Virus record (IMG/VR): IMGVR_UViG_3300023242_000004
Span: 1 to 64,000 of that record
DNA from: a virus
DNA: 64,000 nt
Direction: 5' to 3' (one strand)
A program made the position numbers and the translations under genes. A model generated the notes under the pieces. It made no database searches. It saw nothing but the letters and a program-made list of their open reading frames with translations, and was not told the origin of the DNA. Positions 1-64,000 of this stretch are shown piece by piece (position 1 is the first letter of the stretch; every line of letters begins with the position of its first letter).

Positions 1-84
1 TAAACGATTAGTGGTTTTTAGTTTTACAAACCCATTGGTAAGATGGTGTACCTCAAAATTAGGGTCTTTGCGATTAACGTCCAG

Positions 85-443
85 TGGAGTAGTTGGGGCT
101 CGAACCCAAGTCTTACTAACTCTTCAATGCTTTCTAGGATTATAGGTCATAGTTTTTTTAAACTATCCTAAAATTTACTACCTCTTTTTACCGTGTAATT
201 TAAGTTTCACACCATGGACTACCATTATTTAGTAGATTACTACAATCAAGTGGATTACCACTATGTGTGATATTAGGCTACCGCAAGCTCTCCGTTGAAG
301 CTACATGTAGCTTCGTCAAGGAAATTTTCTGATACGATGAAATCGTTGTCAATTCAATTTTTAATAGGTTATTTAAGTGTTTCCATATAACACTAACCCC
401 TTACTATTTACGACTGTTAGCAATCAAATCCAAAGTCTACCCC
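85..443 (-). ncRNA. ssrA: tmRNA (transfer-messenger RNA)
   Basis: Rescues stalled ribosomes by acting first as tRNA-Ala and then as mRNA for a degradation tag. The 5' end reads GGGGTAG-ACTTTGGATTTGA, matching the conserved start of Bacteroidota tmRNAs. The seven-base acceptor strand pairs completely (one G-U) with CTACTCC at 86-92. Next to it is a T-arm, TTGGG-TTCGAGC-CCCAA (93-109). A P2-like helix pairs GGTTAG with CTA(TG)ACC. PK1 is visible as AGTGTT/AACACT with loop bases ATA-GG pairing to CCTAT. Downstream of the tag, three small hairpins (GTGG/CCAC, GTAG/CTAC, ATGG/CCAT) are enclosed by CACAC/GTGTG. The length of 359 nt is close to the 363 nt of E. coli. CCA is not encoded: the acceptor is followed by ACTGG. 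What is seen is the pairing; function is inferred from the family. Confidence 0.9.
273..350 (-). other. tmRNA tag reading frame (about 25 codons)
   Basis: Frame inside the tmRNA that ends GGA-GAG-CTT-GCG-GTA-GCC-TAA, giving a C-terminus NGELAVA. This resembles the hydrophobic Ala-rich ends of SsrA tags. An in-frame TGA lies at 356-354. The likely resume codon is GAC at 350-348, about 13 nt after PK1 and with A at position -4. The tag would begin DNDFIVSENF and total 25 residues, longer than the usual 8 to 15. An 18-nt perfect palindrome (GAAGCTACA/TGTAGCTTC) lies within it, in the place of helix P5. The exact resume codon is inferred. Confidence 0.6.
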
Positions 444-535
444 ATATTTTATTATTTGTTAATCGCTTACAGTTTACGACTATATTCAGTCAATACCGTG
501 GTATCCCCATAAAATTAAAGAACTTTTGATTTATA

Positions 536-569
536 AATATGTGAGTTCAGATTAAAAAACTCACATATT
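536..569. terminator. 12-bp perfect hairpin between clpP and tmRNA
   Basis: AATATGTGAGTT (536-547) pairs perfectly with AACTCACATATT (558-569) around a 10-nt loop. It lies just downstream of the predicted start site of the tmRNA transcript and after clpP. It has no strong T-run on the minus strand, so it may be a processing or stability hairpin in the tmRNA leader instead of a terminator. Confidence 0.4.
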
Positions 570-582
570 CTAAATCTTTTTA

Positions 583-613
583 CAAAGGTACTAACATTTT
601 TAGTAAAATGCAA
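583..613 (-). promoter_or_regulatory. Bacteroidota-type promoter for tmRNA
   Basis: Minus strand TTGC (613-610), 19 nt, TACCTTTG (590-583). This fits the Bacteroidota -33 TTG / -7 TAnnTTTG consensus and is nearly identical to other promoters in this window. The start site would be near 576, giving a leader of about 130 nt before the tmRNA 5' end. Confidence 0.65.
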
Positions 614-623
614 GTATTTTGTA

Positions 624-1358
624 TTATTTTTTTGTTTTTGCTTTTGTTTTTGTTGTAATAACACCATCAACTATACCATAAGCTAACGCTTCTTCAGCAT
701 CTAACCATAAATCACGACTAGCGTCTTTCATAACTTGTTTTGGGTCTTTATTAGTATATTGACCCAACAAAGCGAATAACTTATCATTATATTTTTCACC
801 CTCAGCGATTGATACCCTAATATCTTGAATGTTACCAGAAGCGCCAGTTGATACTTGGTGTAACATAACTCTGGAGTTAGGTAACATATAACGCTTACCT
901 TTGGTCCCAGCACCTAAAAGAATACTACCCATACTTGCAGCCATACCTGTGTTAATTGTAATAATATCAGAGGATATATAATTCATAACATCAACGATTG
1001 ATAAACCAGATTTTACTGAACCACCTGGACTGTCTACGTGAAGTGTAATGTCTCTAACTTCCAAGTTATCCATAAACATCAATTGTGCTTGTACCACCGT
1101 ACTCATTCTATCGTTTACTGGACCAGCTAACCAAATTATTCTATCCATCATTAATCGAGAGAAAATATCCATTTGTGTTACACGCATTTCTCTTTCTTCC
1201 AAAATGTATGGTGTCAAAGAAGCGTTCGCCCCTTGAAATGTCGACATAACCGTTGGATTATATATTGAGTTTTGTAATCGTTCCCAATTAGCAAACTCAT
1301 ATTCAGTAACACCAATATGTTTGGTAGCGTAATCTTTAAATTCGTTTGTATAATTCAT
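624..1358 (-). CDS. clpP: ATP-dependent Clp protease proteolytic subunit ClpP
   Basis: Serine peptidase of family S14, 244 residues against about 200 for bacterial ClpP; the extra length is an N-terminal extension of roughly 50 residues. The catalytic triad is visible: Ser142 in GMAASMGS, His167 in MLHQVS and Asp216 in SRDLWLDAEEALAYGIVD. The motif VDSPGGSV (109-116) forms the oxyanion-hole region. No ClpX or ClpA ATPase is seen here, so it may use host unfoldases, or process phage proteins as a prohead protease; both are inference. It is last in a run with 1373-1798 and 1798-2232, probably transcribed from the promoter at 2267. The adjacent tmRNA, whose tagged products are classical Clp substrates, makes a functional link attractive. 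The poly-Lys/Thr tail (TTKTKAKTKK) is unusual. Confidence 0.93.
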   Translation of the reverse strand: MNYTNEFKDYATKHIGVTEYEFANWERLQNSIYNPTVMSTFQGANASLTPYILEEREMRVTQMDIFSRLMMDRIIWLAGPVNDRMSTVVQAQLMFMDNLEVRDITLHVDSPGGSVKSGLSIVDVMNYISSDIITINTGMAASMGSILLGAGTKGKRYMLPNSRVMLHQVSTGASGNIQDIRVSIAEGEKYNDKLFALLGQYTNKDPKQVMKDASRDLWLDAEEALAYGIVDGVITTKTKAKTKK

Positions 1359-1372
1359 ATTTTTATTTTAAA

Positions 1373-1798
1373 TTAGTTTAATTCTTCTGGTAATTCAAAC
1401 ATTAAATGAATTGGTGTCATTGGCCCGACAAACCCACCAGCAATATTGTAATCGAAATACTCCAACGCCACCATGTATTTTTCGCTATCAATTGTTTCAC
1501 CTTCAAATAATTCAGTTTCATCAACTTGCATGTTTTTCATCAACAATTCAATTATCTTGGTTGTATTATAAACTACCACACCTTCAAATGTTGGTCTATC
1601 CCAAGAATCATATTTATCCTCATCTTCCTCAAACGATTCATAAAATTCTTCGTTTAATTTAATAGGTATTTCACCGTTTATATCGTAAACAACTAGGGGG
1701 CCGAAATCAGTTCTTTCGGCTAACCCTACAATTGCTTTGTCTAAGTCGTCCAATAAAATTGCGTTAGGACTTAAACTTGCTACTTCATCTCTAGTCAT
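1373..1798 (-). CDS. conserved phage protein of unknown function
   Basis: Protein of 141 residues that I do not recognise. It is acidic and soluble, with no membrane segment or signal peptide, and has an Asp/Glu-rich stretch around residues 55-62 (FEEDEDKYD). The start ATG overlaps the end of the preceding gene (ATGA-type junction at 1798), so the two are probably translationally coupled. It ends 14 nt before clpP, suggesting one transcript for the three genes. A role linked to the protease or the upstream peptidase-like protein is possible but not shown by sequence. Confidence 0.7.
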   Translation of the reverse strand: MTRDEVASLSPNAILLDDLDKAIVGLAERTDFGPLVVYDINGEIPIKLNEEFYESFEEDEDKYDSWDRPTFEGVVVYNTTKIIELLMKNMQVDETELFEGETIDSEKYMVALEYFDYNIAGGFVGPMTPIHLMFELPEELN

Positions 1799-2232
1799 TA
1801 TCTGGTAATAGCAGCCACTTCATCATCTTCTTGCTTTTCAGCGTTATAAAGAGTTGTAATCGATTCTCTCAATATATTCCATTTATCGAAAGAGTGTTTT
1901 GCCAATATCCCACTAAACGTAACGACATCTGGTTTACTAATAATGACTCTACCTTTTTCCCCATCGAAATGAATACTTGATAGTGATTCTTCAGCAACGA
2001 TTGTTCTTTGCTCATCAGTCAATTGGTCGAAAATTTTCTCATTCAAAACGATGATAATATCATCACCAGTTCTGTATTTTAATAATTCGGTAGCTTTGTT
2101 AACTTTAAAAATCTCTTTAGCTTTGTTGTTAGTTAAGATTGTAATATTAACGTAATTAGATAACCCAGCTTCTTCAACTAACTGGTTATACAAATCTTGA
2201 GTTTCCTCAAACGGTTCTTCGTACTTTGCCAT
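1798..2232 (-). CDS. putative metallopeptidase-like fold protein lacking HExxH
   Basis: Protein of 144 residues. The central part (VLNEKIFDQLTDEQRTIVAEESL, residues about 62-84, followed by SIHFDGEKGRVII) recalls the layout of phage metallopeptidase-like proteins, in which a strand precedes a helix carrying HExxH. Here the helix reads AEESLSSI with no zinc-binding HExxH, so it would be catalytically dead or only superficially similar. The gene has its own promoter at 2267-2297 and overlaps the next gene by one base. The family assignment is tentative; unknown phage protein is the safe label. Confidence 0.6.
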   Translation of the reverse strand: MAKYEEPFEETQDLYNQLVEEAGLSNYVNITILTNNKAKEIFKVNKATELLKYRTGDDIIIVLNEKIFDQLTDEQRTIVAEESLSSIHFDGEKGRVIISKPDVVTFSGILAKHSFDKWNILRESITTLYNAEKQEDDEVAAITR

Positions 2233-2266
2233 TTTTTTTGTTTATTTATATTTCTTATTATTTATA

Positions 2267-2297
2267 CAAAGGTACTATTTTATTTATCTATTTGCAA
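2267..2297 (-). promoter_or_regulatory. Bacteroidota-type promoter for the 2232-624 operon
   Basis: Minus strand TTGC (2297-2294), 19 nt, TACCTTTG (2274-2267), about 35 nt before the ATG at 2232. Confidence 0.65.
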
Positions 2298-2363
2298 CCT
2301 TTAATTAAAAAAATCTATAAAACCTTTATTGTTTTCAAGTGTTTACTTAGTAAAACATGTAAA

Positions 2364-3398
2364 TCATGATTCAAGCTTATACTCATTTATCTTGTCTTTT
2401 AAGTTAATTACAGCCTCTTTAACGTCATCATTTAATTCTTTTGGCATATCTAGAGCTAAAGTAATTATAACATCTCCACGACCTTCTTTTCCATAAATAG
2501 TAATCCCTTTGTATGGGATTCTTAAATTATTACCGACATCACTGTATTCTGGTATGCTAATTCTAATCTTACTACCATCGATAGTCTCTATTTCAACTTT
2601 ATCGCCTAACACTAATTGTGGGTATTGTAGTTTTAAATTAAGCTTTAAATCAGCACCACTTCTAACATATGTTTTATGTTTTTGTTCCATAATTTTAATA
2701 TGTAAGTTGCCTTCGATACCAGATTTAACACCATGACCTTTTTTATCCATTACAAAAATCATACCTTCTTGAACACCAGATGGTACTTCAACATCAACAG
2801 TTTCTTCGACATTTTTTAACCCCTTACCACCACACGACCTACAAATGGTTGTGTATTTTTTACCAGTGGAATCACATGAGGTACAAGCAGATTGTTGTTG
2901 GATATAACCCGTAGATGTTTGGTATACTTGTGTTCTCACACCAGTACCATTACAATCCGAACAATCATGAGTATCAGTACCACCATGACCACCACAATCA
3001 GTACACCCAACATTTCTAGAATATTTGTATGTTTTTTTAACACCACTAAAAATTTCCTCTAGTGTTAATTTAAGAAGTAAGCTCATATTGTCACCCACTC
3101 TAACCCTTGGTTGTTTTCTGAACCTATGACCGAATTGTTCAAACATATCTTCCATATTTCTACCACCATAACCACCACCTTGATTGTGACCAAACCTATC
3201 GTATTTTTCTCGCTTATCAGCGTCTGATAGATATTCATAAGCTTCTGATATTTCTTTGAACTTGTTTTCAGACTCTTTATCGCCTTGGTTTTTATCTGGA
3301 TGGAACTCTTTGGCTAATTTTCGATAAGCTTTTTTTATTTCGTCTGGTTGCGCACCTTTTTTTAACCCTAAAACTTCGTAATAATCTCTTTTGCTCAT
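2364..3398 (-). CDS. dnaJ: DnaJ-type co-chaperone (Hsp40)
   Basis: Stimulates the Hsp70 (DnaK) ATPase and delivers substrates. Its 344 residues carry the full type I layout. The J domain is at the N-terminus (DYYEVLGL start; HPD at 33-35). A short Gly-rich linker (GGGYGG) follows. The Cys-rich zinc domain has four repeats ([32 protein letters not shown]), and two C-terminal substrate-binding domains end the protein. Bacterial DnaJ is about 375 residues, so this copy is slightly compact. No DnaK is seen in the window, so it probably works with host DnaK. It has its own promoter (3419-3450). The divergent gene at 3457 starts only about 60 nt away. Confidence 0.95.
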
Positions 3399-3418
3399 AG
3401 TAAGTCTTTATTTTTATA

Positions 3419-3450
3419 CAAAAGTACGTAAATTTATTAAACAAAACAAA
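3419..3450 (-). promoter_or_regulatory. Bacteroidota-type promoter for dnaJ
   Basis: Minus strand TTTG (3450-3447), 20 nt, TACTTTTG (3426-3419), about 20 nt before the dnaJ ATG. Confidence 0.55.
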
Positions 3451-3456
3451 TTTTTA

Positions 3457-4131
3457 ATGGAATATAGAGTGATTTTATCATCTAATGGTGTTTTTAAAAA
3501 GACTTTACACATCTCTAAAACACCACAAACAGCTTTTCTTAACTACCACAAGCTTAAAGAAGGGAATAATGTCTTGTACCCTAAAAAATTTATAAATAGC
3601 TTAGGCATAAAACCAGTTAGGTACCAAATTTGTGTTACAAAAACAACAGAGGAAGGTGACACGTTTAGATTACTTAGAGATGATTATGGTAAATTATACA
3701 CAGAAAAACCAATAGGTGATTGGACGATAATAGATTCGGACAGTTATCAATTAGAAGAAACATTTTATATTTACGGGTATAAACCAAATAATAATAATAA
3801 TAATAATAATAAAAGACCAAACATCACTGAAATAGTTAAAAGACTCATGGTAAACGCTCACGCAAAAAGAACGGTAAAACAAATTATTGTTGTTTATAAC
3901 AAGTTGATAATTTATAACGAAGACCAGTTTGATATGGTTTTATGTAAAAACTTAGTAGACGCACAAAGATTACACCATACATTAGCTAAGATAGCCAAGA
4001 AACAAAAAATTAAAAGTCTTATGTTTATGGGTACAGCATCAGCAGCAACCATAAGTAGAATATATGATATGATACATTACGAAACTGGTTGGCCTTATAT
4101 TAAGATAAGAAGGACTAGTACACGTCCGTAG
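3457..4131 (+). CDS. plus-strand protein of unknown function with poly-Asn run
   Basis: Protein of 224 residues starting at ATG 3457 (MEYRVILSSNG). An upstream in-frame start at 3391 would overlap dnaJ and its promoter, so the internal ATG is preferred. It has a beta-rich N-terminal half and a helical C-terminal half rich in Lys/Arg, joined by an (AAT)8 microsatellite coding for eight Asn. The basic C-terminus (IRRTSTRP) and the motif KRTVKQIIVVYN could bind nucleic acid; that is a guess. It is divergent from dnaJ, and its stop codon lies inside a terminator hairpin. It is one of very few genes on this strand. Confidence 0.65.
   Translation: MEYRVILSSNGVFKKTLHISKTPQTAFLNYHKLKEGNNVLYPKKFINSLGIKPVRYQICVTKTTEEGDTFRLLRDDYGKLYTEKPIGDWTIIDSDSYQLEETFYIYGYKPNNNNNNNNKRPNITEIVKRLMVNAHAKRTVKQIIVVYNKLIIYNEDQFDMVLCKNLVDAQRLHHTLAKIAKKQKIKSLMFMGTASAATISRIYDMIHYETGWPYIKIRRTSTRP
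3787..3810 (+). repeat. (AAT)8 trinucleotide microsatellite
   Basis: Eight in-frame AAT codons (poly-Asn) inside the plus-strand gene. Such runs are prone to slippage, but changes in whole units would keep frame. Confidence 0.9.
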
Positions 4132-4151
4132 TACCAGTCCTTATTTTTATT
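4110..4151. terminator. bidirectional terminator hairpin
   Basis: AAGGACT (4110-4116) pairs with AGTCCTT (4136-4142), with an inner GTAC/GTAC pairing, followed by a T-rich stretch. It lies between convergent genes 3457-4131 and 4147-4338. Confidence 0.65.
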
Positions 4152-4338
4152 TAAAAAGTCCTTCTAATTTTACAACCAGAACAGCAATTTTAGCATCATT
4201 TCGATTAATCACCTCTTGAAGGTTCTGAGGAATATTAGTCACATATTCCGATTTAATTTTAGAGTTTTCTCTTTGTAATCTATCACTTTCTCTAATACAT
4301 TCGTCATAGATAAGTGCTTTTTGGTGATTGTTCATCAT
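4147..4338 (-). CDS. small helical protein of unknown function
   Basis: Protein of 63 residues, predicted helical and charged (YDECIRESDRLQRENSKIKSE). It overlaps the end of the upstream gene by 35 nt in another frame, which is common in compact phage operons. It directly abuts the convergent terminator, so it is last in its transcript. No family recognised. Confidence 0.55.
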   Translation of the reverse strand: MMNNHQKALIYDECIRESDRLQRENSKIKSEYVTNIPQNLQEVINRNDAKIAVLVVKLEGLFK

Positions 4339-4702
4339 TTAAAAAGTTTTGTATTTTTATTAAACCATAAAACCCAGTTTGATTTTTACTGGATAAAATG
4401 ATTTCATTATTGTTTAGGTTTTCATCAAATACTATTTTGTAATGTGATAGATATTTATTTTCACCTTTTGTTCTATAAAATAACATATGTTTAATCATTG
4501 AATCGTGAACAATCGGATGAGTTGTTATGATATCATATTCAATAACTGTTTCGTTAAAAGCCATCGCAATTTTATTTCTTAACCTATTGACCATAGTCAA
4601 TAAAGTAGAATTCCAATCAAATTGTACGGTATATGAATCTATTGTAAGTCAAGATTCTTTCCAACCTAAATAATCCCACGTTAATTCAATTTTTGTTTTC
4701 AT
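4304..4702 (-). pseudogene. unknown gene interrupted by an in-frame TGA at codon 18
   Basis: The frame opens with ATG at 4702, overlapping the stop of the previous gene (TAATG). It reads MKTKIELTWDYLGWKES, meets TGA at 4651-4649, and then continues without any frame change (LTIDSYTVQFDWNSTLL, then MVNRLRNKIA) to 4304, a total of 132 codons. The conserved operon junction and the sensible protein on both sides of the TGA suggest a single ancestral gene. Options are a nonsense mutation with re-initiation at TTG 4600 or ATG 4594 (96 to 98 residues), translational readthrough, or a sequencing error. No family recognised. Confidence 0.65.
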
Positions 4703-5055
4703 TAATCGCAACTACATTTACCATTTGGGTTATCACCACAATTACATGGGTTTACTTCTTCGTCTATTTCAATATCTTCATCTGCGACATCGATGTCTAA
4801 CCCCACAGCAAAACTTTCTTTGATTTCTTCAACCATCTTATTTATTTTTTTCATGTCTGCTTCTGCTACAACAAGTGGATTAATACACTCAATTTTTTCC
4901 TCACCTTTGGTTGGTAAGAAGAATGCTAAAGCGTTAGCGTTTTTATGCGCTAACAAGTTGTTTACCGATTCAGCGAATGGCTGAATAATTTCTGGCATTT
5001 TCATCATATCTGCATCCAAGTAGAATACTATGATTAGCGGATAACCTTCTTTCAT
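4702..5055 (-). CDS. conserved phage protein with Cys-rich C-terminus
   Basis: Protein of 117 residues. The N-terminal domain (KEGYPLIIVFYLDADMM, then FAESVNNLL, LAFFLPT and ECINP) looks like an alpha/beta domain that I have the impression recurs in large Bacteroidota phages, without known function. The C-terminus is acidic and ends in a Cys cluster (CNCGDNPNGKCSCD) that could bind a metal. It is coupled by a TAATG overlap to the next gene. The separation of the acidic linker and Cys tail from the domain suggests a flexible binding tail; that is inference. Confidence 0.7.
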   Translation of the reverse strand: MKEGYPLIIVFYLDADMMKMPEIIQPFAESVNNLLAHKNANALAFFLPTKGEEKIECINPLVVAEADMKKINKMVEEIKESFAVGLDIDVADEDIEIDEEVNPCNCGDNPNGKCSCD

Positions 5056-5060
5056 TTGTT

Positions 5061-5300
5061 TTATTTATTATATGTTGTTATTTCTTCAATCATTTCTTTT
5101 AAGACTGATTTATTCAATGGTTCAGCCATCTCTAAAAGAAGCATGTTAACTCTTTCTTCTTTTGCAACATAACCAATTTCGTTAAAACATTGGGTATTAA
5201 CCCCATCAATAGTTACATATATTAAATACTCACTAATGTAATTTTTTACACTTTTTCGACTATAAAATCGGTCAATTTCTTTTATTATTATTTTTTTCAT
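5061..5300 (-). CDS. small protein of unknown function
   Basis: Start placed at ATG 5300 (MKKIIIKEIDRF), giving 79 residues, because the promoter TAnnTTTG element lies at 5315-5322 and an upstream start at 5366 would precede the transcript. The protein is mixed alpha/beta, with YLIYVTIDGVNTQCF in the middle and a helical acidic C-terminus (EMIEEITTYNK). It precedes the 4702-5055 gene by 5 nt, so the two are one operon. No family recognised. Confidence 0.6.
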   Translation of the reverse strand: MKKIIIKEIDRFYSRKSVKNYISEYLIYVTIDGVNTQCFNEIGYVAKEERVNMLLLEMAEPLNKSVLKEMIEEITTYNK

Positions 5301-5314
5301 TGTTTTAATTTTCA

Positions 5315-5345
5315 CAAAAGTAACCAAAAAATTTAAACATGTAAA
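5315..5345 (-). promoter_or_regulatory. Bacteroidota-type promoter
   Basis: Minus strand TTTA (5345-5342), 19 nt, TACTTTTG (5322-5315), with the ATG at 5300. The -33 element is weaker than in the other promoters. Confidence 0.45.
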
Positions 5346-5424
5346 GTCTAAAATAAAAAAAACCAATAAAGAGTTTTTTTTATACTAATTCACAAGATGC
5401 GGGGGTGTTTACTTCAAACCCTTA

Positions 5425-6876
5425 TTAAACCGTTACTACCGAGTAACGTTCAGAGTCGATAACTGACATCATCATTGAGATTGGTGTCATGTCTTTACCA
5501 CCTAACAAGTTAGTAAGTAAAGATGGGCTAAAACCAGACACCAAAGCAGTGCCATTCGTATCGAACTGAACTGGTTTGTTGTTATCACCTCTAGATTGGA
5601 TATTCCAATATACAATACTAGGCATTTTGTACCCAGCATCTTCGTACATTGTATGAATCATCTCTTGAGCAGTTGGGTTCCATTTGTTAGTACTACGGTA
5701 ACTATTAACTGCCGAATTGAACTCCATATCTGACAAGATAAGAATCATAGTTGGCATCTCATCCCCAGAAACATTTAAAGCTTTTGCTTTTGACAACACA
5801 AGGTTAAATACAGCTTCTAAGTTTGTAGACATCGCCCAATCAGCTCTAGCTAATTGATTGTATCTGTCATTCAACGAACCCTTAAGGATTTGAAGAGTTG
5901 GATATTCGGAAAACGTTACGAAAGCGTCTTGGAATGGACCAACATTTCTTTCAGAGATATATAATCCCAAAGAGATTGCTACATCCATACAAGTTACATT
6001 AGCGTTTCCACCAACTGGACTTTCCATTGACCCCGAAACGTCAACAACTGGAAGTACTCTTTCCGCACTACCTTCCATAAAGTTAGGTAAAGCATCCCAT
6101 TGTACATTAGCACCTTTGGAGTTACCTTGCTTTAGGTTTTTAACTATGTCGTATGGGTACACAGCACCAGCGTTAATTTTTGCTTCACCTTTCTCAACCG
6201 AAGTTAAGTAAGTTTGAAAACGCTCCAAGTCATTTTTTGAGAACGCTTTCATCAAGTCACTCATCGCTTTTGAAGGCAATTTAGAATACTCAATTTTAGA
6301 CCACTCTTTAGCGCACATCAATTGCTCAACTGTGTTAGAGTTTTCTACCAACAATTTACGGTACTCTTTTGGAGTTAACCCTAAATGTTTTCTTAAAGCG
6401 TTTGCCCATCTTTTCTTTTCACGGTTATCTACATTTGGACGTGGCATCCATTTACCCACCAATTTATTATTATTCGCTAACCCATCAGCGATTAATGATA
6501 GAGCATCAGACTCCAAAGGTGTACCCACTAGTACTAATAAGTCATCCCAACGACCAAACTCACTAATCAAGTTCAAGTTTTTACGTAACGTTTCCGTTCT
6601 GTTTTCAGCTAAATATTCGATGATGTCTCTAAAAACTTTACGTTCTCCAGCACCACCTCTTATATCACGTGCCCAGAATAAAAGCCGCATTGCAGTCAAT
6701 GTATCTTCACTAAATGCTTTGGTGAACACGTTGATTAGACGTTGTTTATCTTGACCTCTCATAGCACCAATCTGGAAGAATAAATCAACACAGTGGTTCA
6801 ACGAAGAAGAATTAGTAGACATCCCGTTTTCAGTTAACGAATTTTTTGTTTGCATAGCATTTAATAATGTACTCAT
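5425..6876 (-). CDS. Ro60/TROVE-like vWA protein (DUF2828-like)
   Basis: Protein of 483 residues with two parts. The N-terminal roughly 250 residues are helical repeats resembling the HEAT-like ring of TROVE/DUF2828 proteins (WARDIRGGAGERKVFRDI at 68-85). A C-terminal von Willebrand A domain starts near 272, with an intact MIDAS DVSGSM (Asp279, Ser281, Ser283), a later Thr in the region 340-370 and DMEF as the last metal-site strand. TROVE proteins of this architecture bind Y RNAs and damaged structured RNAs in bacteria and animals. Here RNA binding is inferred from fold only. It has its own strong promoter (6909-6939) and stands alone, away from the replication and virion operons. Confidence 0.8.
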   Translation of the reverse strand: MSTLLNAMQTKNSLTENGMSTNSSSLNHCVDLFFQIGAMRGQDKQRLINVFTKAFSEDTLTAMRLLFWARDIRGGAGERKVFRDIIEYLAENRTETLRKNLNLISEFGRWDDLLVLVGTPLESDALSLIADGLANNNKLVGKWMPRPNVDNREKKRWANALRKHLGLTPKEYRKLLVENSNTVEQLMCAKEWSKIEYSKLPSKAMSDLMKAFSKNDLERFQTYLTSVEKGEAKINAGAVYPYDIVKNLKQGNSKGANVQWDALPNFMEGSAERVLPVVDVSGSMESPVGGNANVTCMDVAISLGLYISERNVGPFQDAFVTFSEYPTLQILKGSLNDRYNQLARADWAMSTNLEAVFNLVLSKAKALNVSGDEMPTMILILSDMEFNSAVNSYRSTNKWNPTAQEMIHTMYEDAGYKMPSIVYWNIQSRGDNNKPVQFDTNGTALVSGFSPSLLTNLLGGKDMTPISMMMSVIDSERYSVVTV

Positions 6877-6908
6877 GATTAATAATTTTAGTTAGTTATT
6901 TAAGTGAC

Positions 6909-6939
6909 ACAAAGGTACGAACTTAATTCTCTTTTTGCA
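6909..6939 (-). promoter_or_regulatory. Bacteroidota-type promoter for the vWA gene
   Basis: Minus strand TTGC (6939-6936), 19 nt, TACCTTTG (6916-6909). The 263-bp gene-free stretch 6877-7139 holds this promoter and nothing else that I can identify. Confidence 0.65.
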
Positions 6940-7139
6940 AGTTTTTTTAACTTTTCTTTTTAAAATATATTTAAAATATTTTTAAATTCTTGTAAACTAA
7001 ACTATTACATTGTTTTTTACTTTTGAAGGTTATTTAAGACAAAATAATAACCTACTTTTCCACCGTAAGGTAATCATAATTTTTACATCTACCAAACTAT
7101 TTCACGAAATTTCTAATATAGATGTATCTGACCAAGTCG

Positions 7140-7565
7140 TTAAATAGTATAAACAAAGGCTTTTATTGTTTTTTGGTCAAATAGGATTTTTGTTGCGATT
7201 CTATGATGTCCATCAATTACGTAATATAACCCATTATAATTTACTAAATACGCACCAGTATTTGGTTCGTGTAGTGTTCCTTTAACATCTTCTAAGTTTT
7301 GTTTACTAATAAATTTTTGGGTTGGTATAATCTTAGAAATATCTACATCTTCTATAGGGTTACGCTCAAATGATTCATCGTCCTTATATATGTTAGTTAT
7401 TTTATTTAATTCTGAGTTATGTCCATCACCATGAGCATTCGGATTAAGAAATATATCTTCAACCCTAATTTTATTGCTATATTTATTACCCATTAAAATC
7501 GTATCACCAACTTCAACTGGAATATCAATTACTTCTCTTAACTTTCTTTTTATGAATTTTTTCAT
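7140..7565 (-). CDS. ParB/sulfiredoxin-like domain protein
   Basis: Protein of 141 residues from ATG 7565. Its C-terminal half has the ParB-like signature: a segment ending YYVIDGHHRIATKIL (DGHHR corresponds to the ParB box II motif G-E/H-R-R), preceded by PNTGAYLVNYNGLYY. ParB-fold proteins bind or hydrolyse CTP, or act as nucleases or modifiers; which applies is unknown. The N-terminus MKKFIKRKLREVI is basic and amphipathic and resembles those of 8238-8429 and 31063-31449, possibly a virion-targeting tag. A candidate late promoter lies immediately upstream. Confidence 0.7.
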   Translation of the reverse strand: MKKFIKRKLREVIDIPVEVGDTILMGNKYSNKIRVEDIFLNPNAHGDGHNSELNKITNIYKDDESFERNPIEDVDISKIIPTQKFISKQNLEDVKGTLHEPNTGAYLVNYNGLYYVIDGHHRIATKILFDQKTIKAFVYTI

Positions 7566-7580
7566 GTTTATAAATATCAC
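7566..7580 (-). promoter_or_regulatory. candidate late promoter motif
   Basis: Minus strand GTGATATTTATAAAC just before ATG 7565, a variant of the ATATTTATAATAAAA element seen upstream of virion and lysis genes. Confidence 0.35.
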
Positions 7581-7702
7581 AAAAAGGGTTTAGTATAATT
7601 ATATTTCACAAACGATATCTTCATTTTCCTTTCACCATCTTTTAAATCTATACCAAAATCGTTCGCTATTGTTTTGAGAAAAATATAATAATTCACTACC
7701 AT
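7577..7702 (-). CDS. possible small protein (41 residues)
   Basis: Short frame from ATG 7702 to TGA 7577, beginning MVVNYYIFLKTIANDFGI and ending KYNYTKPFL. It fills the otherwise empty space between two genes on the same strand, and its codon use resembles its neighbours. No family recognised; its short length makes it uncertain. Confidence 0.35.
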   Translation of the reverse strand: MVVNYYIFLKTIANDFGIDLKDGERKMKISFVKYNYTKPFL

Positions 7703-7727
7703 TTTAAATTGATATTTAGTAATTCGG

Positions 7728-7955
7728 TTAAACAATTTTATTGATTAATTTGACAATAATACCACCAATAGCTATTTCAAATTCATCGTTAGGTATAAAC
7801 TCTACACTCATGGGGTTAAACATGTAAAAAATTTCTTCGTTTAAGTTAGTGTGGTCATTTTCGGACAATTCATAGGTTAAGATTAACCCATTTTTATGTA
7901 TGGTTTCATCGTTCACTATTGACGTAACCGTTGTTATTAAGTCGTCGTATTTCAT
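7728..7955 (-). CDS. small protein of unknown function
   Basis: Protein of 75 residues, acidic, with a helical N-terminus and a beta-like C-terminal half (FEIAIGGIIVKLINKIV). Its ATG overlaps the upstream stop (TAATG at 7955), so it is coupled to 7955-8173. No family recognised and no membrane segment evident. Confidence 0.55.
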   Translation of the reverse strand: MKYDDLITTVTSIVNDETIHKNGLILTYELSENDHTNLNEEIFYMFNPMSVEFIPNDEFEIAIGGIIVKLINKIV

Positions 7956-8173
7956 TAGAATTTAGTAAATATTTTTTTTAAACTTAACATGAAACACTCA
8001 CCAAAAGTTTTTTTTATTATTTTTACTTTACTTGGATTTTTTTTTATTTCTTGACCCAAGCCAGTTTTTAATTCATTAATGAATTGATTTTTTTTAAGCG
8101 CTGTTTTGTATTTTTCAACAAGCATATCTTTTTCTGCTTGACTAGATTCTCTACCTATCATTTTGTCATTCAT
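7955..8173 (-). CDS. small basic protein of unknown function
   Basis: Protein of 72 residues, Lys-rich and helical, beginning MNDKMIGRESSQAEKDML and ending CFMLSLKKIFTKF. The amphipathic C-terminus might contact membrane or protein. It is coupled to the next gene by a TAATG overlap. No family recognised. Confidence 0.55.
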   Translation of the reverse strand: MNDKMIGRESSQAEKDMLVEKYKTALKKNQFINELKTGLGQEIKKNPSKVKIIKKTFGECFMLSLKKIFTKF

Positions 8174-8237
8174 AATATAAGTTTTTTTTAATATAGTTGT
8201 TTTTAATCGATATGTAAATACTTTTATCTGTATAGAT

Positions 8238-8429
8238 TTATTTGATAATATTTTTTGGATTAGAGTTTTTAAAGAAATCTACTTCATCAGTAAACGACCA
8301 AAATTTATCACCTTTTTTTCTTTTGTAGTAAACATCAGAGCCACCAATATCTCTTAATTGATATTGTAATTCTTTGGTTTTACTTTCGGATAATAAATAA
8401 ACTAACCTTTCCCTTATAAATTTTTTCAT
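8238..8429 (-). CDS. small protein with recurrent MKKFI N-terminus
   Basis: Protein of 63 residues. Its N-terminus MKKFIRERLVYLLSESK is a basic amphipathic helix like those of 7140-7565 and 31063-31449. The rest (YYKRKKGDKFWSFTDEVDFF) is basic and aromatic. A candidate late promoter lies at 8437-8453, so late expression and packaging in the virion are plausible but unproven. No family recognised. Confidence 0.55.
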   Translation of the reverse strand: MKKFIRERLVYLLSESKTKELQYQLRDIGGSDVYYKRKKGDKFWSFTDEVDFFKNSNPKNIIK

Positions 8430-8436
8430 TGATTAT

Positions 8437-8453
8437 ATTTTATTATAAATATT
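8437..8453 (-). promoter_or_regulatory. candidate late promoter motif
   Basis: Minus strand AATATTTATAATAAAAT, 8 nt before the ATG at 8429, matching the same element at 14522, 16767 and 20951. Confidence 0.45.
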
Positions 8454-8482
8454 GACTATCATTATAATTATCACTATATTTG
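8452..8482 (+). promoter_or_regulatory. Bacteroidota-type promoter for the plus-strand membrane gene
   Basis: Plus strand TTGAC (8452-8456) and TATATTTG (8475-8482), with 20 nt between TTG and the -7 element. The predicted start site is only a few nt before ATG 8495, supporting that start and a very short leader. Confidence 0.55.
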
Positions 8483-8494
8483 AAACAAAAACAT

Positions 8495-8836
8495 ATGACA
8501 ACACTTATTTTTATATTAATTTGCTATGGTGCCTGTAATAATTTGATTTACGGGTCCATCTTTGAAGGTTGGAGGAAATTTCTAACAAAATTTGGAACTG
8601 GAGGTTACAGTTTATTTAAATTATTTACATGTTTTATGTGTTTAGGTACTTGGATGGGGTTTGCTCTATCGGCAATCATGTCCTATTTTGGGTATTCAAA
8701 TTCAACACCAATTGGTTCAATTGGTGTTGAAAATGTTTATTTGATAGTTTTATTAAACGGGTTATTAGCATCTGGTGGTGTGTGGTTAATTCACACTACA
8801 CAAGAAGCGTTTGAACGAGCTTTTACTAAAAAGTAA
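8495..8836 (+). CDS. DUF1360-like small membrane protein
   Basis: Protein of 113 residues starting at ATG 8495 (MTTLIFILICYG); the upstream TTG overlaps the promoter. It has an N-terminal hydrophobic helix, then LFKLFTCFMCLGTWMGFALSA with the CxxC-G-W pattern typical of DUF1360-type proteins, and a last hydrophobic helix near 80-98. It is probably an inner-membrane protein with three hydrophobic segments. DUF1360 function is unknown. It lies on the opposite strand to its neighbours, with its own promoter and a terminator, so it is an independent unit. Confidence 0.7.
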   Translation: MTTLIFILICYGACNNLIYGSIFEGWRKFLTKFGTGGYSLFKLFTCFMCLGTWMGFALSAIMSYFGYSNSTPIGSIGVENVYLIVLLNGLLASGGVWLIHTTQEAFERAFTKK

Positions 8837-8855
8837 TACAAACACCCACAAAAAA

Positions 8856-8885
8856 TAAAAAACCCCTATATGGGGCTTTTTTATT
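8856..8885. terminator. bidirectional terminator
   Basis: CCCC-TATAT-GGGG stem-loop flanked by an A-run on the left and a T-run on the right, between convergent genes 8495-8836 and 8891-9622. Confidence 0.65.
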
Positions 8886-8890
8886 TAAAA

Positions 8891-9622
8891 TCATTTTGAA
8901 TCCATGCATCTATTACACGCTTCATCTGGTCCGCATTCACAGTCGGTATCGTTATCATAGGATTCATTCAACACCATTTCTGATTTCCTTTTAGGTGGTA
9001 ACTCAACTTTATTCGGTACTTTGGTTTGAATGGTTGGTTTTTGTTTATTTCGAATTGCTTTAATGTTTCGTTCAGCTCTGGCTTCTTCTTCTAAAATTTC
9101 ACGTTCATCCTCAGTGAGTTCAATAGTATTACCTTGTTCATCTAAGTAGTGAGCTGGTTTGGTTTCTATAGTTTGTTCTATTATCTCCTCCTCAAAAGTT
9201 TCTACTGATTGTTGTGAATCTATGTCGATATCTATGTCGAAGTTGTTTAACTCACCAATCAACTCTTCTTCAGAAAAAATAAATTTAAGACTAGTTAACT
9301 TTACTAAAGTGTTCTTTTTAAACACCTCTTTTAATTCATTTACTTTTATACGTAAAAGCTCATGTTTTTTTTCTCGTTCTAAATTTAATTTAATCACTTT
9401 ATCAACATAAGCCAATAAACCATCTAAACCAATATTTGTTAAATCACTGAATAACATATAGTAGTTCATCGATTCATCGCCTTTGACTAGTTTTATACTG
9501 TTATCGGGTGGGACCGACCAACCTTCTTTAAATACAGCATCAACTACTGGAGTACCCTCTACATATCGTATACCGATTACATATGGTTGAAGTAAGTCTA
9601 ATGTTCTTTGTATATTTGACAT
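8891..9622 (-). CDS. acidic protein of unknown function with C-terminal Cys cluster
   Basis: Protein of 243 residues. The N-terminal domain (residues 1-80, beginning MSNIQRTLDLLQPYVIGIRY) is globular and followed by a coiled-coil-like stretch (LEREKKHELLRIKVNELKE). A repetitive acidic segment (DIDIDID, then FEEEIIEQTIE) precedes a basic linker (VELPPKRKSE). The end is CECGPDEACNRCMDSK, four Cys that could bind zinc. It is last in its operon, before a terminator. It looks like a modular virion or scaffold-type protein, but no family is recognised. Confidence 0.65.
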   Translation of the reverse strand: MSNIQRTLDLLQPYVIGIRYVEGTPVVDAVFKEGWSVPPDNSIKLVKGDESMNYYMLFSDLTNIGLDGLLAYVDKVIKLNLEREKKHELLRIKVNELKEVFKKNTLVKLTSLKFIFSEEELIGELNNFDIDIDIDSQQSVETFEEEIIEQTIETKPAHYLDEQGNTIELTEDEREILEEEARAERNIKAIRNKQKPTIQTKVPNKVELPPKRKSEMVLNESYDNDTDCECGPDEACNRCMDSK

Positions 9623-9625
9623 AGT

Positions 9626-9838
9626 TTATAATTTAATACCAGTGAAAGTTACTGTTAAAATATACGCAATAGACACACCCAATAAAACCAACGATGTTTT
9701 TGGTAACCTATATTTAGCTGGTTCTTGTTCTACCGATGGGAATAGTGATTGAATAAAAAAATATAAATGTCTAATAACATTAAGACACGCCATAAACAAA
9801 AACATCATTAAAATTTTATTAATTATAAGTATTAGCAT
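9626..9838 (-). CDS. small two-helix membrane protein
   Basis: Protein of 70 residues with two hydrophobic helices (residues 2-28 and about 49-66) joined by a charged loop (EQEPAKYRLPKT). Size and layout fit a small phage inner-membrane protein; a holin is possible, but a better holin candidate lies beside the endolysin. It is directly upstream of 8891-9622 with 3 nt spacing, so co-transcribed. Confidence 0.55.
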   Translation of the reverse strand: MLILIINKILMMFLFMACLNVIRHLYFFIQSLFPSVEQEPAKYRLPKTSLVLLGVSIAYILTVTFTGIKL

Positions 9839-9849
9839 ATTTTTAATAG

Positions 9850-10026
9850 TTAAGCTTCTTTATTTTTACTAGAAACCTCTAATCTCATAATTTGAGCTAA
9901 AGTTCTAACCTCTTGTAACATTTTTCTAACTCTTACCCCAGCAGCTTTATTGCCTATTCCGTAAAATTTTGTCACATCTTCTTCCATCGAAGAAATAAGT
10001 GTTTTTAATTCATTAAAAGTTTCCAT
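9850..10026 (-). CDS. histone H1-like Hc1-family DNA-binding protein
   Basis: Frame of 58 residues from ATG 10026. It reads METFNELKTLISSMEEDV, then KFYGIGNKAAGVRVRKML and QEVRTLAQIMRLEV. This matches the short Hc1/H1-like proteins of Bacteroidota: an acidic helix, the hallmark GNKAAGxRxRK, then a second helix. Those proteins are usually about 58-60 residues, so it is full length. They bind DNA nonspecifically and are linked to nucleoid compaction. A phage copy may coat phage DNA or alter the host nucleoid; that is inference. It lies between small genes in the same orientation, with an 11-nt gap to the upstream gene. Confidence 0.85.
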   Translation of the reverse strand: METFNELKTLISSMEEDVTKFYGIGNKAAGVRVRKMLQEVRTLAQIMRLEVSSKNKEA

Positions 10027-10037
10027 TTAAGTTTTTT

Positions 10038-10250
10038 TTATTTTTCGTTATTATTTACCGAAACCATTGTATTGAATTTTTCAATACTTGCTTCAACAGC
10101 GACTAAGTTAGCCACTAATTGTTTAATTCTGAATGATTTATTATCAATGTTGTCATCAGAAGCTATTACTCTTTCTAAATCATCCTCTATTTTTAATTTT
10201 TCGACTGACAATTCTAAAAGTACTACGTTAAAAAGTCTTTGTGTATTCAT
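10038..10250 (-). CDS. small coiled-coil protein of unknown function
   Basis: Protein of 70 residues, nearly all helical with heptad-like spacing (VLLELSVEKLKIEDDLERVI and LVANLVAVEASIEKF). It is co-transcribed with the Hc1-like gene (11-nt gap) and has a TAGTTTTG -7 element just upstream. It may be a partner of the Hc1 protein; nothing more can be said. Confidence 0.55.
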   Translation of the reverse strand: MNTQRLFNVVLLELSVEKLKIEDDLERVIASDDNIDNKSFRIKQLVANLVAVEASIEKFNTMVSVNNNEK

Positions 10251-10254
10251 AAGA

Positions 10255-10262
10255 CAAAACTA
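10255..10262 (-). promoter_or_regulatory. possible -7 promoter element
   Basis: Minus strand TAGTTTTG fits TAnnTTTG, but there is no clear TTG at -33, and only about 5 nt separates it from ATG 10250. Confidence 0.3.
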
Positions 10263-10301
10263 CACGATTATTTTTGAAAATAAATAGTTAAAACTAAAAT
10301 T

Positions 10302-10775
10302 TTATCTTATTTTCAATGATTTTTCAAAAATTGTGTAAATTTCGATAAGAGTATCAATATCTGAGTTTGTTTTTGTTTTAGTAAAATTGAATATGTCTGA
10401 CCATATCCTAAGTATCCCTTTATCAGTATAATCGAATGGTTTTTTTTCTTTATAAGAATAAAAAACCTCAAGTGTAAACTCTAAAAAGTAGTTATACAAC
10501 TTGGGGTTTTTTATATTGATACTTTCTTTAGCGAAATCATCAACGGTTTTTTCCCAACACCACTTAAAGTGTTTGAGTTGGGAATCGTAACCCATAACTT
10601 CATCACCTAAATATGTGTCAAAAATACGCATCAGAAGTGATTGTACAAAATCACTATAAAGTTCGCTTTTTTCAAACTTTATATTATTTGCCGCAAGCAA
10701 TACTAACACACTCTCTTTACTCATAGGGTTCTGAATATACGCTAAGAAATTTATTCTATCATATTTTTTATTCAT
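10302..10775 (-). CDS. protein of unknown function
   Basis: Protein of 157 residues, predicted mostly helical, with many aromatic residues (FKWCWEKTVDDF and YNYFLEFTLEVFYSYKEKKPF). It has no membrane segment, signal peptide or recognisable motif. It stands between the small helical genes and the lysis cassette. Its start at ATG 10775 is the only sensible one. Confidence 0.6.
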   Translation of the reverse strand: MNKKYDRINFLAYIQNPMSKESVLVLLAANNIKFEKSELYSDFVQSLLMRIFDTYLGDEVMGYDSQLKHFKWCWEKTVDDFAKESINIKNPKLYNYFLEFTLEVFYSYKEKKPFDYTDKGILRIWSDIFNFTKTKTNSDIDTLIEIYTIFEKSLKIR

Positions 10776-10818
10776 ATTCTTTATTTTTAATATAATTATT
10801 ATATTAAAAAAATAAACA

Positions 10819-11406
10819 TTAACTTACATCAGATGATTCAATTAATGTGTAACTAAATGATTTTCCATGAATCGCAGCCGCTTTACGACAAATAACCATA
10901 AATTCTTCAAAGTCAGCAGCTTTTTTAAACACTTGACATCCTTCTGACCAGTTTTCTACAAATGTAGAATTAACACCAGCTTTATGTATGTTAATACCAA
11001 AAATACCTTCTTGTATTTTACTTTCATCATAAACCATATTTTTATTAGCGTCTCTATATACTTTAACTTTTTTAACCTGTCTAAGAGCCTCATATTTACC
11101 TTGATGTAACCCTAATGCGTATGAACCCCTATATTGGCCTTCAACTAATCTAGCAACACCAGAAGCGTTTTTGAATTCTCTAACACCTTTTGTACCTGGG
11201 TCCGTGGTACAACGCCAAGATTTGAATTTCCATTCACCACCTTCTTTGTAAGAAACGGTGATAAAATCGTCAAAAACATTTGTTACTTTATTACCAGTTT
11301 CTGATGTTCTAACACCAACTATGTTTACGTCAAAATCTTTGGTTCCTTCGAACCAAACATATCCTTTAGCTTTTACAGCTTTTTCTATTTTTTCTTTATT
11401 ATACAT
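10819..11406 (-). CDS. L,D-transpeptidase (YkuD)-like peptidoglycan enzyme
   Basis: Protein of 195 residues from ATG 11406 (MYNKEKIEKAVKAKGY); a longer start would overlap the upstream membrane gene. The C-terminal half has the catalytic layout of YkuD-type cysteine enzymes: FGINIHKAG (His), followed about 20 residues later by ENWSEGCQVF (Ser-x-Gly-Cys). Such enzymes cleave or exchange peptidoglycan cross-links. In this position, beside a holin candidate and a GH19 endolysin, it is probably part of lysis or cell-wall remodelling. Substrate and direction of reaction cannot be read from sequence. Confidence 0.7.
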   Translation of the reverse strand: MYNKEKIEKAVKAKGYVWFEGTKDFDVNIVGVRTSETGNKVTNVFDDFITVSYKEGGEWKFKSWRCTTDPGTKGVREFKNASGVARLVEGQYRGSYALGLHQGKYEALRQVKKVKVYRDANKNMVYDESKIQEGIFGINIHKAGVNSTFVENWSEGCQVFKKAADFEEFMVICRKAAAIHGKSFSYTLIESSDVS

Positions 11407-11419
11407 TACTTTAGTTATT

Positions 11420-11638
11420 TTATTTGTTATTATAATTGTTAACTTCTTTACCACCAAACCAATAGTTAATTATTTTACAATATGAAAAAATAAAAGAACC
11501 TAAAAACAATAAAAAAATTTCTTTACATTCAGCAGCAACTTCAGTTTTTGTATTTATTGAATCTAATACGCCTAACATAATTAAACAAAAAGTAATTATT
11601 ATCATAATAGTTACTACCAACATTCTGTATGTTTTCAT
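11420..11638 (-). CDS. holin candidate
   Basis: Protein of 72 residues with two hydrophobic segments: residues 6-24 (VVTIMIIITFCLIMLGVL) and 41-60 (EIFLLFLGSFIFSYCKIINY). A short basic tail, WFGGKEVNNYNNK, follows. The NYWFGGK ending resembles the NYYFGSS-type ends of class II phage holins. It lies between the YkuD-like gene and the GH19 endolysin, with 5 nt to the latter. It would permeabilise the inner membrane and time lysis. Confidence 0.65.
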   Translation of the reverse strand: MKTYRMLVVTIMIIITFCLIMLGVLDSINTKTEVAAECKEIFLLFLGSFIFSYCKIINYWFGGKEVNNYNNK

Positions 11639-11643
11639 TTTTT

Positions 11644-12258
11644 TTATTTTTTTAACCAGCTATAGTATAAGTTAGTTTTTTTGACTCTATCTTCTAAACC
11701 ATTTGTACCACCATTTATTCTTCTACTAACTTTAGTTATTGTTTCTAAAGAAACACCTTCGTCACAAACACCCCAAATTTTATTTTTAGTAAAAAAGAAC
11801 ATAGCTGATTCGAAAGCATAATCAGTACCAACTAATTCTGGATTTGTCATTATTTCTGGTTTTTTAATCGAGTCGGAAAAAGATTTATAGTTGGATTTTC
11901 CAGTGGTTTGGATTGCTCCTCGACCACGAAAAGTCCAACCTTCCATTGATGATTCATCACCATTACCCATTCTATTGGCATATACTCTACTGGCAATTTT
12001 TTTTGGTTGTCTAGCATATGATTCCTCTAAATTACCTGGAAAATACTTTCCAAAGATACTTTGCAATCCTTTAGCCGAATAATTCAAATTTTCAACAAAT
12101 AATTTAAAACCGCCTGTTTCGTGCGAGGTTTGGGCGAAGAAATGTGCTGCTCTTTCTGGTGTTATTTTATAATAACCCATAGCTGCTTTAAGTGTTGCTG
12201 GTCCAAAGGTCCCATCTGCCGTTACGCCAATTTTTTCTTGTAGTTTTTTTAAACTCAT
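11644..12258 (-). CDS. GH19 endolysin with N-terminal peptidoglycan-binding helix
   Basis: Glycoside hydrolase family 19 (chitinase/lysozyme-type) endolysin. Start placed at ATG 12258 (MSLKKLQEKIGV), 204 residues, because the late-promoter motif overlaps the upstream ATG at 12276. A short peptidoglycan-binding segment (KLQEKIGVTADGTFGPATL) precedes the catalytic domain, with HFFAQTSHETGGF (catalytic Glu in the HETGGF motif), FRGRGAIQTTGKSNY and SRRINGGTNG, all typical of GH19. It hydrolyses the glycan backbone during lysis and acts with the holin encoded just downstream. Confidence 0.9.
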   Translation of the reverse strand: MSLKKLQEKIGVTADGTFGPATLKAAMGYYKITPERAAHFFAQTSHETGGFKLFVENLNYSAKGLQSIFGKYFPGNLEESYARQPKKIASRVYANRMGNGDESSMEGWTFRGRGAIQTTGKSNYKSFSDSIKKPEIMTNPELVGTDYAFESAMFFFTKNKIWGVCDEGVSLETITKVSRRINGGTNGLEDRVKKTNLYYSWLKK

Positions 12259-12266
12259 GATTTTAT

Positions 12267-12284
12267 ATTTATTCATAAATATCT
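12267..12284 (-). promoter_or_regulatory. candidate late promoter motif (lysis cassette)
   Basis: Minus strand GATATTTATGAATAAAT just upstream of the endolysin start at 12258, related to the ATATTTATAATAAAA element. Confidence 0.4.
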
Positions 12285-12311
12285 CTATGTAAATAAAAAA
12301 CCTTAAAAAAT

Positions 12312-12446
12312 TACCTTTGTAGAAAAATTAATTATATTGTTGTATTACTTAAAATCGAAAACATAGCTATCAACACAATTTTAGAAAAAGCGAACAAATA
12401 TGGGTTTTACTCGTTAACTGAACATGATTATGAAGCATTAAAATAA
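12312..12446 (+). pseudogene. plus-strand gene relic with promoter
   Basis: A plus-strand TACCTTTG (12312-12319) is followed by an open frame without an ATG that reads NTILEKANKYGFYSLTEHDY and ends EALK at TAA 12446, directly before a terminator. The sequence resembles the short Bacteroidota domain with LEKIKxxGxxSLTExE. The start seems lost: a TTG start upstream is in another frame. It is best read as a decayed small gene or one using an unusual start. Confidence 0.4.
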
Positions 12447-12472
12447 AAAACCCCATATTTCTATGGGGTTTT
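12447..12472. terminator. bidirectional terminator
   Basis: AAAACCCCATA (12447-12457) pairs perfectly with TATGGGGTTTT (12462-12472) around loop TTTC. It sits after the structural gene at 12515 and after the plus-strand relic. Confidence 0.8.
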
Positions 12473-12514
12473 AGTATTTTTTATTTTTGTTAAGATTTAT
12501 TCGACCATATCTTC

Positions 12515-14512
12515 TTAAAACGAGGAATCTTCATCACCCATAAGGCTTTCTAAATATTTTGCTGGGTTTCTTTTTGCTATTTCTTTATCTTCCAATGGAA
12601 CTGGAACTGGTTTTGGACCAGCACCTACAATAAAGTATTCGCCTGTTGATTGACTAACCATAAGTCTAGGTCCCGCTTTAGCTACTGGTGCAGACGGAAC
12701 TTTAACCTCATCTTCTTCGTCTTCACCGTCAACACTAGGTATATTTAAATCAATTTCATCATCCGATGGCTCAGCATCAACATCAACATCAACTTCTTCA
12801 TCCTCAACTTCTTCATTATCAACTTCTTCATTATCAACTTCAGTAATTGGGTCTGGTTTTGGTAGTTTTTTACCAGTTACCATATTGGTACCGTAATCTT
12901 CTTCATCATCTTCTTCCATATAGTTTTCATTAATGAAATTAAAGATAGTACCGTTTAATTCAATACCTTCACCGATTGATTCTACTTTAGCGGCTGATTC
13001 TTTACCCATGTGAACGTGTTTTTTAGCTTCAGCAGCGTGAGGAACACTTATATCTTCCCAGTGACCATTAGCCTTTTTGGTTCCTTCAATATTGTTAGAA
13101 CTAGAAACTTCTTTAACCACTCCTTCTTCTTCACCTTCTTCAGATTCCTCTTCATCACCTTCGTACATAGATTCTTTCATTGTAACATGTTTAGTAGCTT
13201 CTGGGGCTTTTTTCTCGATATCTTCTAAATCACCTTCTTTAACAGATGGTGTTTTTGTTTTTTTATCTGTAGGTACTGAACCTTCAACATGTTTAGTAGC
13301 TTCTGGTGCTTTTTTCTTTACGTCATCAAAATTACCAGTTTTAACTTTAGCGCTTTCTATGTCTTCACCCTCTAAAAGGATTTTTGTTTTATTCCAAATA
13401 TCACCAAACACAACATTTTCATTAAGTCTAGCCATACCTTTTACGGTACCTAAAGTTTCTTGAGATTTGTAATTCATAAGGTGTTTCATCTTTTGCATAT
13501 CTTCATTAACCATAGATTTATCTGAAGCTAAAAGAACTACGGCTTTACCTTCGTTCAATGTACCTTCCCAACGAACTTTACATGAAACTGAACCATCAGT
13601 CATTTCAAATTCTTTACTGTCTACTTTATAACTTTCTGGGATTAACGTTAAAGCGTGACCCAATTTTTGTGTTATATTAACACCTTCAAATGGTTTGTCA
13701 CCATTCTTATTAAACTTTAATCTTTTCATTGTTTCTTTTATTTGTAGTTTATTATTATAATTGTTTTCAAACATACCTGTTTGGCTTAATTTATTAACTA
13801 ACTTAACCGCTGTTTCGTTTGCACCAAGTTTATTAACTAAGTTAGTCAAGTTTTCTTTTAATTTGTTTGATATGTTCTCATTAGAAACCTCATTTATATT
13901 AGTCGTGTTCGCTAAATTACCTTTTTCAAAAGTTAAACCCATAAGGTTTTCACTAAGTGCTGAGTGTTTTGACATTGGTGCATAATTTTTAGGTACAGTT
14001 TCAATATCATCACCGAAACTGACAATACCTTTTACAGCATCTTGTCTTTTCTTTGTTGAAGCTACAGCATTTTTAATTCTTTCTTTACCGAAATCATCAG
14101 AAGAAACACCGTCCATCGCTTCAGCGTTACCCATATCTTTACCACCTTTGTTACCCATTCTAGAGCTACCTTCAATAGCTTCTTTAGCTCTATCCTTAAA
14201 CATTTTATTTGGTTCTCTGTCATACTCAATCATTTCTTGACCGTTCATGATTTCCATTTGGTTGTGGTATTCTAGTTCACCATCTTCGTAGTTAAATTTA
14301 TTCTGAACTATCTTAGACATATCTTTGTCTTTTTTAACATCTTTACTATAAGCCGTTAAATCTTTTGCGATAGCTTTAAGTCCAGCTTTGTTTTCTTCAC
14401 CAGATTTTTTTTGAATAGCGTTAGTCATCGTAATACCAGGCGTGTTACTCTGACTATTTACTTCAGACATAAATCTTTTAGTTAAGTGATTTTTAATTAT
14501 ATTTTTATCCAT
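12515..14512 (-). CDS. large acidic virion-associated protein
   Basis: Protein of 665 residues that I do not recognise. The first 15 residues (MDKNIIKNHLTKRFM) form a basic amphipathic start. Residues 1-200 are hydrophilic and helical, with several Met-rich acidic stretches. A globular region lies around 260-380 (PESYKVDSKEFEMTDGSVSC, then KVRWEGTLNEGKAVVLLASD). Low-complexity repeats follow (KKAPEATKHV twice, then VPHAAEAKKHVHM) and very acidic runs (VDNEEVDNEEVEDEEVDVDV). The size, repeats and late-type promoter (14522-14537) suggest a virion or internal head protein; that is inference. It forms one late operon with 14557-16503 and 16507-16758. Confidence 0.65.
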   Translation of the reverse strand: MDKNIIKNHLTKRFMSEVNSQSNTPGITMTNAIQKKSGEENKAGLKAIAKDLTAYSKDVKKDKDMSKIVQNKFNYEDGELEYHNQMEIMNGQEMIEYDREPNKMFKDRAKEAIEGSSRMGNKGGKDMGNAEAMDGVSSDDFGKERIKNAVASTKKRQDAVKGIVSFGDDIETVPKNYAPMSKHSALSENLMGLTFEKGNLANTTNINEVSNENISNKLKENLTNLVNKLGANETAVKLVNKLSQTGMFENNYNNKLQIKETMKRLKFNKNGDKPFEGVNITQKLGHALTLIPESYKVDSKEFEMTDGSVSCKVRWEGTLNEGKAVVLLASDKSMVNEDMQKMKHLMNYKSQETLGTVKGMARLNENVVFGDIWNKTKILLEGEDIESAKVKTGNFDDVKKKAPEATKHVEGSVPTDKKTKTPSVKEGDLEDIEKKAPEATKHVTMKESMYEGDEEESEEGEEEGVVKEVSSSNNIEGTKKANGHWEDISVPHAAEAKKHVHMGKESAAKVESIGEGIELNGTIFNFINENYMEEDDEEDYGTNMVTGKKLPKPDPITEVDNEEVDNEEVEDEEVDVDVDAEPSDDEIDLNIPSVDGEDEEDEVKVPSAPVAKAGPRLMVSQSTGEYFIVGAGPKPVPVPLEDKEIAKRNPAKYLESLMGDEDSSF

Positions 14513-14521
14513 CTTTTATGA

Positions 14522-14537
14522 TTTTATTATAAATATC
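14522..14537 (-). promoter_or_regulatory. candidate late promoter motif
   Basis: Minus strand GATATTTATAATAAAA, 9 nt before ATG 14512. Confidence 0.45.
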
Positions 14538-14556
14538 TTAGTTTTATGTAAAGTTA

Positions 14557-16503
14557 TTAACCTTTGGTGTTTTTTGAGGTAATGATAGCTTTTACCTCAT
14601 CAATCGTTTTACCTGTTTTTTTGGCAATAGCCTCATATATTTTGTTTTCACCCAAGGAAGGTGCATTTATATTACCTTTTGTTTTTTTAAGTTTAACAAC
14701 GTTATCAACGGCCCCAGCACTACAACCAGTACCAGCTGGTTTGTTATTCATTTTAACACAATCGTTAAAATCAACAAACGCACCACCAGCCCATTGTGTT
14801 TTCTTTTCAGCACTCGTTTTTGGGTTATTTTTACCTAAATCCATTGTCAACCCACCAGGTGTATCATACTGGAAATTACCAGCAGAAGCAACACTCATGG
14901 TTTCGTTCATAGTTGGTTTGTACCAATTATTCGTATCAGATGGGTCAATACCCATTCTATTTAAAACATTTATAGTTACAACTTTAAAATCAGATGGTCT
15001 ATTTTCTGGGAAATTATTGACTAAATCTTCTTTGGTATAATATTTTATGCTTTCATTATCAATATCTGCATAATCCCAACCATCAGCGATTTTACCATCA
15101 GATTTAAAGATAGCGAAATGTGTATAACCTAAACCTAAATCTTCTTTTACAACTGGAATATTTGGCATTTCTCTTTTCATAACAGAAGAATCACCCGTAC
15201 TTAATGATGGGGTAAATTGGCCACCCACAGACATAGTATTCGTACCACCCATAGCGCCACCGTCCATTTCATCAACACCACCAAACGCATTGTATTGTCC
15301 AACTGGTATTGAATCTGGTTCGGGCATATCTTTAATTTTCATCGCTTTTTTAGCGTTTTTAGAATCTAATTTGTTTTGTGCGTCTCTCCTTTTAAAAAAC
15401 TCATCTTCGTATCTTTGTGAATCGGCTCTTCTTTGTGCGATTACAGCTTTAATTCTAGTCATTTTATCGCCTTCTGTTTCGTTTTCATTAAGACCGCCTA
15501 ACCCTTTAGTAACCATAGGGTCTTTATCATACATTTCTAAAAAATCTTGCCTTAATTCATCATCAATTTTAACCAAGTCAAAATCACCACTTTCCCAAGC
15601 AACCAAACCTTCACCAACTTTAAACCTAGAAATATTATCATTAATATAATCATTTAATACGTCTTTATCGATATCCCAATCATCACTATACTCGTTATCG
15701 TAACCACCTTCACCATCTGGTTCTGAATCAATTATTTCTCTATCAACATAACCTAAAAAACTATCTCTATCAATATCGCCATAATAAAAAACATATAATC
15801 CATTATCATTGCTTTTAACAAAAGCAAATTCGCCAGTATAAGTTATTACCTGTAATTTGGGGTTTTTAATATGTGTACCTTTACTATATTTTGAATCTGG
15901 TTGGTTTGCTGGGTTGTTGGATAAACTATCGAACCAATCACCTTCTTCTAGTTCATCTTTAGGTGTTTTATCATTTCCAAGCATAGTTCTTAATTCTTCT
16001 TCAACAGCATTTATCGCTTTATCTGGAGAACCTAAAGTTTTAGATAACTCATAACCACCATCTTTTTTAATAACTAACCTACTAGCCTCCAAAGCATCGC
16101 AAATATCATCATAAGTTAAATCATTTTGACCCCAAAATTGGGAAAATTCATCTGATTTACGATAAAGATATTTGATTAACTCTAAAGTTTCTTTTTTTAG
16201 TTGGTCTTCATTTTCCATCATGGGTTTATCAAACTTTCCTTGTATAGAGCTACTTAAACCTTTTATAGGTGTTTTAATGTTAAAGTCTGAAGTTTTTATG
16301 TTTTCTTCATTAGCGACATTAATATTTGAAATATTTTCACCGTTGGTAGCTTGTTTAAATGCTTTATCAACTCTAGTTAAACCACCCTTAACTTTTGGAA
16401 ACTGCATCTCAATAATATTTTCTTTGATTAAACCAGAAGCAAAAATTCTGTTGTATTGTTCTTTGGTTATTTTCAATTTGTTTTTATTTGAATCGTTGTT
16501 CAT
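14557..16503 (-). CDS. large hydrophilic virion-associated protein
   Basis: Protein of 648 residues, not recognised. It starts with a basic stretch (NKNKLKITKEQYNRIFASGL) similar in style to the 12515 gene. It has a globular segment around 220-260 (LQVITYTGEFAFVKSNDNGL, YVFYYGDIDRDSFLGYVD) that may be a small beta domain, Gly/Met-rich linkers (GGVDEMDGGAMGGTN) and a C-terminal segment with three Cys (FNDCVKMNNK, GTGCSAGAV). It probably belongs with the neighbouring 12515 protein in the virion. It is separated by 3 nt from 16507-16758 upstream. Confidence 0.6.
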   Translation of the reverse strand: MNNDSNKNKLKITKEQYNRIFASGLIKENIIEMQFPKVKGGLTRVDKAFKQATNGENISNINVANEENIKTSDFNIKTPIKGLSSSIQGKFDKPMMENEDQLKKETLELIKYLYRKSDEFSQFWGQNDLTYDDICDALEASRLVIKKDGGYELSKTLGSPDKAINAVEEELRTMLGNDKTPKDELEEGDWFDSLSNNPANQPDSKYSKGTHIKNPKLQVITYTGEFAFVKSNDNGLYVFYYGDIDRDSFLGYVDREIIDSEPDGEGGYDNEYSDDWDIDKDVLNDYINDNISRFKVGEGLVAWESGDFDLVKIDDELRQDFLEMYDKDPMVTKGLGGLNENETEGDKMTRIKAVIAQRRADSQRYEDEFFKRRDAQNKLDSKNAKKAMKIKDMPEPDSIPVGQYNAFGGVDEMDGGAMGGTNTMSVGGQFTPSLSTGDSSVMKREMPNIPVVKEDLGLGYTHFAIFKSDGKIADGWDYADIDNESIKYYTKEDLVNNFPENRPSDFKVVTINVLNRMGIDPSDTNNWYKPTMNETMSVASAGNFQYDTPGGLTMDLGKNNPKTSAEKKTQWAGGAFVDFNDCVKMNNKPAGTGCSAGAVDNVVKLKKTKGNINAPSLGENKIYEAIAKKTGKTIDEVKAIITSKNTKG

Positions 16504-16506
16504 AGT

Positions 16507-16758
16507 TTAATTTGTTTTATTACTTAAATTATCTCTCCAAAAACTTTTTTTAACCCAAAGAGCTTTGAATAACTGTGTGAGAACGTTTTTAGTTATCTCC
16601 ACTACTTTATCTTCTAGTTCTTTTTCATTTTTAAGCCTATCTTTAACTATCTTTTCAACTTTTGATTTGAATGCCTCACTATCCATGTAAATTTTTATTT
16701 CTTTGGACATATCGGCTTTACTAAGATTTTCGTTAATTTTTTTATTGTTTTCGACCAT
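16507..16758 (-). CDS. small charged helical protein
   Basis: Protein of 83 residues, helical and highly charged (MDSEAFKSKVEKIVKDRLKN and EKELEDKVVEITKNVLTQLF), with a basic tail (WVKKSFWRDNLSNK). It is the first gene of the late operon running to 12515, with a candidate late promoter at 16767. The pattern fits a small internal virion or scaffold protein. No family recognised. Confidence 0.55.
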   Translation of the reverse strand: MVENNKKINENLSKADMSKEIKIYMDSEAFKSKVEKIVKDRLKNEKELEDKVVEITKNVLTQLFKALWVKKSFWRDNLSNKTN

Positions 16759-16766
16759 TATAATGT

Positions 16767-16782
16767 TTTTATTATAAATATT
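16767..16782 (-). promoter_or_regulatory. candidate late promoter motif
   Basis: Minus strand AATATTTATAATAAAA, 8 nt before ATG 16758. Confidence 0.45.
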
Positions 16783-16791
16783 AAGAATAAC

Positions 16792-16820
16792 AAAAAAAGC
16801 CTCACTAAAGGCTTTTATTT
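16792..16820. terminator. terminator hairpin
   Basis: AAAGCCT (16796-16802) pairs with AGGCTTT (16809-16815) with runs of A on the left and T on the right. It ends the spanin/amidase operon from the right. Confidence 0.7.
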
Positions 16821-16841
16821 ATTTTCTTATAATAGTTACTT

Positions 16842-16886
16842 GATGGTAATATCGTTTTGGGTGATTGTCACCCTATCTTTACCATC
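16842..16886. other. nested inverted repeat between operons
   Basis: Outer arms GATGGTAA (16842-16849) and TTACCATC (16879-16886) enclose an inner perfect hairpin GGGTGA-TTG-TCACCC (16859-16873). It lies in the 3' untranslated region of the spanin-like gene, between that gene's stop and the terminator, and could be an RNA-stability or regulatory structure. Confidence 0.5.
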
Positions 16887-16914
16887 GCTTTTCTTTGTCT
16901 TACTTTTTCAATAC

Positions 16915-17373
16915 TTATAATAATAAAACTAATATTGGAAGAGCAATAACGCCAATAAAAGCTAATATTTTAAGTCTTTTCTGTTTTTTTATTTCTTTAT
17001 TTTGGTCTTCAATTGTATTATCTAAAATAGCAACTTCTTCATCTTTATTTGCTATAATTCTTTCTAAATTTATAACTTGCTGTACTTGGTTATCGCTTTT
17101 TTGTTGCATCGCTTTTATCTTTGATACTTGTAATTCAATAGTATTTTTTTGTAAACTATCTCTTAACATGTAAACATTTACAATACTATCAACAATTTTC
17201 TTATCCAACACGTCGACTAATATTTTTTTAGCGTCTTTTATATGGAATTGTATTAATGTATCGCCTTGTGTTGTCACTACAGTGGCAACTCTAGGGTTAT
17301 TCTTCGAGATAGGCTGAGAATGCGTTGGCAACACCATTAGCAGACAAACTATTAACATAAATAGGTATTTCAT
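16915..17373 (-). CDS. spanin-like envelope protein (outer partner candidate)
   Basis: Protein of 152 residues with an N-terminal signal peptide (MKYLFMLIVCLLMVLPTHSQ), a long coiled coil (about 70-130) and a C-terminal hydrophobic helix (LKILAFIGVIALPILVLLL). Its first 77 nt lie inside the gene for the upstream coiled-coil protein in another frame, the arrangement typical of Rz/Rz1 spanin genes. No lipobox Cys is seen, so it is not a classical outer-membrane lipoprotein. It could instead span both membranes by itself. A role in fusing inner and outer membranes at lysis is inferred from architecture and from the amidase in the same operon. Confidence 0.5.
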   Translation of the reverse strand: MKYLFMLIVCLLMVLPTHSQPISKNNPRVATVVTTQGDTLIQFHIKDAKKILVDVLDKKIVDSIVNVYMLRDSLQKNTIELQVSKIKAMQQKSDNQVQQVINLERIIANKDEEVAILDNTIEDQNKEIKKQKRLKILAFIGVIALPILVLLL

Positions 17374-17656
17374 TTTTTTTATTTTTTAAATCGTTTAATT
17401 GTGATTGCGTTTTAGATAGTTTTACATCATTTTCTTTTATTTTATTTTCTATACTAACAATAAATGTGTCTAATTTATTAATTTCGCTTTTTAAACCATC
17501 AATTCTAGAAAATAACTTTTTGTTATCTTTATCTAACACACTAATTTGTTTTTGATAATCACTAGGGTTATTTTTTTGACCAACAAAAACAGCTATTAAC
17601 AATAACACACCTAAAACAATAATAAAAATTGATTTGATATCTAGTGATTTTTCCAT
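17297..17656 (-). CDS. spanin-like inner-membrane coiled-coil protein
   Basis: Protein of 119 residues with one N-terminal membrane helix (IFIIVLGVLLLIAVFVG) and a periplasmic coiled coil (KQISVLDKDNKKLFSRIDGL onward), the topology of an Rz-type inner-membrane spanin. The next gene overlaps it by 77 nt in another frame. Its ATG overlaps the stop of 17656-18138. Sequence similarity to named spanins was not detected by eye, so the assignment is structural only. Confidence 0.55.
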   Translation of the reverse strand: MEKSLDIKSIFIIVLGVLLLIAVFVGQKNNPSDYQKQISVLDKDNKKLFSRIDGLKSEINKLDTFIVSIENKIKENDVKLSKTQSQLNDLKNKKNEIPIYVNSLSANGVANAFSAYLEE

Positions 17657-18138
17657 TAGTTTTGTTTTGGTCTATATTCGTTAGGTAATTTTTTTGACCA
17701 CTCAAGTCTAAAGTTTTCATAGTAACCTTTTAATTTTTGCAGTAAAACACTGATATTGTCGTTCAATTCAATATCATTCATAGTGGTTTCAACCTCACCA
17801 GCAGCCAAAGACATTTTAAATATGATACCAGTTCCTTCTGACTCTTTATACTCCATAGCACCATCAATAATCACATTTTCATCTGTTGGAAATATCTTAA
17901 AGCTAGTTATTTTAATTCTAGGGGTAACGGTGTCTCTTAATTTTTTTAGTTCGTCATTAAAAACGGCATCACCAGCCACTGGCGTAACCACATCTTCTAC
18001 TTTTTTAGGTTCTGAACCTTCATTACCTTCAACAGGTACCATAGATTGCTCCTCTTCTTTTAAAAGTGATTTAAACCCACCTCTAATGATACCCATCATT
18101 TTCTTGGTCATATCATGTTCGTTAATGTTTTCTTTCAT
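17656..18138 (-). CDS. protein of unknown function in lysis/virion operon
   Basis: Protein of 160 residues. Its N-terminus, HDMTKKMMGIIRGGFKSLLK, is basic and amphipathic, followed by an acidic linker and a globular C-terminal domain (ITSFKIFPTDENVIIDGAME, later EWSKKLPNEYRPKQ). The layout resembles the small virion proteins of this phage that begin with an amphipathic leader. It overlaps the amidase stop by 4 nt, so translation is coupled. No family recognised. Confidence 0.55.
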   Translation of the reverse strand: MKENINEHDMTKKMMGIIRGGFKSLLKEEEQSMVPVEGNEGSEPKKVEDVVTPVAGDAVFNDELKKLRDTVTPRIKITSFKIFPTDENVIIDGAMEYKESEGTGIIFKMSLAAGEVETTMNDIELNDNISVLLQKLKGYYENFRLEWSKKLPNEYRPKQN

Positions 18139-18743
18139 ATTTCTTCTAGTTTATTTTTAAACTCAACACAATTCCATGATGGGTTTAAATCTGTGTAATG
18201 TTTTTCAATATTGCTTTTATAAATCACCCCTTGAAAATCAGATAGGGAATCCACTTTTGTATTGTGACCAATAACCTCTAAAGGTATATAAAATTCAGCG
18301 CATAATTTTTTAACTAGCTTGACGGCCGAATCAAATTGTGTTTGCGTGTGTGGTGCCCAATAACGATAGTTTCGCCATTTTTTTTCAAAAACTTCATTTG
18401 GTTTATTATAAATATTACCAATCCAAGTAATAAATTCTTTTTTTTCTTCGTCTTTTATTAACCAACCATCATTTTCCAAAAGAATTACTATTGATTTGGA
18501 ATCTTGTTCCGTTTTACCAAAAAAATTAGAATAATGTTTTGGGTCAAAATGATTATAAATAACACCAGCCGAATTTATAGTAAACGCAGCTGTTTTTTTG
18601 TAATTTCCATTGTATCTATTTTGCCATCCAATAACATGTTTCATATCATGATTAAAGGTACTACCTAAAACTATTTGAGTTTTTATACTATCAATAGGTA
18701 CGTAATTGTTTTTACTTAAAATATAATCTTTATTAATATTCAT
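18135..18743 (-). CDS. N-acetylmuramoyl-L-alanine amidase (Amidase_2-like)
   Basis: Protein of 202 residues with the zinc amidase layout. An early His-rich strand (STFNHDMKHVIGWQNRYNG) is followed by AAFTINSAGVIYNHFDPKHY, SIVILLENDGWL and VIGHNTKV. The end is KHYTDLNPSWN, corresponding to the H-x-D-P-G/S zinc and catalytic segment. It cleaves the bond between MurNAc and L-Ala in peptidoglycan. It may serve lysis or be a virion wall-entry enzyme. It is overlapped by its neighbours on both sides (start shared with the stop of 18743-19915), so it belongs to the same operon as the spanin-like pair. Confidence 0.75.
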   Translation of the reverse strand: MNINKDYILSKNNYVPIDSIKTQIVLGSTFNHDMKHVIGWQNRYNGNYKKTAAFTINSAGVIYNHFDPKHYSNFFGKTEQDSKSIVILLENDGWLIKDEEKKEFITWIGNIYNKPNEVFEKKWRNYRYWAPHTQTQFDSAVKLVKKLCAEFYIPLEVIGHNTKVDSLSDFQGVIYKSNIEKHYTDLNPSWNCVEFKNKLEEI

Positions 18744-19915
18744 TAATCACGTCTAAAAATAACTTTATTGTTATCACCATCTTTAACTATCTTATTAGAA
18801 CCAATTCTTTCCACCATATTAGTAGTTTTTGGTTCTGGAACTTTAACAGAAAAACCTCTGTTTCCTTCTTTTATCTCTTTGATATCTTCTAACTCTATTT
18901 TACCCTTGACAGCAATTGGTTCTTTTTTAACGGTTTTTATTTCAATTTCTTCATTTACTCCCTCATTTACTCCCTCACCTTTTAATTTTTCAACAAGGGT
19001 TTCTAGGATGTCTTTTGTCGAATCTTTTTTAGTCGCAGTTTTTTTTAAAATATTTTTAAGACAGTCTAACCATTTTTTTTCAGTAACTTTTTTATTTTTA
19101 ACTACTTTTGTTTCTTCTTCAATAACGTGACCTGTTTCCAATATGAACACTTTATTTGTTATAAGAATTAAAGCGACAGCCAATGGGTCAAACACAAATA
19201 TTAATAATAATATCATATAGTTAACCACATTAGACATAGGAACACCTGTAAGTTCAGATATATACTTCAATGGCCCAACTTCACCAGCAATAGCGTTATT
19301 GGCCTTCTTTTCAAGCCCTTTTACATTATATGAACTGATAGAATCAGACAACACAGAATTTTTAACGTTTAATTCGTCAATATCTAGTGTTAATTTTTGA
19401 ATCTCTGAATTAGCAGACGCAATATCACTTCTAACACTATTTCTAGCTCTATTTGAGGTTGAACCATCCAAACGTGATTCTTGGTTAGTTCTAAGATTTG
19501 ATAATTGGTCTAAACGTTTTGTTTTACCATCAATAATTTTTTGGTTATCAGCTAGACTTTTTTCAAACACTATTTTTTTACCGTTTAACACACCTAATTC
19601 ACCTTCATGTATTTCTAATTTATTAGCTGTTTTTTGGTAAGCGTTTGAAAGAAAACCATAAATACCAACAGATGTGATTATCATAAGAACCCCAACACTA
19701 ATAGTTAAATATATTCTAAGACCTTTGGCTAGCTTATCCCAGTATGTATGTAGCGCTGTCGTGGTAACAATCTTACCCAATTCTAGTATTGATGCCATTA
19801 TAATGACAGCAGTACTAGCACCCGCAAATAATTGACTAAGCCCAAAAATTGAAAACCCAGCACTAGTAATAGCTATTATAATAGCTGTAATTAACATAAT
19901 ATATTTAAAATTCAT
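18743..19915 (-). CDS. coiled-coil membrane protein of T4-like phages
   Basis: Protein of 390 residues with several hydrophobic helices (about 5-25, 33-50, 67-90, and 240-262). Between the third and last lies a long coiled coil (about 95-205) that includes NNAIAGEVGPLKY near its end. A charged cytoplasmic tail is rich in Glu, Lys and Val. The organisation recalls uncharacterised coiled-coil membrane proteins of marine and Bacteroidota T4-like phages (DUF4407-like). The start codon overlaps the stop of the homing endonuclease upstream (19912). A 25-residue stub (20864-20941) resembling its own N-terminus lies on the far side of that endonuclease, suggesting the insertion rebuilt the 5' end of this gene. 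Confidence 0.65.
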   Translation of the reverse strand: MNFKYIMLITAIIIAITSAGFSIFGLSQLFAGASTAVIIMASILELGKIVTTTALHTYWDKLAKGLRIYLTISVGVLMIITSVGIYGFLSNAYQKTANKLEIHEGELGVLNGKKIVFEKSLADNQKIIDGKTKRLDQLSNLRTNQESRLDGSTSNRARNSVRSDIASANSEIQKLTLDIDELNVKNSVLSDSISSYNVKGLEKKANNAIAGEVGPLKYISELTGVPMSNVVNYMILLLIFVFDPLAVALILITNKVFILETGHVIEEETKVVKNKKVTEKKWLDCLKNILKKTATKKDSTKDILETLVEKLKGEGVNEGVNEEIEIKTVKKEPIAVKGKIELEDIKEIKEGNRGFSVKVPEPKTTNMVERIGSNKIVKDGDNNKVIFRRD

Positions 19916-20820
19916 TTTTTATATTTTTTTTTTAATTTATTAATAACGTTTTCGTCATACTTTATAATTAACAATTGTATTTTGTTATTTTCACAAAACT
20001 TTAATTTAATATTATCATTAATTAATTGTTGTTTAAATTTTTCACTACCACCAAAAAATTTAAAGCTTTTATAGTGTTGTTCACCATTAAATTCAATACA
20101 CATATTATAATCTGGTAAATAAAAATCAAATGGTAATGGGTATTTATTTATACAATTATTAAATCTATATTGTGGTGTAAAATTAATTTTATTATTTTCT
20201 AAAAAAACCCTTATCTGTTTTTCACCTTTTGATTCTTTACAAATAGGACAACCATTTTTTCGATTACAATGTTTAATAAATGATTGATTAAATACTCCGT
20301 GAAGTGAACAAATTATTTTTACTTTATTTTTATAATTAACATAATTAACTAATGAATAATCATATTTATCACCATGAACTAATTTAGCTTTATTTATAAA
20401 ATCTTGTGTCGACATCTTTTCAGTACCACCACATTTTAAACAACCATTACCTTGTAAATGATTATTTGGTGTTTGTTCAAATACCCCATGTATTGGGCAA
20501 ATTATTTTAATTTTAGTTTTATTATTTACATATTCAACTAATGAATAATCATAAAAATTATTATGTTTAACATTCATCCTATCAACAACTGTTCTTTTGT
20601 GATTATTAATATTTTTTGTATGGTAATTATCACATTTTAAACAACCACTTTTACCATACAAATGTTTATCTGGTGTTTTTTCAAATACCCCATGTATTGG
20701 GCAAATTATTTTAATTTTAGTTTTATTATTTACATATTCAACTAATGAATAATCGTATTTATCACCATAAATTATTTTAGAATCATTAATGAATTCTTCT
20801 TTAGTTTTTTTCTTTCCCAT
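19912..20820 (-). CDS. homing endonuclease with three DUF723 repeats and Vsr-like nuclease
   Basis: Protein of 302 residues. Three repeats of about 55 residues share GDKYDYSLV-YVN, then KIKIICPIHGVF, and a zinc-like C..C pair (GCLKC). These are DUF723-type DNA-recognition modules. The C-terminal region (about 190-300) has a Vsr/PD-(D/E)XK-type fold: FDFYLPDYNMCIEFNGEQHY, with the metal-binding Glu and the EQHY signature. It is a free-standing mobile endonuclease placed between a gene stub and the restarted gene. Its stop overlaps the start of 18743-19915 by 4 nt. It is more AT-rich and Asn/Lys-rich than its neighbours. Confidence 0.85.
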   Translation of the reverse strand: MGKKKTKEEFINDSKIIYGDKYDYSLVEYVNNKTKIKIICPIHGVFEKTPDKHLYGKSGCLKCDNYHTKNINNHKRTVVDRMNVKHNNFYDYSLVEYVNNKTKIKIICPIHGVFEQTPNNHLQGNGCLKCGGTEKMSTQDFINKAKLVHGDKYDYSLVNYVNYKNKVKIICSLHGVFNQSFIKHCNRKNGCPICKESKGEKQIRVFLENNKINFTPQYRFNNCINKYPLPFDFYLPDYNMCIEFNGEQHYKSFKFFGGSEKFKQQLINDNIKLKFCENNKIQLLIIKYDENVINKLKKKYKK

Positions 20821-20863
20821 ATTAATAAATATATAGCAACCACAAAAAATTACTTAAATTATT

Positions 20864-20941
20864 TTAAACCGAAAAGTATGCGGCACACCCAGCAACAGAT
20901 AACGCTAAAAATAACATTATATATCTAAACTTAATTTTCAT
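20864..20941 (-). pseudogene. 25-residue N-terminal stub related to the 18743-19915 gene
   Basis: Frame MKIKFRYIMLFLALSV, then AGCAAYFSV, stop. It aligns with the start of the downstream membrane protein (MNFKYIMLITAIIIAITSAG, then FSI): KF-YIML, a hydrophobic helix, then G and FS followed by V or I. It has its own late-type promoter (20951) and lies just before the endonuclease. Best read as the severed original 5' end of the gene. Alternatively it is a genuine small lipoprotein (lipobox-like LSVAGC). Confidence 0.6.
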
Positions 20942-20950
20942 ACTTTTTTG

Positions 20951-20966
20951 TTTTATTATAAATATA
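20951..20966 (-). promoter_or_regulatory. candidate late promoter motif
   Basis: Minus strand TATATTTATAATAAAA, 9 nt before the ATG of the stub at 20941; it would drive the operon through the endonuclease to 16915. Confidence 0.45.
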
Positions 20967-20975
20967 CTAATTGCA

Positions 20976-21001
20976 AAAAAAGGGTTCTAAAACCCTTTTC
21001 T
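20976..21001. terminator. terminator after the sigma factor gene
   Basis: AAAAGGGTT (20978-20986) pairs perfectly with AACCCTTTT (20991-20999), loop CTAA, with further A and T runs. It begins immediately after the sigma factor stop codon. Confidence 0.85.
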
Positions 21002-21832
21002 TTATTCATTCATTAATATTCGTAAACCTTGTGCGTTATGTCTTAATTTTCGTATAGCCTTCTCCTTTATTTGACGAATTCTTTCTTTCGTCAACCCGTA
21101 ATTTTCACCGATTGCCTCCAAAGTCATTGACTCACAGTCTGTATTTATACCAAAATAACACTCGATTATCATTCGTTCTCTGTTATCTAAGACATCTAAA
21201 ATTTTAGCTAACCCATCTTTTATTTTTTCATTTATTTCTAACTCATCAACATCAATTGATTCAGATGGAATCAATTCTATTAACTCATCACCGTCTTCAT
21301 TTATTAATTGGTTTAGAGAAGTTGCTCTTGGAAAATTTAAAGTTGCAGCTATTTGACTATCACTTTTTAAAATCTCACCAAAAACTGGTTGTCTTTCATT
21401 ATCATTTTCAAATCTAGAAATTTCTTTATTCAATTTTGTTATCTTATTGATAATGTTAGCTGGTAATCTAACCACCCTAGCGTTATCATTAAGGCCTTGT
21501 ATAATAGATTGTTTAATCCACCAAACAGCATATGATATAAACCTAAAACCTCTATTATGGTCAAACCTACTCGCTGCTTTAATTAAACCGTAATTACCTT
21601 CACTAATCAAATCAGATAAAGCCAAGCCTTGATTTTGATATTCTTTTGCGATTGAAATGACAAACTTTAAATTTGCTTTTACTAATTCTTCGGTGGCTTT
21701 AGTGTCACCATCTTTAATTCTTTTCGCTAAATTAACTTCCTCTTCTGGTGTTAATAACACCGATTTTCTTACTTCCTTAAAATATTTTGCGATGCTATCA
21801 TCTGTTTCAAAATTTGTAAACCTTTTGTCCAT
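21002..21832 (-). CDS. phage-encoded sigma-70-family RNA polymerase factor
   Basis: Redirects host RNA polymerase to phage promoters. Its 276 residues have the group 2-like order. Region 1.2 is SIAKYFKEVRKSVLLTPEEE. Region 2 contains LVKANLKFVISIAKEYQNQG, LALSDLISEGNYGLIKAASR, FDHNRGFRFISYAVWWIKQS and IIQGLN, which melts and binds the -10 element. Region 3 includes RVVRLP. Region 4 is a helix-turn-helix ending LTKERIRQIKEKAIRKLRH. Bacterial RpoD of Bacteroidota has about 287 residues, so it is near full length. It is a strong candidate for recognising the ATATTTATAATAAAA motif upstream of virion genes. It has its own host-type promoter (21877-21906). Confidence 0.93.
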   Translation of the reverse strand: MDKRFTNFETDDSIAKYFKEVRKSVLLTPEEEVNLAKRIKDGDTKATEELVKANLKFVISIAKEYQNQGLALSDLISEGNYGLIKAASRFDHNRGFRFISYAVWWIKQSIIQGLNDNARVVRLPANIINKITKLNKEISRFENDNERQPVFGEILKSDSQIAATLNFPRATSLNQLINEDGDELIELIPSESIDVDELEINEKIKDGLAKILDVLDNRERMIIECYFGINTDCESMTLEAIGENYGLTKERIRQIKEKAIRKLRHNAQGLRILMNE

Positions 21833-21876
21833 TAAACTGTTTCATTTTAATCTTATTTTGTTATGTTTTAACAATA

Positions 21877-21906
21877 CAAATATACGAAAAAACCCAATAA
21901 AGTCAA
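21877..21906 (-). promoter_or_regulatory. Bacteroidota-type promoter for the sigma gene
   Basis: Minus strand TTG (21906-21904, within TTGAC), 19 nt, TATATTTG (21884-21877), about 45 nt before ATG 21832. Confidence 0.6.
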
Positions 21907-21919
21907 GGGTTTTTGCACA

Positions 21920-22450
21920 TTATTTTGCTAATAATGGTAATATTTTTTTATCGTATTCGCTCATATTTTCTAAACCATTATCCATAATTTGATTTATCAA
22001 ATTTTCTCGTTCTTTTTTAGTCATATTTTTAATATCAACCTCATTAATAACTTTTTTTTCGTTTGTTTGGTTTTCAATTACAGCATCTTCAATTTCCTCT
22101 GTGTTGGTGGGGTTCGGTTTAGAGGCCATGACCTTTAAAAACTCAATCGTTTTTGTATCAAGTTCATTATTAGTTATTTTACCTATAAATCCAAATAAAC
22201 CGTCATGTACATCTTTTTTGGTTATTAAGTACCCAGAGTTTGTTGGGTCTAAATCAAAGACCATAAAACTTCTGTTATTTAAAGTAAACCAAGCCGATAT
22301 TTCTTTAACATCAACAAAAGAAGTGAACGTACCTATGATTATACCTCTGGCATCCAATATGTTGGGTTTAGAATCACTAATTTTTTCAATTTCTTTAAGA
22401 ACACCATCGGTATCACCCATGATAATCACACAATAATTTTTAAATTTCAT
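21920..22450 (-). CDS. conserved phage protein of unknown function
   Basis: Protein of 176 residues. The N-terminal half (MKFKNYCVIIMGDTDGVLKE, then ILDARGIIIGTFTSF and AWFTLNNRSFMVFDLDP) is an alpha/beta domain. The C-terminal part is helical and charged (MTKKERENLINQIMDNGLEN). I believe related proteins occur near gp46 in Bacteroidota phages, but no function is known to me. It has its own promoter (22467-22497), separate from the sigma factor transcript. Confidence 0.65.
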   Translation of the reverse strand: MKFKNYCVIIMGDTDGVLKEIEKISDSKPNILDARGIIIGTFTSFVDVKEISAWFTLNNRSFMVFDLDPTNSGYLITKKDVHDGLFGFIGKITNNELDTKTIEFLKVMASKPNPTNTEEIEDAVIENQTNEKKVINEVDIKNMTKKERENLINQIMDNGLENMSEYDKKILPLLAK

Positions 22451-22466
22451 ATATCGTTATTTTAAA

Positions 22467-22497
22467 CAAAGGTACTACAATTAACTAGCAATTGCAA
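22467..22497 (-). promoter_or_regulatory. Bacteroidota-type promoter
   Basis: Minus strand TTGC (22497-22494), 19 nt, TACCTTTG (22474-22467), about 20 nt before ATG 22450. Confidence 0.65.
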
Positions 22498-25308
22498 CTA
22501 TTTTACGCTAATACTAGACAGATTATCTTTTTTAATAACTGTAATAATATTATTTGACCAATCCTTCACCAAATCATTGTGCGTAATAAAGAAAACAATT
22601 TCATACATATCTTTTATTTTATCAAAGAGATTTTTCAATTTTTCTAAATTTTCTGATGCCACTTTACCTAATACTTCATCAAAAGTAATAAAGTTAGGCA
22701 TAGGTAAAGTAGATAATTTACCTAACACTGCTCTAAGTGCTAAACTAGCCGCTGTTTTCTCTAACCCAGAACCAGATTTTAGTAATTTAGATATACCATC
22801 TTTAACCATTAAAAATTGGACATCGTTCTTATCATTCATAGATATCTCAATATCGAAATCTACAACATCTTCTAACAATCTTTGTGCTTCAGAATTAATA
22901 ATCGGTAAAACAGAACGCAAAACTAATTTACTAATACCTTTCTTACCAACCAACTCGATATAAATCTTGAAAATCTTATCAACTTCTTCTTCTTTTTTTA
23001 TCGTTTCTATTAATTTTGTTTTAGTGATAACACTAGTTTTATTGGTTTGTATATCTGCTTGAACCCTTTGTATGTTTATAATTGTTTGGTCTTTTGAATA
23101 TTCGCAAACCGCTAATTTTGTTTTAACGTCGATAACTTTAATCTCTATTTTTTTATTAAACTCAATAGCATGCAAATTAAGCTGATATTTTTTAAGGTCA
23201 TTTTTCTTTGCGATTACATCATTTCTCAACGAACCCATTTCAACTTCCATTCTATCAACATTTAACTCTAGTTTATTTTTGTTATCAATTAGCAATTTGT
23301 TTTCATTTAAAGTAGTTAATTTAGCAGATAACGAATTTAACGTTTCATCAACACCCAAAACTTCTTTTCTTAAATTTTCTATTTCCAATTCATGTTTAGT
23401 TATGTGTAGTGAGTTATCCACATCATCTAATTTTCTATTACACGATTGACAAACACCACCAGCAATCAAACCAGTCACAACTTTTTCAAGCCTTGTTATC
23501 TCAGCCTCTTTTAACGCTTTATTTGTAGTGTTTACATTAAAATCTTTAGAGAATTCTAAATGTTTATCTTCATCAAAATCAATTTCACCAATTGCGGTTA
23601 TCTTAACTTTTAACCCAGCAACCTTTTCTTTAAATTCAACACCTTTATCAATTAATTTATCAACTTCACTTTCTAATTTTTCTGGGTTAAGTTCTGAAAT
23701 GGTAACGTCGATTTTTTCTTTGCTATCGATTAAATCGTCTTTACTATCAGTAAGTGTTTGGATTTCAGATTTAGTGTTACCCAATTTTTGTTTTAACTCA
23801 ACATCTAATTCTTCACCCAAAATAATTTTATCATTATGGTCATCTATTTCTTCACCTAAAGTAATAACATCATATTCATTAGATTTTTTCTTCCTAGCAA
23901 ATTCATTATACATTTCTCTAGCCGCTTTTTCTTTAAGTTCTAGTATTTCTAAACCAATAAGCCTAGTTAAAATTTTTCCAGATTCAGTTGTAGTCAAACC
24001 AATAAGGTCGTCTAAGTTTTTTTCTGTTGCCAACACTAACATCTCAAAATCTTTTTCACTACCAATAGTTTCTTTAAGCCTTCTAGTTGTTTGAGTAGCG
24101 TCTTCTTCATTTAACGCTTCTTCTTCACCATCTGGAAGTATTCTGTAGTAGTTAACTCTATTTGTAACAGTCCAACCACCATCTTTTTTAGCCGTGCGTC
24201 TCATTTTACGCTCAATGATAGTCTCTTCACCCTCAATTTCAATCATACCTCTTACTACTAGTTCGTTCTTATTACTGTAGGTGTTGAAGATTTGTTCGTT
24301 TGTGTCTGTTTTTGTTGTGTTACCATGTAACAAAAATTTAATAGCGTCAATAGTTAAAGTTGTATTATGAGAAACTATACCATTGGAATAATATTGGTGG
24401 ACTTCATCTACTTGAATATCATATAGAGTATCTTTGAAATCCATCAACTTAATAGATTTAACATTAGATATTCCATTAACTGTTTGAATCCGCTCACCAA
24501 CTTCTACTTCTTTTAAAACGACAAATTCACCATCTTCTTTTTTAAGCCTGTGATAGTCAGCGCCCTCAACATATTTTCCATCTTCAAGCTCACAGCGATA
24601 TACATCCGCATTCTCTTCAGTGATACCACACCAAGTAATATCTTTATACCCGTAAGGTGTATTAACCTTAAAACCTAAATCACCATATTTTTCATATATC
24701 GAATTTAACTCACCGATTGTTATTTCGTCTGGTAAAACCCCTATTTTTTTACCTATTTCTTCCTTATCAAATTGTATATTTATCCGAGTGTCAGACCTAA
24801 CACATTTACCACCTTGATTAGCTGGAATTGAATTTACTATAGTTAAACCTTTTAATTTGCTAAAAGGAACGTAATTACTTTCACCAAAGGATAAGAAATT
24901 ATCTATCATAAGCCATTTAATTGACCAACTTCTATGTGTTGTTTGCGTTAAATCAACATTTAATTCACCGTTTACCTTGTCATCTAAAGCAACAATACGG
25001 TTGAAATCAACATTCTTACCATCTCTAGTAATTAACTCTTTCATAAGCGCTCTTTGATAGTTAACATCCATGATGTTCTCCATACCAGCACCAGTGATTT
25101 CAATGGCATCACCATCGGTATTGAACCTAACTGGTCTATAAACAACCGTTATATTATTTTTTTGAACACCGTACTTGTTAGCTATATAGTTTCTAATCTT
25201 ATTTTTGGCCTCTTTGCTGTAGTTGTGTGGTTGGTCATCCCAATATACTTTAATCTTGGAATACGGTGATATTAATGTGTTATCTAATGTATCTGTTTTA
25301 TTCGCCAT
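22498..25308 (-). CDS. gp46: gp46/SbcC/Rad50-like recombination nuclease subunit, intein-containing
   Basis: ATPase subunit of the gp46-gp47 (Rad50-Mre11) complex that resects DNA ends for recombination-dependent replication. The precursor is 936 residues and 789 after splicing. An N-terminal extension of about 125 residues precedes the ATPase start (IKWLMIDNFLSFGES). The Walker A loop (ANQGGK-TTLTID) is interrupted by a 147-residue intein (169-315). Long coiled coils flank the zinc hook GGVCQSCNRKLDD. The C-terminus has a signature-like LKSGSGLEKTAASLALRAVL, a Walker B segment (MPNFITFDEVLG) and a final switch His (VFFITHNDL). Without splicing the nucleotide-binding loop cannot form. It overlaps the coiled-coil gene upstream by 11 nt. 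Confidence 0.92.
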   Translation of the reverse strand: MANKTDTLDNTLISPYSKIKVYWDDQPHNYSKEAKNKIRNYIANKYGVQKNNITVVYRPVRFNTDGDAIEITGAGMENIMDVNYQRALMKELITRDGKNVDFNRIVALDDKVNGELNVDLTQTTHRSWSIKWLMIDNFLSFGESNYVPFSKLKGLTIVNSIPANQGGKCVRSDTRINIQFDKEEIGKKIGVLPDEITIGELNSIYEKYGDLGFKVNTPYGYKDITWCGITEENADVYRCELEDGKYVEGADYHRLKKEDGEFVVLKEVEVGERIQTVNGISNVKSIKLMDFKDTLYDIQVDEVHQYYSNGIVSHNTTLTIDAIKFLLHGNTTKTDTNEQIFNTYSNKNELVVRGMIEIEGEETIIERKMRRTAKKDGGWTVTNRVNYYRILPDGEEEALNEEDATQTTRRLKETIGSEKDFEMLVLATEKNLDDLIGLTTTESGKILTRLIGLEILELKEKAAREMYNEFARKKKSNEYDVITLGEEIDDHNDKIILGEELDVELKQKLGNTKSEIQTLTDSKDDLIDSKEKIDVTISELNPEKLESEVDKLIDKGVEFKEKVAGLKVKITAIGEIDFDEDKHLEFSKDFNVNTTNKALKEAEITRLEKVVTGLIAGGVCQSCNRKLDDVDNSLHITKHELEIENLRKEVLGVDETLNSLSAKLTTLNENKLLIDNKNKLELNVDRMEVEMGSLRNDVIAKKNDLKKYQLNLHAIEFNKKIEIKVIDVKTKLAVCEYSKDQTIINIQRVQADIQTNKTSVITKTKLIETIKKEEEVDKIFKIYIELVGKKGISKLVLRSVLPIINSEAQRLLEDVVDFDIEISMNDKNDVQFLMVKDGISKLLKSGSGLEKTAASLALRAVLGKLSTLPMPNFITFDEVLGKVASENLEKLKNLFDKIKDMYEIVFFITHNDLVKDWSNNIITVIKKDNLSSISVK
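24364..24804 (-). mobile_element. mini-intein in the gp46 Walker A loop
   Basis: Residues 169-315 of the precursor: starts at Cys169 (CVRSDTRINIQ), ends VHQYYSNGIVSHN, and is followed by Thr as +1 nucleophile. At 147 residues it contains only splicing blocks (block B-like YHRLKKEDG, blocks F/G at the end) and no endonuclease. Removing it restores GGK-TTL. Confidence 0.9.
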
Positions 25309-25699
25309 AAATGTCGGTTTTATTTTTATTTTTTTCTTTTTCTAATTCTTTATTAACTGTTTTTAACTGTTCAGTTAGTTTTGATATTTGTTCTTTTAAT
25401 TTGCTTTGTACACCATTATTAGTTGTTGACTCTTTTTGTAATTTATTAATTTCATCAACCATTTTTTTCGTTTCTAAATCATCAGTAATATAAACCTCTT
25501 TTTCAACTATTACCTCAACTACTTTTTCAACTTCCACTATTTTTTCAACTATTTTTTCAGCAACGGCTGGTGAGGCTCCAAATTTCTCAACGGTAAAACC
25601 TTGCTTAACTAATTTCATAGTAAACTCATCAATGTTTGTCACATTGTTAAGTCTACAGTAATCCCATATTTCATTTTTAATTTGTTGCGGTAGCTCCAT
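25298..25699 (-). CDS. coiled-coil phage protein next to gp46
   Basis: Protein of 133 residues. The N-terminal domain (LPQQIKNEIWDYCRLNNVTN, then FTMKLVKQGFTVEKFG) is a small helical unit of a kind I associate with recombination clusters of large phages. A Val/Glu-rich stretch (VEKIVEVEKVVEVIVEKEVY) and a long coiled coil follow. The end overlaps the gp46 start by 11 nt and the start overlaps 25677-25916, so all are coupled. A partner role to gp46 is suggested by position only. Confidence 0.65.
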   Translation of the reverse strand: MELPQQIKNEIWDYCRLNNVTNIDEFTMKLVKQGFTVEKFGASPAVAEKIVEKIVEVEKVVEVIVEKEVYITDDLETKKMVDEINKLQKESTTNNGVQSKLKEQISKLTEQLKTVNKELEKEKNKNKTDIYGE

Positions 25700-25916
25700 C
25701 TAATTTATTATTTACGTCTTCTTGTGTTTGGTGGAAGAAACAGACTTCTCTACCATGCTCATCCACATATAATGCAATTATTGGTTTATCTAAACGATAA
25801 ACTAAACTGTTCTCATCTTCTGGGTCTAAAAGACCTACTTCACCATTTACAATACTATAACCATCCATAGATTCTGGAATAGCCGCAATAAACTCTTTTA
25901 ATTCCCCTAACGTCAT
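25677..25916 (-). CDS. small acidic protein of unknown function
   Basis: Protein of 79 residues beginning MTLGELKEFIAAIPESMDGY, with a beta-rich remainder (LVYRLDKPIIALYVDEHGRE). The opening (LGELKEFIxxIPES-DGY) resembles a short phage domain of the type LxELKxxIxxLPDDxxV seen in many genomes without known function. It overlaps the next gene by 23 nt. Confidence 0.6.
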   Translation of the reverse strand: MTLGELKEFIAAIPESMDGYSIVNGEVGLLDPEDENSLVYRLDKPIIALYVDEHGREVCFFHQTQEDVNNKLDGATATN

Positions 25917-25932
25917 ATTTTTTGTTTTTGTT

Positions 25933-26151
25933 TTATAAATTTGTTATTTTTTCTGTTCCGTTTTCAATATCCTCAATTGATTTAATTTTAAATTGATAAT
26001 AAGGGAACTTATTTTCAACATCGTGTTCAGTATATGTTTTAGTTGGGATGTCCCACAATAAAAACCCATGTTTTGTTAAGTTTTCACCAAAGTTTTGTTG
26101 TATCAATGATGAACTCATCATTATAGGAATCACTTTTTTCATTTTAATCAT
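25933..26151 (-). CDS. gp47: C-terminal fragment of gp47/Mre11-like nuclease
   Basis: Frame of 72 residues: MIKMKKVIPIMMSSSLIQQN, then FGENLTKHGFLLWDIPTKTY. The block SSSLIQQNFGE-L-KHGFLLWD is the part of gp47/SbcD that follows the GDIH metal-binding motif, absent from the N-terminal piece at 27108-27797. The two ORFs are therefore halves of one gene separated by the endonuclease at 26144-27043. No intein residues flank the break. The start ATG overlaps the endonuclease stop. It may supply the missing C-terminal portion in trans. Confidence 0.85.
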   Translation of the reverse strand: MIKMKKVIPIMMSSSLIQQNFGENLTKHGFLLWDIPTKTYTEHDVENKFPYYQFKIKSIEDIENGTEKITNL

Positions 26152-27043
26152 ATTTTTTATATTTTTTTATCACATTAGCTAATAAGAATTTAAAATTTTT
26201 CTTTTTTATTTCCATTTCCCAAAATCTTTCTAAATTATAACCTTTTTCTAAGGCTAATTTATTCTTAAATTCATCATTTTCTTTATTTTTAATTTGAATT
26301 TCGGTTAAAATACTTAATTCATTATATTTAATAGGGTTTACATGCCAATAATCACCATCAGCTTCAATTAATAAATTTAACTCTATTAGGTAAAAATCAT
26401 AAGTTTTAAATTTATTACCATAATAAACATCATATTGGGTTTGAAACTTAATTTTATTTTCTATTAAAATATTACTAATTTTAATTTCAATATTTGTACC
26501 TTTAGTTTTCTTTAACCCTTCCCTCATTAACTGAAATGATGTTTTACCATATTTTAATAAACATGTATTATTAGCGATTTCTCTAAATTCTTTAACGCTT
26601 AATATACACTCAGCACCATATTTATCTAAATTAGTTTCATTTTTCTTTAAACAAGATTCCTCATCTGTACCCATCCAAAATCCATTATCATTAAAAAATT
26701 TTTCATGTCCAATTTTAACTTTTTCTTTATGTTCATCATTCCGCCATATTTTTTTCATTCTAATAGAATGATGTTCTTTCCATTCATCACTATGCTTAAT
26801 GTTAAATACTGGGTTACCCTCTTTTAAATAAAGTTCTTTTTGATGAGAATCTTTACATATCCTAGAACAATATTTTTTCCCGTTCTCAAGTTTATTAGGT
26901 AACGTTTCAAATTCATTTTTACAATATAAACAATTTTCTTTAACTCTATTAACTTTTATTTCTTTATAACCAATATGTTGACATTTAATTGAACAATATA
27001 CTTTATTTTTAGTTTCTTTTTGACAGATTTTACATTTATTCAT
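26144..27043 (-). CDS. Vsr-like homing endonuclease inserted in gp47
   Basis: Protein of 299 residues. The N-terminus carries two zinc-ribbon-like modules (CKICQKETKNKVYCSIKC and CLYCKNEF, later YCSRICKDSH). The middle is basic and helical (HSIRMKKIWRNDEHKEKVKI). The C-terminal nuclease domain has KTYDFYLIELNLLIEADGDY followed by WHVNP, the Vsr/EDxHD-type PD-(D/E)XK signature with E-D-x-D-x-W-H. It is a mobile endonuclease that cleaves alleles of gp47 lacking the insertion. There are only about 65 nt between the gp47 N-piece and its start, too little for a group I intron core. Confidence 0.85.
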   Translation of the reverse strand: MNKCKICQKETKNKVYCSIKCQHIGYKEIKVNRVKENCLYCKNEFETLPNKLENGKKYCSRICKDSHQKELYLKEGNPVFNIKHSDEWKEHHSIRMKKIWRNDEHKEKVKIGHEKFFNDNGFWMGTDEESCLKKNETNLDKYGAECILSVKEFREIANNTCLLKYGKTSFQLMREGLKKTKGTNIEIKISNILIENKIKFQTQYDVYYGNKFKTYDFYLIELNLLIEADGDYWHVNPIKYNELSILTEIQIKNKENDEFKNKLALEKGYNLERFWEMEIKKKNFKFLLANVIKKYKKYD

Positions 27044-27107
27044 TTCTCTAAAATTTTGTTGTATTATTATTTATTAATAAATATAACGACAAAGCTTAAA
27101 AGATAAA

Positions 27108-27797
27108 TCAATTATCAATCTCCCAACCCATTTTTATATAAGTTTCTAAATCTTCTTCATTAATTTCTATATTTTGGATGTGATTAAACCCACTTCTAAT
27201 ATGGATATCACCACACATAACTATATCACACCCATCAAATATATTTATATTATAACCATGGTCAATCTCGTAACCAATATCTGTTTTTAAACCTATTAAT
27301 GGACCATGAAATAAACCAATATATGTTTTATCATCACCAAACTGTAATCTGGCCGATTCAATATCTGGTCTTTTATTTTCTTCAAAAATTGAATACACAC
27401 ACCAAACAACGTCACCATCTAAATAACATTTAGATTCTTTAAAATAGTTTATATCTTGGTCTGGTAAAAATTGAACCATCGGGCTAATACTATCCATTCG
27501 GTCTTTATTGTTCTCCAATAAATCGTGGTTACCAGCAATAATAACAACTGGACCTATTTTTTCTAATTCTCTCAAAAACCAAGTACCTAGCATCAATTGT
27601 TCGTTAGAAATAATAATTTTTTGGTGAACAAGGTCACCAGCGATTACTATTCTAATTTCTTCTTTTTTATACCCTTCTAATAATTCACCTAACTGATTTA
27701 AAAGAGTGTCAAAAGAATCTTTATATTCATCATGTAACCTAAAAGTCCTAATGTGAATATCCGCAAGATGAACACATTTTTTTATTTTATTACCCAT
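27108..27797 (-). CDS. gp47: N-terminal fragment of gp47/Mre11-like nuclease
   Basis: Metallophosphatase subunit of the gp46-gp47 complex. Its 229 residues contain the metal-binding motifs in order: HLADIHIR, VIAGDLVHQK, VIIAGNHDLLEN, LFHGPL (with His) and DIVMCGDIHIR. After the last motif the sequence leaves the family and ends SGFNHIQNIEINEEDLETY, then IKMGWEIDN and stop. That tail looks like read-through into the insertion. The rest of the family sequence is at 25933-26151. T4-like phages with genes split by endonucleases can still assemble active enzyme from two chains (as known for Aeh1 NrdA), so function in trans is possible. Confidence 0.88.
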   Translation of the reverse strand: MGNKIKKCVHLADIHIRTFRLHDEYKDSFDTLLNQLGELLEGYKKEEIRIVIAGDLVHQKIIISNEQLMLGTWFLRELEKIGPVVIIAGNHDLLENNKDRMDSISPMVQFLPDQDINYFKESKCYLDGDVVWCVYSIFEENKRPDIESARLQFGDDKTYIGLFHGPLIGLKTDIGYEIDHGYNINIFDGCDIVMCGDIHIRSGFNHIQNIEINEEDLETYIKMGWEIDN

Positions 27798-27823
27798 ATA
27801 CTTTTTTTTTTATTTTTAATGTG

Positions 27824-29206
27824 TTAAATAACAAATAATCTATTCTTAGCTCTAGTTATAGCTGTATATAACAATTTATTTCGTTCAATTTGGTTTAAAA
27901 CCCTATTTATATCTACATTAATAACTATAACATTATCAAACGTACTACCTTGTGATTTATGAACGGTTAAAGCGTAGTTATATTTAACATCAGCATATCT
28001 TTCTAAAAATTTATAGTATTTTGTCCAAGCGCTTCTTCTATCCATAACTTTGGCGTTTTCAGCGGCTTTTTTTAAAACATTAACTTGTTTAGAAAAAGCG
28101 GTTTCAGATTTTTCGGCCAATAATTTAATCTTGAGGATATTCCCATCACAATTAATAGTCACTTCATAATATGAAAAATCATAACTTCTAGTTTCTTTTT
28201 TCATAACAAAAGATATGACCTCAAATTCATCGTTATTATTTAATATTACTTGGTTTTTACTGTTGGTGATAGGTTTATTACAAACCATTTTTTCCCCAAC
28301 ACATAATTTACCGCAATTTTCACCATAAATTAATGTTCTGATTTTAGAATTATAATAATTAACAGCACTATTTGTCCAAGCTAATACTTTAACAAAATTA
28401 GCGTTTTCTCTAAAATGTTCAGAATTAAAATACATATCTAATAATGGTTCTTCAGTGTTTATTTTCAAATAAGCAACCCCATTGTTGTTTTCATCCATTA
28501 TAGTTTCTTTTTCAAACTTTTCATTTTGTCTAATAGTTTCAGCCAACTTAATTATTGGGTTTCCATTAGATTGACGAATAATTTCAGTTAGATTGTAATT
28601 GTTATCCAACAAACTACTGAACAAAATTGATTCACCACCATTAACTGGCGGTATTTGAGCTCTATCTCCAATAAACAAAACCATTATTTTATTTATTTCC
28701 GCTTGAGATTTTAAAACCCAGTAAAGTTCATTATCTAACATAGAAACTTCATCAACTAAAACAACACTATATTCATCCAAGTTGCCGCCATTAAATAATT
28801 GCTTGTATTCTTCCTTACCCTCATGTGTTATATTACGTTTAAGACCTAATAATGAATGTAACGTAATAAAATCAACCCTAGCATTATCATCACTAATCAT
28901 CGATAGATTTTTTAACACTCTAACCGCTTTATTTGTAGGTGCAGTTATTGCTATCCTAATCGATTTTTTCGTAAATAACAGTTCTTCAATTATTTTAGAC
29001 ACCAAAAAAGATTTACCAGTACCAGAATAACCCGTCAATAAAGATTGGGAAAACACATTAGTCGAAATTTTAGTTATCTCTTGAAATATTTCTAATTGTT
29101 CTTTAGTTAACGTTTCAATATTAGGTTTTTGTATAATTGTAGTTTTTTTAACCGTCAATCTGTCAACGATTTTTGGTAATTTCAAAAAATTTTCATCTAA
29201 TATCAT
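27824..29206 (-). CDS. dda: Dda-like SF1 DNA helicase
   Basis: 5'-3' SF1B helicase of the RecD/Pif1/Dda group used in origin firing and fork passage. Its 460 residues contain motif I GYSGTGKSFL (59-68), motif Ia ITAPTNKAVRVL, motif II VVLVDEVSMLD, motif III MVLFIGDRAQIPPV and motif IV near EIIRQSN. Motifs V and VI are NYALTVHKSQGSTFDNVIV and LYTAITRAKNRL. T4 Dda has 439 residues, so it is full length. It starts 2 nt from the exonuclease gene upstream, in one replication-recombination operon. Confidence 0.93.
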   Translation of the reverse strand: MILDENFLKLPKIVDRLTVKKTTIIQKPNIETLTKEQLEIFQEITKISTNVFSQSLLTGYSGTGKSFLVSKIIEELLFTKKSIRIAITAPTNKAVRVLKNLSMISDDNARVDFITLHSLLGLKRNITHEGKEEYKQLFNGGNLDEYSVVLVDEVSMLDNELYWVLKSQAEINKIMVLFIGDRAQIPPVNGGESILFSSLLDNNYNLTEIIRQSNGNPIIKLAETIRQNEKFEKETIMDENNNGVAYLKINTEEPLLDMYFNSEHFRENANFVKVLAWTNSAVNYYNSKIRTLIYGENCGKLCVGEKMVCNKPITNSKNQVILNNNDEFEVISFVMKKETRSYDFSYYEVTINCDGNILKIKLLAEKSETAFSKQVNVLKKAAENAKVMDRRSAWTKYYKFLERYADVKYNYALTVHKSQGSTFDNVIVINVDINRVLNQIERNKLLYTAITRAKNRLFVI

Positions 29207-29207
29207 A

Positions 29208-30995
29208 TTATAAGTTTTTCATTAAATTATAGTGATGCATTTCAATAAGTTTTTTTGCTTCATGTTTAAGATACATAATTTGAATTTTTTCAAAACTTTT
29301 TTTCTCTTTATCCCAATACCCAATACATATTTGTCTACATTTACGCCCAGGAAACTCTAATTCATACATATATGTGTAAACACTTAACTGAAGAGTATAA
29401 ATCGACCATTGACACGATTGTAAATGGTCAAAAGGTTTAAATAATGTTTCATAACCATATTGGTTGAAGAAGTTAAACTCTCTGTTTGTGTTATGTGTTA
29501 CTGAAAATGTATCACCATACAAAAATGTTTTAGTTTCACTTTCAACCTCAATACACCTAGTTGGTACTGACTCAACTAAATTAACTGATACTATGTTTTT
29601 AAAACTTCCATTATCAGTTAATCCATATTCTACACCTATTTGGTTTCGACACAAAAATGGGTTAAATGATTTAGTACTAAATAAAACATCAATAACGTCA
29701 ATAATTTTACCATTTGCTTTTTTCTTATAATAAATGACTGTTGGTTTTACACCTAGACTACTAATCAATTGTGTGAATGCTTTAGATTGCCATTCTCTTG
29801 TGGTAGACATCACAAACCTTTTACGAGTTTTATTATAGTATCCATCACTATCCATGAAACCACGTAAAATAAGTAATCGTTGTTCATACGAGCCATGTAA
29901 ATATATTTCTGGTAAATGTTTATTATTTAACAACCCCAATTCACGTAATTTAGTTTGTAAACCAAAAATTGTCCTAGTACTAGCTTTCCCACAACCACCT
30001 TGACTAACATCCTCACCAACTTCATGACCTCTACGTCTTATCTCAGACCATATCTCTTCATTCATATTATTTATCTTCCCATCAGCTGAATGACCATCAC
30101 CAAGCCAAACACCAAAAAGATACGGGTCAATTGGTAAATTAACAATATCATTATTTAGTGGTTTAGCTATTTTAATTTTAGGAATTTTATGTGACCATCT
30201 TTTACCACTATCATTTAATTCTTTTACATAATGATATAATTCTTCGGTTGTCATTACCTTATCTTTAAAAACCTTATCCCTATAAAAAGAAACTAACCAT
30301 CTATGTTCAAAATCTGAAACTATTTTCTCATTGTTATCAAAATTTATTTCATAACAAGTCTTATTTTTAACTTCTGATGTGTGTAGTATTTTACTTAATT
30401 TACCATTAATATCATAAACATTATCCGCTTTTGATAACGTACCCATAGTTTTCCAACCATTACTTGTGAATATTGGTGTGTCAATAGGTAGACCTTTCCA
30501 ATCCCACACATCAAAGTATTTATCATTAATATCTATGATAAGGTCAGACATACCAGCTAACTCGTATTGTTCAGAAAATAATATACGCTCTGGCCACATT
30601 GCTATACCCTCATCAATTTTTAACCCATTAAAACCATCTATAACACATTGTTCAAACTCACCTTCTTCATCATCTGTTGGAAAATACCATTTATTGGCTA
30701 ATAAATAACGCTCAACAATATCATGAACCTTATTGCCATATACATTAGCTTCATCATTAAGCATTTGCCAAAAATCAAGTATTTGTTGTTGAGTTAAACC
30801 GAGATAACGTTCTTGTTTAACGTTATCTAATTGGTTTACGATAGCCGCTGACACCCCCTCTGAATCAAAGTGCGGTTCAATCGATGAAAGGGTTGTCGTA
30901 ACCGACTTATAAGTCTTACCAGTTACCCTGTGATGGTATTTATGTTCTATTGGCTCTAGAAATACTGGCCCTTCCCATAATTTAGCTTTACTCAT
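29208..30995 (-). CDS. Cas4/RecB-like PD-(D/E)XK exonuclease, intein-containing
   Basis: Start placed at ATG 30995 (MSKAKLWEGPVFLEPIEHKY) because the promoter lies at 31010-31017. The precursor is 595 residues from this start and 260 after splicing. The extein has early family blocks (GKTYKSVTTTLSSIEPHFDS), YGNKVHDIVERYL, LAGMSDLIID and WDWK-TNRE; the DWK-T pair gives the catalytic D-x-K. The C-terminus (WSIYTLQLSVYTYMYELEFP) includes the Q-x-x-x-Y motif of this fold. The intein sits exactly after the catalytic Lys. Likely a single-strand exonuclease in DNA replication or repair. It lies immediately upstream of the Dda-like gene. Confidence 0.85.
   Translation of the reverse strand: MSKAKLWEGPVFLEPIEHKYHHRVTGKTYKSVTTTLSSIEPHFDSEGVSAAIVNQLDNVKQERYLGLTQQQILDFWQMLNDEANVYGNKVHDIVERYLLANKWYFPTDDEEGEFEQCVIDGFNGLKIDEGIAMWPERILFSEQYELAGMSDLIIDINDKYFDVWDWKGLPIDTPIFTSNGWKTMGTLSKADNVYDINGKLSKILHTSEVKNKTCYEINFDNNEKIVSDFEHRWLVSFYRDKVFKDKVMTTEELYHYVKELNDSGKRWSHKIPKIKIAKPLNNDIVNLPIDPYLFGVWLGDGHSADGKINNMNEEIWSEIRRRGHEVGEDVSQGGCGKASTRTIFGLQTKLRELGLLNNKHLPEIYLHGSYEQRLLILRGFMDSDGYYNKTRKRFVMSTTREWQSKAFTQLISSLGVKPTVIYYKKKANGKIIDVIDVLFSTKSFNPFLCRNQIGVEYGLTDNGSFKNIVSVNLVESVPTRCIEVESETKTFLYGDTFSVTHNTNREFNFFNQYGYETLFKPFDHLQSCQWSIYTLQLSVYTYMYELEFPGRKCRQICIGYWDKEKKSFEKIQIMYLKHEAKKLIEMHHYNLMKNL
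29490..30494 (-). mobile_element. LAGLIDADG intein in the exonuclease (Gly at position 1)
   Basis: Segment of 335 residues between WDWK and TNRE. It begins GLPIDTPIFTSNGWKTMG, a typical block A apart from Gly in place of Cys or Ser. It includes DFEHRWLVSF (block B), two LAGLIDADG-type motifs (LFGVWLGDGH and LRGFMDSDGYY) and ends YGDTFSVTHN with +1 Thr. The first codon is GGT, one base from TGT (Cys). Confidence 0.88.
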
Positions 30996-31009
30996 ATTTA
31001 CTTTTATTA

Positions 31010-31040
31010 CAAAGATACGAAATTTTATTCTACATTGCAA
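31010..31040 (-). promoter_or_regulatory. Bacteroidota-type promoter for the exonuclease/Dda operon
   Basis: Minus strand TTGC (31040-31037), 19 nt, TATCTTTG (31017-31010), 15 nt before ATG 30995. Confidence 0.65.
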
Positions 31041-31062
31041 GTATTTATATTAAAAGAATACC

Positions 31063-31449
31063 ATGAAAGATTTTATTAAAGAACAATTTAGAAAAGCAAT
31101 ATTGGAATCTGAAAACGAAAAAATTGATACTTCTAAGATAAAAATAAAAAGACAAATAGTGAATAATTTGTTAGTTTTTATACCTTTTTATGAAAACGAA
31201 AGAATGGGTGGTTTTAGACTTAAACCCTTTGAAGATGGTTATAAAATATTTGGAGTGGTACTCTATGATAAATTTAGAAATAAAGGTTTGGGTAAAGGGA
31301 TATATAAATATATTATTAGAACACTCTCCAAAGAACATAAAAAATTATATTCTGACAATTATTTATCACCAGACGCAAAAAATGTATGGGGTAGTTTAGT
31401 GTCTAATGGTTTTGCAACTAGTACGGACAATGGTTTCGTATCCATTTAA
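31063..31449 (+). CDS. GNAT-like acetyltransferase
   Basis: Protein of 128 residues on the plus strand. The central motif GVVLYDKFRNKGLGKGIYKYIIRTL is split here as GVVLYDKF plus RNKGLGKGIYKYII; the R-x-x-G-x-G loop is the acetyl-CoA binding motif A of GNAT enzymes. The N-terminus MKDFIKEQFRKAILESENE is an amphipathic helix like those of 7140-7565 and 8238-8429. It ends in convergence with the primase gene (4-nt overlap). Substrate unknown. Small for a GNAT, so one edge strand may be missing. Confidence 0.7.
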   Translation: MKDFIKEQFRKAILESENEKIDTSKIKIKRQIVNNLLVFIPFYENERMGGFRLKPFEDGYKIFGVVLYDKFRNKGLGKGIYKYIIRTLSKEHKKLYSDNYLSPDAKNVWGSLVSNGFATSTDNGFVSI

Positions 31450-32402
31450 TATACATCTTTATCCTCTGGTTTAAAAGCACCCATAAGGAGTTTAGTTATA
31501 CCCTTATTACCTAAATTTTCGTAAATCTTAGATGGGTCATAACCTTCTGGTGTGCTAACTAATTTTATTCTACCTCTTAAGTTACCAAAATTTAATTGTT
31601 GATACAAAATTTTAGCGTCTTCCCACGCATCACCATCTAAAACAATCACAACAAAACCAGATGATTTATCATGTAATAACTCTAAAAGTTTGTTTGAGAT
31701 AAATTTACCTAGTAATGGGATAGAATTTGGTGTTACTATATTATCAGTTGCGCCCTCAACCAAATAAATAGTTGCATCTAAGTTTAATCGCCCTTCGTTA
31801 AATATAATTTCTTGTTTTTCAGCATCTGGATTTAGATACTTTAATTTTGTATATTCTTTACCAAACCATCTAGCAATAAAATAATTTAATTCGCCTTCCG
31901 AATCGTAAGACGGAATGATTACCCTATTGAAGAATTTTCCACGATAAGTATAACCAATATCGTATTCATCTATGATATCATCTGTGATACCTCTGGTTTT
32001 TAAATAATTTAACGCTAAATTTGCTTTGTAGTCTTTTTCTGTGCAGTCAGATAATCGTTTATACCCTTCTGGTAATGTTAATAATACTCGTTCACGTTCT
32101 ATATTGGTAATAAATTCAGCATCTGGTTTTACCAATAAATAATCTCGAATATTTTTAGGTGTTGCGTATTTTTTTAAAAGTTTTAAAACTGGGCCACGCA
32201 TATGGTTAACTTCATGACATGACCAACATTTAAACTTGTTCATTTGGTAGTTAATCTCTAAATTACCTTTACCATCACCATCTATTAAACCTTTTTCAGC
32301 AGAACATGCTGGACAATCAAATGCGATTTGCCCAGTGTCTTCATTATGTTTTCTAGTTTCGCCTAAAAAACTTTCTAATATGTTAACCAATAACATTGCC
32401 AT
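31446..32402 (-). CDS. gp61: DnaG-type DNA primase (T4 gp61-like)
   Basis: Synthesises RNA primers for lagging-strand replication with the gp41 helicase. Its 318 residues have an N-terminal zinc ribbon (FDCPACSAEKG, then NKFKCWSCHEVNHM, with C-x2-C pairs). An RNA-polymerase basic domain (YLKTRGITDDIIDEYDIGYT, FFNRVIIPSYD) follows, and then a TOPRIM fold with the acidic motifs IYLVEGATDN and FVVIVLDGDAW. The length fits T4 gp61 (342). It has its own promoter at 32407-32438 and overlaps the convergent GNAT gene by 4 nt. Confidence 0.88.
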   Translation of the reverse strand: MAMLLVNILESFLGETRKHNEDTGQIAFDCPACSAEKGLIDGDGKGNLEINYQMNKFKCWSCHEVNHMRGPVLKLLKKYATPKNIRDYLLVKPDAEFITNIERERVLLTLPEGYKRLSDCTEKDYKANLALNYLKTRGITDDIIDEYDIGYTYRGKFFNRVIIPSYDSEGELNYFIARWFGKEYTKLKYLNPDAEKQEIIFNEGRLNLDATIYLVEGATDNIVTPNSIPLLGKFISNKLLELLHDKSSGFVVIVLDGDAWEDAKILYQQLNFGNLRGRIKLVSTPEGYDPSKIYENLGNKGITKLLMGAFKPEDKDVY

Positions 32403-32406
32403 TCGA

Positions 32407-32438
32407 CAAAGGTACGAAATTAAAATTGTTTTTCCAAA
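32407..32438 (-). promoter_or_regulatory. Bacteroidota-type promoter for primase
   Basis: Minus strand TTTG (32438-32435), 20 nt, TACCTTTG (32414-32407), immediately before ATG 32402. Confidence 0.55.
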
Positions 32439-32459
32439 TAATTTTAATTTTGATTTGGT

Positions 32460-33119
32460 TTACCTAGGCCAAACACTTATTTTATTCATATAACCTATAG
32501 CACAAGCATAGGCATCACTCATGTCGAAATTTTCTTTTTTTAGTTTATTTTTTTTATCTAAAATCCATTTTATTTGCGGTTCTAAATCACATACATTTTC
32601 GAAAATCACCATTTTCTTGTCAACATCAAATGGGTAACCCCCAAACAACACAGGAGCGTTTTTAGCTATTTGTTTATCAGCTAAAGGTGTTCCATCTTTT
32701 TTTGCTTTTCTAACGACCATAAGTTCTGGAAATGCGTATTTACGTGCATCGTAAGAAGATATGAACTCTGGTACAATACCTAAAGCATCGTAAACGGATT
32801 TTGAAATCATCCCGTTAAACCTTAATAAGGTCGCAATTGTGTAAACATTGTTAGACTGAAGTAGTGGTTCTTCGATAACAACCCTAGTAATACCAAAATC
32901 ACTATAGTGTGAAAGAAACTCATTTTCAAATATTTCAATTTTCCTAAACAATTCTTCCGTTTTTGTTTCTGGTTTTGGTTTAACTTTTGGAGATACATGG
33001 TGTAAGAGTTTTAATTTACCCTTGTTACCCATATCTTCAAATAATGAAATACCAATGGTTGAAGTTGATACATCCAGACTTAAAAGAAATTCTGGTTCTT
33101 TTTCTATTTTATTTTTCAT
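32460..33119 (-). CDS. RuvC-like Holliday junction nuclease
   Basis: Ribonuclease H-fold nuclease probably resolving branched DNA. From ATG 33119 (MKNKIEKEPEFLLSLDVS) it has 219 residues. Acidic catalytic motifs are visible in order: LSLDVSTSTIGISLF (Asp), VVIEEPLLQSNNVYT (Glu) and NFDMSDAYACAIG (Asp-x-x-Asp). The start was chosen over the upstream ATG at 33170 because the upstream part is the tail of a decayed endonuclease in the same frame. A second copy of the N-terminal coding segment (KEPEFLL) lies at 33338, upstream of that relic. Confidence 0.8.
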   Translation of the reverse strand: MKNKIEKEPEFLLSLDVSTSTIGISLFEDMGNKGKLKLLHHVSPKVKPKPETKTEELFRKIEIFENEFLSHYSDFGITRVVIEEPLLQSNNVYTIATLLRFNGMISKSVYDALGIVPEFISSYDARKYAFPELMVVRKAKKDGTPLADKQIAKNAPVLFGGYPFDVDKKMVIFENVCDLEPQIKWILDKKNKLKKENFDMSDAYACAIGYMNKISVWPR

Positions 33120-33338
33120 AATTTTTATATTTCCATTTAAAACCATATGCTGTTTTTGCAAACCCACCACAACACATTCTTATACTTTTTGCTGGTATAT
33201 TTAATACTTCGCTAGCTGTAATTGAACAACTGAATTCGTTAATTAAATTATTATCCATATCAAATTGTTGTACTAATTTTGCTTTCGGGTGTTTTTCACC
33301 AGTATTAACGCCAATAAAAATTCTGGTTCTTTAATCAT
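33109..33338 (-). pseudogene. homing endonuclease relic plus duplicated N-terminal stub
   Basis: From ATG 33338 the sequence reads MIKEPEFLLALI, nearly a copy of the start of the RuvC-like protein (KEPEFLLSLD). It then passes, in another frame, into FIGVNTGEKHPKAKLVQQFD, a NUMOD-type repeat (FSCSITASEVLNIPAKSIRM) and AYGFKWKYKNYEK, stop at 33109. That is the C-terminal end of a GIY-YIG/NUMOD endonuclease; compare GGFKWKFKN ending the one at 59075. The nuclease domain is gone. Its stop lies inside the start region of the RuvC-like gene. Confidence 0.8.
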
Positions 33339-33383
33339 AACGCTTTTTACATTAATTTAACACACAAACAAAAAAAATAAACC

Positions 33384-34586
33384 TTAAAGAGTTATTTTTA
33401 TCCCCAAAGCCAAAAATTCGTTAACATTTTTTATTATATGACGGTCTGTTTTAGCTACAGCAATTAAATTACCTACATCATCAAATAAACCAACCTCACT
33501 AATTCTAGGTATATCTCCAATATCAAAAGTAGGGTTTGTTGTTGAACCAAACTCACCTCTGTCAGCTATACATGTTATGCTTTGATATACATTTGTTGAA
33601 ACACTATTAAACATTACTGTCGTCGCTGTTGAAGCAGATTGATTAAAATTATTTACTATTGTTTGGTCTGTAATTACCGCAAATCCTTTGTCTAAATAAA
33701 CTATCCCAACCAATGTGTCGGCTGTAACACCTAAATTAGAATTTGTTTGAAAATTGTATGTTTGTTTTTGGTTTAATGAGAAAGGTTTTTCCGTATTATA
33801 ACCTGTAGCCCAACTTTTAGATACATCACCACCGTTTGGTTTCATGATATCATCAGAAACCAAAGCAGCGACATTATTACCAAATTGGTTAGTTTGCAAT
33901 GCGTTATCTGAGATAAAATTATCTAATGTTATCAATGTATTATTACCACCTAAATAGGTAGAATAAATAGTATACGTCCCAGCAGATGTTGGTAGTTCAA
34001 GTTTAAATGTTTTACCATCAATACACTCACCGTAGTTATTGTTATTTATTGCAATTACAAGTATTTTTGTTGCACTAAAAGCACTTAAAGCAGTATTGGA
34101 GTAACCACCATTCGTGTAAGTAACTCCAGTATATTTTGTATCATCATTAGTATTTAAAGGTAAACCGAATGAATAAAATAAATTAACCAAGTTATCAGTA
34201 GCTATGTTATTTCTATTAACTAAAGATTGTGATAAATTACCAGCATCAACTGTAACCACACCATTAGGTATTATTTCGGACAAAACATTAATTGATTGAG
34301 AAGAAACAGGTTTGGTTAACATACCGCTAGAGTTTACTATAAGCATACTTTTCATACCAATAGATTGTGTTGTACTATTACTAATTGTAGCGTTAGTACC
34401 AATATCACCACCAATTCCAGGTATTTCACCCGTGCCTAGTGTTAAGTTAGTGTGGTAATTAGCATCTGAATCGCCAAAACTAAAAGTTTTGATTAATGCA
34501 TTATTGGTAGACACGATTTTTTGTCTACCAAGTGGAGTTAACTTAGCCGTTAGCGTAAGTGTTGTTGCAGTGTTATTAAATCCCAT
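33384..34586 (-). CDS. tail fibre/collar-like structural protein (paralogue of 34588)
   Basis: Start at ATG 34586 (MGFNNTATTLTLTAKLTPLG), 400 residues, 1 nt after the stop of the previous gene. The N-terminal block LTPLGRQKI, followed by FSFGDSDANY, and the C-terminal block PRISEVGLFDDVGNLIAVAK match LTQKGREQL, YWAIGDSEINY and IKITEVGIYDADKNLVCIGK in the neighbouring 711-residue protein, so the two are paralogues. These blocks resemble the N-terminal module of phage tail-collar fibre proteins. The middle is Ser/Thr/Asn-rich beta structure typical of fibres. Last gene of the tail operon. Confidence 0.7.
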   Translation of the reverse strand: MGFNNTATTLTLTAKLTPLGRQKIVSTNNALIKTFSFGDSDANYHTNLTLGTGEIPGIGGDIGTNATISNSTTQSIGMKSMLIVNSSGMLTKPVSSQSINVLSEIIPNGVVTVDAGNLSQSLVNRNNIATDNLVNLFYSFGLPLNTNDDTKYTGVTYTNGGYSNTALSAFSATKILVIAINNNNYGECIDGKTFKLELPTSAGTYTIYSTYLGGNNTLITLDNFISDNALQTNQFGNNVAALVSDDIMKPNGGDVSKSWATGYNTEKPFSLNQKQTYNFQTNSNLGVTADTLVGIVYLDKGFAVITDQTIVNNFNQSASTATTVMFNSVSTNVYQSITCIADRGEFGSTTNPTFDIGDIPRISEVGLFDDVGNLIAVAKTDRHIIKNVNEFLALGIKITL

Positions 34587-34587
34587 A

Positions 34588-36723
34588 TTAAAAGTCCATT
34601 GATAATTCAATCATTATTATATTACCACTAACTAAAGGAACTGGATTAGATAATTTACCAATACATACAAGATTTTTATCTGCATCGTAAATTCCTACCT
34701 CAGTAATTTTAATATTTGGTGGGTTTGTTAACAAATCTTTGCTTCTAGTTGGGTTAGTAGTCGTATTAAACAGGCTAGCGTCAACTCTAATATCGAAGAT
34801 TGTTTTGTATATTGTTGCACCGATGAATGTTGTTAAATTTCCATAAAAGAATCTTTCATCACCGAATTGTAATTCTTCTGGTTGTGTGTTTGCTGGTAAA
34901 TTTAACGCAGCGATAACACTAAATATATCTGCTGATATATCTTTTAATTTATCTATAATAAACCCAGTTGTTGTTGGTGTTTGACCTTCTAATAATTTAG
35001 GGTCAATTGTTTCACCAACAACACCAGTAATTGCAGTGGTTGTAAAATCAAAAGTTTTCCAAGCTCCTGGGTCTGGACGGTCAGTTTGGTCTTGAACCAT
35101 TTGATAAACTAATTTGAAGTTGTCAGCATAAAAACCATAACCATCATAACCAGTTTCTAATTTACGCATGTAAGGAAATAAATCCATTTGATTTATTCTA
35201 AAAGAAACATCTTTAGATGATTCTGTGTTATTTGTTATTTTAACATATTCTTGGCAAGCCATAGAAGTCGTTAAACCAGTAGCCCTAGTGTTTTCTAAAA
35301 TATATGTTAAGTACATTGTGTCGTTTACCGCTAATAAACCATTAGACGTACCACCAGTAGGTGCTTGTAAGGTTGCAGCTAATTCTGGGAGCGTCCAATT
35401 TCTATTTGATTTATAAGAAGTTGCAGCAACAATTTCATCATCATGAATAACACATGTTTTTAATTGTGGGTAAACCCTACCAACCACTTTAGGTATTGAT
35501 GTCGAGGCAATCGAAGTAGGATTTTCAATTAAATCAACGTATTCAATGTCGTTATTAGACATTAATTGTGTTGCACCTGTCGCAATAAACGTCATACCCA
35601 TAGATGTTCCACTACCAGTAGCACCAGAATGTCTATGATACATTAAATCTGGCATATACAAACTCAAATACTTACCAGATACTGAATCAGTGTAAAAGAA
35701 TTCACCATATAAATTAGATATAGTATTATTCGTGTAGTGAATAATAGAAATAGATTTAACCACATCGTCTGGATAACTTAAACCTGGACCGTTACAATTA
35801 AATGTTAGTGTTTGGCCAGTTGATTGACAAAGATATTCCATGTAAGGGTTTTTAGAACCTAAATATCTATACGAACCAAACTTAGTGTAGTTTTCGTATT
35901 CATTAGTAATAGACAAACCAGTAATCCCAGCAATATCTTCACACCAAACATTATTCATATTCCAAACTGGGACATCGTGACACGTAACGTTTACGTTTGA
36001 ATCAAAAGACAAAGTACCAGAATCCCAATAAGCTGTCGTTGTCCCAGTAGCGATAGTTTCATAAACCTCACCACCTCTATAAACAATAACTTGGCTTGAC
36101 GAAGTTTGAGCAGATAAATTTGGTAAGTTTCTATCTACAGTAACATACCCAATTCCAGTTGCTTTAACTTTGAACCAAAGATTCGGAAGCGCTCTAGTAT
36201 TTTCATTATTGATAATATCACCAATTGTATCGTTCGCCAATTTAATCAACACAATATCACCAACATTTATGTTGGTAGTTGTGATAGCAAAGCTAGTTCC
36301 ACCTGTAAAAACTGAATTAAATACGTTTGTAAAATATGGTGTGTAAGTTGACCCTGTAAGCGTTGTAAATGTTGAACCAGAACGTTGAAAAAACCCTCTT
36401 TCGTCAGCTTCATTGTTAACAATTGCTTTGACAACATTTAAAACTGAACCATTAACTGTTTGGAATGGGTCGCTCGCACCTTTTGGTGTGATAAATGTCT
36501 TTATATTTGGTTGTCTATCAAATGGTCTGAACACAGCACTAGTTGCTGATAATGTTGCGTCAGTAGGGTTTGCATCCACAATAGCTTCTCTATTGTAGTT
36601 AATTTCAGAATCCCCAATTGCCCAGTAATTAAAATTTAATTTACCTTGGGCCAATTGCTCACGTCCTTTTTGTGTTAACTTTATGCTAACAAACGGACTT
36701 GTGTTTTTAATTATGTAACTCAT
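34588..36723 (-). CDS. tail fibre/baseplate structural protein
   Basis: Protein of 711 residues, beta-rich and Ser/Thr/Asn-rich, sharing N-terminal (KLTQKGREQLAQGKLNFNYW) and C-terminal blocks with the 33384 protein. A central region contains DLMYHRHSGATGSG and VYPQLKTCVIHDDEIVAATS. This is a layout I associate with large baseplate or fibre proteins of Bacteroidota phages, without firm family. A candidate late promoter lies at 36748-36764. Likely a tail-tip or fibre-attachment protein; the role is inferred from position and composition. Confidence 0.7.
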   Translation of the reverse strand: MSYIIKNTSPFVSIKLTQKGREQLAQGKLNFNYWAIGDSEINYNREAIVDANPTDATLSATSAVFRPFDRQPNIKTFITPKGASDPFQTVNGSVLNVVKAIVNNEADERGFFQRSGSTFTTLTGSTYTPYFTNVFNSVFTGGTSFAITTTNINVGDIVLIKLANDTIGDIINNENTRALPNLWFKVKATGIGYVTVDRNLPNLSAQTSSSQVIVYRGGEVYETIATGTTTAYWDSGTLSFDSNVNVTCHDVPVWNMNNVWCEDIAGITGLSITNEYENYTKFGSYRYLGSKNPYMEYLCQSTGQTLTFNCNGPGLSYPDDVVKSISIIHYTNNTISNLYGEFFYTDSVSGKYLSLYMPDLMYHRHSGATGSGTSMGMTFIATGATQLMSNNDIEYVDLIENPTSIASTSIPKVVGRVYPQLKTCVIHDDEIVAATSYKSNRNWTLPELAATLQAPTGGTSNGLLAVNDTMYLTYILENTRATGLTTSMACQEYVKITNNTESSKDVSFRINQMDLFPYMRKLETGYDGYGFYADNFKLVYQMVQDQTDRPDPGAWKTFDFTTTAITGVVGETIDPKLLEGQTPTTTGFIIDKLKDISADIFSVIAALNLPANTQPEELQFGDERFFYGNLTTFIGATIYKTIFDIRVDASLFNTTTNPTRSKDLLTNPPNIKITEVGIYDADKNLVCIGKLSNPVPLVSGNIIMIELSMDF

Positions 36724-36747
36724 GTTTTATAAATGTCTTTTTCTTTA

Positions 36748-36764
36748 TTTTACTTATAAATATC
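36748..36764 (-). promoter_or_regulatory. candidate late promoter motif
   Basis: Minus strand GGATATTTATAAGTAAAA, about 25 nt before ATG 36723; a second TTTATAAA lies closer to the start. Confidence 0.4.
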
Positions 36765-36779
36765 CAATAGTAAATAATA

Positions 36780-38210
36780 TTAATACGAATTTATCGAATT
36801 ACTTTGAATTATTACTGGAATTATTTCACTATATGCTGTACTGTTGACGTTATCACCACAAATAGTTGTGTAATTTTTTTCATTTTTTACTCTATAGTAT
36901 AAAGTATCACCTACTGTTCCATTAGCAATGAAACCTTGACTATAATAACTAATACCAACTTGATAATCTGTAATACCACTATAATATAATGAATTAAACG
37001 TATCACCAGTCGATACCTCTAGAATAAAATAACCATTTTGAATAGTTGGTGATTCTCTTATACCCCAAGATACAATTGGTGTGTTTGTGTTTAAACCCAT
37101 AGAAGAGGTGGCTCTAGGAAAATACACTATTGTAATAATATCGTTAACTATCACTGTGCCTTGAAGAATAATTCTTTTTGGGTTAGTGATTGATTGGAAG
37201 TGGTCTATATTATTAGCTAACGTAGCTCCATTCAACATTACTATAACACTACCACCATCCTGTGGTGTTATTGAAGTATAAATTTCATATTTATCAGTAT
37301 TTGTGTTAAAATAAACCTCACTAGAGCCTTGACTATCTGTTACACCACTCACAATAGGTGTCTTTATATTTATGTTATCACTTACCATATTGTAACCACC
37401 ACTAGTTGAATAAATAACTGTAATTATGTCGTTAGAAAAAGTTTCACCGCTCAAATATACTACATTACCAGAAAAAGAATAATCTTCACCTAGAGCTAAA
37501 ACCAAACCATTTAACGTAACAACAAAATCACCAATAACACCATTTTGAACATTAAAGGTTACTTGCCCATCACTAGGTATAATTACTTGTTGCGTTAATT
37601 GACCTATTTCAGCTGAGTTGCTACTATTTTGGGTTAAAATAGGTGTTTCGGCTTGTTTCATCGCCATAAAATAATAATCAAATTTTTTGTTGTAAATACC
37701 ATATTCTGTTCCGTAAATAAATGTTGATGTGTCGACATTTTTGTTTAATTTACCCAAAAAATCAGTACATACACCAAAAGAATAATATGGTTTAATTATA
37801 TATTCACCATCAAGTGTTAAACCACTAGATGGAACATATTGTGTAGTCATATTGGTAGCACTAAATGTTGAATAATTTAGTGTTTCTGATTTATATACAG
37901 GTGTTGAACTAAACCCACTAAAAATATCTGAATATTTATAGATTTCAAATCTAAACAACGCACTAGTGTCAATAAAAGAGCTAGTGTTTGCTGTAAAATC
38001 AAATGTTAGAGGAATATTTTGTGTAGCAGCGGTAATAATATAAGAAGTACCGCTAGTTGAACCAATACAATCTATTTTAGATGCACCACTAAGTGAATAT
38101 TGTGGGCTTTGAAAAACACAAATATCTGAACTCATGTTGACATTCAGAATATCTTTGTTTCTCACAGCACCATTTTCATTTTGAACATATATTGGTTCTT
38201 GATGTCTCAT
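36780..38210 (-). CDS. beta-rich tail structural protein
   Basis: Protein of 476 residues, Ser/Thr/Tyr-rich with two similar repeats that look like fibre or Ig-like domains. They read VTFNVQNGVIGDFVVTLNGL with LGEDYSFSGNVVYLSGETF, and VYFNTNTDKYEIYTSITPQD with NNIDHFQSITNPKRIILQGT; both are followed by DIITVIY or DIITIVY. The repeats are typical of phage fibre spacer domains. It is coupled to the small gene upstream by a TAATG overlap. Function beyond a structural role is not evident. Confidence 0.65.
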   Translation of the reverse strand: MRHQEPIYVQNENGAVRNKDILNVNMSSDICVFQSPQYSLSGASKIDCIGSTSGTSYIITAATQNIPLTFDFTANTSSFIDTSALFRFEIYKYSDIFSGFSSTPVYKSETLNYSTFSATNMTTQYVPSSGLTLDGEYIIKPYYSFGVCTDFLGKLNKNVDTSTFIYGTEYGIYNKKFDYYFMAMKQAETPILTQNSSNSAEIGQLTQQVIIPSDGQVTFNVQNGVIGDFVVTLNGLVLALGEDYSFSGNVVYLSGETFSNDIITVIYSTSGGYNMVSDNINIKTPIVSGVTDSQGSSEVYFNTNTDKYEIYTSITPQDGGSVIVMLNGATLANNIDHFQSITNPKRIILQGTVIVNDIITIVYFPRATSSMGLNTNTPIVSWGIRESPTIQNGYFILEVSTGDTFNSLYYSGITDYQVGISYYSQGFIANGTVGDTLYYRVKNEKNYTTICGDNVNSTAYSEIIPVIIQSNSINSY

Positions 38211-38452
38211 TAGTAATTTATTTCTAGCGTAATCATTGTTTTATTATAACTATTCTGTAAACCAAAAGATTGTGGAATAGTCAAAGCAGTTGTTTCTTCT
38301 GCTTTTGTTAAATTCTGTAAATATCCGACAAAACCGTTCAAGTTAATGAAATCTTCTTGTTGTATCTCACCTGTAATATTAGAAATATAACGAATATTAT
38401 CTATAACATTCGTTAACACTTCACCTTGTATGTTTTTAATTAATTTAGGCAT
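38210..38452 (-). CDS. small tail-operon protein
   Basis: Protein of 80 residues, soluble, ending in a beta strand (NSYNKTMITLEINY). It lies between the YadA-like fibre gene (4 nt gap) and the 476-residue structural gene (1-base overlap). It could be a small fibre chaperone or connector, but no family is recognised. Confidence 0.5.
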   Translation of the reverse strand: MPKLIKNIQGEVLTNVIDNIRYISNITGEIQQEDFINLNGFVGYLQNLTKAEETTALTIPQSFGLQNSYNKTMITLEINY

Positions 38453-38456
38453 AATA

Positions 38457-39680
38457 TTATGGTTTTAGATAAACTGCTCTAGAACCTCTTAACAAATAAA
38501 GACCACCAGAAGGCATCGATGTATCTACATCAGCTTGAGCGTCATCATCGTATGGTCCGTATGTTTTAATACTTAATCTATCAACATATGTCGAATTAGC
38601 CACACTACTCTTAATACTAGCACCTAAAACAATCGTATTAATTTGTCCCGCTGTTGAATTTAAACCATGAACAAATGAATAAGTACCAAGAGCAGTGCTG
38701 CCAGAACCACCAGCGTGTGATGATTTACCACTAGCTAGTGTGTTTTGACCTTCAGCGTGTGATGTAAAACCACTAGCTACCGTGCCTTGACCTTCAGCAT
38801 GTGAATAATCACCACTAGCTAGTGTGCTTTGACCTTCAGCGTGTGAAGAATCACCACTAGCTACCGTTGAATTACCTTCAGCATGTGAAAAATTCCCATT
38901 AGCTTGCGTGAATTCACCTTCAGCGTGTGAAGAATCACCACTAGCTACCGTTGAATTACCTTCAGCATGTGAAAAATTCCCATTAGCTTGCGTGAATTCA
39001 CCTTCAGCGTGTGATGCTTCACCACTAGCTTGTGTTGAATTACCTTCAGCATGTGAAGAATTCCCACTAGCTATTGTATCACTACCTTCAGCATGTGATG
39101 CTCCACCACTAGCTACCGTTGCACCACCTTCAGCGTGACTATTATCCCCAGACGCTGTTGTGCTTTGACCTTCAGCGTGTGATGCTCCACCACTAGCTAC
39201 CGTTGAATTACCTTCAGCATGTGACGCATAACTAATAGCTTGCGTTAATTCACCTTCAGCGTGTGATGCTCCACCACTAGCTTGTGTTGAATTACCTTCA
39301 GCATGTGAAGAATTCCCACTAGCTATTGTGCCTCGACCTTCAGCGACTGCATAGTCACCTGTTGCATCTAACCCAGTACCGTTAATAGCTTTGATTGAAC
39401 CAACACCCGCTGAACCAGTTACCCAAATAGTATCTCCAATTGAGAAACCAGTTACGCTAAACGTACCACCAGTATTGTTGGTAAAAGTAGTAACACCATT
39501 TGTGTAAGTACCACCTGTAACTGTTACATCAGTGGGCAAAGTTATATTATCCAAAAGTTGTTGAACTGTAGCTTTATAAGAACTACCGTTAGGGTCTTGT
39601 GATTGGTCATTTACCAAAACAATGTGGAGAACATCATCCAAACCAACTGAAGGGGCTGTATTTCTACTAGTTAATTTCAT
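38457..39680 (-). CDS. tail fibre with YadA-head-like SHAEG repeats
   Basis: Protein of 407 residues. The N-terminal domain (1-105) begins MKLTSRNTAPSVGLDDVLHI. It is followed by 16 tandem 14-residue repeats (110-333) of the form xSHAEGxxTxASGx, the left-handed parallel beta-roll repeat of YadA/Hia-type trimeric adhesin heads. A C-terminal cap (TYSFVHGLNSTAGQINTIVL) follows, and the end GGLYLLRGSRAVYLKP may contact its chaperone or the host. It probably forms a trimeric receptor-binding or spacer fibre. One 84-bp double repeat is duplicated almost exactly, a sign of recent unequal recombination. A late-type promoter lies at 39692. Confidence 0.85.
   Translation of the reverse strand: MKLTSRNTAPSVGLDDVLHIVLVNDQSQDPNGSSYKATVQQLLDNITLPTDVTVTGGTYTNGVTTFTNNTGGTFSVTGFSIGDTIWVTGSAGVGSIKAINGTGLDATGDYAVAEGRGTIASGNSSHAEGNSTQASGGASHAEGELTQAISYASHAEGNSTVASGGASHAEGQSTTASGDNSHAEGGATVASGGASHAEGSDTIASGNSSHAEGNSTQASGEASHAEGEFTQANGNFSHAEGNSTVASGDSSHAEGEFTQANGNFSHAEGNSTVASGDSSHAEGQSTLASGDYSHAEGQGTVASGFTSHAEGQNTLASGKSSHAGGSGSTALGTYSFVHGLNSTAGQINTIVLGASIKSSVANSTYVDRLSIKTYGPYDDDAQADVDTSMPSGGLYLLRGSRAVYLKP
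38682..39353 (-). repeat. 16 tandem 42-bp coding repeats (SHAEG)
   Basis: Sixteen in-frame 42-bp units in the fibre gene. Consecutive units at about 38850-39015 form two near-identical 84-bp blocks (FSHAEGNSTVASGD plus SSHAEGEFTQANGN, twice). Confidence 0.9.
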
Positions 39681-39691
39681 TTTTTATTTTC

Positions 39692-39708
39692 TTTTATATA
39701 TAAATATA
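39692..39708 (-). promoter_or_regulatory. candidate late promoter motif
   Basis: Minus strand AATATATTTATATATAAAA, about 12 nt before ATG 39680. The 98-bp gap 39681-39778 holds nothing else evident. Confidence 0.35.
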
Positions 39709-39778
39709 TTATTTTATTGAAATAAGGTCTTTATTTCGTTTAAATAAAAACGCACTTGTTTTTAAATTTATCTTTTTA

Positions 39779-42400
39779 TTAATCTCTACCCTTTATAATA
39801 ACCACGCTACCTATAAATTCAGAACCCCAATTCATCTGGGAAATACAAAGTTTGTTTAAACGAGTAGGTACTGGTTTTAGTGTTATTTCACCTTCTTTTG
39901 GTGTTGAAATAACTCTTATAACAACATCAATGTTTTGACACTGACCAGAAACTCCGTTTATCGGACTTAATACGTTTAAATATTCAAAAGGGTTACCACC
40001 AAATAATGAGGAATATTGTTTATACTTAAACTTCTGTTGGTCGAATATTGTGTTGGTATAAATTTTAACGCTACCCCAAATTGTTGTTGCTGGAATAACT
40101 TGTTCAATCACATCAACCCAATAATCACCTATAAGGTTAGCGAATTGGTCCATTGTATAATAGTCAAAAGCAGAACTTTCTGTGGGACAATATTTTAAAC
40201 TATTTAAGTATCTTTCATATAACGCTTTAAGTGTTGGATATCCAGATATTGTTTGTCTATTTTTAACGTTGATTAGTTCAGAAACTAATAATTTTTTAAA
40301 TTTATCAATTGTTTTAATTGTTGATAAATCAGTTGTAAACAAACTAGTAAAATCTATTTGGTTATCACCACAACAATATGGTTGTGTAGATAATTGGGCG
40401 TTATTTGATGTACCGTCCATAAAATCGTAAACATTAGAATCTTGAAAATTAAAACATTCACCATCTTGAAAATTGTAATTTCCACAAAAAACGCATGGGT
40501 CACAATATGTTACACCAGTTAATAAACATGGGTTATCTGATAAATAACACCAAACATCGTGTTCCACCGCAGAAGCGATATTCATATCTAAATCAATTTC
40601 TTTGGTGTTAATTACCAATCTTTCATCAAACACATCGTAATCTGTTTGTCTAATAGCATTAAAACCACTAACGTTTTTAATATCAAATTCTCTATTTACT
40701 AAATCAGTGTTATTTACCCAAGATTTTTTATTGTCGACAACTCTAGTTATATTAAAACCTGGTGATTGACTGATAAACAGGTTAGTACTATCAACATCAA
40801 CACATTGTTTTGTTAACGAAATCCTATCAATCATAACACAAAAATCACCACAACTACTATTAATATTAAGACTTAACTTAATTTTTTTGTTGGTAATCAT
40901 ATTAATTATGTCAACATCATTAATAAAACTGGTATGTTGTAACCACGAAGAAGATAATATTGTTGGCGATAACGAATTATTAAATACTGATTGACCATTT
41001 GTTTGACCGCCTAATTCAGATTGGTTAAATAACTCTTGTAGAATATAATCTCTAACCCTTAAACAGTTTGAAACATTTGTTTGACCATTAACCATATCAT
41101 TACCTTGAAATTGTGGTAATAATTCTGTGTAACTTAATGGTGTACACCCACTAGCCCAAGATTCGTTAGCGCTAGGTTCACCACAAACAAAGAAACCACT
41201 ATTTGTTGGGTTGGAAGATAAATAATTATATAAATTACCAGCACCTATAGATGGAAAAAAATTATCTTCGTAAGCTGTTGTTAGATTACCATTATCATCA
41301 ACAACATCTATACTCATAGAAACACTTAAATTTTCAATAACACCAATCGGTGTACCACAACTAACAGTTAAGTCTTGTCGCTGTGTTATTGAATTATCCA
41401 AATCTGTTTTTAATGTTAGTAATAAATCATTAAATTCAGTTTGTTTAATCACAAGCACATCTATTTTATTTTTAATTTCTGTTTTATCACCAAAAGGTGT
41501 TTTACATTCTAAAATAAGCGGATTAATGTTTCCAGTTATTGATAATAATGCTTGATTTTGATTGTATATATTAATAACGTTTTCACATGTGTAAGATGAT
41601 GGGTCACCATTTAAAAACTGTTGGTACTTATTAGGACCCAAAATATTTTGCCAAATAGTAAGACCATCAGTTGTTAAACAAAAAGTAACACTAGTGTATT
41701 TTACACTAGGAAAAGAAAAAGGTGCTAACCCTCCATTAAACCCAGTTCTAGTAAAAGGTTCTTTTTGTGTTTGTGTTGGGTTTATAGTTTCACTTGGCAA
41801 ATATTCGATTGCTTCCGAATCAATTATTGTCATAGATGGGAAGCTATCACATTTTATTGAATAACTTGTTTTATCGTATTGGTCTAGCAAATAAATTAAC
41901 TGCGTTTTTATTTCCTCACATTTAACTGTTTGTTCATCAATTTTTTGGTTTAAAGTAAAAATTCGGTTGTCTAAATCTGGGTCGCTAACACTAGTTTGTG
42001 TTAGCGTTTTACTAAGCATTTCGCAATCTAGTTTAAACAAATAATCAAAATCAACAACCAAAGAACATGTTTCATCATCTTGAAGATAGAAAATAGTCCC
42101 ATCATTACCCTTTGGGTTTAAGACTATTTTAAATGGTTGGTCATCCGAACAACCTATACTAGATTTATCAGACCATCTACATTTTTGAGCATCTAAATCA
42201 TAATAATATGGTTCGTTTGTTATTTCACCCAAAACACTACAACATTGTTGCGATACATATGTTGGTGATGGTAAACCGTTACTATTGGGTAAATATACAG
42301 AAATAGTACCGTCTGTGTTTTTAACCAAACCATTTTGTGCTATAACGTAACGCCAAAATTCATTACACCCTTTGATTATGTCTGCTAGGTTTATCCCCAT
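39779..42400 (-). CDS. large Cys-containing tail structural protein
   Basis: Protein of 873 residues beginning MGINLADIIKGCNEFWRYVI. It is Asn/Ser/Thr-rich with many Cys, including YCDPCVFCGNYNFQDGECF at about 648-666, QQCCSVLG and ECKTPFGDK. The composition resembles the next protein upstream (42437-45439), and both could be giant-phage tail or baseplate components stabilised by metal or disulfides. No catalytic motif is seen. A late-type promoter lies at 42408-42424. The exact role is unknown. Confidence 0.65.
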   Translation of the reverse strand: MGINLADIIKGCNEFWRYVIAQNGLVKNTDGTISVYLPNSNGLPSPTYVSQQCCSVLGEITNEPYYYDLDAQKCRWSDKSSIGCSDDQPFKIVLNPKGNDGTIFYLQDDETCSLVVDFDYLFKLDCEMLSKTLTQTSVSDPDLDNRIFTLNQKIDEQTVKCEEIKTQLIYLLDQYDKTSYSIKCDSFPSMTIIDSEAIEYLPSETINPTQTQKEPFTRTGFNGGLAPFSFPSVKYTSVTFCLTTDGLTIWQNILGPNKYQQFLNGDPSSYTCENVINIYNQNQALLSITGNINPLILECKTPFGDKTEIKNKIDVLVIKQTEFNDLLLTLKTDLDNSITQRQDLTVSCGTPIGVIENLSVSMSIDVVDDNGNLTTAYEDNFFPSIGAGNLYNYLSSNPTNSGFFVCGEPSANESWASGCTPLSYTELLPQFQGNDMVNGQTNVSNCLRVRDYILQELFNQSELGGQTNGQSVFNNSLSPTILSSSWLQHTSFINDVDIINMITNKKIKLSLNINSSCGDFCVMIDRISLTKQCVDVDSTNLFISQSPGFNITRVVDNKKSWVNNTDLVNREFDIKNVSGFNAIRQTDYDVFDERLVINTKEIDLDMNIASAVEHDVWCYLSDNPCLLTGVTYCDPCVFCGNYNFQDGECFNFQDSNVYDFMDGTSNNAQLSTQPYCCGDNQIDFTSLFTTDLSTIKTIDKFKKLLVSELINVKNRQTISGYPTLKALYERYLNSLKYCPTESSAFDYYTMDQFANLIGDYWVDVIEQVIPATTIWGSVKIYTNTIFDQQKFKYKQYSSLFGGNPFEYLNVLSPINGVSGQCQNIDVVIRVISTPKEGEITLKPVPTRLNKLCISQMNWGSEFIGSVVIIKGRD

Positions 42401-42407
42401 TTTATTT

Positions 42408-42424
42408 TTTTATTATAAGTATTC
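42408..42424 (-). promoter_or_regulatory. candidate late promoter motif
   Basis: Minus strand GAATACTTATAATAAAAAAA before ATG 42400; one base off the TATTTATAATAAAA consensus. Confidence 0.35.
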
Positions 42425-42436
42425 TTTATTTTATTT

Positions 42437-45400
42437 TTAACACGCTGGTAGCGTATTAAAATCAATAATTTTTGTAACTACACCGTTATTAATCTGAATA
42501 ACGTATTTTTGTTTTAATTGTAAACCAGTGTTTGTTGTGCTATTTAAATTAGTAACATCAATTGAGAAATTACCATTTAATGTATTATACGGTGCTGCAC
42601 CTAAAGCATTTGACACATATAATTGGGTACCTACAGTTATTGGACTAAAACTCCATGGTAATGTTGTTGGACCACTTAACCCAACCGTTCTTGATAGTGG
42701 GTAATAACTAAGTGGGTTAAGGGTTTTACATTTAACAGTTAGGTTATCGTCTGATGTAAACGGATAAATATTTGTACCGCTTTTAAATGTAACTATTAGA
42801 CTATCATATAATTTATAAATTATTGTTGGTGCCGATAATGTTGGCCAATTAAAATTACAACAATCACCCTTATCAGCCCTATTTGCAAATAAAGTTACTA
42901 ATGTTTGGTAATTTTGTAAACCATATGTTGTTAATTTACAACCAACACCTGTTTCATTTGTAAATGGGTCTACTATATTTGGCACAGGTGTTGTCCACCC
43001 AACTGGACAAACTGATGCGTCTGGTAAAGTCACTTTGTTTACTCCAACACCGTAAAGAGTTATAAACGATAAAAAAGCATCGTCATTTAAATATACTGGT
43101 TCGTTATTTAATACCCAATTACACGATGCACTGCACCCACAGTTTTCACTAAAACAACAAATATAACCGCTTTCTAAATTACTAGTTATTGGGTTGACAA
43201 CTTCAGTATATACTGATTTTCCGTTTAGTGCTTTACAACATTCTCTGTCAGTAAAAATAGATGTTCTAATTATGGGTTGACCATTTGATTCGAACACTGA
43301 ACCATCTTGGTTATATTGGTAATAGTTGAAAACATAATAACCAGTATTAACATTTTTTTTTGGTTTTAAAGAAAACTCACTACATGGTTTTAATTGTGGT
43401 TTTTCTATTTTCTTAATACAAACGCTTAAAGCATCATCACTTAAATCAGATGGGCAACCACAAGCTGTTAAAACATCTTCTGGTATTGGGTCTTTTACTA
43501 TTTCGGCTGTATATACAATACAATCACTTAAGTCTGTACCATCAATGTTAATAACGTCCACATAAGTGTCACCAACATAATCAGTAATTTGACCTAAATC
43601 ATAATTAATAAACAAATTAGTCGACCCACTAGATATTGTTTCAGCAGTAATAGTTACTGCCGAAAAATTAGGTATAAGTTTTCTTAATTGGTTGATGTAT
43701 TTACTACCACCATCGTATGGCCCAACGTGTGGGTTATTACCATTTAGATTATCCATTGTTGAACCACTTCCACCAGTTTCCCTATACCAAAGACCATCAG
43801 ATTGGAAATACATGTTTGGGTTGTCTTCGAAAAATTTAGGGTAACCATCATTATCTATTGGATAATTACTCAAATCACTATCTAAATTGTTTAACCGTAA
43901 TATTTTTTGGAAAAGTTCAGTATCTATAGGTGCATCCGCTAAATAAACATACTCATTAAACTCTATTAAACCTTTTGGTGTGCCGATAAATTTAAGTAAA
44001 AACTCAACAGATTTACGTGCACCTTTGGATTTCCATATCCAAGGAGAGTTTAATATGATTCTTCTCCATAATTCGACATCGGCTTCAATGTCGGTTAAAC
44101 CAACTTCTTCACCAGAATATGTTGATTTTGAAGTTTTAACGTAATTCTTCAATAAATTATTTTCTAAAATAGAAGAAATTAAATCCCAACCCAAGACTCT
44201 AGCCAAATCTTTTAAGTATTTGTCTGGCATGTTATCTTGTTTATTATAAGTAACAACATTCGCAAATGAAACACTATAAATAAATGTGTTTATATCGTCA
44301 AAAGACCTACCATAAATGTTAAGTGTTTTATTAATTTTTTGACCAGAAGTATCCAAATGTTCTTCAGCTAAATGGACTGGGGTTGTGTCAAAATCAGAAA
44401 TAGAGTCAGATACTAAGAATCTATTCATTAAATTACTATTACTTAAGTCATTATCTTCCGAAATTTTTAGTAATTTTGAAGCATAATCAATATATTCACC
44501 ACTATTGAAATCGATATTATATCCATCAGATACTGGCCAAATTATGTCTTTATCTACGTAAAGTACTATACCTTGTTCTGAAATAATAGGTGAATTAAAA
44601 GTTGCTTTATATTTTGGAGATGATTTTCTATTTAATAAATAACCCTCAAAATTACTTAAACCATTGAAAAATAAATCTTCATTTATCTTACTAGGTTTTA
44701 TGTGGTAACTAATTGTTGTTTGTTGACCAGAAAAAACATCACCTTTAACTTTAAAATAAACGTAATCATTAGTTAATTCGGTAGAACCAGTAAAACCTAT
44801 TACATCATATTCTAAATTATCTCTTAATATAACATACGAACCATAGTTAACGGTTAAATTTCTAATATCGTTTGTTTCATTAAATGTGTTAACAATAGTT
44901 CCATTTTTTAAATAATTAATATTGAATTTGTTGGTGATTAACGATGTGTTTATTTTAAAACTTGCAGAATTAGAAATTAAATCATAAGAATAGTCAGAAT
45001 ATGTGTTATCAACTATTGATTGACCTATATTATTAATAATGAAAGGAGATAAAAATAAAGATGCTGGCCATTTAGTTATTATTTCTTCTAGACTAACACG
45101 CACAAATTCAACTAAAGAACCAAACATAGCATAATATTTTAATTTAGTTTTATCTAAATTTAATATAACACCAGCGTTATTATTTAAAAGGGTTTGTGTT
45201 TGTTGAACCGTTAAATTTAAGTTTTCTAAAGAATAATAATCAGAAAATTTACCAGTATTATAAGACTTATCTTTTTTAGGGTCCATATTTGTAGTGATAG
45301 AAAAATTACCCATAGTAAACAACGCCTCATCACTAGTTAGTTGAAGACCAACTAGGTCTGGGCTAAAATTTCTATACTCTATATTACCGTTGTAAGTTTC

Positions 45401-45439
45401 TTTTTTTACATATCCAGCTACTTTAATGTTATCACTCAT
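42437..45439 (-). CDS. 1000-residue baseplate/tail structural protein
   Basis: Protein of 1000 residues. The N-terminal two-thirds are mixed alpha/beta, with DIEADVELWRRIILNSPWIW and KSKGARKSVEFLLKFIG around 448-485. The latter pattern (W-K-S-K-G-x-x-x-x-I/V-E-F) recalls phage tail proteins related to the P2 gpI/T4 baseplate wedge type, a tentative link. The C-terminal third is Cys-rich (ACGCPSDLS, ENCGCSASCNW, GDCCNFNW). It ends with a beta domain (QLKQKYVIQINNGVVTKIID). It is part of the late tail operon, 8 nt from the next gene. Confidence 0.65.
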   Translation of the reverse strand: MSDNIKVAGYVKKETYNGNIEYRNFSPDLVGLQLTSDEALFTMGNFSITTNMDPKKDKSYNTGKFSDYYSLENLNLTVQQTQTLLNNNAGVILNLDKTKLKYYAMFGSLVEFVRVSLEEIITKWPASLFLSPFIINNIGQSIVDNTYSDYSYDLISNSASFKINTSLITNKFNINYLKNGTIVNTFNETNDIRNLTVNYGSYVILRDNLEYDVIGFTGSTELTNDYVYFKVKGDVFSGQQTTISYHIKPSKINEDLFFNGLSNFEGYLLNRKSSPKYKATFNSPIISEQGIVLYVDKDIIWPVSDGYNIDFNSGEYIDYASKLLKISEDNDLSNSNLMNRFLVSDSISDFDTTPVHLAEEHLDTSGQKINKTLNIYGRSFDDINTFIYSVSFANVVTYNKQDNMPDKYLKDLARVLGWDLISSILENNLLKNYVKTSKSTYSGEEVGLTDIEADVELWRRIILNSPWIWKSKGARKSVEFLLKFIGTPKGLIEFNEYVYLADAPIDTELFQKILRLNNLDSDLSNYPIDNDGYPKFFEDNPNMYFQSDGLWYRETGGSGSTMDNLNGNNPHVGPYDGGSKYINQLRKLIPNFSAVTITAETISSGSTNLFINYDLGQITDYVGDTYVDVINIDGTDLSDCIVYTAEIVKDPIPEDVLTACGCPSDLSDDALSVCIKKIEKPQLKPCSEFSLKPKKNVNTGYYVFNYYQYNQDGSVFESNGQPIIRTSIFTDRECCKALNGKSVYTEVVNPITSNLESGYICCFSENCGCSASCNWVLNNEPVYLNDDAFLSFITLYGVGVNKVTLPDASVCPVGWTTPVPNIVDPFTNETGVGCKLTTYGLQNYQTLVTLFANRADKGDCCNFNWPTLSAPTIIYKLYDSLIVTFKSGTNIYPFTSDDNLTVKCKTLNPLSYYPLSRTVGLSGPTTLPWSFSPITVGTQLYVSNALGAAPYNTLNGNFSIDVTNLNSTTNTGLQLKQKYVIQINNGVVTKIIDFNTLPAC

Positions 45440-45447
45440 TTTTTATA

Positions 45448-46386
45448 TTAGATTGTTGTTATATTATTAAATGTTTTGTTAAAATCTATACTAGCACGTT
45501 CCTCTCTAACTTCAAATAATGGTTTACCAGTAAACTTATCTTTTATTTCATATAAGTTGTATTGTTTGTAAATATCGTTATTGAAATTGTATATAGTATA
45601 AATCCCATCATCAAGACTTTTGCTTTGATTACCAAATAACGCAAATGCGATTGTTTCTATATCATGTTGTACCATCTCAACTTCAAGCATAACTGGGTTA
45701 AAGTAAGTATTGGTTATAATAACTTTTTGGTTTGGTTGCCCGATAAAAGGTAACGCATTTGGTTTTACACTAGGAGCTGAAGCTGGCGATACAGTACAAA
45801 AAGTAAGTGTTGAATTATCATTAAATCTATATCTAATAGCTTTTTGATTAGAATTAGTAAGGTTTTGGTTAACTGGTTCAGCTCTATTATTTGTGGTGAT
45901 AACCCTAAAAAAATTATTTATCTTAACGTCACTAACCGAATTAGCTGAACTATCAGTATTTAAATATTCAACCCTATAACCAACCAAACCGTTATTTTCG
46001 AATCTATTTAAAAAATTTGCTGGGATGTTTGACATATCAAACACCAAACCTTTGATATCTGGATAAGCCGATAAAACACCAACATCAACTATTGATGTTC
46101 TAATTTCAATGGGTTTTATAATTATAGTATAAAACCCTTTAACACCAAAAGTGGCTACGGGTAATTTAAGTGTATACATACCACCAAAAACCTCAAAACC
46201 AGTTACATTTGATTGCGCTTTGTTTGGGTTGTCTATTTTTATTAATACTTCTAATGGGTCTAATCTATTTAATTTTTCATCACCGATTGTATCTCTAGAT
46301 GGTGTAAAATGATAAAATATCTCTACGTCTTCTGGTGATATATCTGCTGGTCTAACTATTCCATATGTTCCTGTTGCAAAATACAT
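45448..46386 (-). CDS. tail/baseplate protein of unknown function
   Basis: Protein of 312 residues beginning MYFATGTYGIVRPADISPED, with EIFYHFTPSRDTIGDEKLNR and a long beta-rich remainder (GMYTLKLPVATFGVKGFYTI). It is conserved-looking and soluble, with no enzymatic motif. It lies between baseplate-type genes with an 8-nt gap downstream. A structural role is inferred from context. The 108 nt between it and 46495 contain no supported gene. Confidence 0.6.
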   Translation of the reverse strand: MYFATGTYGIVRPADISPEDVEIFYHFTPSRDTIGDEKLNRLDPLEVLIKIDNPNKAQSNVTGFEVFGGMYTLKLPVATFGVKGFYTIIIKPIEIRTSIVDVGVLSAYPDIKGLVFDMSNIPANFLNRFENNGLVGYRVEYLNTDSSANSVSDVKINNFFRVITTNNRAEPVNQNLTNSNQKAIRYRFNDNSTLTFCTVSPASAPSVKPNALPFIGQPNQKVIITNTYFNPVMLEVEMVQHDIETIAFALFGNQSKSLDDGIYTIYNFNNDIYKQYNLYEIKDKFTGKPLFEVREERASIDFNKTFNNITTI

Positions 46387-46494
46387 TTATATTTGTTTAT
46401 TAATAATTTTGTTATTTTTATCTACCACTAAAATTTTAATTGGTTTATGTTTTGTTTTTACTTAATATAACATTTTTTTTTAAAAAGTATATTT

Positions 46495-47367
46495 TTATTG
46501 TTTATTTAATTTGTAATAACCATTTCCGTATCTAGTTAACGCTGAAATATTACCTATTTCAGATAATTTTAAATGCATATCCAACACACTAGTTGAACCT
46601 CTATCTATAAATACATCACTTTGTACTTCTGGTTGAGAAATAACACCAAATAAATATTCTTCTTTGGTTAATGCAGATAAAGAAATGTTTGTTTTATTCC
46701 AACCTTCACCTATAAACCTAAAAGTATTTAAAGGTATTAAACCTAAAACACCATTAATATTTATTTCAGTATCACCACTATAGTCCATGTATTGAATACC
46801 TGTTGTTTGATTCATAGTACCTAAATTAGCATCGTTTTCAGTATCAAAAACATAAATCTTGGGCTCACCCATTGATTTTATCCTATCAACACCCATAACT
46901 GTTAAATCATTGTAGTTTTCATAAGTTTCTGTTGCTGTGTTAAAATTAATCCTAAATTGGTCGTTACTTTTGTAAGATTTTACGTCTTCAATTTTACTAT
47001 CAGTTTTACCAGTAATTGGTAAATTACCAAAAACATAATAATCCGATTCACTTGAATTTGGTAACCTAACCGTTACTTTATCGGTACCATACAAATTTGT
47101 TAATGTTTGAGGCACAGCCCCAAGCATAAAAGGAAAAGAATAACCTAAAGTATTTAATTTAGAAATTAAAACACTATAATCAACTGATGTGTTTTCCTCG
47201 TCTTGTGAGATAAATTCTGAATTAACAAATAACCCCATATCATCAATATTTTGAGTTAATAAAACATTCAAATAAAAAGTAGATGCCGTAATGGTACCCC
47301 ATTTATTGCTACCCTTACCTCTATCAATACTATCTTCTAGCAATATTTTTCTTTTAATTATTTCCAT
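46495..47367 (-). CDS. tail/baseplate protein of unknown function
   Basis: Protein of 290 residues starting MEIIKRKILLEDSIDRGKGS. It is a mixed fold with acidic surface and repeated DYSV/DYSG-type segments, ending LKLSEIGNISALTRYGNGYY. It overlaps the stop of the upstream gene by one base (47367). No family recognised; assigned to the virion by its place in the run of structural genes. Confidence 0.6.
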   Translation of the reverse strand: MEIIKRKILLEDSIDRGKGSNKWGTITASTFYLNVLLTQNIDDMGLFVNSEFISQDEENTSVDYSVLISKLNTLGYSFPFMLGAVPQTLTNLYGTDKVTVRLPNSSESDYYVFGNLPITGKTDSKIEDVKSYKSNDQFRINFNTATETYENYNDLTVMGVDRIKSMGEPKIYVFDTENDANLGTMNQTTGIQYMDYSGDTEININGVLGLIPLNTFRFIGEGWNKTNISLSALTKEEYLFGVISQPEVQSDVFIDRGSTSVLDMHLKLSEIGNISALTRYGNGYYKLNKQ

Positions 47368-48221
47368 TATGTTGCTTTTATTTCATACAATGTAACTTTA
47401 CATGTATTACCATTATAAGTTACGTTATTAGACCCACTAGTACCTGTATTACCATGGTATACATTATCTATTTCATAATAATAACCACTAGACGTTCTAG
47501 TCATTTTATATCTTGTATATAATTCATGAACTAATTTGTCGATTGGTTGTGCAATATTTTTAACCATAAGGTTTACCGATTTACCAGTCTTTGCGTTTTT
47601 AAAACTAGCTCTCATATAAACATATTTTGATTCACCGATATCTAAGCTATCTTTGTAATCATATAAATGAAAACCTTCAGCAAAACCTCTAGGGTTAAGT
47701 AATGGGTTTTCTACCACAAAATTAATTGGTATTTGTGAAACATCAACTGGTTGTCCAGGTATACCATTTGTTGTAGAAATAGGTAAATAATCAGTTTTAT
47801 TCAAATTAGCATAAAGAGTCAAAAAAGTTACTAGTTTTTGTGTTAATGGGTTATCATTATCATAAAAAGATAGATTTAAAAATGTTTCTTTAAAACTATT
47901 TTTCCTAAATTTTATATCATTATTATCAAAACCAATAAAACCATAATAATCAACATAGTTATTTGCTGTGTCGAACAACTTAACATCATAAATTATTTTA
48001 TTTATTTGATTATTTCCTAAATCTAAAGGTAAAAACCTAATTCTATCATAGTCTAATATTGGGTTAATTGAATTTTCTATTTCAGTTTTAACAAAAACTT
48101 CTTCAATAAGTTCGGCATTATCAACAATTTGATATTCCATATTAATAGGGAAACTAATAGTAGTAGCTGTTGAGCCACTAGCTAGTGTTGATAGGTTTAT
48201 TTTAAATTTATTAACAAACAT
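47367..48221 (-). CDS. tail/baseplate protein of unknown function
   Basis: Protein of 284 residues, beta-rich (STTISFPINMEY-type N-terminus; FVVENPLLNPRGFAEGFHLY in the middle). It has a helical motif near the C-terminus (IDKLVHELYTRYKMTRTSSG) and a Gly/Thr/Asn-rich end. It overlaps the upstream gene by 11 nt and abuts the next, so translation is coupled. Function not recognised. Confidence 0.6.
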   Translation of the reverse strand: MFVNKFKINLSTLASGSTATTISFPINMEYQIVDNAELIEEVFVKTEIENSINPILDYDRIRFLPLDLGNNQINKIIYDVKLFDTANNYVDYYGFIGFDNNDIKFRKNSFKETFLNLSFYDNDNPLTQKLVTFLTLYANLNKTDYLPISTTNGIPGQPVDVSQIPINFVVENPLLNPRGFAEGFHLYDYKDSLDIGESKYVYMRASFKNAKTGKSVNLMVKNIAQPIDKLVHELYTRYKMTRTSSGYYYEIDNVYHGNTGTSGSNNVTYNGNTCKVTLYEIKAT

Positions 48222-50022
48222 CTGGATTAGCTGTATTTACTGTAAATTTATCTGTTATTCTTTCACCAACTGGGTCAGCTGGAAACCTACCGTAGTAAAG
48301 ATTCCATAAAGAAAATTGGTCTTGTCTTCTTAAATAAAAACAATGATTTTGGTACATATAATGGCTACCATTTAAAAATGGGTAGTTCAATGGTCTTTCA
48401 TCTGTTTGGTTGAAACCAATATCTAATAAGTCCCTCCATAAATATCTACCATCACCCATATTTACAACGTAATCTGGCATACCTTCAGTAAATTCATCAC
48501 CTTCTTCAACATAGTTAGAAAAATCTCTAATTTTAATTTGGTGATGTGCTTGATAATGGTACCCTTCTTGCCTAGGCCCCAAATTGGTCTGAGCATATGT
48601 CGGTTGACCATTAACGTCTGTTGGTGTTGATAAAACATAACTAATCGTTGCTGGTGTTTCTCTACTTATTGTGTTAAATCTATGAGAAACAGTTGCTAAA
48701 ATTATTTCATTTAATATTTCAATATTGTATTCAACTAAATCACCATAATAATCAATATTACTTGGTAACCCATTGTTGTCAGTAATTTTAACATTATTTT
48801 CTAATGGTGTATGTGATTGGAAAGGCAACGCACCACCGTTGTGTATTTTATTAATTGCTGGGATATCTAACAAATAAGGGTTTATATTACTAGTGTTTAA
48901 ACGATTAATAAAAGGTGTTTCAATACCAGAAGACACATTACTAAATAAATTATTACTATCAGTTTTAATTATTGTCAAATAAATTTCACTAAGCGGTCTA
49001 CCTAAATTATCAGTTAAATCACTAACATCAATATCTTCATTAAAAACATATTGAGTTATTTGGTCGTTAAACAAGTTTTCGCTGAACCCAACTTGGTATG
49101 TTTCATAATCATCAGTTTCAATAACAGCAGTAGCTCTAGTTTTAATTTTTCTAAATTTTCTAAAATAATATTCTGACTCAACACCATTTACTAGTTTTTT
49201 AATTCTAGATAGATTATTTATTGTCCCAGTATTTGGAACATCAATCACAAAATAATAATCTTTGTAATCACCGTTACTTAAACCTAAAGTAAATACTTCG
49301 TGGTCACCATTATACCCATTAGTTCCACTTATTCTTACTATATCACCAATCGATAGGTTGTGCAAACAAGGCATACCAATAGCTGTCATTGGTCTAGTTG
49401 AAACTATTGTTGTTTGGGTTTCAACTATCAATAAACCACCATTAACTAATTTATGTGTTTTATCACTTGAGTTTGGGTAGGTTACCACCAACTCCCAATT
49501 TTTAACTGGTTGACTAGTTGGAGAATGGTATGGTGAGATATCTGGTAAAAAAGAAAAACGTTCTCTTTTTGGTTCCATATCATAATAACTACATAACATT
49601 GGTTTTGTAATGTCTGGGTCAAAATAACCAAACCAACCATCTTTTTCTTTTAAATAATACTTAATTGATTTAGCGTATGTAAAATCACCATCATCATTCA
49701 CATCACCGTCTTTTGGGTATGACCAATCTAGAAAATCTAAATTATTAAACCCAGCTAATGTGTTTCTATCTGCTAATAATGAGTCATTCAAATTAAATAA
49801 AGGATTGCTGATTAAAGGGTTTATCGTACCGATTAATCGATAATATTTACTTCGTTGTCTTTCAACATTAAACCTATCGGCAACATTGACTATCCTATCA
49901 ATTTCATTGGTGGGTAATAACCTTTCATCGCCTTCAATACTAATTTTTAAAAAAGCGTCAGTATTTGTAGCTAATTTAGATTTTTCAACACCAAATCTTT
50001 TTATTATTCTATCAGTACTCAT
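48211..50022 (-). CDS. tail/baseplate protein of unknown function
   Basis: Protein of 603 residues beginning MSTDRIIKRFGVEKSKLATN. Aromatic-rich and acidic, with repeated Tyr/Asp motifs (DGWFGYFDPDITKPMLCSYY). The C-terminus resembles a carbohydrate- or protein-binding beta domain (GSHYMYQNHCFYLRRQDQFS, LWNLYYGRFP). No catalytic residues recognised. It is 25 nt from the SprB-repeat protein upstream and overlaps the next gene, so it is part of the same operon. Confidence 0.6.
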   Translation of the reverse strand: MSTDRIIKRFGVEKSKLATNTDAFLKISIEGDERLLPTNEIDRIVNVADRFNVERQRSKYYRLIGTINPLISNPLFNLNDSLLADRNTLAGFNNLDFLDWSYPKDGDVNDDGDFTYAKSIKYYLKEKDGWFGYFDPDITKPMLCSYYDMEPKRERFSFLPDISPYHSPTSQPVKNWELVVTYPNSSDKTHKLVNGGLLIVETQTTIVSTRPMTAIGMPCLHNLSIGDIVRISGTNGYNGDHEVFTLGLSNGDYKDYYFVIDVPNTGTINNLSRIKKLVNGVESEYYFRKFRKIKTRATAVIETDDYETYQVGFSENLFNDQITQYVFNEDIDVSDLTDNLGRPLSEIYLTIIKTDSNNLFSNVSSGIETPFINRLNTSNINPYLLDIPAINKIHNGGALPFQSHTPLENNVKITDNNGLPSNIDYYGDLVEYNIEILNEIILATVSHRFNTISRETPATISYVLSTPTDVNGQPTYAQTNLGPRQEGYHYQAHHQIKIRDFSNYVEEGDEFTEGMPDYVVNMGDGRYLWRDLLDIGFNQTDERPLNYPFLNGSHYMYQNHCFYLRRQDQFSLWNLYYGRFPADPVGERITDKFTVNTANPDVC

Positions 50023-50047
50023 TATTTATTTATATTTTTTATATTCA

Positions 50048-53000
50048 TTATGTAGAAATATTAATAGTGTTTGAAATACAACCTACATTATCTGTTATGG
50101 TTATTGTAACAATAACCGTTGTTGCTGGTAGACTATTTGGTTGTGGCACATTTCCAATTATTTCTTGTTGATTTGTAATTATTACTGGTAATGTTGATGG
50201 ATTTATAATCAACGCACCTTCTGAATTAATCCCTTCAACTGAATAACTTACAGTATAAGGTACTCTTAATGTTTGCCCTAACAATAAATGACTAACATTA
50301 AACTTAAACTTAACTAAATTTGGACCTATTAATTGTATAGGTGCGTTAACACCTGTAGTGTTAATACTTAACAAGTTTGGTGGTAATTTAATATCGTAAA
50401 CACTTATATAAACTTCTTGACTAAAACATGTTTTAGCCGCATTAGTCATCCTAAAAATAATTTCATCTTGTAAAACTGATGCTGGTATTATTATACTTAA
50501 CGGTGTTGTCGAATTAACATAAATATTACTCGGTGTTGGTTGCCATAATGGTGAACCGTCAGGCATTTGTTGCCCATCAATAACATAATCTAAATAAACT
50601 ATTGAACCAACAGAATAAGGGCTTGTAACAAATAAATCAATATGGTAATTATTTGGGTCACACTGTTTTTCCAAATCTTGTAGTGAGGCTGATTCAATTT
50701 CCATGAATGGGTTCATATAACTCAAAACACTAGTTGAAAAAGCTTGCGTACCCATAATGTCAACTACTTCTGTAGTGTATGTGTCAGCAGATAAACTCAG
50801 CAAATTAAAACCAGAACCAACGTAACCGTTAGGTGATGTTGTATTTGCTGAATATGGTGGTGTACCCCCACTAACATTTATATTTATAATACCCGTATTT
50901 TGACCATAACATAAAATTTGTGTAACTGTAGGTGTTAATGTAATTGGTGTCGCACCATTTAAAACTAAATTAACTAAATACACTGTTTCAATACCATCGG
51001 TTACTGTCATTGTATAACCGTTTCCAGTGAATGCAGTAAAAGTTGTATTTACACCAACATCAACCGCCAGACCTTGTATAATATGTGGTACAGAAGTAAT
51101 ATTAAGCGGACCGCTAGCAACAGCACCATTACTATTATAAAGAGTATAACTATAAATACTACCAACACCACCAATAATTGACATGATTGTTATTTCACCA
51201 TTAGAAGCAGCAGCTGTTGTGCAATCTTGACTAACGAAAGCATCAACCGATAATGGTGGTGGGCCAGAAATTATAAATGTTTGTGTTACTGGCGAACCAA
51301 AGTTATCGTTACCTGTTATCGTATAAATACCAATTGGTAGATTATTTAAAGTTCCAGTTGGTTGTGTGTTATTTTGACCAACAATTGTTATATTAGTATA
51401 ACCATTAACACCACTAGTTGTAGCAGTAAATGGTGCGTCACCGCCAATAAATGTGAATGTTGCCGTACCATTTGTTGTTTCATTAGTTGTAGTTGGTGTT
51501 GTAGATATTTGAATCACAAATTCCAAATCATTTTTTGCTGTGCAAGCGGTAAAAAATCTTTGATTCATAACCTCTAACCCACTTTTACCAGGAAGTATTC
51601 CAAAGTAAAAATAATACGAATGTTTTGGTTGACCAAAATTATATTGACCTACTTGACTATTACCCATCGAATAATTCCTAAAATTAACGTAATCCTGTCC
51701 ATTTTCAACTGGACTGGTAAAATCGTATACACTCTCATCAAATAAATTAAAATTACTGGTATAAGGTAATTGTAAATTCCATGAATTAACTGTTGAATTT
51801 AACCCTAAGAAAACATCTCTAAACCATTTTGGTCTATCAACGTCATCAGCATCTAAATCTCTTAAACCAATTACACCATCAGTTTCATTATTAACACCTC
51901 TATATTCATCAATTTCAACACCAAACTCACATAAATGTCTAATGTTCATACATTGCCTAGTATTTACATGTAAACCTAAACAATTTATACTAAAAAATAA
52001 ACCAAGTGTGTTTCCATCAACATCACATTGTCCAGTAGTTAACACTGTTGTGTTATCCGCTGCAAGTTCTTGAATAACTGGTGGTATTTTATATGTTGTA
52101 GGTATTAAATGCTCTTGTAGTTTTGGTACACCTTGCCAGTCGCAATTAAATACCGCACCTAAATTAATAATATCCGTAGCGAATAACTTAAAACTAGCGT
52201 TATGTGTTGACGCAGCATAGAAGAACTCATTGTTTTTCTTTTTAATTAAACCTTCTCTAAGTAAAACATTTCTATTTTCAAATTGTTGGTCCCCGCTATC
52301 ACCTCTAAAACATGTATCTAATAGGTGACTACTCCTACAATTATTATCTGGTACACCATTTTTGTTTCCATCAACAGTCGTACTATCCGTATAGTTTTTA
52401 AAATCACTGCAATCATATTCGCAGAATCTTTCTGAATTTCTACGTCTAATTTTGTATTTTAATAAAAAAGTATATAATGAGCCATTTATCCAATCATTAT
52501 AAAAATCAAACTCAAAAAGATTTAATTTTTGCGCCATTTGAAAAGCCACACAATCATCCAAACCACATAAGTCACCGAAACCACCATGACCAAAACTATC
52601 ACCATCATAATATTTTGGTGTGTTACCTTGGTCAACCGAAGAATCAAAAGCCGCACCACCATCTAAACCACCTTTGCTACACCCAGGAGCAAAAATAGAT
52701 GGGTTATCATCTGCTGGGCATTGAATATAAATACAAGGTATGTAATTAATTGGGTTAATTATTAATTTACACAAAAAACTAAGAAAACCAAAAATTTTAA
52801 CCCCCAATATTTTTCTTTTACTAGCATCACATAAAGCACCCACCAAAAAATTCCATCCTTCAATTAAAAGATTTATAACTTTTAACACCACATTAATTAA
52901 AGGTATAATAAGCGAATTAATTATATAAATTAAAAAACCTACAATTTTAATAACCAAACAAATAATAAAAAAAATAGGTGATGTTTGGGTTCCTACTCTA

Positions 53001-54361
53001 TTAAAAGGAAACGGTGTTTTATCACCAGCACAGGCATCAACATCTTTAATACCCATCATATTTCTAGTGCGTGAACCACCAGAATTAAACGGTGTAATCT
53101 GTTGGAACCTAGAAATAAAATTACTAACAGAATATATTTTATTCCAATATAAATCTCTAAAACTACTTTCTTTAGTTTTTTCACCAAACTCATAGTCAAT
53201 TTCATTTTCGTTGTTTGGGTTGTTTGGTACCAAATATTTAGCCCTAGTTCTAAGTCTACCTTCACCACCTGTTTGGTCCATACCAATTTTAAATCGAACA
53301 CTAGCTCTAGTTGGTATACCTTTGTTTGGTTCATCAGACAATACCAAAACACCAAATTCATCGGTAACCATATAATCTAAATTCATTGGGATTTGATAAG
53401 CCCAAGCACCGTTTTCATCAATAACTCTTCCACCCTCAACATCAAATCTTTCGATAGTGCCGTCAAGTGTTTCTCTAATCATTTCAATAGTACCTTCATT
53501 TGCAACTTGTTCGCAAAGGTTACCTAAATCTTTTCTAGGTCGACAATTTTTATTAACACTATTTTTATCTTGGTCACCAAATATACTACCCATAAATATT
53601 GCAGATGGGGTTATGGAGTAGTTTAAATCAATATCTACCCTAGTTATACCAATCTCACACGTATCGATATCCCCCCAAAAAGGCTGTACGTTTACACCAA
53701 TATTAGATGATTTTACTTGAATTAATTTATCTAAATTAGTATCACCTTTAAATTTTGTTGGTGAATCGAAAAATTTCAATGGAGTCCCTTGGCTAATGCT
53801 ATCATAAGGTCTTTGAGACGCAATACCTATATCGGAAATATCCGCATCAACATGTAGAGTATATGTACCAACTGGTACCCCAAAAACCATAAAATCACCA
53901 GCATAATTTGTTGTTGTAGTAAATTTATAGTATTTACAATAAACACCTAACATTTCTGGGTTATCTAATACTTCTCTTTTATTTGGAAAAGTACCAATTG
54001 GTGTAAAACAGTTATTATCTGTTTCAGAAGTTCTAGGTAGCAAATTATACCTAATACCATCACTATCTCTATCCGTGATAATCTCATAAGGATATAACCC
54101 TTTAATATTTGGGTCATTTATATCAATATCATCAATAGGTATGAAAACACTAACTCTAGCATTTGGAACACCAAAACCACTGTTAATTATTACTCTACCA
54201 GTAATCACACCGTAATCAGAACAAAAATTTCTATACGCTTCTTCTTGCGAAATCTTTAGTGAAAGAACTTCAATAAAGTCAAACTCTTGTTCTAGTTTTA
54301 CTTTTAAATATTTATCGGTACCATTAGGTGTAGTCCTAATTCTAACAGTGTTGTTAGGCAT
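50048..54361 (-). CDS. giant tail protein with carboxypeptidase-regulatory-like and SprB-like repeats
   Basis: Protein of 1437 residues. The N-terminal part has carboxypeptidase-regulatory-like Ig folds (YGVITGRVIINSGFGVPNAR, VPVGTYTLHVDADISDIG). A strongly hydrophobic stretch occurs around 465-550 (IFFIICLVIKIVGFLIYIIN, then LIIPLINVVLKVINLLIEGW), unusual for a tail protein and possibly a membrane-inserting segment. Cys-rich regions follow. The C-terminal 450 residues hold Ig-like repeats with the SprB pattern: ILCYGQNTGIININVSGGTP, then PPYSANTTSPNGY and LSADTYTTEVVD. SprB is the gliding adhesin of Flavobacterium, so this supports a flavobacterial host. Likely a host-contacting or membrane-piercing tail component. 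Confidence 0.75.
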   Translation of the reverse strand: MPNNTVRIRTTPNGTDKYLKVKLEQEFDFIEVLSLKISQEEAYRNFCSDYGVITGRVIINSGFGVPNARVSVFIPIDDIDINDPNIKGLYPYEIITDRDSDGIRYNLLPRTSETDNNCFTPIGTFPNKREVLDNPEMLGVYCKYYKFTTTTNYAGDFMVFGVPVGTYTLHVDADISDIGIASQRPYDSISQGTPLKFFDSPTKFKGDTNLDKLIQVKSSNIGVNVQPFWGDIDTCEIGITRVDIDLNYSITPSAIFMGSIFGDQDKNSVNKNCRPRKDLGNLCEQVANEGTIEMIRETLDGTIERFDVEGGRVIDENGAWAYQIPMNLDYMVTDEFGVLVLSDEPNKGIPTRASVRFKIGMDQTGGEGRLRTRAKYLVPNNPNNENEIDYEFGEKTKESSFRDLYWNKIYSVSNFISRFQQITPFNSGGSRTRNMMGIKDVDACAGDKTPFPFNRVGTQTSPIFFIICLVIKIVGFLIYIINSLIIPLINVVLKVINLLIEGWNFLVGALCDASKRKILGVKIFGFLSFLCKLIINPINYIPCIYIQCPADDNPSIFAPGCSKGGLDGGAAFDSSVDQGNTPKYYDGDSFGHGGFGDLCGLDDCVAFQMAQKLNLFEFDFYNDWINGSLYTFLLKYKIRRRNSERFCEYDCSDFKNYTDSTTVDGNKNGVPDNNCRSSHLLDTCFRGDSGDQQFENRNVLLREGLIKKKNNEFFYAASTHNASFKLFATDIINLGAVFNCDWQGVPKLQEHLIPTTYKIPPVIQELAADNTTVLTTGQCDVDGNTLGLFFSINCLGLHVNTRQCMNIRHLCEFGVEIDEYRGVNNETDGVIGLRDLDADDVDRPKWFRDVFLGLNSTVNSWNLQLPYTSNFNLFDESVYDFTSPVENGQDYVNFRNYSMGNSQVGQYNFGQPKHSYYFYFGILPGKSGLEVMNQRFFTACTAKNDLEFVIQISTTPTTTNETTNGTATFTFIGGDAPFTATTSGVNGYTNITIVGQNNTQPTGTLNNLPIGIYTITGNDNFGSPVTQTFIISGPPPLSVDAFVSQDCTTAAASNGEITIMSIIGGVGSIYSYTLYNSNGAVASGPLNITSVPHIIQGLAVDVGVNTTFTAFTGNGYTMTVTDGIETVYLVNLVLNGATPITLTPTVTQILCYGQNTGIININVSGGTPPYSANTTSPNGYVGSGFNLLSLSADTYTTEVVDIMGTQAFSTSVLSYMNPFMEIESASLQDLEKQCDPNNYHIDLFVTSPYSVGSIVYLDYVIDGQQMPDGSPLWQPTPSNIYVNSTTPLSIIIPASVLQDEIIFRMTNAAKTCFSQEVYISVYDIKLPPNLLSINTTGVNAPIQLIGPNLVKFKFNVSHLLLGQTLRVPYTVSYSVEGINSEGALIINPSTLPVIITNQQEIIGNVPQPNSLPATTVIVTITITDNVGCISNTINIST

Positions 54362-54368
54362 ATTTTAA

Positions 54369-54719
54369 TTATTTGCTTTTATTTGTTATATCTTCTACGT
54401 TAACCATGATTACATCTTCTTCAGTTAATTCATCATCATCATCATCATCATCATAATCATCATCGTCGTCTTTCATAAAAAATTTATTTGCTTTCACAAA
54501 TTTATTAATTACAAGTCTTAAATCAATATCTTTATTCAATACTATTGTATCAAACATAAACCACACTATGGCTAACATTATAATTGGTAATAATAACATA
54601 CCAACTAAAAAACCTAGGGTTTTTGCTAGGTATTTTACTATCGTTGCGGTTACACCTTCGTTTTGTGTTAGTACATTATACTCTTTAACCCCATCGGTGT
54701 TTTTACAATTACATCCCAT
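54369..54719 (-). CDS. small membrane protein with Asp-rich tail
   Basis: Start at ATG 54719 (MGCNCKNTDGVKEYN), 116 residues. Two Cys at the N-terminus (CNC) are followed by a region leading to one or two membrane helices (TLGFLVGMLLLPIIMLAIVW). A basic amphipathic stretch and then a run of Asp (DDDDDYDDDDDDDE) precede the end. The Asp run is coded by repeated GAT/GAC triplets. It lies inside the tail operon between gp6 and the SprB-repeat protein. Function unknown; it may bind cations or be a membrane anchor made during assembly. Confidence 0.6.
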   Translation of the reverse strand: MGCNCKNTDGVKEYNVLTQNEGVTATIVKYLAKTLGFLVGMLLLPIIMLAIVWFMFDTIVLNKDIDLRLVINKFVKANKFFMKDDDDDYDDDDDDDELTEEDVIMVNVEDITNKSK

Positions 54720-54781
54720 TTTATTTGTTTTTATTTTGTTATTAACAAATATAGTTATAACATACAAATAAGGAAACCCTA

Positions 54782-56599
54782 TTATTTAACTCTAACAACA
54801 ATATCGAACGTTGGGGTTTTAACTTCAAACATACTATTTGATTCTCCGAATAAAGTATAGTTTTCACCTAAATCAATTTGTCTAGTTGTTACGTCAAAAT
54901 ATTCTTGTGATATTTCATTTAAACTATAGTTACCATTAACTTTATTAAAAACTCTAACATCTAAAACATTTATAACACCTCCAACATTGTTAATAACCTC
55001 TATTAATGGTGACATGTAAATACTATCACCCATTTGGTATTTACTAATATCCGTATAGTTTTTAACCTCGGTAATTACTTGACTGATGATTTGCGATTGT
55101 GGCATTTTTTTATCAATAAGCAAATCCACCTCAAAAGACAAATTAATTATTCTACCATTACCTACTTGGACATAGTCATTTAACATTCTATAATCGGCCA
55201 AATAAGTTGTTATGTTTTCTCTTAAGGCACTAGTTGAATTATTTGATAATTTACCAGTTGAATCTAAACCTAAAATATAAATTTTAACCTTATTTTGTTC
55301 CTCAGTTACACCGCATCTAAAAGGTATTCCAAAACTTCCAGGCATTTGAGCAATTCTAGTTTGATAATCTTTAATGGTTACAGCTCTGTTTTGAGACGAA
55401 AAATTATATTTAACCATATTCCTAATCTCCTCAACACTAGGAACGTCTTTACCACCTAACGCTGGAAATAAATTATTTACTTTTAATGAACTCCTAACCG
55501 CTTGATTTATTGATTCGTTTGGACCATTGATTGTTAAATTTAAAAGACCAACAGAATTTAAAGTATTTGGACCTATATTACTATCAGCGCCACCACCTAA
55601 TCTATATCTTATGAACATAGTAGTGTTTGCGTTTGGTACAATACCTAAAGATAAATTATTTATAAAATCACCAATTTGATTTACTAATTCTTTATTAGTA
55701 TCAAAATCACATAAACTACTAGTGTCTTGGGTACCAGCACCAAATGTAATTTTAGTAAAACCTAAATCAGTATATTCACTAATAAATTTTTTATTGGTTG
55801 TTATCCATTTTCCTGGTGTTACACCAGAATTATCTGTTATTCTTGAATAATCAGAAATAAACACTTTGTCTTCAGCTAAAGCGCTCATCTCAAACCATTT
55901 ATTTTCTATGTTTGCAAAATCAGAAATATTAGGCGTGCCAACAAAATTAGTACCAGGAAGCATTATAATAGATTCAATACTAATCACATTATCTTCTGGT
56001 AATATAACTTCTAAAAATGGTCTAACATCAGATTGTGTGATAACTCTTTTATAAATTTTTGAATACCCATTTGTAACTATTTCCCTTTTTATTAAAGTAT
56101 AGTTAACCAACGTACCATTAGAATTAAAATTTGGTAAAATTAATCTATTTGGTACTCCACCTATAGTAAATGGATTTGAGAAATCTATATCATTTGTTGT
56201 TTCAAAAATTTTACCACCACCAGAAACTTGGGAACCAGTTGTGATAATTGGTGCATAAGAAAAGTTAAAGGTGTCACCTAATACAGGTACTATTATACTA
56301 AAATCAACAATAGTAATACTAGGTCTTTTTCCTGGGATTTTTAAACCAAAAGTTCTAGCCATAGATAAAACTGATTTTCTTTCTTTTGCATAATCTATTT
56401 GTGTTTCTTGAAACATTCTATCAGTATTAACTGACAGCATATCACCTACAGCTGCATTTAACTCTAGAAGCATCATACCAACACTAGCGTCATTAAAATC
56501 ATTAAATATGTCTGGGTAATATTGTCTTACCATATCGACTAATTCTGCACGTATATCAGCAAAATTTCTTGCTGTATAATTTATTCCTTGATTTGCCAT
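54782..56599 (-). CDS. gp6: baseplate wedge protein gp6-like (baseplate J family)
   Basis: Structural hub of the T4-type baseplate wedge. Its 605 residues begin NYTARNFADIRAELVDMVRQ, then YYPDIFNDFNDASVGMMLLE and LNAAVGDMLSVNTDRMFQE, the well-conserved N-terminal helical block of T4 gp6 and baseplate J proteins. The C-terminal part has the gp6-like VKNYTDISKYQMGDSIYMSP, LIEVINNVGGVINVLDVRV. T4 gp6 has 660 residues, so it is full length. It lies 7 nt from gp25, the same order as in many T4-like phages. Confidence 0.9.
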   Translation of the reverse strand: MANQGINYTARNFADIRAELVDMVRQYYPDIFNDFNDASVGMMLLELNAAVGDMLSVNTDRMFQETQIDYAKERKSVLSMARTFGLKIPGKRPSITIVDFSIIVPVLGDTFNFSYAPIITTGSQVSGGGKIFETTNDIDFSNPFTIGGVPNRLILPNFNSNGTLVNYTLIKREIVTNGYSKIYKRVITQSDVRPFLEVILPEDNVISIESIIMLPGTNFVGTPNISDFANIENKWFEMSALAEDKVFISDYSRITDNSGVTPGKWITTNKKFISEYTDLGFTKITFGAGTQDTSSLCDFDTNKELVNQIGDFINNLSLGIVPNANTTMFIRYRLGGGADSNIGPNTLNSVGLLNLTINGPNESINQAVRSSLKVNNLFPALGGKDVPSVEEIRNMVKYNFSSQNRAVTIKDYQTRIAQMPGSFGIPFRCGVTEEQNKVKIYILGLDSTGKLSNNSTSALRENITTYLADYRMLNDYVQVGNGRIINLSFEVDLLIDKKMPQSQIISQVITEVKNYTDISKYQMGDSIYMSPLIEVINNVGGVINVLDVRVFNKVNGNYSLNEISQEYFDVTTRQIDLGENYTLFGESNSMFEVKTPTFDIVVRVK

Positions 56600-56606
56600 A
56601 ATTTAT

Positions 56607-56993
56607 TTATAGTTTTACTACTACTATGTCTGATGTTGTAAAAACAGCATCTGTTATTGTATATTTTAAAGTGAACACAGCAGCGTATTCGCTTTCAGTT
56701 GATTCTTCAACCAAAATTTCATCCAATTGTAATTTTGGTAAATAAAGTTTTACTACTGATTTAATTTCTTCTTTAACACCATTTAATGTCATCCCATCTT
56801 GTGGTTCAAAGATAAATTTTAATAAATCAGTACCAAAGTTTGGTTTATAAAGTCTTTGACCTTTTCTAGTCAATATTATATGTAGAAGGTCGGCTTTTAT
56901 CGCTTGACTATCTTCATCATTTAAATCTAAGAAAAAACCTTTGTTACTATTCTTAAAAGGATAATTTATATTTATGTATTTACCGTTTGCCAT
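56607..56993 (-). CDS. gp25: baseplate wedge protein gp25-like (GPW/gp25 family)
   Basis: Protein of 128 residues with the GPW/gp25 lysozyme-like fold. It contains LLHIILTRKGQRLYKPNFGT followed by DLLKFIFEP, and a later VKEEIKSVVKLYLPKLQLDE. The motif TxxGxRxxxPxFG-xL is the family hallmark. It caps the sheath-baseplate junction in T4-like phages and contractile injection systems. A candidate late promoter lies just upstream (57001). First gene of the tail operon. Confidence 0.92.
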   Translation of the reverse strand: MANGKYININYPFKNSNKGFFLDLNDEDSQAIKADLLHIILTRKGQRLYKPNFGTDLLKFIFEPQDGMTLNGVKEEIKSVVKLYLPKLQLDEILVEESTESEYAAVFTLKYTITDAVFTTSDIVVVKL

Positions 56994-57000
56994 AATTGTG

Positions 57001-57018
57001 TTTATTTGATAAATATCA
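57001..57018 (-). promoter_or_regulatory. candidate late promoter motif for the tail operon
   Basis: Minus strand GATATTTATCAAATAAA, just upstream of ATG 56993. Confidence 0.4.
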
Positions 57019-57053
57019 TACTAAACAATTTTTATAAGTAAATATGGGAAATA

Positions 57054-57079
57054 AAAAAAGGGTCCCTATTGGACCCTTT
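57054..57079. terminator. terminator after nrdA
   Basis: AAAGGGTCC (57057-57065) pairs perfectly with GGACCCTTT (57071-57079), loop CTATT; on the minus strand it is followed by a T-run. It separates the nucleotide-metabolism operon from the tail operon. Confidence 0.85.
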
Positions 57080-57096
57080 AATTTGTTTATCTTTTA

Positions 57097-57714
57097 TTAA
57101 CTTGAACAACCCACGCACTCAAATTGACTCTCGGTAGGTTTTTCTACTTGTTTTTGTTTTGTCATATCAATAGCTAAATGTTTAGCTTTCATATCAACGG
57201 ACTCACTCCTTAAATAATACTGACCAGTTTTAAGTCCTAATTTCCAAGACAAATTATGTGATGTAGTTAATTTACCAACAGTAGGTGTACTAAAGAAAAT
57301 ATTAAGACTTTGCGATTGGTCAATGAATGGTGCTCTATCAGCAGACATTTCGATTAACGCTTTTTGGGAAATTTCCCAAACTGTTTTATACCTTTCTTTC
57401 ATCTCTGAACTAATAACTGGTATGTTTTGAACACTACCATTATTTTTTATCAATTCACTAAGAATTTCTCTATTCCATAAACCTTCTGATTCTAAATCTC
57501 TAACTAGGTGTTTGTTTACCATAGCGAATTCACCACCAGTCACTCTTCGAACATAAAGATTTGAAGTGAACGGTTCGAAAGCTTCGTTTGAACCAATTAC
57601 ACGAGCAGAATTATGACTAACACAACCATTTTCCATTATATAATGATTCACGTTTGGTACTTCAATATCCCACGTAGGTTTTATATCACCCTTAGTTATT
57701 TTTTTTATTTTCAT
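57097..57714 (-). CDS. nrdA: ribonucleotide reductase large subunit, C-terminal piece with C-intein
   Basis: Third of three separately translated NrdA pieces. Residues 1-35 are a C-intein ending ENGCVSHN. Residues 36-205 are extein starting SARVIGSNEAFEPFTSNLY and including the NrdA blocks LIKNNGSVQNIP and WKLGLKTGQYYLR (with the radical-transfer Tyr pair). It ends FECVGCSS, the C-terminal redox Cys pair that reduces the active site. The start ATG overlaps the upstream endonuclease stop by 4 nt. Trans-splicing with the IntN at the end of 58083-59069 is needed to join it to the rest. Confidence 0.95.
   Translation of the reverse strand: MKIKKITKGDIKPTWDIEVPNVNHYIMENGCVSHNSARVIGSNEAFEPFTSNLYVRRVTGGEFAMVNKHLVRDLESEGLWNREILSELIKNNGSVQNIPVISSEMKERYKTVWEISQKALIEMSADRAPFIDQSQSLNIFFSTPTVGKLTTSHNLSWKLGLKTGQYYLRSESVDMKAKHLAIDMTKQKQVEKPTESQFECVGCSS
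57610..57714 (-). mobile_element. split intein 2, C-terminal half (IntC)
   Basis: 35 residues from MKIKKITKGDIKPTWDIEV to SHN, with block F (VPNVNHYIMENG) and block G. The +1 residue is Ser. Confidence 0.92.
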
Positions 57715-57983
57715 AATTTATTCTTTAAAATTTTATTTATTTTTTCTTTATTTATTTTTTCAGAATCCGAAGACCATAATTCTATATAGTTACCCCATTT
57801 TAAATTACCATCGTGTTCACCCCATTTAATTATAAACATTTCTAAGGTGTGTTTACTTTTATCACAAAATTCTTGGTATTTTAATGGACCATAAATTTCG
57901 CCATGATTAAAAATAAAACTCTCTAAAGTCCTACCACACTTTAATTTATGTAACCTTACTTTTTCAATAGATTCATTATTCAT
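57711..57983 (-). pseudogene. truncated homing endonuclease in the second nrdA break
   Basis: Frame of 90 residues from ATG 57983 (MNNESIEKVRLHKLKCGRTL). It has two copies of a repeat with SLExFIxxxGExxGxxKWxxY (ESFIFNHGEIYGPLKYQEF and EMFIIKWGEHDGNLKWGNYI) that also occurs several times in the endonuclease at 62943-63932, but it lacks a nuclease domain. Upstream, the same frame continues back to about 58037 (NKPSPFKIEYWLKKGL), with family-like sequence and no ATG, so the true start is lost. The stop overlaps the IntC2-NrdA start. A decayed endonuclease. Confidence 0.7.
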
Positions 57984-58082
57984 TAAACCTTTTTTTAACC
58001 AATACTCAATTTTGAATGGTGATGGTTTGTTAGATATTTTTATATGTTTTATTAACTACGTACACAACACTTAAACGACCTA

Positions 58083-58427
58083 CTACTTTTCAAATATATT
58101 TAATATATCGTCCGTGGCTACCAAATCAATTACTTCAACCCATATTCCATCATTACCTCTTTTTACTTTGAATTTATGATTTTCAGTTGCTTCAAAAATT
58201 GACCCATCTTCCATTTCTATTTTATAGACAACAGAATGTGCGTTATACTTTATTTTATTAACTTCTTCATACCCATTAATTGTTTTAACATTAAAAGCTT
58301 TTAAATCTAACCATTGTTGTAGATTCATACTTTCTAATTGTTCCCAATCAATATTGTTTTCTTCTAATATATCTTTAAATGATTTAACACCACTTTCAGT
58401 ATGAATCCTAGTATCAATAACTTGACA
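58083..58427 (-). mobile_element. split intein 2, N-terminal half (IntN)
   Basis: 114 residues from Cys215 (CQVIDTRIHTESGVKSF) to IFEK, stop. Block B-like IFEATENHKFKVKRG is visible. It pairs with IntC at 57610-57714. Confidence 0.92.
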
Positions 58428-59069
58428 ACTAGCTGTTGGTGGGCATGTTGTAACTAAAGAGTTTCTAACACCATATTTTTTAATGTCTTTTCTTAACCCT
58501 TTCCAATCATGCATACCAGATAAATTATCTTCAGTCAACCCCCACATTTGCCATTGGAAAATACCTTCAGAAATTGGTGAACCCTCGTAACCATCATACG
58601 TTAACCCAGTTTTTTTAGCTAAAGCACAAGATTCACTTAAAGCATTAAAATAAATCGTTTCAAATATGTCTTTATTTAATTGTCTAGCTATTTCACCAGT
58701 GAACGGTAATTTTAATATAGCAAACACATCTGCTAAACCTTGTATACCAATACCTAATGCTCTTTGTTCTAAACCACCTTTTCTACCTTCTGGTGTTGAA
58801 TATTCGTTAACCTCTAAAGCTATGTTTAATGATTTTGTTATTGAACGTGCTACTTTACCCAATCCTATGAAGTCGTAAACTCCATCTATAATATATTTTT
58901 GAACTGGGATGCTAGTAAGCGTACAAATAGCTGTTGTTTCAGCGTTGGTCGTCTCCATAATTTCCGAACAATTATGTACTAATATATCATTACCAAAAAA
59001 ATTATGGTTATCCTCAACAGTAATATCGTATACTGGTATTTTTTCGTTTAATTTTTCTATTTTTATCAT
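58083..59069 (-). CDS. nrdA: ribonucleotide reductase large subunit, middle piece flanked by split-intein halves
   Basis: Second of three NrdA pieces, 328 residues. Residues 1-33 are IntC of split intein 1 (ending GNDILVHN). Residues 34-214 are extein beginning CSEIMETTNAETTAICTL, which carries the thiyl-radical Cys, the active-site Glu and the partner Cys. It ends SLVTTCPPTAS. Residues 215-328 are IntN of split intein 2 (CQVIDTRIHTE onward). The protein therefore splices at both ends. It begins 5 nt after the endonuclease at 59075 and ends about 370 nt before the third piece. No other stops occur within the extein. Confidence 0.95.
   Translation of the reverse strand: MIKIEKLNEKIPVYDITVEDNHNFFGNDILVHNCSEIMETTNAETTAICTLTSIPVQKYIIDGVYDFIGLGKVARSITKSLNIALEVNEYSTPEGRKGGLEQRALGIGIQGLADVFAILKLPFTGEIARQLNKDIFETIYFNALSESCALAKKTGLTYDGYEGSPISEGIFQWQMWGLTEDNLSGMHDWKGLRKDIKKYGVRNSLVTTCPPTASCQVIDTRIHTESGVKSFKDILEENNIDWEQLESMNLQQWLDLKAFNVKTINGYEEVNKIKYNAHSVVYKIEMEDGSIFEATENHKFKVKRGNDGIWVEVIDLVATDDILNIFEK
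58971..59069 (-). mobile_element. split intein 1, C-terminal half (IntC)
   Basis: 33 residues (MIKIEKLNEKIPVYDITV, then EDNHNFFGNDILVHN), blocks F and G; the +1 residue is the catalytic Cys of NrdA. Confidence 0.93.
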
Positions 59070-59074
59070 TTATT

Positions 59075-59821
59075 TTAATTTTTAAATTTCCATTTAAAAC
59101 CACCAGCAGTGGTTCCTTGTTTACAAGCTCTACTAATTCCAGACTTATGTTTAATATTATTCTTTTCAGCTGCTTCAACAGTAGTTAAGTAAGTGTCAAT
59201 TTCTTCACCATTTACACTCATTTTAACAACAGTTTTAGCGTTTGGGTTATTTTCTCTAGTATTATTAATAGACATCTTTTTTAAAGTTTCATCATTAGCT
59301 TTTCTACCTAAGTTCCAATGATTACCATTTATTTTAGCTTTATGTGATGGTCGTTCTTTTAAAGATAACCCATACATATTGTTATTAACACCAGTAGCGT
59401 TTAACCTATGTTTTTCACGTATTTCTTCTTTATTTGGGTTATTAGTAAACGTATCACCACCTAACCCACCTTTAGTTAAATTGGTTAGAATACCACTTTT
59501 ATTATGTCTAAAACCCATTATATCTATTAATAAACTTTCAATATCATAAGCGGTTTGTTCTTCTAACCCTTCAACTATTTTTATTATTATGGGTTCTAAC
59601 CCATTTTTTAATATTTGATTAATAACATTTAACTTATAAATATTATTTGTTAAATCTTTATTTTGTTCTTTTATTAACTTTAAATGTTTTTCTAACCTAT
59701 TAGAACTATCTTTACCCTTTCCAATATAAAAAGGTTTATTTTTAAAAATATAATTTCCAAAATTATACTCACCAATTTCTCTAGGGTCCAAGTAAGCGTA
59801 CACATAATATTTTTTTTCCAT
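59075..59821 (-). CDS. GIY-YIG homing endonuclease in the first nrdA break
   Basis: Start at ATG 59821 (MEKKYYVYAYLDPREIGEYN), 248 residues. The GIY-YIG nuclease motif reads YYVYAYLDP...PFYIGKGKDSSNRLEKH with a downstream Glu (EGLEEQTAYDIESLLI). It is followed by NUMOD3-like repeats (REKHRLNATGVNNNMYG, SHKAKINGNHWNLGRKANDE) and a NUMOD/IENR-type C-terminal DNA-binding module ending AGGFKWKFKN. It sits between IntN1 and IntC1 and would promote spread of the split-intein cassette into nrdA. A perfect 42-bp palindrome overlaps its start codon. Confidence 0.88.
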   Translation of the reverse strand: MEKKYYVYAYLDPREIGEYNFGNYIFKNKPFYIGKGKDSSNRLEKHLKLIKEQNKDLTNNIYKLNVINQILKNGLEPIIIKIVEGLEEQTAYDIESLLIDIMGFRHNKSGILTNLTKGGLGGDTFTNNPNKEEIREKHRLNATGVNNNMYGLSLKERPSHKAKINGNHWNLGRKANDETLKKMSINNTRENNPNAKTVVKMSVNGEEIDTYLTTVEAAEKNNIKHKSGISRACKQGTTAGGFKWKFKN

Positions 59822-59862
59822 TGTGATTTCCATTATGTATATATACATAATGGAAATCACAA
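59821..59862. repeat. perfect 42-bp palindrome before the endonuclease start
   Basis: 21-nt arms (59821-59841 and 59842-59862) are exact reverse complements, without spacer, centred on TATATA. It lies between the stop of the NrdA N-piece (59868) and the endonuclease ATG (59821), so the mRNA would fold the endonuclease start into a hairpin. Confidence 0.95.
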
Positions 59863-59867
59863 AAAGA

Positions 59868-60185
59868 TTAAAATATTTCTAATACATCAGTCTCAACTAA
59901 ATCTTTAGCTAACACATATCCTCTATTTTTTGTGAATATTTGGTGTTCTGGTGTGCAAATAATATGTTTACCAGTTTCCTCATCAGTTATCTTTAAAACA
60001 TCAGCTGACTCATTCATTAAGGCAGCATTTGTTATCTTTTTATATTCTGGTTTATTTGTTTCAATATTATAACTTAATACTTCTATACCGTGTTCTACAT
60101 TAAAATCGTTAACAACATCGGAAATATTAAAATCAACTTCCTTACCATGATATTTTGTTTTAATAATTGTTTTACCATCAACACA
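59868..60185 (-). mobile_element. split intein 1, N-terminal half (IntN)
   Basis: 105 residues from Cys420 (CVDGKTIIKTKYHGKEVDF) to TDVLEIF, stop. Block B is visible as HIICTPEHQIFTKNRGY. It pairs with IntC at 58971-59069. Confidence 0.93.
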
Positions 60186-61442
60186 CAAATTACTAGAGTG
60201 AATCATACCAATATTTTTTTGGTTGGATTTCTCATTAACGTGGTCTTTAAAGCACATATATGGCATACCAGTTTCAATTTGTGATTCCAAAATTTTAAGC
60301 CATAAATCATGTGCTTTAATTTTAGTACCAATACCCATCTCTACGGCCTTATTATATTCTTCCTCATACTCTTTACCATAAATCTCATAAAATGGCTTTA
60401 AACCAGCTTCTTTTATGTCGTTTGGGCAGAATAAATACCAAGCATCATTTGTTTCAACAGCTCTCATAAAATTATTTGGAATCCATAGTGCTGAAAATAA
60501 GTCACGAGCCCTTAAAGTATCATCACCTGTCTTTTTTCTTATATCTAAAACGTCGAAAACATCTTTATGCCATGGTTCAATATAAACAGCACAAGAGCCA
60601 GGTCTTTTACCTCTTTGGTTCCAGAATCTAAGTGTTTCATTAACAACTTTAAGGTATTTTAAAATACCACCAGCTTTTCCGTTTGAATTACCCACATTAC
60701 TTTCTTTTGAACGAATATTTGAAATAGCTAAACCTATACCTTCTGCTTTTGATGATGATATAGCAATTCTACCTAGGATATCTAATAACCCTTCTGTTGA
60801 ATCATCTGGAACAATCGATAAATTACATGAGGCAATTTGACCAATTGTTGTTCCTATGTTCATTTTTATAGGCGTTGCTGGGCTTTCTTTTTGATTACTT
60901 ATGTAATTGTATTTTTCAATAAAATCTTCAGCGTTTTCTGTCACCATAAGAGCGACCCTAACATACATTTGTTGTGGTCTTTCTACTATCACGCCATCTT
61001 TTGTTTTTAAAAGATATATGTCTTTAAGAGAACACCAACCAAAATAATCAAAATTAAAATCTCTAGAATAATCGATTGTTGATTCGATTAACTCTATATT
61101 TTCTTTAACTTTATTAAAATACACATCATTCAATAAACCTAAATTATACATTTTTTTTATTGCCTTCATGAACGAGTCATCGGTTTCTTTATGTAATTTA
61201 GTTATGGATATATTTGCAGCCAATTTTGAATAGTCTGGATGATTCATAGCTAATGATTCAGATACGACTGAAATCAAATCATCTAACTCATTTGTTGTCA
61301 TATCATCAGCAATACCTTGCGTAACCTTTATAAACACCTCGTCAGCGTTAACTTTTAACCCTTCGGATTGTTTTTTTATTCTGGTAAGAATTTTATTTGG
61401 GTTAAAATCTATTTTATTACCGTTTCTTTTTATTACTTGCAT
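59868..61442 (-). CDS. nrdA: ribonucleotide reductase large subunit, N-terminal piece with N-intein
   Basis: First of three NrdA pieces, 524 residues. An ATP-cone (MQVIKRNGNKIDFNPNKILT) opens it. The catalytic barrel includes IASCNLSIVPDDSTEGL (first redox Cys), ISSSKAEGIGLAISNIR, GKRPGSCAVYIEPWHKDVFD and NQKNIGMIHSSNL. Residues 420-524 are the IntN of split intein 1. Joined with the other two exteins the mature protein is 419+181+170 = 770 residues, close to the 761 of E. coli NrdA, which strongly supports two trans-splicing events. Reduces ribonucleoside diphosphates with NrdB. It lies 17 nt after nrdB in the same operon. Confidence 0.95.
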   Translation of the reverse strand: MQVIKRNGNKIDFNPNKILTRIKKQSEGLKVNADEVFIKVTQGIADDMTTNELDDLISVVSESLAMNHPDYSKLAANISITKLHKETDDSFMKAIKKMYNLGLLNDVYFNKVKENIELIESTIDYSRDFNFDYFGWCSLKDIYLLKTKDGVIVERPQQMYVRVALMVTENAEDFIEKYNYISNQKESPATPIKMNIGTTIGQIASCNLSIVPDDSTEGLLDILGRIAISSSKAEGIGLAISNIRSKESNVGNSNGKAGGILKYLKVVNETLRFWNQRGKRPGSCAVYIEPWHKDVFDVLDIRKKTGDDTLRARDLFSALWIPNNFMRAVETNDAWYLFCPNDIKEAGLKPFYEIYGKEYEEEYNKAVEMGIGTKIKAHDLWLKILESQIETGMPYMCFKDHVNEKSNQKNIGMIHSSNLCVDGKTIIKTKYHGKEVDFNISDVVNDFNVEHGIEVLSYNIETNKPEYKKITNAALMNESADVLKITDEETGKHIICTPEHQIFTKNRGYVLAKDLVETDVLEIF

Positions 61443-61459
61443 ACTTTTATTTATTAATG

Positions 61460-62413
61460 TTAAATTTCTTCATCAAATGAGATTGGCCCACTTAAATCAG
61501 CTGATTTATATTCCGTTGAACGACCCTCGAAAAAATTTGCCTTTGTTTTTAAAGCAATTTGATTCATAAACTCAAAAGGGTTTTTACTATTAAATTCTTT
61601 ATCGCACTCTAATTGTTGTAATAAACCATCAACAACAAACTCTAAATATTGTTTCATAACATTAGAGTTCATACCAATAAGCGAAACTGGTAATGATTCA
61701 GTAATAAATTCTTTCTCAATCTCTAAAGCAGATAAGAAAATTTCTTTGATTCTTTCTTTAGATGGTTTATCAACTATATGATTATTTAATAAATGAATAG
61801 CAAAATCAGCATGCATAGCTTCATCTCTAGAAATGAACGTATTTGAATCACATAAACCTGGCATTAAACCTCTAGATTTTAAATAAAAAATACTACAGAA
61901 AGAACCAGAAAAGAAAATACCCTCCACAGCAACAAACGCTATTAATCTCTCAACAAAAGATTCAGATTCAATCCATTTTAACGCCCATTCAGCTTTTTTC
62001 TTAACTGGTGGCATGTATTCAATAGCGTTAAAACATTCTTGTCTTTCTTTAGTATCTTTAATGTATGTATCGATAAGTAAAGAATACATTTGACTATGGA
62101 TATTTTCCATCATAATTTGAAAACCGTAAAAAAACTTTGCTTCGGTGTATTGAACCTCATTTAAGAAATTTATAGCTAGATTTTCGTTCACTATACCGTC
62201 ACTGGCAGCAAAGAAGGCTAACACGTTTTTAACGAAAAATCTTTCTTTTTCAGTTAGTTTATTGTTCCAGTGGTCAATGTCTTTAGATAAATCAACTTCT
62301 TGAGTTGTCCACATAGCACTTAATTGTGTTTCATACAAATCCCAAATATCTTGGTGTTCAATAGGAAAAAGCACAAATCTGTTTGGGTTGTTAATTAATA
62401 TTGGTTCGTTCAT
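61460..62413 (-). CDS. nrdB: ribonucleotide reductase small subunit (class I beta)
   Basis: Supplies the radical for NrdA. Its 317 residues carry the di-iron carboxylate ligands in order: [20 protein letters not shown] (Asp/Glu), [20 protein letters not shown] (Glu-x-x-His, with Tyr for the radical in MYSLL), [12 protein letters not shown] (Glu) and [17 protein letters not shown] (Glu-x-x-His). The C-terminal tail ([16 protein letters not shown]) is the part that docks into NrdA. Length is typical of compact phage and Bacteroidota NrdB. Unlike nrdA it is intact. It is preceded by the gp41 C-piece with a 35-nt gap. Confidence 0.95.
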
Positions 62414-62448
62414 TTTTTTATTAAATTATTATTTTATTTTATTTTGTA

Positions 62449-62937
62449 TTATTGTTGAGTTGGGCTATTTAATATAGTGTTTCTGTTTTGAGCGGCCGCT
62501 AATACTGTATTAACTCTGTTTTGGTTTACTTCGTCTTTATCCATCTTATGTTCCGTTTGACTTCTAGCGCCTTTACTTTTACCCATATCTATTTGAATTT
62601 TTGCGTTATCAAATCTTATATCTTGAAAGATAATACCATCTTTACCAAATCTAGATTTAAGTATCGCCATTGTCGCAGTACCAGCTTCTTTTTGGTCTAA
62701 GTTTTTCGCTATAGACACAATAAAGTGACCAATTTGACCTTTTTTAATTGAACCACCTATTTGGTTAGCTTCAACCACATCAGCCGAAATAGAGCTGTTG
62801 TGTGTGTAAATATCGTTACCATAAAACATATGTGTGTCTTCTACGGTGATATCAATAGTGTCTTCCTCACCAATTAACTCAATTGATTCGATTTCATCCA
62901 AATCAAAATTACTTAAATCTAAATTGTGTTTTACCAT
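62449..62937 (-). CDS. gp41: replicative helicase gp41 (DnaB-like), C-terminal piece with C-intein
   Basis: Start at ATG 62937 (MVKHNLDLSNFDLDEIESIE), 162 residues. The first 47 residues are a C-intein (ITVEDTHMFYGNDIYTHN). The extein from Ser (SSISADVVEANQIGGSIKKG) covers the last part of a gp41/DnaB helicase: SADVVEANQIGGSIKKGQIG, FIVSIAKN, TATMAILKSRFGKDG and IIFQDIRFDN, the final motor motifs including the arginine-finger region. The N-terminal helicase with its IntN must lie beyond the right edge of the window. Trans-splicing is needed for a full helicase. Split inteins in gp41 are known from environmental phage sequences. Confidence 0.9.
   Translation of the reverse strand: MVKHNLDLSNFDLDEIESIELIGEEDTIDITVEDTHMFYGNDIYTHNSSISADVVEANQIGGSIKKGQIGHFIVSIAKNLDQKEAGTATMAILKSRFGKDGIIFQDIRFDNAKIQIDMGKSKGARSQTEHKMDKDEVNQNRVNTVLAAAQNRNTILNSPTQQ
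62797..62937 (-). mobile_element. gp41 split intein, C-terminal half (IntC)
   Basis: 47 residues ending NDIYTHN, with block F (TVEDTHMFYGNDI) and +1 Ser. Its IntN partner is outside the window. Confidence 0.9.
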
Positions 62938-62942
62938 TTTTT

Positions 62943-63932
62943 TTATTTTAAAAAGTTTAAACATTTCTCTAATGTTTTTTCTTTATTTATTTTGTATTCA
63001 CTTTCTTTAATCCTTAATATTTTATAACCCTTACCAATTAAAAACTCATCTCTTACCATATCTTTAGATTTTTGTTCTGGTTTAGAATGCCAATAATCAC
63101 CATCAAACTCAATTATTTTATCACCACATTTGAAATCGACAAGTATAGTAAAAATATTTTTTATGTTAACGTAGAAATACTCTTCACCATTTAATTCCGC
63201 AAATTTAACATTAATTTTATCAATATCTGTTAATTTATTAAATAATAACCAAAATAATTCCTGTGATATCTTACTATAATAGACACCACTTCTAAATTGT
63301 TTATCTAAAAACTCAATAAATTTTATTTTACCAACTTTACAACCATATCTATCGATAAATGATTGTAATGACGTTTTTGACATAGTGGTACAATATTCTA
63401 ACCATTTAACTTTACCATGTTTATCACCATATAAATCAATAAAATATTTTTCACTAAATCGATATTTTTGTTGGTTGTTACGTTTTATCCATTTTTGATA
63501 ACCAACTTTAACCCCATCTCTATCTTGATATTCAACTAAAGTTCTACCATTTCTATATGGTTTAATTTTCCTACGTTCTTTTTGGGTCTCAATTTTCTTA
63601 GTTAAACGTTCTTGCCATTTTTTAGTACCTTCAGTCTCACCATATCTTTCAATGCAAGCTTCAAATCCCCAAGGTGTTTTTGAATTAACTAAATATTCAG
63701 TATATTTATTAACCCCATCTTCTTTACCATATTTTTTAATATAACCATCTAACGTATGTGCAAATTTAACATATAATTCTGATTTAACCAATTCAACATT
63801 TTCTTTACCATACCTAATTTCTAAAGCATATTCAGAAGCGATATCATTTTTTAAAACGTTGATGATGATATTAAGTCTTTCTAACCAATCACCATCAACA
63901 TTAAATTTAATAAAATCATGTATATTTTTCAT
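62943..63932 (-). CDS. Vsr-like homing endonuclease in the gp41 break
   Basis: Protein of 329 residues from ATG 63932. Several repeats of about 40 residues (YIKKYGKEDGVNKYTEY, CIERYGETEGTKKWQERL, FIDLYGDKHGKVKWLEY, FIDRYGCKVGKIKFIEFL) form a DNA-binding array. The C-terminal nuclease domain has IFTILVDFKCGDKIIEFDGD followed by YWHSKPEQKSKD, the E-x-D-G-D-x-W-H signature of Vsr/EDxHD endonucleases, and a final GYKILRIKESEY strand. It ends 5 nt before the IntC-gp41 start. The same frame remains open upstream to the window edge (ECQKTEISKILEVYDNVRIK), so a start further right is possible. Confidence 0.85.
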   Translation of the reverse strand: MKNIHDFIKFNVDGDWLERLNIIINVLKNDIASEYALEIRYGKENVELVKSELYVKFAHTLDGYIKKYGKEDGVNKYTEYLVNSKTPWGFEACIERYGETEGTKKWQERLTKKIETQKERRKIKPYRNGRTLVEYQDRDGVKVGYQKWIKRNNQQKYRFSEKYFIDLYGDKHGKVKWLEYCTTMSKTSLQSFIDRYGCKVGKIKFIEFLDKQFRSGVYYSKISQELFWLLFNKLTDIDKINVKFAELNGEEYFYVNIKNIFTILVDFKCGDKIIEFDGDYWHSKPEQKSKDMVRDEFLIGKGYKILRIKESEYKINKEKTLEKCLNFLK

Positions 63933-64000
63933 TCTATTCTTAATTCTTACATTATCGTAAACTTCTAATATTTTACTTATTTCAGTCTTTTGACATTCTG

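Follow-up and report, generated by a model that had tools for sequence, protein, structure and literature searches.

A phage-borne gene for a complete one-piece tmRNA with an alanine identity pair is located at positions 82–443, on the minus strand, of the window, the 64,000-nucleotide stretch of DNA analyzed here, which is the first 64 kb of the 94.8-kb virus record IMGVR_UViG_3300023242_000004. The gene is best explained as the working tmRNA of a large tailed phage that infects Bacteroidota, with a role in ribosome rescue and protein tagging, present here in a copy made by recombination, and a probability of about 0.8 is given to this reading. Confidence that the gene is a tmRNA gene is high, and confidence that the RNA functions in the phage is moderate. 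The original prediction of a tmRNA, which did not give the strand, is supported, and four features absent from it are described below: a long tag that differs from the host tag, a linkage to clpP with SmpB and ClpC encoded in relatives, a rewritten helix, and a truncated tmRNA upstream of the intact one.

Identity and fold of the tmRNA gene

When the whole window was scanned with cmscan, the tmRNA family RF00023 was the sole RNA family above its gathering score, with a match at 82–443 (minus strand) that covers the full model (positions 1–374) at 52.4 bits (E = 9.2e-18), the Rfam cut-off being 47 bits. The extent of 85–443 originally proposed, for which a covariance-model search had been suggested as a check, lies within this significant match and is exactly the encoded body, with G1 at position 443 and the discriminator A73 at position 85. 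The claimed seven-pair acceptor and T-arm were likewise recovered, since the acceptor GGGGUAG/CUACUCC is paired at 7/7 positions, including G3-U70, and the T-stem UUGGG/CCCAA at 5/5, with a T-loop of TTCGA; the CCA end is not encoded, as had been stated, and positions 82–84 read CTG. In helix 2, both the upper segment (H2a, TGCTAAC/GTTAGTA) and the segment H2b (GGGGTT/AATCCT) are paired and co-varying. The minimum free energy of the RNA is −84.5 kcal/mol, with a z-score of −2.37 against dinucleotide shuffles, none of which was as good (0/100). A tRNA pseudo-hit was ruled out because the model is matched over its full length and the tag is constrained, and a two-piece tmRNA was ruled out by the contiguous, one-piece order. 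ARAGORN called no tmRNA in the window, missed most core members of the family described below, and mis-assigned the tag in two others (L004 and L005), which bears out the earlier remark that such genes are easily missed by tRNA finders.

Conservation of the structure in related phages

Relatives were collected by searching viral contigs with the window clpP gene, which yielded 80 loci; a tmRNA above the Rfam cut-off was present in 32 of the 44 clpP-bearing records, often directly downstream of clpP. The set was enlarged by two pattern scans and a profile search to 45 distinct viral-contig tmRNAs, most of which adjoin the same clpP gene. The phage origin proposed for the gene agrees with its position in a 94.8-kb virus record and with its close relatives, which are viral contigs of up to 368 kb. 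The nearest named relatives of the window ClpP are uncultured phage genomes of 634–642 kb and the Lak phages, and a near-identity search against named phages gave no match. Exact-pattern scans of viral contigs found no other copy of the window's type of tmRNA or of its 3′ flank, and the pattern of its 3′ end matched only one contig (L043).

Compensatory changes, which had been named as a further check, are present in the related phages. RNAalifold predicted 48 pairs in 36 aligned tmRNAs, 33 of them with at least one double change. In a second comparison, the helix strands of these 36 tmRNAs were anchored by hand, and the control consisted of 3′ strands shuffled among the sequences; pairing reached 97.2% in the acceptor (mean 74.6% with shuffled partners), 100% in the T-stem (77.8%), and 93.5% in upper helix 2 (83.5%). 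Shuffling of partners leaves the relatedness among the tmRNAs in place; the acceptor nevertheless occurs in 17 sequence types, nearly all of which keep pairing, and this is hard to obtain by descent alone despite the kinship. The first stem of PK1 and the G3-U70 pair are conserved in 36/36 aligned tmRNAs, including that of the window. The structure of the tmRNA is thus under selection in this clade.

A long tag conserved at the protein level

The tag reading frame, which had been claimed previously, is open in the canonical register at 273–350 (minus strand), from the resume codon GAC (348–350) to the stop codon TAA (273–275), and its 25 codons encode DNDFIVSENFLDEATCSFNGELAVA, with the C-terminus ELAVA. 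The same frame was found in 37 tmRNAs, with 25–26 residues and a consensus of roughly [DG]NDFIVSENFLxEAxxSFxGE[LV]AVA; the VSENFL block occurs in nearly all clade tags, and the whole frame is conserved rather than the C-terminal residues alone. For the 31 distinct sequences that share one length, pN/pS was 0.38 in the tag frame and 1.04–1.07 in the shifted frames, and third-position differences dominate in the tag frame. The tag is therefore under protein-level selection across the clade. In the more distant phages of the set, the tags have about 21–27 residues, the start codon being judged by eye.

The commonest tmRNA tag length overall is 10 amino acids (PMC11915505). When loci matching the pattern of the Bacteroidota host tag GENNYALAA (nine amino acids) were run through ARAGORN, 83 of the 86 calls returned that tag; as the loci had been chosen by the tag, this shows its presence in Bacteroidota and not its frequency. 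Host and phage tmRNAs share the one-piece form, the Bacteroidota-type promoter, and the host phylum, but the phage tag is 25–26 residues long and resembles the host tag only in its small-hydrophobic C-terminus. The DNA pattern of the phage tag, as tested, was absent from 84,980 species genomes, by which an origin of the gene in sequenced bacterial species was ruled out. A separate tmRNA above the Rfam cut-off was observed in the Prevotella phage Lak-B1 (L298:1501–1910, corresponding to positions 414201–414610 of the record), where it lies far from clpP in a genome that also encodes SmpB; its tag, read by eye, is DDEIEFRMAA.

Partner proteins and the proposed fate of tagged products

The tmRNA gene lies immediately downstream of a clpP gene of cellular type (624–1358, minus strand; PF00574, E = 2.9e-57), the product of which keeps the Ser/His/Asp triad when aligned to a solved ClpP (PDB 1y7o). 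SmpB (PF01668) is encoded in 11 of 32 related records, all 11 of which bear a tmRNA; of the 8 records with a tmRNA that reach 230 kb or more, 7 encode it, and the SmpB protein scores above the NCBIfam TIGR00086 cut-off. In 9 of 18 records (PF10431), a large AAA+ protein was found that combines Clp_N with two AAA modules; the best solved relatives of one such protein (L303) are ClpC, at 767 bits, vs. 665 bits for ClpB, and an MGF or IGF motif occurs where ClpC has its ClpP-binding loop, a position assigned by analogy. In several records, an RF-1-domain protein with GGQ is encoded near the tmRNA and might release stalled ribosomes. The large relatives carry a phage-borne kit that would serve rescue and degradation, consisting of tmRNA, SmpB, ClpC, ClpP, and the GGQ protein. 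As separate observations, the short RF-1-domain protein at L005:8046–8447, in which GGQ is intact, resembles the C-terminal part of RF1 more than ArfB, and an intein-like segment (..YYTNGILSHNT) seemingly splits the ClpC gene at L306:1433–3094, immediately ahead of its conserved AAA part.

In the proposed mechanism, the phage tmRNA would be matured and charged by the host tRNA nucleotidyltransferase and AlaRS and, together with phage or host SmpB, would enter ribosomes stalled on truncated mRNAs, which would be abundant during the destruction of host mRNA. The tmRNA would then add A-DNDFIVSENFLDEATCSFNGELAVA to the stalled products, and the tagged products would pass to the phage ClpC-ClpP, or perhaps to the host ClpXP, with ribosomes and amino acids being returned. 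That the tag feeds the phage ClpC-ClpP is an inference. A more specific proposal, in which trans-translation is private to the phage, with the phage tmRNA and SmpB adding a phage-specific tag of 25–26 residues that is read by the phage ClpC-ClpP and poorly or not at all by the host ClpXP, and in which the tmRNA gene is a target of homing-type replacement that the window copy escaped by rewriting of the helix, is put forward tentatively, with the odds somewhat against it; for the private ClpC-ClpP pathway itself, confidence is low to moderate.

The strongest competing explanation, which comes fairly near to even odds, accepts a functional phage tmRNA but holds that the tag mimics the host signal, with the host SmpB and ClpXP acting on it and the length of the tag being neutral. 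The LAVA end of the window tag is close to the LAA-type signals of ClpX, and LVA and AAV variants are known degradation tags (PMC9382460), so it may be the host ClpXP that in fact consumes the tagged products. In addition, SmpB, ClpC, and the RF-1 protein were all looked for and not found on the 94.8-kb record of the window itself, which is a fragment. Neutral length is, however, difficult to reconcile with the conservation of the entire 25-residue frame and of the VSENFL block, or with the retention by clade phages of their own ClpP, ClpC, and SmpB. The short tag of Lak-B1, which has a ClpP homologue as well as SmpB, also speaks against it and indicates that the length of a tag is not dictated by its being in a phage tmRNA.

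An unlikely explanation at this locus is that the clpP product is a prohead (head maturation) protease whose position is incidental, so that tmRNA and proteolysis are unrelated here. The best PHROGs family of the protein is indeed phrog_94, annotated as "head maturation protease," but the best NCBIfam model is cellular ClpP (PRK14514) at 234 bits, a score below its strict equivalog cut-off, vs. 80 bits for the head-maturation protease model. Moreover, the large relatives encode a ClpC with the ClpP-binding type of loop, and the adjacency of clpP and tmRNA is kept across many records. The reading of the gene as a phage tmRNA with a rescue and tagging role is preferred.

Relation to known systems

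Both tmRNA and SmpB are already known from huge phages, several of which were predicted to infect Bacteroidetes (Al-Shayeb et al., 2020; PMC7162821), and these resemble the present clade in their large size and in the combination of the two genes. In the available portions of that report, tmRNA genes were sought with ARAGORN, which here misses or mis-tags many members, no long conserved tag is described, and clpP is absent from the main text. Phage-borne tmRNAs of other lineages include those of the mycobacteriophage Bxz1 group and Bacillus phage G (PMC4131195), which were known earlier, and that of Melnitz (PMC9004378), which is two-piece, in contrast to the one-piece form here; no such tag family is described in the available portions of these two sources. 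In the latter, tmRNA was found by ARAGORN in 2.3% of 18,146 phage genomes, a frequency that is probably an underestimate, since this standard finder misses or mis-tags much of the present family. Pairing of a long tag with another protease has a precedent in the tmRNA of Mollicutes: the tag of Mesoplasma florum, which is also long and divergent, ends in NYAFA and is read by Lon (PMC9382460). The phage tag is unrelated to it in sequence, and its candidate protease is ClpC-ClpP.

The features that go beyond the known phage tmRNA and SmpB are the long conserved tag, the set of SmpB, ClpC, and GGQ proteins in the large relatives, and the odd copy in the window. A literature search found no long conserved phage tag, no clpP-tmRNA linkage, and no truncated tmRNA before a rewritten one, an absence that does not by itself establish novelty. 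Earlier work has listed phage tmRNAs more than it has explained them, and a non-host tag that is under protein-level selection and accompanied by SmpB, ClpC, and ClpP makes their purpose directly testable. If the proposal is true, large Bacteroidota phages may run their own line of quality control and disposal, and a new pair of degradation tag and protease would follow, as with the Mesoplasma tag and Lon.

A truncated tmRNA and the mosaic origin of the intact copy

A second, truncated tmRNA (the stub) stands upstream of the intact gene at 465–508 (minus strand) and consists of nucleotides 1–44 of the clade's usual form; in pairwise alignment with relatives, it is 100% identical to L002 and L103, and nhmmer matched it to model positions 1–44 (E = 3e-7) and found it to be the only such tmRNA fragment among about 100 loci. 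From the end of clpP through the promoter, the leader hairpin, and these 44 nt, the sequences of the window and L002 agree almost completely, with one short gap. The stub breaks off at GTAAGC, and the intact tmRNA begins 21 nt later, after a spacer (444–464, minus strand) that has no counterpart in relatives.

The claim that the tmRNA has its own host-type promoter holds in part. A Bacteroidota-type site, TTG-N20-TACCTTTG, is present at 583–613 (minus strand), and promoters of this type occur upstream of 30/36 tmRNAs but in only 7/720 shuffles; the site stands before the 44-nt stub, however, with the intact gene behind, and presumably drives both. Between the promoter and the tmRNA is a leader hairpin, ATGTGAGTT...AACTCACAT (539–567, minus strand), which also occurs in close relatives. 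A boxA-like motif, GTTCTT(TAA), is present at 518–523 (minus strand), with 15 nt separating it from the stub downstream and 80 nt from the intact tmRNA; GTTCTT was found upstream of 35/36 tmRNAs, and in all of these but the window its distance to the 5′ end is 13–16 nt. The presence of this motif before phage tmRNAs is perhaps related to antitermination or processing. The intact tmRNA is flanked by a perfect 9-bp inverted repeat, with GCGATTAAC at 458–466 paired to GTTAATCGC at 70–78 (both given for the minus strand); 13/2000 shuffles reach 9 bp, and the repeat may serve as a stem for processing or be left over from an insertion.

In the intact copy, the segment of helix 2 that is GCATGT/ACATGT in 35/36 aligned tmRNAs differs in the window alone, where the 5′ strand is GGGGTT (395–400, minus strand) and the 3′ strand carries the compensating change to AATCCT (136–141, minus strand), so that all six pairs are kept. 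By region, the closest relative of the window tmRNA is L043 at the two ends (78% and 77%), L002-type genes in the tag (86%), and L136 and L024 in the pseudoknots (75% and 72%). Judged from these similarities, the intact tmRNA is a mosaic; it presumably uses the promoter of the stub. Recombination, probably of the homing type with gene conversion, would have given rise to this arrangement: most of the resident tmRNA would have been replaced by the intact mosaic, in which helix 2 is rewritten, and the promoter, leader, and first 44 nt of the resident gene would have been left behind.

Endonuclease genes of the GIY-YIG or endonuclease VII/HNH type adjoin the tmRNA in five relatives (L002, L015, L020, L040, and L067), and the GIY-YIG enzyme of L002 (L002:6252–6887) belongs to the homing endonuclease family phrog_314 (E = 3.6e-37). 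The stub breaks (GTAAGC^ATGTAGTG) at a site that ranks among the most conserved in the gene, and the same site is rewritten in the intact copy, which fits replacement by a cleavage-resistant allele. Beside the window tmRNA, no homing endonuclease was identified in the 81 nt left before the contig end, and confidence in homing-driven replacement, which is suggested by these comparisons, is low to moderate.

It is doubtful that recombination left the window with a pseudogene behind the stub, decaying or non-functional, within a family that is otherwise functional. The window copy lies behind a truncated gene without a 5′ end signal of its own, lacks the GTTCTT spacing that is kept by 34 other members, and has a covariance-model score below those of many relatives. 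All diagnostic helices are nevertheless intact, including the six compensated pairs of the rewritten helix, the tag frame is intact with its stop codon, the 9-bp inverted repeat encloses the RNA, and maturation by RNase P would not need the GTTCTT motif. That the stub and the intact gene were joined as a chimera of metagenome assembly is unlikely, even though the metagenome contig stops 81 nt past the tmRNA and the junction is absent from the other viral contigs scanned. The two parts share no long sequence where they meet that an assembler could collapse, both strands of the rewritten helix match each other inside the intact copy, and a chimera would explain the join only and not the unusual tmRNA itself. 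A working tmRNA copy made by recombination is therefore the favored account of the locus.

Past the tmRNA, an open stretch of 27 codons (..FEVHHLTNG..; 1–81, minus strand) runs off the contig, with no Pfam match and no related DNA found; its reading as an HNH endonuclease, based on VHHLTNG, was dropped because of the missing Pfam match and its dissimilarity to the endonucleases of relatives. In other phages of the set, one GIY-YIG family (MAR.EK.IHYIYKTT...YYIGMHST) occurs directly or shortly downstream of the tmRNA (L002, L015, L040, and L010). Elsewhere in the window, a DUF2828/DUF7788 protein is encoded at 5425–6876, an intein-like segment occurs in an SbcC-type protein at 22498–25308, and a 610-residue protein at 29208–31040 has a weak LAGLIDADG/homing match; inteins or endonucleases thus appear to be common in this phage.
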